Positions 1-11,149 of a stretch of DNA of 11,149 nucleotides are shown in pieces (positions within the stretch are counted from its first letter, which is position 1; each line of letters starts with the position of its first letter). Where the stretch lies: positions 1-11,149 of the forward strand of contig JACNFQ010000064.1 of assembly GCA_014384545.1 (NCBI GenBank), written 5' to 3'. The notes beneath the pieces were generated by a model that saw nothing but the letters and a program-made list of their open reading frames with translations, ran no database searches and was not told the DNA's origin. Origin of the DNA: a bacterium (GTDB lineage Bacteria > UBP7 > UBA6624). The translations under genes and the position numbers were made by a program.

Positions 1-36
1 TTCGGCGAAATTGGCGTGGGACATCGCTGCAAACAT
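1..36 (-). CDS. possible 5' end of a downstream gene, cut by the window edge
   Basis: Downstream of the methyltransferase stop, the minus strand has an ATG at 36 with a GAAGG Shine-Dalgarno-like site at 52-48, 11 bases before it. The 12 codons to the window edge read MFAAMSHANFAE, and a second ATG lies at 24. The same frame is open further upstream (KIAYLKAIQR before the first ATG), so the true start could be earlier and overlap the methyltransferase end. The piece is too short to identify a family. It would be the next gene of the tld operon if real. Confidence 0.25.
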   Translation of the reverse strand, partial: MFAAMSHANFAE

Positions 37-67
37 GCGCTGAATTGCCTTCAGATAGGCGATCTTG

Positions 68-820
68 CTAGGTCCTTCGGAGGAGGAGGGTCGCTTCGAG
101 GTGGGAGGACGCTCTTTCGCCCCGCAGGAACTTCTTGATTCCTATCCAAGGAGATTCCCTCTCCAAGAGCACCTCAAACCGGTCGCCCAAGAGATTCATC
201 AACGCCTCCCTCGTCAGGCTGTGAGGGTGGGCGGCGTCCCTTTCCTTAGCCACTTCGAACCTCTCCACCGTCAAAACGAAGTGCCCACCCTCCCCCAAGA
301 CGCGATGAATCTCCGAGACAACCTTGGCGGGATCTGTGCAATGGTCCAGTGCGTTGGAGCAGAACACAACGCTGAACCGTCCGTTACCGAAGGGGATCTT
401 CTCTCCCGGTGCACCGTGAATCTCTATCCCTTCGGGGTAGTCATAGAGCTCCTTATATCTTTTGCCCAACGGGTCCACACCATGGCGCTCGCCGGGCAAG
501 AAATGGAGCACCGTGCTGATGCCACACCCCACATCCAGAATCGTAGCATCGTTTCCCAATCCCAACAACCCCTCCAAGATACCCCAATGGCGATAACTCT
601 CCCAATACGCCTTGACTTGGTCTTCATTCCCCTTGAACTCTCTGGCCCAGTCTCTCTGGAATGCGAGTTCGGCAGCCTCCTTGGTTAGGAGAGTAGAGGA
701 GAGCCGGTCTAACCCCACAGCTTCTAGGAACTTCCGAATGGGGCGAGGTGCCCTGTTGAAGGAGATCCTCCATTTCTTCAGGAACCAAGCGAGGGTGGGG
801 TGAGGGAGCTTCTTTGCCAA
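68..820 (-). CDS. class I SAM-dependent methyltransferase (Methyltransf_11 type)
   Basis: Predicted to transfer a methyl group from S-adenosylmethionine; the substrate is unknown. The protein is 250 residues from the chosen start. Motif I is ILDVGCGIST (about residues 94-103), the acidic ribose-binding position is the Asp of GVDPL (114-118), motif II is FSVVFCSNALDH (149-160), and the HRVLGEGGHFVLT segment (172-184) is the usual post-motif strand-turn-strand. The N-terminal 45 residues are basic and amphipathic, without a signal peptide. No ATG lies in frame before residue 208, so I chose TTG at 820, which is 8 bases past the tldE stop. No clear Shine-Dalgarno site precedes it, so translation may depend on coupling to tldE; GTG at about residue 35 is an alternative. 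The frame stays open far upstream but only as a shadow of tldE. Position suggests it is the last complete gene of the regulator-tldD-tldE operon. The fold is confident, the start less so. Confidence 0.85.
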   Translation of the reverse strand: MAKKLPHPTLAWFLKKWRISFNRAPRPIRKFLEAVGLDRLSSTLLTKEAAELAFQRDWAREFKGNEDQVKAYWESYRHWGILEGLLGLGNDATILDVGCGISTVLHFLPGERHGVDPLGKRYKELYDYPEGIEIHGAPGEKIPFGNGRFSVVFCSNALDHCTDPAKVVSEIHRVLGEGGHFVLTVERFEVAKERDAAHPHSLTREALMNLLGDRFEVLLERESPWIGIKKFLRGERASSHLEATLLLRRT

Positions 821-828
821 AGAATAGT

Positions 829-2151
829 CTATTCGCCGGGGGCGGTGCTGGTGGTGCGGAACCCATCCACCACCAAGGGGGGCACCCACATTCTTACACC
901 CCAATGGGAGACGAGTTGGGGCTTTCCTGCAGCGACAATGGTTCCGAGGATACGGAGCGGAGAGTCGTTGAACCTGAGGTTTTGGAGACGAGCCCCCAAC
1001 GCTCCACCTTTGACTTGTCGCAATCCATCTCGGGTAAGACCGGTCAGCCCCATCGTCATCGGTTCTACTGTGCGAATATACCAAAACCGGGGAATGAACA
1101 TCCCCTCTTCTACCTTGTTGAGCAGCTCCTCGTCTGAAGAACCTTCTCCCTGTACGGTTAGTCCCAAGTTCCATGACGAGCCCGTGCTTTGGCGTTCTGT
1201 TTGGGTTGCCCAATACCGATCGCAGGGCAGAGACTTTAGGTACCCGTCCTCCACCCACACCCTCTTTTGGAGAGGATGTCCCTCTTCATCAAAAGGTGCA
1301 GTGCGAAGGGCAGAGTGGCTAGGATCTGTCCAAAGAGAAACCCCTTTGCTCAATAATCTACCATCTTCTCTCAATGGGAAACCATTCTCCGAGAAAGGAC
1401 TCCTCCCTTCATCCGTTCCGCGAGCCTCACCCATAGCCAAGCACCAAACCACAAGAGAGCCAACCGCTCCTGCCGAAAGGAGAACGCGATGTTCTCCTGG
1501 TTCCTGAGGGGTGGAAGAGCCGGGCGCAATCTGTTGCTCCAATGAATGGAGGAGTTTTTTGGGGTTGAGTTGGAAGAGATTCCAAGTGCTTTCTGAAGAG
1601 ACCCTATAACTCCCTCCCGAGGGATCTGTGAGTGTCCCACTGACCCCCCCACGGCTTCCCCGATGAAACAGATTCGCACCTTGACTGGTAACAAGTGTGG
1701 TTGCCTCCCAACCCGAGGAGACCGTCCCCGCCAAGGTGCGTCCTGCCTTACCCGCGGCTTGTGCTGAAGGGGCAATGATAGCGACCCTCTCTTGGGCTGT
1801 CATATGGGCAGTTGCCTCATCCCAAGCCTCTCCCTCCACCACACCCACGCCGTCCATAGGGGGTAATGTTTCAGGATTCTCGGGAGCTAAGCGTGCAGCG
1901 TCTTCAGCCCTAAGAATCGTTGCCTTGATTCCTCCAGTGGATAAATCCGTGGTGGATGCCGCGCCCACTTTTTGACCATCCCACGCGGTGGCAACGAGCG
2001 TTCTGTCATGACGACTTGTATGTTGGGTAACGCCATTGTTCGCCACGCGAGTTAGGTCTAGACGCTCCTCGTCAAGAGAGAGGGAGAGGTGCTCCAAAGA
2101 CCTATCTTTGAGTGCCTCAGAAAGTGATGAACGGAGATCTGTGGGCTCCAT
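829..2151 (-). CDS. tldE: TldE/PmbA-family protein, partner of TldD
   Basis: Non-catalytic partner of the TldD-TldE metalloprotease, which in Escherichia coli cleaves small peptides, matures microcin B17 and degrades the CcdA antitoxin. The protein has 440 residues, close to the 450 of E. coli PmbA. It lacks an HExxxH zinc site, as expected for the E subunit. The C-terminal part carries the family pattern: FIPRFWYIRTVEP, then TGLTRDGL, then a VKGGALGARLQNLRFNDS stretch corresponding to the usual 'TRDG.F.IE.GEI...N.RF..S' order. An ATG 39 codons further upstream exists but would run into tldD. The ATG at 2151 shares one base with the tldD stop (TGATG), which signals translational coupling and equal expression of the two subunits, and a GGGGG run about 10 bases upstream may act as a weak ribosome site. 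Followed after 8 bases by the methyltransferase. Confidence 0.93.
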   Translation of the reverse strand: MEPTDLRSSLSEALKDRSLEHLSLSLDEERLDLTRVANNGVTQHTSRHDRTLVATAWDGQKVGAASTTDLSTGGIKATILRAEDAARLAPENPETLPPMDGVGVVEGEAWDEATAHMTAQERVAIIAPSAQAAGKAGRTLAGTVSSGWEATTLVTSQGANLFHRGSRGGVSGTLTDPSGGSYRVSSESTWNLFQLNPKKLLHSLEQQIAPGSSTPQEPGEHRVLLSAGAVGSLVVWCLAMGEARGTDEGRSPFSENGFPLREDGRLLSKGVSLWTDPSHSALRTAPFDEEGHPLQKRVWVEDGYLKSLPCDRYWATQTERQSTGSSWNLGLTVQGEGSSDEELLNKVEEGMFIPRFWYIRTVEPMTMGLTGLTRDGLRQVKGGALGARLQNLRFNDSPLRILGTIVAAGKPQLVSHWGVRMWVPPLVVDGFRTTSTAPGE

Positions 2152-3626
2152 CAGTTTGCATCCCCCACTTGGATGCCCCGAAAAACCGACCACGAGGCGC
2201 CATGGGTCTGCTGTCCCTGTTGGCTGGGTTGCCCTTTGCCACAGTTTCGCACACCGTGAGGAAGCCAATCATCCTCGCCAGCCACCCCATCACACGCATT
2301 CCAAAACTGCGTCGTAATACTACGGTAGGTGACATCACTGTACATCCCCCGGACTTTCCCATCCCGAATCTCCCAAAAGGCATCCCCACCAAACTGGAAG
2401 TTGAACCGTTGCTGATCGATACTGAACGAGCCCCTCCCCTGAATCAACACCCCCCTCTTGACCGATGCAACAAGGTCGTCCTTAGTAGGGGCTTGGGGTC
2501 CTGGTGTGGGCTTTAGCCACACATTGGGAATGCGGAGAATGGGAGTATTTGCCCAACTATCAGCATGTCCACAGGCACGCCCCGCACCCTCCTCCCCTTG
2601 GAGATAGGCGGAATCCCTCGTGCTGGAAAACCCTCTAAAAACCCCCTCCTCAATAATCTTGAACTCTGTAACAGGGACACCATCATCGTCCCATCCCAGC
2701 GTTGATTGACCGTGGGGGAGTGTGCGGTCGCCCTGGACATTGACCCACTTTGAGCCATACTGGAGCGTATCTATATCAGATGTTTTTAGGAATGATGTCC
2801 CCGCAAAATCCGCCTCCCATCCACACGCTCTATCCAGTTCGGTGGCGTGACCGATACTCTCATGAATCGTAAGGGCAAGGTGGGCAGGATCCAAGACCAA
2901 GTCCAATTTGCCAGAAGGACCCTGAGGAGCATTCGCTCTCTCCACCGCTTCTCTACCGACTCGGGCACCGTTGCCCGGAAGGTCTGCCTGGCGAATGTGC
3001 TCGTATCCAATCGTAAGGGGAGGAACTTGATACCCTCGGGTGCGTACTTTCCCATCACGCCCTTTTCCCCACGCCATCAAGTCGGGAGAGAGACGCACGA
3101 CTTTTTGGGTGATGTCGCACCCTTGAGTGGAGAAAAACCGTCTGTTCTCTTCGCCGCAGAAGGTCTCGGCGGTCGCCCTAAAACACCCTTCTTGACTGAG
3201 GCAAGCCTCTGTGGTAGCTAAGAGCATCTCGATGCGTTCTTGAATAGGAACGGTAAAGGGGTCTTCCTTGACGGGGGTTTCAAAACGCCCCACTTGGGGG
3301 GGGAGATCGGGCCAAGAGACGGGTTCGGGTCGGAGGGACGCTGAAGCTTTGGCAACCTCTATCGCCCGGAGGAGCGTAGCGTTGAGAACATCTGGGGAGA
3401 GGTCGGGCGTGCTGGCAAATCCCCATCCCCCATCCACTAAAACCCTGATGCCCACACCTTCACTTGCGTCATCCTCAATGCTCTCTACTAAGTGGTCACG
3501 GACCGACACCGTTTGCGACCGGTATTTTCCGTAGCGAATATCCCCATATTGGGCACCCTTCACCAACGCATCATCGAGAAGCGACCGTAAGACTTCGTCA
3601 ATGGAGAGGGAGAATACTTCAGGCAT
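2151..3626 (-). CDS. tldD: TldD-family metalloprotease
   Basis: Catalytic subunit of the cytoplasmic TldD-TldE peptidase, 491 residues (E. coli TldD has 481). The zinc site is visible: HESIGH at residues 255-260 is the HExxxH motif, with His255 and His260 as ligands and Glu256 as the general base. Cys462 in NCGKGQP near the C terminus occupies the place of the third zinc ligand. The N-terminal part (1-110) has the alternating strand-helix pattern of the PmbA/TldD N domain, including GVGIRVLVDGGWGFAST. The ATG at 3626 fits the family N terminus, but the leader before it is pyrimidine-rich (TCCTCCCTCT), so there is no proper Shine-Dalgarno site; the nearest, AAGGTG, is 15 bases away. It lies 52 bases after the regulator gene with no terminator between, and its stop overlaps the tldE start by one base. 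No peptide precursor can be assigned as its substrate in this window. Confidence 0.95.
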   Translation of the reverse strand: MPEVFSLSIDEVLRSLLDDALVKGAQYGDIRYGKYRSQTVSVRDHLVESIEDDASEGVGIRVLVDGGWGFASTPDLSPDVLNATLLRAIEVAKASASLRPEPVSWPDLPPQVGRFETPVKEDPFTVPIQERIEMLLATTEACLSQEGCFRATAETFCGEENRRFFSTQGCDITQKVVRLSPDLMAWGKGRDGKVRTRGYQVPPLTIGYEHIRQADLPGNGARVGREAVERANAPQGPSGKLDLVLDPAHLALTIHESIGHATELDRACGWEADFAGTSFLKTSDIDTLQYGSKWVNVQGDRTLPHGQSTLGWDDDGVPVTEFKIIEEGVFRGFSSTRDSAYLQGEEGAGRACGHADSWANTPILRIPNVWLKPTPGPQAPTKDDLVASVKRGVLIQGRGSFSIDQQRFNFQFGGDAFWEIRDGKVRGMYSDVTYRSITTQFWNACDGVAGEDDWLPHGVRNCGKGQPSQQGQQTHGASWSVFRGIQVGDAN

Positions 3627-3678
3627 AGAGGGAGGATATCACACCTTTATCTCTCCCCTTGCGACTCGGTCCTTTGAA

Positions 3679-4515
3679 CTAGAAGCCAGCAGGGGGGTGA
3701 TGGTCCCGAGGTGGGGGGCCATGAGGCATATCTCTGCCGTGCATTCTCATATCTGTTCGCATCCGTTCCCAATGTTCTCTCCAAGCAGCGCGTTGTTTGG
3801 GGGTTAATCCTTCAATGAACGCTCGGCGTTGTTCAGGAGATAGGCGCCTAAAGGTGCCGAGGAGATCGGACACTTGACCCTTAACATGATCAATCTCACC
3901 TCTTTGAGGTCTTTCACTTCGTGGGGCTTGTGTGGTAAGAAGAGGGGGAGTAGATGGACCTTGCTCTCCCCACAAACCATGCCCCATCCAGAAACCCAAA
4001 GCGAGGGTGGCTATGGGTAATCCCCAAGCCCATGAAGGTCGTTTAGGTCTTCGCATGACTTTCGTGGGCAAAGGGATTTCCTTACCATCGGTAACAACGA
4101 TGCGGTGTTGACGCTTTCGCGCCGCTTGATCATAAGAAACGAAAGTCCAATTGCCAGATAATACGAGCTTTCTCTCTTCGTCTAGCGCACGAATTCGATA
4201 CCCCTGCCCGCGCACCTTCTCAACCCACCATAGACACTGCGTCTTCTTTTGCTTATATAAAGCCCGAAGGGATCTAACCAAGTTCTGACGCGTGGACTCC
4301 ACCGCTTCGGGGATATAGCCACAACCAGGGTTTTCGGTTGAATACCCTGTTGCTTCCCATGCCTCTTCGAATACCAAGATACCTTCTCTATCCAAAACGA
4401 AGGCATCAAGCAAGGCTCGGAACATCCCTGCCTGGTAGTTAGAACCTCCTGTAGGGAATCGACTCAAGAGGACCTCTATTTCCTTTCGCATCAACTGGGG
4501 AATCACTTGTTTCAT
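3679..4515 (-). CDS. membrane-anchored winged-helix transcriptional regulator (ToxR-like layout)
   Basis: Predicted one-component regulator of 278 residues. Residues about 30-110 fit the OmpR/PhoB C-terminal winged helix: FRALLDAF opening helix, LVFEEAWEATG, recognition-helix region ESTRQNLVRSLRALYK (73-88), and the closing wing hairpin VEKVRGQGYRI (98-108), which is highly typical. A basic stop-transfer stretch (RRPKRP, 155-160) precedes one membrane helix (about 162-182, WAWGLPIATLALGFWMGHGL), putting the DNA-binding domain inside and the tail outside. The tail has LSPEQRRAFIEGLTPKQRAAW (225-245), reminiscent of LTxxQ segments of Spy/CpxP or DUF3106 proteins, then a Met/His/Pro-rich end (residues 252-278, with 4 Met and 4 His). 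The start is supported by an AGGAGG site at 4526-4531, 10 bases away. It leads the tld operon and diverges from the Met/His-rich secreted protein. The ligand is unknown; metal or envelope stress is my inference. Confidence 0.82.
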   Translation of the reverse strand: MKQVIPQLMRKEIEVLLSRFPTGGSNYQAGMFRALLDAFVLDREGILVFEEAWEATGYSTENPGCGYIPEAVESTRQNLVRSLRALYKQKKTQCLWWVEKVRGQGYRIRALDEERKLVLSGNWTFVSYDQAARKRQHRIVVTDGKEIPLPTKVMRRPKRPSWAWGLPIATLALGFWMGHGLWGEQGPSTPPLLTTQAPRSERPQRGEIDHVKGQVSDLLGTFRRLSPEQRRAFIEGLTPKQRAAWREHWERMRTDMRMHGRDMPHGPPPRDHHPPAGF

Positions 4516-4517
4516 AT

Positions 4518-4573
4518 TTGAGCAACCTCCTTTGCCGTAGTTATACTATAACCGATGGGGGTTGGTTTCTAAT
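4518..4573. promoter_or_regulatory. candidate bidirectional promoter and palindrome between regulator and secreted-protein genes
   Basis: GTTATACTATAAC at 4540-4552 is a perfect inverted repeat (6-base arms, 1-base centre). On the plus strand it contains TATACT (4542-4547), 18 bases after TTGAGC (4518-4523, 4 of 6 with consensus). On the minus strand it contains TATAGT (4550-4545), with only a weak ATTAGA at -35 (4573-4568). The minus transcript would start near 4538 with a 23-base leader holding AGGAGG; the plus transcript near 4554 with a leader of about 124 bases. The same palindrome could also be an operator for the regulator. Base patterns are seen; promoter function is inferred. Confidence 0.45.
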
Positions 4574-4677
4574 TTGGACTAACTATGAATTACCAATTTA
4601 CCCACCCTTACCATGTAGAAAAACTGTATTGAAGGTGGTAGAGTGTGCCTACAAACAGACCGATAGGAGGTTTTGGT

Positions 4678-5910
4678 ATGAACAGATTGAGATTGGGAAC
4701 GATTTGGATTCTCCCTTTCCTACTAACCGTTGCGTTGGGTGCAGGACCTGGGGACGAAACGAAGAACAAAGGGAACCGCGGTGGCGGTTTACCTTGGGAG
4801 GCACTGGAGGGACTAAGCCAAGACGAAATAGCCGAACTGAGGGCTTGGCTTGCCAAAGCACCTGCTTTTGTCAAAGAGCGAATCCGGGGGCGTCGAGACA
4901 ACCAGAATCGTGGCATTGTCCGTGCACAAGGAGATAGAGATGATAGCGCGAGTACCGAGGATCGTATGCGTCAAGCGATGGATAAGATTCACGCCGCAGT
5001 TGAGGCTGGTGATATAACTCCGGAAGAAGCTCGAGAAAAAATAGCAGGGCTAAGGCGTCGCATTGGGGATCAAGGGGGTGGCGACCATCAAGGAATGGGA
5101 GGCCAAGACATGATGGGTATGGGAAACCACCGTCAAGGTGGCGGAAATCACGACCAGATGGGACAAGGACGAAGAGGTCGTGGTCAAGGTCGTAACAACC
5201 ACCAAGGGATGAGGCAAGGACACCAAGGTGGAAGGGGGCAAGGTCAGATGGGTCAAGGACACCAACGGGGTGGTCAAGGCTGGTCCCAAGGGATGGGTCA
5301 AGGTCACAGAGGTGGTAGGGGAGAAGGTCGTAACAACCACCAAGGGATGAGGCAAGGACACCAAGGTGGAAGGGGACAAGGTCAGATGGGTCAAGGACAC
5401 CAACGGGGCGGTCAAGGCTGGTCCCAAGGGATGGGACAAGGACGAAGAGGTCGTGGTCAAGGTCGTAACAACCACCAAGGGATGAGGCAAGGACACCAAA
5501 GGATGGGTAGCAACGAGGGAGGGCCGCGTTCGATCGAGAGGGAGTTTTCCTTTCCTGGAGGCGAAGGTCGTCTCCGCATGGAAATCCATAGTATGGACGG
5601 TATGCCCATGATGGGGGGAGAGATGCCTTGGGGCGATGGACCTCCCCCATGGATGAACCCAGAAATGATGGGTGGCATGGGCATGATGGGGGTAGAGATG
5701 CACATCATGATGGAAAGGCATCACGGTGGTGCATCCGAGTGTGTCTATTCGGGCACATCAGGTGCCAAATGGGATGCCAGCAAAGGGTGTTGGGCTAAGG
5801 ACATGGAGCACGCCATGGTTCACCATGTTCAAGGTGAACATGACGGAGAACACCAAGGTGGACGGCACAATCGACGGAACGGTGGTCGGCAACACCGTCA
5901 AAACCACTAG
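4678..5910 (+). CDS. secreted Gly/Gln/His/Met-rich repeat protein, putative metal-binding
   Basis: Function not recognised; 410 residues. A signal peptide (hydrophobic 6-21, cleavage probably near residue 21-23) sends it across the inner membrane. Two short helical segments follow: LSQDEIAELRAWLAK (46-60) and an acidic-basic helix around 93-127. Residues 161-275 are about two and a half copies of a 45-46-residue Gly/Gln/Arg/His repeat. Residues 301-345 contain 15 Met plus several His, in MxxMxxM-like spacing. A short domain with Cys355 and Cys371 precedes a His/Arg/Gln-rich end. ATG at 4678 is chosen because AGGAGG at 4665-4670 stands 7 bases before it and the signal peptide starts there; a GTG 11 codons upstream lacks these. 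Met- and His-rich extracytoplasmic segments are known in copper/silver/nickel proteins, so metal binding is a reasonable inference, but RNA-binding-like or matrix roles for the RGG-type repeats cannot be excluded. Divergent from the membrane regulator, whose tail has similar composition; ended by a strong terminator. Confidence 0.8.
   Translation: MNRLRLGTIWILPFLLTVALGAGPGDETKNKGNRGGGLPWEALEGLSQDEIAELRAWLAKAPAFVKERIRGRRDNQNRGIVRAQGDRDDSASTEDRMRQAMDKIHAAVEAGDITPEEAREKIAGLRRRIGDQGGGDHQGMGGQDMMGMGNHRQGGGNHDQMGQGRRGRGQGRNNHQGMRQGHQGGRGQGQMGQGHQRGGQGWSQGMGQGHRGGRGEGRNNHQGMRQGHQGGRGQGQMGQGHQRGGQGWSQGMGQGRRGRGQGRNNHQGMRQGHQRMGSNEGGPRSIEREFSFPGGEGRLRMEIHSMDGMPMMGGEMPWGDGPPPWMNPEMMGGMGMMGVEMHIMMERHHGGASECVYSGTSGAKWDASKGCWAKDMEHAMVHHVQGEHDGEHQGGRHNRRNGGRQHRQNH
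5158..5499 (+). repeat. coding tandem repeat, 135/138 bp units
   Basis: Unit 1 is 5158-5292 (45 codons), unit 2 is 5293-5430 (46 codons) and unit 3 is a partial 5431-5499. Unit 3 is base-for-base identical to the first 69 bases of unit 1, including synonymous positions. The last 105 bases of units 1 and 2 differ at only two sites. Each unit opens with Met-Gly-Gln-Gly and carries an RNNHQGMRQGHQ core. Silent-site identity indicates recent duplication or gene conversion. The alternation (units 1 and 3 alike at the start, units 1 and 2 alike at the end) suggests unequal exchange. Confidence 0.95.
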
Positions 5911-5950
5911 AGAAGAAAACAACCTGACCGCCGTGAGGGCGGACACTCTT

Positions 5951-5988
5951 GGGGGAGTCGGCGTTGCCGCCTCCCCCTTTTCTCTTTT
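5951..5988 (+). terminator. rho-independent terminator of the secreted-protein gene
   Basis: GGGGGAG (5951-5957) pairs perfectly with CTCCCCC (5971-5977). Inside, after one mismatch, CGGC (5959-5962) pairs with GCCG (5966-5969) around a GTT loop. The stem is followed at once by TTTTCTCTTTT (5978-5988). A smaller hairpin, CCGCC-GTGAG-GGCGG (5928-5942), lies just upstream, 17 bases after the stop codon. This is a textbook intrinsic terminator for the plus-strand gene ending at 5910. Confidence 0.9.
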
Positions 5989-5993
5989 AGAAT
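5964..5993 (+). promoter_or_regulatory. candidate promoter of the tRNA-Asn gene, embedded in the terminator
   Basis: TTGCCG (5964-5969, 4 of 6 with TTGACA) and TAGAAT (5988-5993, 5 of 6 with TATAAT) are 18 bases apart. Transcription would begin near 6000, about 5 bases before the mature tRNA end. The -35 falls in the inner stem of the upstream terminator and the -10 starts on the last T of its T tract. There is no other room for a tRNA promoter unless the tRNA is made by read-through. Inferred from base matches only. Confidence 0.5.
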
Positions 5994-6004
5994 CCCCCTA
6001 GCGT

Positions 6005-6076
6005 TCCGCGGTAGCTCAGCGGTAGAGCGGGTGGCTGTTAACCACTAGGTCGTGGGTTCAAATCCCGCCCGCGGAG
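6005..6076 (+). tRNA. tRNA-Asn, anticodon GTT
   Basis: The full cloverleaf folds. Acceptor TCCGCGG (6005-6011) pairs with CCGCGGA (6069-6075), discriminator G is 6076, and the D arm is GCTC/GAGC with an AGCGGTA loop. The anticodon stem GGTGG/CCACT has one G-U pair, and its loop CTGTTAA carries GTT at 6037-6039, which reads AAC/AAU (Asn). The variable loop is AGGTC and the T arm is GTGGG-TTCAAAT-CCCGC. No CCA is encoded (CGCC follows), so CCA must be added by nucleotidyltransferase. A 15-bp direct repeat begins inside its last four bases. Confidence 0.97.
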
Positions 6077-6271
6077 CGCCGACATCCCCGCCGTGCGAAG
6101 CACGGTCACCCCAAAACGAGACACCGTGGGGCGCATAGCGAACCAAAGGTGGATTGGATTGGGGTATTGCGATCTGCATAGCAGATTGCGGGGATATCCA
6201 TCTCATGCGGGAGTGGAGCGCCGACATCCGCGCCGGCGTCGGTCCCTCAGGGGAAAAGGACGCCTACATCC
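6073..6271. repeat. 15-bp direct repeat from the tRNA 3' end, with a degenerate third copy
   Basis: GGAGCGCCGACATCC occurs at 6073-6087, overlapping the last bases of the tRNA, and again at 6215-6229. A looser copy, GGACGCCTACATCC, is at 6258-6271. The stretch between the tRNA and the lipoprotein gene (6077-6319) has no convincing gene. The repeats could mark a short dispersed intergenic element or a scar at a tRNA insertion site, since tRNA 3' ends are common attachment sites. No integrase is in view. Confidence 0.6.
6091..6189. other. two perfect short hairpins in the intergenic patch behind the tRNA
   Basis: Hairpin 1: CCGTGC (6091-6096), loop GAA, GCACGG (6100-6105). Hairpin 2: GCGATCTGC (6169-6177), loop ATA, GCAGATTGC (6181-6189), nine pairs with one G-U. 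Neither is followed by a T tract, so they are not intrinsic terminators. They lie between the two copies of the 15-bp repeat and may belong to a REP-like element or a processed tRNA trailer. No function is assigned. Confidence 0.5.
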
Positions 6272-6319
6272 TCGGGCGTGGGATTGGTGTGGGGTGGAGC
6301 AGGTCAGAGCCCCCCCCGG

Positions 6320-7270
6320 CTACTCAATCCCCAAGGTCTCCTTCGCTCTGGGGCCGTCAATCAGGCGTTCGGGGAGATGCCCCCACATCCACACTGGCTC
6401 GCCGTCAACGAGACAACCTGGATACAACCTCTCCGAACCAAACATTGGGTGTATGTGCCAAGCATGGTCTTCTAAGGGGAGAGGGGGCACCTCCAGCATA
6501 GCCTCGGCGTCCCACAGCCACCAGTAGCCCTTGAGTTCCTCCAATGTGAGCGGCGGCGTGGAGTTGCCTCCCACCAACCCGGGGGAGTACGGGTCGATTT
6601 GGGGGGTCGTGAAATAGACAACCGAAACGAGCGCTCGGCAATAGGCGAGGATCGCATCAAGGTTGGCAGGCTTGGGTCCGTCTGGGTAGGGCGTGGATAC
6701 GTCTGCTCCTGGGGCTGACCAACTCGTGGCTTCCGGCTCGATCTCCCCGCGGAACAGAACGACCGTTGTGGAGGTAACTGCGACAAAATGCCTCTCCTCT
6801 TTCTCCACCCAAGTCCAATACGTGCCCGGTTGAGCGTCATCAGGGGGAGGACCCTCTTCTAGGACGCCGGCGGTCTCCGAGAAAGGATCCCAGAGATTCA
6901 CAGCCGCGAATTCCGGTGTGGCGACAAAGGCGGAAAGGGTCTTTGGCGACGGGGCATGCGACGAGGTGGCATGGAAGGCTCCCGCCAGCCTAGTGAAGTT
7001 TCCCGCCACCCTCCGATCCAGAGGGTTGTCCACATCGAACCCGTCCTGGAGATAAGCCAGATGTGGCCAAAAGGGGAGCATCCCCACATTGACCTCCCCA
7101 GAGGTCTCGGTCGCGAACTGGGCGGCGGCCACCCCCTGTGCGATTGCGGCTGCAGACGCTTCACCCCCATCCCGCACGCATCCCACTGCAGACAGGACCC
7201 ATCCCCCGGCAAACAGGAAGAGAGCCGCGTTCTTCCTACTACGAATCAGTTGAGACAACAATCTGTGCAT
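6320..7270 (-). CDS. putative lipoprotein of unknown function
   Basis: Not recognised; 316 residues from the chosen start. Basic residues (LIRSRK) precede a hydrophobic stretch ending AVGC, with Cys31 as likely lipidated residue, so it is predicted to be membrane-tethered outside the cytoplasm. The mature part has no repeats or further membrane helices and is rich in Pro, Trp and acidic residues (TYWTWVEKEERHFVAVTS, then GYWWLWDAEAMLEVPP), with a late pair of Cys (in AYCRAL and YPGCLVD). An ATG at 7279 abuts the GGAGG site (7281-7285) too closely, so I prefer ATG at 7270, 10 bases from it. It overlaps the end of the Cys-rich gene by 25 bases, so the two are probably translated together. The name rests on the signal only. 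Confidence 0.78.
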   Translation of the reverse strand: MHRLLSQLIRSRKNAALFLFAGGWVLSAVGCVRDGGEASAAAIAQGVAAAQFATETSGEVNVGMLPFWPHLAYLQDGFDVDNPLDRRVAGNFTRLAGAFHATSSHAPSPKTLSAFVATPEFAAVNLWDPFSETAGVLEEGPPPDDAQPGTYWTWVEKEERHFVAVTSTTVVLFRGEIEPEATSWSAPGADVSTPYPDGPKPANLDAILAYCRALVSVVYFTTPQIDPYSPGLVGGNSTPPLTLEELKGYWWLWDAEAMLEVPPLPLEDHAWHIHPMFGSERLYPGCLVDGEPVWMWGHLPERLIDGPRAKETLGIE

Positions 7271-7782
7271 AACTTGCATCCCTCCACTTCGTCACCCCAC
7301 GCATCACTGCTCTCCGGCACACACTGCGCCAATTGCCCAGGTCCACAATTACAGTCTGAACAGTCAGGACACTCAATGATCTGAATAAACTCTTGAAACC
7401 CAGCCCCCGTGCTTCCGTCAGAACGCCACTTGCAGATTGTGCCGCATCTTGAGGTGGACACGGCACATGACCGTTGGTAAATGACTCGTCTCTGCAGTCG
7501 TTTGCACGGCGTGAATGGGTTATTGCAACATTCAATCGCTGGGAACGGATTGTCAATGTAGTAGGGCGTCCTTGCCTGGTACTCACAGGGCTCAATCCCC
7601 GAGCAGAACCAGCAAAGATCCTCCTCGCCTAGAACGGTTGACCCCACAACGATCGTCCCAGAGGGACAGCCTCCGGGTGCACCACCAACGGGCTCTAAGG
7701 GCGCAGGAGGCCCGCCCATGCCCCCGCCTCCCCCTATGGCTGACATAACCCAAGAGGGGATCGACCGATGCAGCCAGCACAT
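7246..7782 (-). CDS. cysteine-rich protein, body portion of a probably frameshifted gene
   Basis: Not recognised. From about 7735 down to the stop at 7246 the frame encodes a Gly/Pro-rich linker and a domain with 19 Cys in roughly 145 residues: LCWFC, ECC, SRCGTIC, IECPDCSDCNCG and a closing GCKLCTDCC. Paired Cys spacing suggests disulfides if exported, or metal clusters if cytoplasmic. The open frame starts at ATG 7782, but its first dozen codons have no export signal and look like the out-of-frame shadow of the signal-bearing frame (7592-7912). Removing one G from the GGGGG run at minus-strand 7734-7730 would join the two into one secreted protein of about 220 residues. The lipoprotein gene starts inside its last 25 bases. 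Whether the cell makes it through an internal start, frameshifting or not at all is unknown. Confidence 0.65.
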   Translation of the reverse strand: MCWLHRSIPSWVMSAIGGGGGMGGPPAPLEPVGGAPGGCPSGTIVVGSTVLGEEDLCWFCSGIEPCEYQARTPYYIDNPFPAIECCNNPFTPCKRLQRRVIYQRSCAVSTSRCGTICKWRSDGSTGAGFQEFIQIIECPDCSDCNCGPGQLAQCVPESSDAWGDEVEGCKLCTDCCLN

Positions 7783-7912
7783 TCAACGCAACGGAGTCCT
7801 CCAGCGCTGCCTGGGGCAAGCCATCTCTGACATTGCTCTCGGTGAACAACACCTTGGAACCCATCCCTAGGAGCACAAATGGTACCAACACAAACGCCCA
7901 TCTCCCGTTCAT
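7592..7912 (-). CDS. signal-bearing N-terminal segment, out of frame with the Cys-rich body
   Basis: From ATG 7912 the frame reads MNGRWAFVLVPFVLLGMG, a short basic start and a hydrophobic core typical of a signal peptide or anchor, then an ordinary-looking segment up to LLGYVS (near 7740). After that the same frame turns Arg/Trp-rich and ends at 7592, as expected of an out-of-phase reading of the Cys-rich gene. The meaningful part is therefore about 7740-7912. Together with the 7246-7782 frame it probably forms one gene broken by a single-base indel. An extended -10 box lies just upstream. Confidence 0.55.
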   Translation of the reverse strand: MNGRWAFVLVPFVLLGMGSKVLFTESNVRDGLPQAALEDSVALNVLAASVDPLLGYVSHRGRRGHGRASCALRARWWCTRRLSLWDDRCGVNRSRRGGSLLVLLGD

Positions 7913-7921
7913 CGCATACCC

Positions 7922-7930
7922 AGTATAGCA
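7922..7930 (-). promoter_or_regulatory. extended -10 promoter for the Cys-rich/lipoprotein pair
   Basis: On the minus strand TGCTATACT is an extended -10 (TGn plus TATACT at 7927-7922). The hexamer 17 bases upstream, TCAAGA, matches the -35 consensus in only 3 of 6. A start 6-8 bases downstream falls within a few bases of the ATG at 7912, leaving no space for a ribosome site, so the transcript may be leaderless or nearly so. Inferred from sequence only. Confidence 0.5.
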
Positions 7931-7971
7931 TGAACCTCTAGACATCTTGACTTTGGAACGATAGCGAAGTG

Positions 7972-8001
7972 CGGACAAGTGGGAGTCGGCATGGATATAC
8001 T
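7972..8001 (+). promoter_or_regulatory. candidate promoter of the dnaE-like gene
   Basis: CGGACA (7972-7977, 4 of 6) and TATACT (7996-8001, 5 of 6) are spaced 18 bases apart. Transcription would start near 8008, about 17 bases before the ATG at 8025. The leader has no Shine-Dalgarno sequence. The divergent promoter at 7922-7930 lies back-to-back, so the two genes share a 112-bp control region. No LexA-like or other clear operator was found. Confidence 0.45.
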
Positions 8002-8005
8002 CCCC

Positions 8006-8026
8006 TTGTTCCTATTTTGTTCCTAT
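8006..8026 (+). repeat. 10-bp direct repeat at the dnaE start
   Basis: TTGTTCCTAT occurs at 8006-8015 and again at 8017-8026, an 11-base period, the second copy running into the ATG. It replaces the place where a ribosome site would be. One helical turn of spacing would suit a regulator bound in tandem, or it is a chance duplication. Confidence 0.6.
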
Positions 8027-11024
8027 GCCTAAACCCGTCCTCTTACGCACCCACAGCCACCACTCGCTGGGGCAGGGTGTCCCCTCCTCCACCACCCTTC
8101 TAGATCGCTGTGCTGCTATGGGCATTGGTGCAGTGGCACTAACCGACACCGACACGATGGCGGGGGTTATTGACTTTGTGGCACGGGCACGTGCCCGTGC
8201 TATCCAGCCTCTTCCCGCCACAACACTCCAAACGCATGCTGGCGATCTCATCCTCCTCCCCCGAAATACCAAAGGGTGGGGGGGACTCTGCCGACTCCTT
8301 ACGCAACGGCGGATGGGACGCGCGCCCACACCCATAGATGCGCTGGAACAGATGGAGGGGGAGGGGTTTGTTCTGGCTACGACACCCAAATCCCTCCTTG
8401 CTCTCCCCGACCGACACCCTGATGTGGTGGCAGGGATTCCCTTCCCCTTGGGTGAGGGGCGGGAAGCAGCGCGGCGGATGCGGAGCTGTGCCTCTAGCCG
8501 AGGAATCGTTATCGCCGCTGCACCATTGGTTCTTTTTTTGGATACCGAGGACCACCTCCTCCACCGACTTCTTTCGGCGATTCACCATCTTTACGACTTA
8601 GAGAACACCCCCGCTCGCTTGGTGGCATCCCCCACCAACTCTCTCCCTGTGCCCGCACTTTACGAACGAATCTATCCCAAAACGGAAAGAGGGGTAGCCT
8701 ATGAGATTGCCCTTGCGTGCCGATGGGGATTCCCCCATGGGCGCGCCCCACGCCTCCCGACGACAGGGCGGTCCCACCCCCACCGCGACCTTCGCCGCCG
8801 CTGCCTCCAGGGGTTGCGCAGCCGGGGACTGTCAAGAAAGCGCCCCTACACCACACGCCTCGCCCGCGAGTTGCGTGTGGTGCGCATGCTGGGATTCTCC
8901 GACTATTTTCTCTTTGTGGCGGGGATAGTGGATGACGCCCGCGCCGATGGTCTCCCTGTGATTGGGCGAGGCTCGGCGGCAGACAGTCTCGTCTCCTGGC
9001 TTTTGGGCATCACAAGGGTGGACCCTGTCCATCACAACCTCCTCTTCGAGCGCTTCTTGAATATGGGGCGGGCCGACCCCCCCGATTTCGATCTGGACTT
9101 CCCCAGCGATGCCCGCGTGGGGGTGATTCGGCGCGCCATCCGGCGCTTTGGCACCGAACGGTGCGCTGTGATCTCCACCCATGTCCGCTTCCGTGCCCGC
9201 GCCGCCTTCGCCGAGGTCGCCAAAGCGCTGGGCGTTCCTGAGGCAGAGGCACGCAAGGTGAGCAAGCGCCTCCCCGCCCGCATGGATGGCGATGCTAAGA
9301 ATGCCCTCCACCGCATCGCGGGGGGGCGGGAGATCCTCCGGCTGATGGAGTCGTTCCCTGGGGTGTGGGACGCCGCCCGCCGCCTTGTGGGGAAGCCCCG
9401 CCATCTCGGGAGCCATCCGGGGGGGCTCGTCATCTCCCCCGACCCCATCACCGACCTCGTTGCCGTCCAGCGCTCGGCGATGGGGCCCCGCATCACCCAA
9501 CCAGAAATGGTCCAGATCGAGAAGGGCCTCGGCCTCCTCAAGGCGGATCTCCTGGGCAACCGCAGCCTCGGCGTCCTCCGCGACGCCTGCCACTGGCTGG
9601 ATCTCCCTTGGGAGGGGTTGATGGCGACCGCCCATACCCAACCCACCCCCGGGATGCGTCGGCGTCTTTCCGAGGGGCGCACGCTGGGGGTCTTCTATGT
9701 GGAGAGCCCTGCAATGCGCTCGCTCCTCCGCCAATTGGGTCCCACCGACTTTGAAGGGCTCGTCGCCGCCTCTTCCGTCATCCGCCCCGGCGTCAGTTCC
9801 TCGGGGATGAAGGACGCCTACATCCGCCGACGACGAGGGTTGGAGCCCCCTGAATACCCCCACCCCCTCCTCCAAGACCTCCTCTCGGAGACGTTGGGCG
9901 TGATGGTCTATCAGGAGGATGTTCTCCGCGTGGCCCGTCATCTGGGCGGTTTGGATTGGGCCGAGGCGGATGCCCTCCGCAAGATCTCCAGCACCAAGCG
10001 GGGGCGGCGGGCGGCGGTGGGAAGGGCGGAGATGGCGTTCCTGAAGGGCGCTGTCCAGCGTGGATGCGCCCCCGCCCTCGCCCAGGACCTCTGGCGGCAG
10101 ATCGCCTCCTTCGCCGGGTATGCCTTCTGCAAGGCACACTCGGCGTCCTATGCCCAAGAGAGCATGGCATGCCTTTGGCTAGCCGAGCACCAACCCGTGG
10201 TGTTCTGGGCGGCGGTGCTAGCCAATGGCGGGGGATACTACGGCGAATCGGCGTACATGGAGGAGGCGCGACGGCGGGGCATCCGCATCCTCCCCTGCGA
10301 CCTCAACCTCCCCGGCATCCTTTGGCAGCCAGAGAGCACCCGTCCCCAAGGCGCGTTGGACGCCATCCGTCCCGGCCTCTCCGGCATCAAGTCTCTCCGG
10401 GCGCAGACCCGCCGGGCCATCATGGAGCGCCGCCCCTTTGCCGGCGTGCGGGATTTCCTCGCTCGCACCCCGGCCAATCTCGGGGAGACGTTGAACCTAG
10501 TGGCGGCGGGGGCGTTTGATTTTACGGGGGGGGAGCGGGCGTCCCTCTCTTGGCTTGCCCTCCTTGAAAGTTCCCGTGGGCGGGGCGGGGGCAATCTTGT
10601 CGGCGCCGTCCCCGACCCCCCCCACCCTCCCCGCCCCCCTTGGTCCACCCACCAGCGCATCGCCCGCGAGCGAGCCGTCTTGGGCTGCTCTCCCACAGCC
10701 CCCCCGATCACCCTCGTCCACCCCCCGCCCGATACCATCCCCATCGCCGACCTCCCCTCTCACACCGGCAGGGATGTGGCGGTGGCGGGCCATTTCGTCT
10801 TGGCGCGGGGGCACCGCACCGCCAAGGGGGATGCCATGCGGTTCCTGACGGTGGAGGACGAGACGGGGATGTTGGAGTGTGTCGTCTGGCCTAGGGCATG
10901 GCGCCTTCTCCACCCCGTCCTGCGCCGGGGGTACTTCTGGCAACTTTGGGGGCGTGTCCAGACCCGCTACGACGCCCTCACGCTAGAGGTAAGGGACGCC
11001 CGCCCCCTTACCTTCAAGACATAA
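8025..11024 (+). CDS. dnaE2: DNA polymerase III alpha subunit, C family, probably DnaE2/ImuC-type
   Basis: Template-directed DNA synthesis; DnaE2/ImuC enzymes act in error-prone lesion bypass rather than bulk replication. The protein has 999 residues, short against about 1,160 for E. coli DnaE. Order: PHP domain from residue 5 (RTHSHHS, then LTDTD); polymerase core with GRGSAADSLVSWLLG (from 314); catalytic PDFDLDF with Asp354/356/358; HLGSHPGG; third catalytic Asp508 in LLKADLLG; RPGVSSSGMKDAYIRRR (587-603); VYQEDVL; GYAFCKAHSASYA (698-710); a helix-hairpin-helix region; and a final OB-fold from about 915. It ends with the OB-fold, so the tau-binding tail of replicative alpha is absent, and I see no QxxLF-like clamp motif. 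PHP metal ligands are partly lost (Arg8, Thr in LTDTD). These points favour DnaE2/ImuC, but imuA and imuB are not in the window, so a divergent replicative DnaE remains possible. ATG 8025 lacks a Shine-Dalgarno site. The second half is visibly more C-rich than the left-hand genes. Confidence 0.93.
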   Translation: MPKPVLLRTHSHHSLGQGVPSSTTLLDRCAAMGIGAVALTDTDTMAGVIDFVARARARAIQPLPATTLQTHAGDLILLPRNTKGWGGLCRLLTQRRMGRAPTPIDALEQMEGEGFVLATTPKSLLALPDRHPDVVAGIPFPLGEGREAARRMRSCASSRGIVIAAAPLVLFLDTEDHLLHRLLSAIHHLYDLENTPARLVASPTNSLPVPALYERIYPKTERGVAYEIALACRWGFPHGRAPRLPTTGRSHPHRDLRRRCLQGLRSRGLSRKRPYTTRLARELRVVRMLGFSDYFLFVAGIVDDARADGLPVIGRGSAADSLVSWLLGITRVDPVHHNLLFERFLNMGRADPPDFDLDFPSDARVGVIRRAIRRFGTERCAVISTHVRFRARAAFAEVAKALGVPEAEARKVSKRLPARMDGDAKNALHRIAGGREILRLMESFPGVWDAARRLVGKPRHLGSHPGGLVISPDPITDLVAVQRSAMGPRITQPEMVQIEKGLGLLKADLLGNRSLGVLRDACHWLDLPWEGLMATAHTQPTPGMRRRLSEGRTLGVFYVESPAMRSLLRQLGPTDFEGLVAASSVIRPGVSSSGMKDAYIRRRRGLEPPEYPHPLLQDLLSETLGVMVYQEDVLRVARHLGGLDWAEADALRKISSTKRGRRAAVGRAEMAFLKGAVQRGCAPALAQDLWRQIASFAGYAFCKAHSASYAQESMACLWLAEHQPVVFWAAVLANGGGYYGESAYMEEARRRGIRILPCDLNLPGILWQPESTRPQGALDAIRPGLSGIKSLRAQTRRAIMERRPFAGVRDFLARTPANLGETLNLVAAGAFDFTGGERASLSWLALLESSRGRGGGNLVGAVPDPPHPPRPPWSTHQRIARERAVLGCSPTAPPITLVHPPPDTIPIADLPSHTGRDVAVAGHFVLARGHRTAKGDAMRFLTVEDETGMLECVVWPRAWRLLHPVLRRGYFWQLWGRVQTRYDALTLEVRDARPLTFKT

Positions 11025-11149
11025 GAGCATAGAGAAGCCCCCCCACCCTGCCGGAAGGCATCTCTAAATCGGGCTGGCAACCGGGGGGAGTCTTCATAGC
11101 CAACCATCAGGAAAAACACCCAACAGATGCATGTGAGACAGCGCCCTTC
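11025..11149. other. 3' flank of the polymerase gene, no gene seen
   Basis: The last 125 bases carry no start with a ribosome site and no tRNA. A long imperfect hairpin is possible: GAAG and CCCCCC (about 11034-11045) against GGGGGG and CTTC (about 11083-11096), enclosing a small TGCC-GGAA-GGCA hairpin. No T tract follows, so I do not call it a terminator. Confidence 0.4.

Follow-up and report, generated by a model that had tools for sequence, protein, structure and literature searches.

Divergent genes for a candidate membrane-anchored winged-helix regulator and a secreted methionine-rich repeat protein in an uncultured bacterium

Two genes that diverge from one short intergenic region in an uncultured bacterium raise the question of whether a regulator spanning the membrane controls the production of a secreted, methionine-rich neighbour, and whether metals or some other envelope stress would be the signal. 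The window, that is the whole stretch of DNA analysed (11,149 nucleotides), is an entire contig (C95) from a barely sampled lineage. The genome to which it belongs (G000) is 1.39 Mb in size and 79% complete. Only two of the other genomes shown are from the same family, G001, of a sister genus and 86% complete, and G002, 62% complete; all remaining ones are related at the domain level only. The features discussed below are as follows.

829 to 2151, minus strand: tldE/pmbA, starting at about 2151 with an ATG that overlaps the tldD stop codon (Pfam)
2151 to 3626, minus strand: tldD, 3' of the regulator gene on the same strand after a 52-bp gap (Pfam)
3679 to 4515, minus strand: regulator gene, 278 aa (ORF list, Shine-Dalgarno site, codon use, paralogue)
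3682 to 3753, minus strand: Met/His/Pro-rich tip of the regulator, DMRMHGRDMPHGPPPRDHHPPAGF (composition)
3727 to 3903, minus strand: putative helical LTXXQ/Metal_resist-like exported tail, residues 205–263 (sub-threshold Pfam, shuffle control, low-confidence model)
3973 to 4029, minus strand: candidate membrane helix, residues 163–181, after RRPKRP (hydropathy)
4064 to 4254, minus strand: segment common to the regulator (residues ~88–150) and its paralogue L047, the wing and the part following it (alignment)
4192 to 4497, minus strand: winged-helix-like putative DNA-binding domain, residues 7–108, with the wing VEKVRGQGYRI at 98–108 (hmmsearch, hhalign)
4516 to 4677, no strand: region separating the two divergent start codons, 162 bp, with both Shine-Dalgarno sites inside (ORF list, inspection)
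4678 to 5910, plus strand: gene of the secreted Met-rich repeat protein, 410 aa (ORF list, Shine-Dalgarno site, signal peptide, composition)
4678 to 4743, plus strand: signal peptide, residues 1–22, MNRLRLGTIWILPFLLTVALGA (hydropathy, inspection by eye)
4789 to 5067, plus strand: probably helical N-terminal domain, residues 38–130 (inspection; no coherent Pfam match)
5157 to 5499, plus strand: repeats with a 138-bp period, rich in Gly, Gln and Arg and also containing Met and His (repeat search, composition)
5578 to 5712, plus strand: Met cluster, 15 Met in residues 301–345 (composition)
5740 to 5790, plus strand: segment from Cys355 to Cys371, CVYSGTSGAKWDASKGC (composition)
L049:10632 to 12098 (also L047), minus strand, contig C88 of the same genome: paralogue of the regulator, cut short at the contig end, whose large exported domain has no family match (386-genome search)

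The two divergent genes are real. A first-pass annotation had read the regulator and the secreted protein as divergent ORFs, and the layout is as it described, with 162 bp between the start codons and strong Shine-Dalgarno sites at both genes (AAAGGAGGT and TAGGAGGT, at 4525–4533 on the minus strand and 4664–4671 on the plus strand). These ribosome sites and the divergent spacing are the reasons for accepting both genes. Two antisense ORFs (4871–5650 and 5050–5724, both minus strand) are taken as by-products of the repeats and were dismissed, since the plus-strand gene has a Shine-Dalgarno site and a signal peptide; codon scores were undecisive. Divergent genes over one common region are a frequent arrangement for local control, and the layout makes it plausible that the regulator controls the secreted gene. 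An operator search of 4516–4677 found short, chance-like repeats only and identified no operator, and promoter predictions in the intergenic region were not clearly better than those for shuffled sequence. The window holds no metal transporter or any other metal gene.

The minus-strand product had been described as a membrane-anchored regulator of the ToxR type. In Pfam it has no Trans_reg_C (PF00486) match, and it is also absent from the Trans_reg_C matches of its own genome. For both proteins of the pair, no family in Pfam or NCBIfam exceeds its cut-off, and no PHROG or PDB-sequence match is significant. A profile of 31 Trans_reg_C domains nevertheless gives regulator residues 1–120 a score of 7.2 bits (hmmsearch), rank 4 of 5001 when 5000 shuffles are included; three of the shuffles outscore it, and the wing signal is modest. 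Alignment to the same profile with hhalign covers residues 6–108 (P 4.6e-4), and the signal comes from the wing VEKVRGQGYRI and the last part of the recognition helix. The resemblance of the N-terminal domain to an OmpR/PhoB-type winged helix, mainly at the wing, is thus supported but not proved. The candidate membrane helix is weakly hydrophobic (mean 1.1), and the stretch at residues 31–49 scores equally high. Foldseek returned no meaningful fold match with single-sequence models of the two proteins, which are poor (pLDDT 46 and 52).

A search of 386 genomes with the regulator found a further match in its own genome, a 488-codon ORF on contig C88 that is open at the contig end. The two proteins align with a BLASTP E of 1e-6 and a score of 79, the best of 5000 shuffles reaching 54. 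In the paralogue, the shared segment is followed by a membrane helix and then by a long exported part that differs from that of the regulator and has no family match; our impression from the sequence is that it may be a beta-propeller. The reverse search in the three family genomes returned only the paralogue itself and the window regulator (E 3.9e-4). A paralogue with the same wing and another exported part places the regulator in a small family of which two members are known, each with its own kind of exported part. Wing signal, topology and paralogue together support the assignment as a membrane-anchored one-component regulator; the earlier description is partly supported, and the paralogue strengthens it.

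The tail that follows the candidate membrane helix had been called rich in Met and His; this is true of the final 24 residues, which hold 3 Met, 4 His and 6 Pro, but not of the rest. When residues 184–278 alone were compared with 24,736 Pfam models, the best two were Metal_resist (E 0.028) and LTXXQ (E 0.056), both below their cut-offs (14.6 bits against 24.3 for PF07813; 15.0 against 29.2 for PF13801). None of ten shuffled tails matched either family and one matched any family at all; with so few shuffles, in which helix periodicity is lost, the resemblance stays short of proof. Helices are present at the tail in the low-confidence single-sequence model. The evidence suggests a helical segment like that of CpxP, Spy or ZraP. 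Kinship between helical segments of the regulator and of the secreted protein, in both of which LSxxx-type segments had been noted earlier, was rejected, as 432 of 2000 shuffles equalled the best local alignment.

The secreted protein has the hydrophobic N-terminus, the 15 Met in residues 301–345 and the two Cys (355 and 371) that had been reported for it. In six other ORFs of the window (tldD, tldE, the polymerase, the regulator and two small ORFs at 6.3–7.8 kb) the maximum is 4 Met per 45-residue stretch. Its repeats had been called His-rich; they are real (138-bp period, 2.5 copies, 89%), but His makes up only 7.6% of them, and they consist mainly of Gly (36%), Gln (20%) and Arg (14.5%), with 8.3% Met. 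Two repeat copies have few codon differences except in a short stretch at the start, and by inspection the pattern is A-B-A'-B-A, from which the array looks recently duplicated. Neither PF07813 nor PF13801 was found in the secreted protein, whether it was searched entire (E<=1) or by its non-repeat segments (E<=10).

Relatives of the pair are scarce. For the regulator, a pattern scan of genome contigs and searches of plasmids, viral contigs and the 386 genomes gave the own-genome paralogue as the only convincing relative; for the secreted protein, plasmids, phages and viral contigs, and the 386 genomes for its C-terminal part, gave none that is reliable. Of the other, weak matches, the ones inspected (L043 and L045 for the regulator, L073–L075 for the secreted protein) showed nothing resembling the query. 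The pattern scans demand near-identical 8-residue stretches and therefore detect close relatives only. The homologues detected are thus one paralogue for the regulator and none for the secreted protein. Neither protein has a match in G001 or G002, and given the completeness of these genomes (86% and 62%) the absence of the pair from them is likely, not certain. In G001 the order tldD-tldE is kept, with a TldD match of 67%, and a different secreted-looking gene without a Pfam match lies upstream. The pair had been described with tldDE attached, and its conservation had been put forward as a check. It was not found in the sister genus, where tldDE occurs without it, and neither its conservation nor its link to tldDE is supported by this one comparison. 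As it stands, the candidate pair is an orphan in one incomplete genome and chiefly marks a candidate worth testing.

What the pair does we infer, in regulation, ligand and function alike, from the features above. The best explanation, which we advance tentatively, is ToxR-like one-component control of an envelope protein like ZraP/Spy or MrpX. The regulator would have its DNA-binding domain inside, one membrane helix, and outside a helical tail that resembles LTXXQ proteins and ends in the His/Met/Pro tip. Excess soft metal, or damaged or misfolded protein, would be felt by the tail as a change in the envelope; the regulator would then bind the 162-bp region differently and switch on the secreted gene. 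Once exported to the periplasm or surface, the product would bind the stressor or buffer it with the Met and His residues of its repeats and with the Met cluster, much in the manner of ZraP with zinc. On this view the two genes may form a small response to envelope stress or to metal. A ligand common to the two proteins, as first suggested, is not supported. Metal sensing by the regulator is a guess from composition and from the sub-threshold similarity of the tail to LTXXQ/Metal_resist; of the envelope metal sensing first suggested, the composition and the shuffle-controlled resemblance speak in favour, but no match exceeds a cut-off.

Three kinds of known system come closest. The regulator resembles ToxR/CadC-type factors in its predicted layout of a putative cytoplasmic winged-helix-like domain, one candidate membrane helix and a putative C-terminal exported sensor, and has a paralogue with another exported domain; it differs from them in having no Trans_reg_C match over the cut-off and a short tail made of two LTXXQ-like helices that ends in a His/Met/Pro tip, and no ToxS-like partner was identified. 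ZraS detects periplasmic Zn(II) and raises the level of ZraP, a periplasmic Zn-binding chaperone (PMC8264917). ZraSR-ZraP and CpxAR-CpxP likewise combine a membrane sensor, here a putative one, with a protein that is exported, and they too have stretches rich in Met and His and helices of the LTXXQ kind, but here the LTXXQ-like part would lie in the regulator itself, without a histidine kinase, whereas LTXXQ was not matched by the secreted protein, which carries long Gly/Gln/Arg repeats. MrpX and BcrX have been proposed as Met-rich sacrificial periplasmic peptides that are re-reduced by MsrPQ (PMC8315932). The likeness to them is an exported, very Met-rich protein in an organism with MsrP and a probable MsrQ; in contrast, the secreted gene here lies outside the msrPQ operon, encodes a 410-residue repeat protein, and has no ECF sigma/anti-sigma pair in the window.

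The same precedent of BcrX/MrpX (PMC8315932) offers another function for the secreted protein, that of a sacrificial Met store which reactive chlorine or oxygen species would oxidise and MsrPQ would reduce again, in which case the Met-bearing regulator tail could sense oxidation. The Met cluster fits such a sink, and the reading gains weight because the genome encodes MsrP (435.7 bits, cut-off 207) beside a probable MsrQ (123.4, just under the cut-off of 130) at L067. However, these genes lie on contig C38 and the secreted gene on C95, unlinked; the sister genomes have Oxidored_molyb genes of ~305 codons, the length of MsrP, yet no Met-rich protein; and the abundance of Gly, Arg, Gln and His is nothing a sink would need. 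On balance we consider an oxidant sink unlikely. The LTXXQ chaperone Spy has Met residues whose oxidation needs repair under chlorite stress (PMC12503329), so that metal handling and a Met sink need not exclude each other. The repeats, for their part, with their Gly/Gln/Arg composition and recent duplication, would suit a disordered, structural or sticky protein of the surface or matrix that is expressed according to envelope state and binds metal incidentally, and the absence of metal genes nearby agrees with this; a separate cluster of 15 Met in 45 residues is left unexplained, and we give this reading too a low probability.

Two further alternatives concern the regulator. It might control its own downstream operon, tldD-tldE, with the secreted gene an unrelated neighbour, since it shares a strand with tldD across a 52-bp gap and the gene order is conserved; but tldDE is conserved in the sister genus without such a regulator, and a divergent layout over a shared region such as the 162 bp here is common for local control, which leaves control of tldDE distinctly improbable. 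The regulator might also not bind DNA at all, its N-terminal domain having another fold and the wing motif being a coincidence. The missing Pfam and PDB matches, the three shuffles in 5000 that beat the wing signal and the fold search without a match (from a poor model) are compatible with this, but the wing motif and the adjoining segment recur in the paralogue at the same position before the membrane helix, and we think this very improbable.

ToxR-like control of the secreted protein could take a bolder form, to which we assign little probability: a new one-component envelope sensor in which the LTXXQ (CpxP/ZraP-like) sensing element is part of the DNA-binding protein itself and reaches through the membrane. 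This one protein would stand in for the kinase, the regulator and the accessory protein of Zra/Cpx-type systems, and it would switch on a Met-rich repeat protein, specific to the lineage, for dealing with soft metals or oxidants. If true, the CpxP/ZraP-type watch over the envelope would here be reduced to a single protein, and the regulator would be an example of new transmembrane switches arising by swaps of exported domains onto a common winged-helix base.

Other observations were made in the window and the genomes. Downstream of the secreted gene lies a tRNA-Asn (gtt) at 6005–6077, and slightly beyond it the GC content changes. Two overlapping minus-strand ORFs follow (6320–7279 and 7246–7782), neither with a Pfam or NCBIfam match, the second Cys-rich. 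At 8000–11149 the GC content rises to 66%, against 52–53% in three other stretches of the genome, and this part encodes a 999-aa DnaE-like polymerase whose best match in the sister genomes, in G001, is not close (33%). The genome has a second DnaE-like gene on contig C87, at 37%, and a short stretch (L071, G000:C61:12377–12463) that resembles the final 29 residues of the window polymerase at 69% identity. The high-GC end was possibly acquired, or the contig possibly joined. The msrP and probable msrQ genes, a periplasmic methionine sulfoxide repair system, occupy L067:1201–2755 on contig C38. In G001 (contig C2, L014:2444–3412), an ORF reads as a PhoU-like protein fused to an OmpR-type winged helix that exceeds the Trans_reg_C cut-off, and pstS-, pstC- and pstA-like genes follow the fusion ORF (PhoU and Pst identities by eye). 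A nearly identical winged-helix domain occurs in G002 in an ORF of similar length, and in G000 a stand-alone PhoU-like ORF (L012, PhoU by eye) has a response regulator and a histidine kinase as neighbours.
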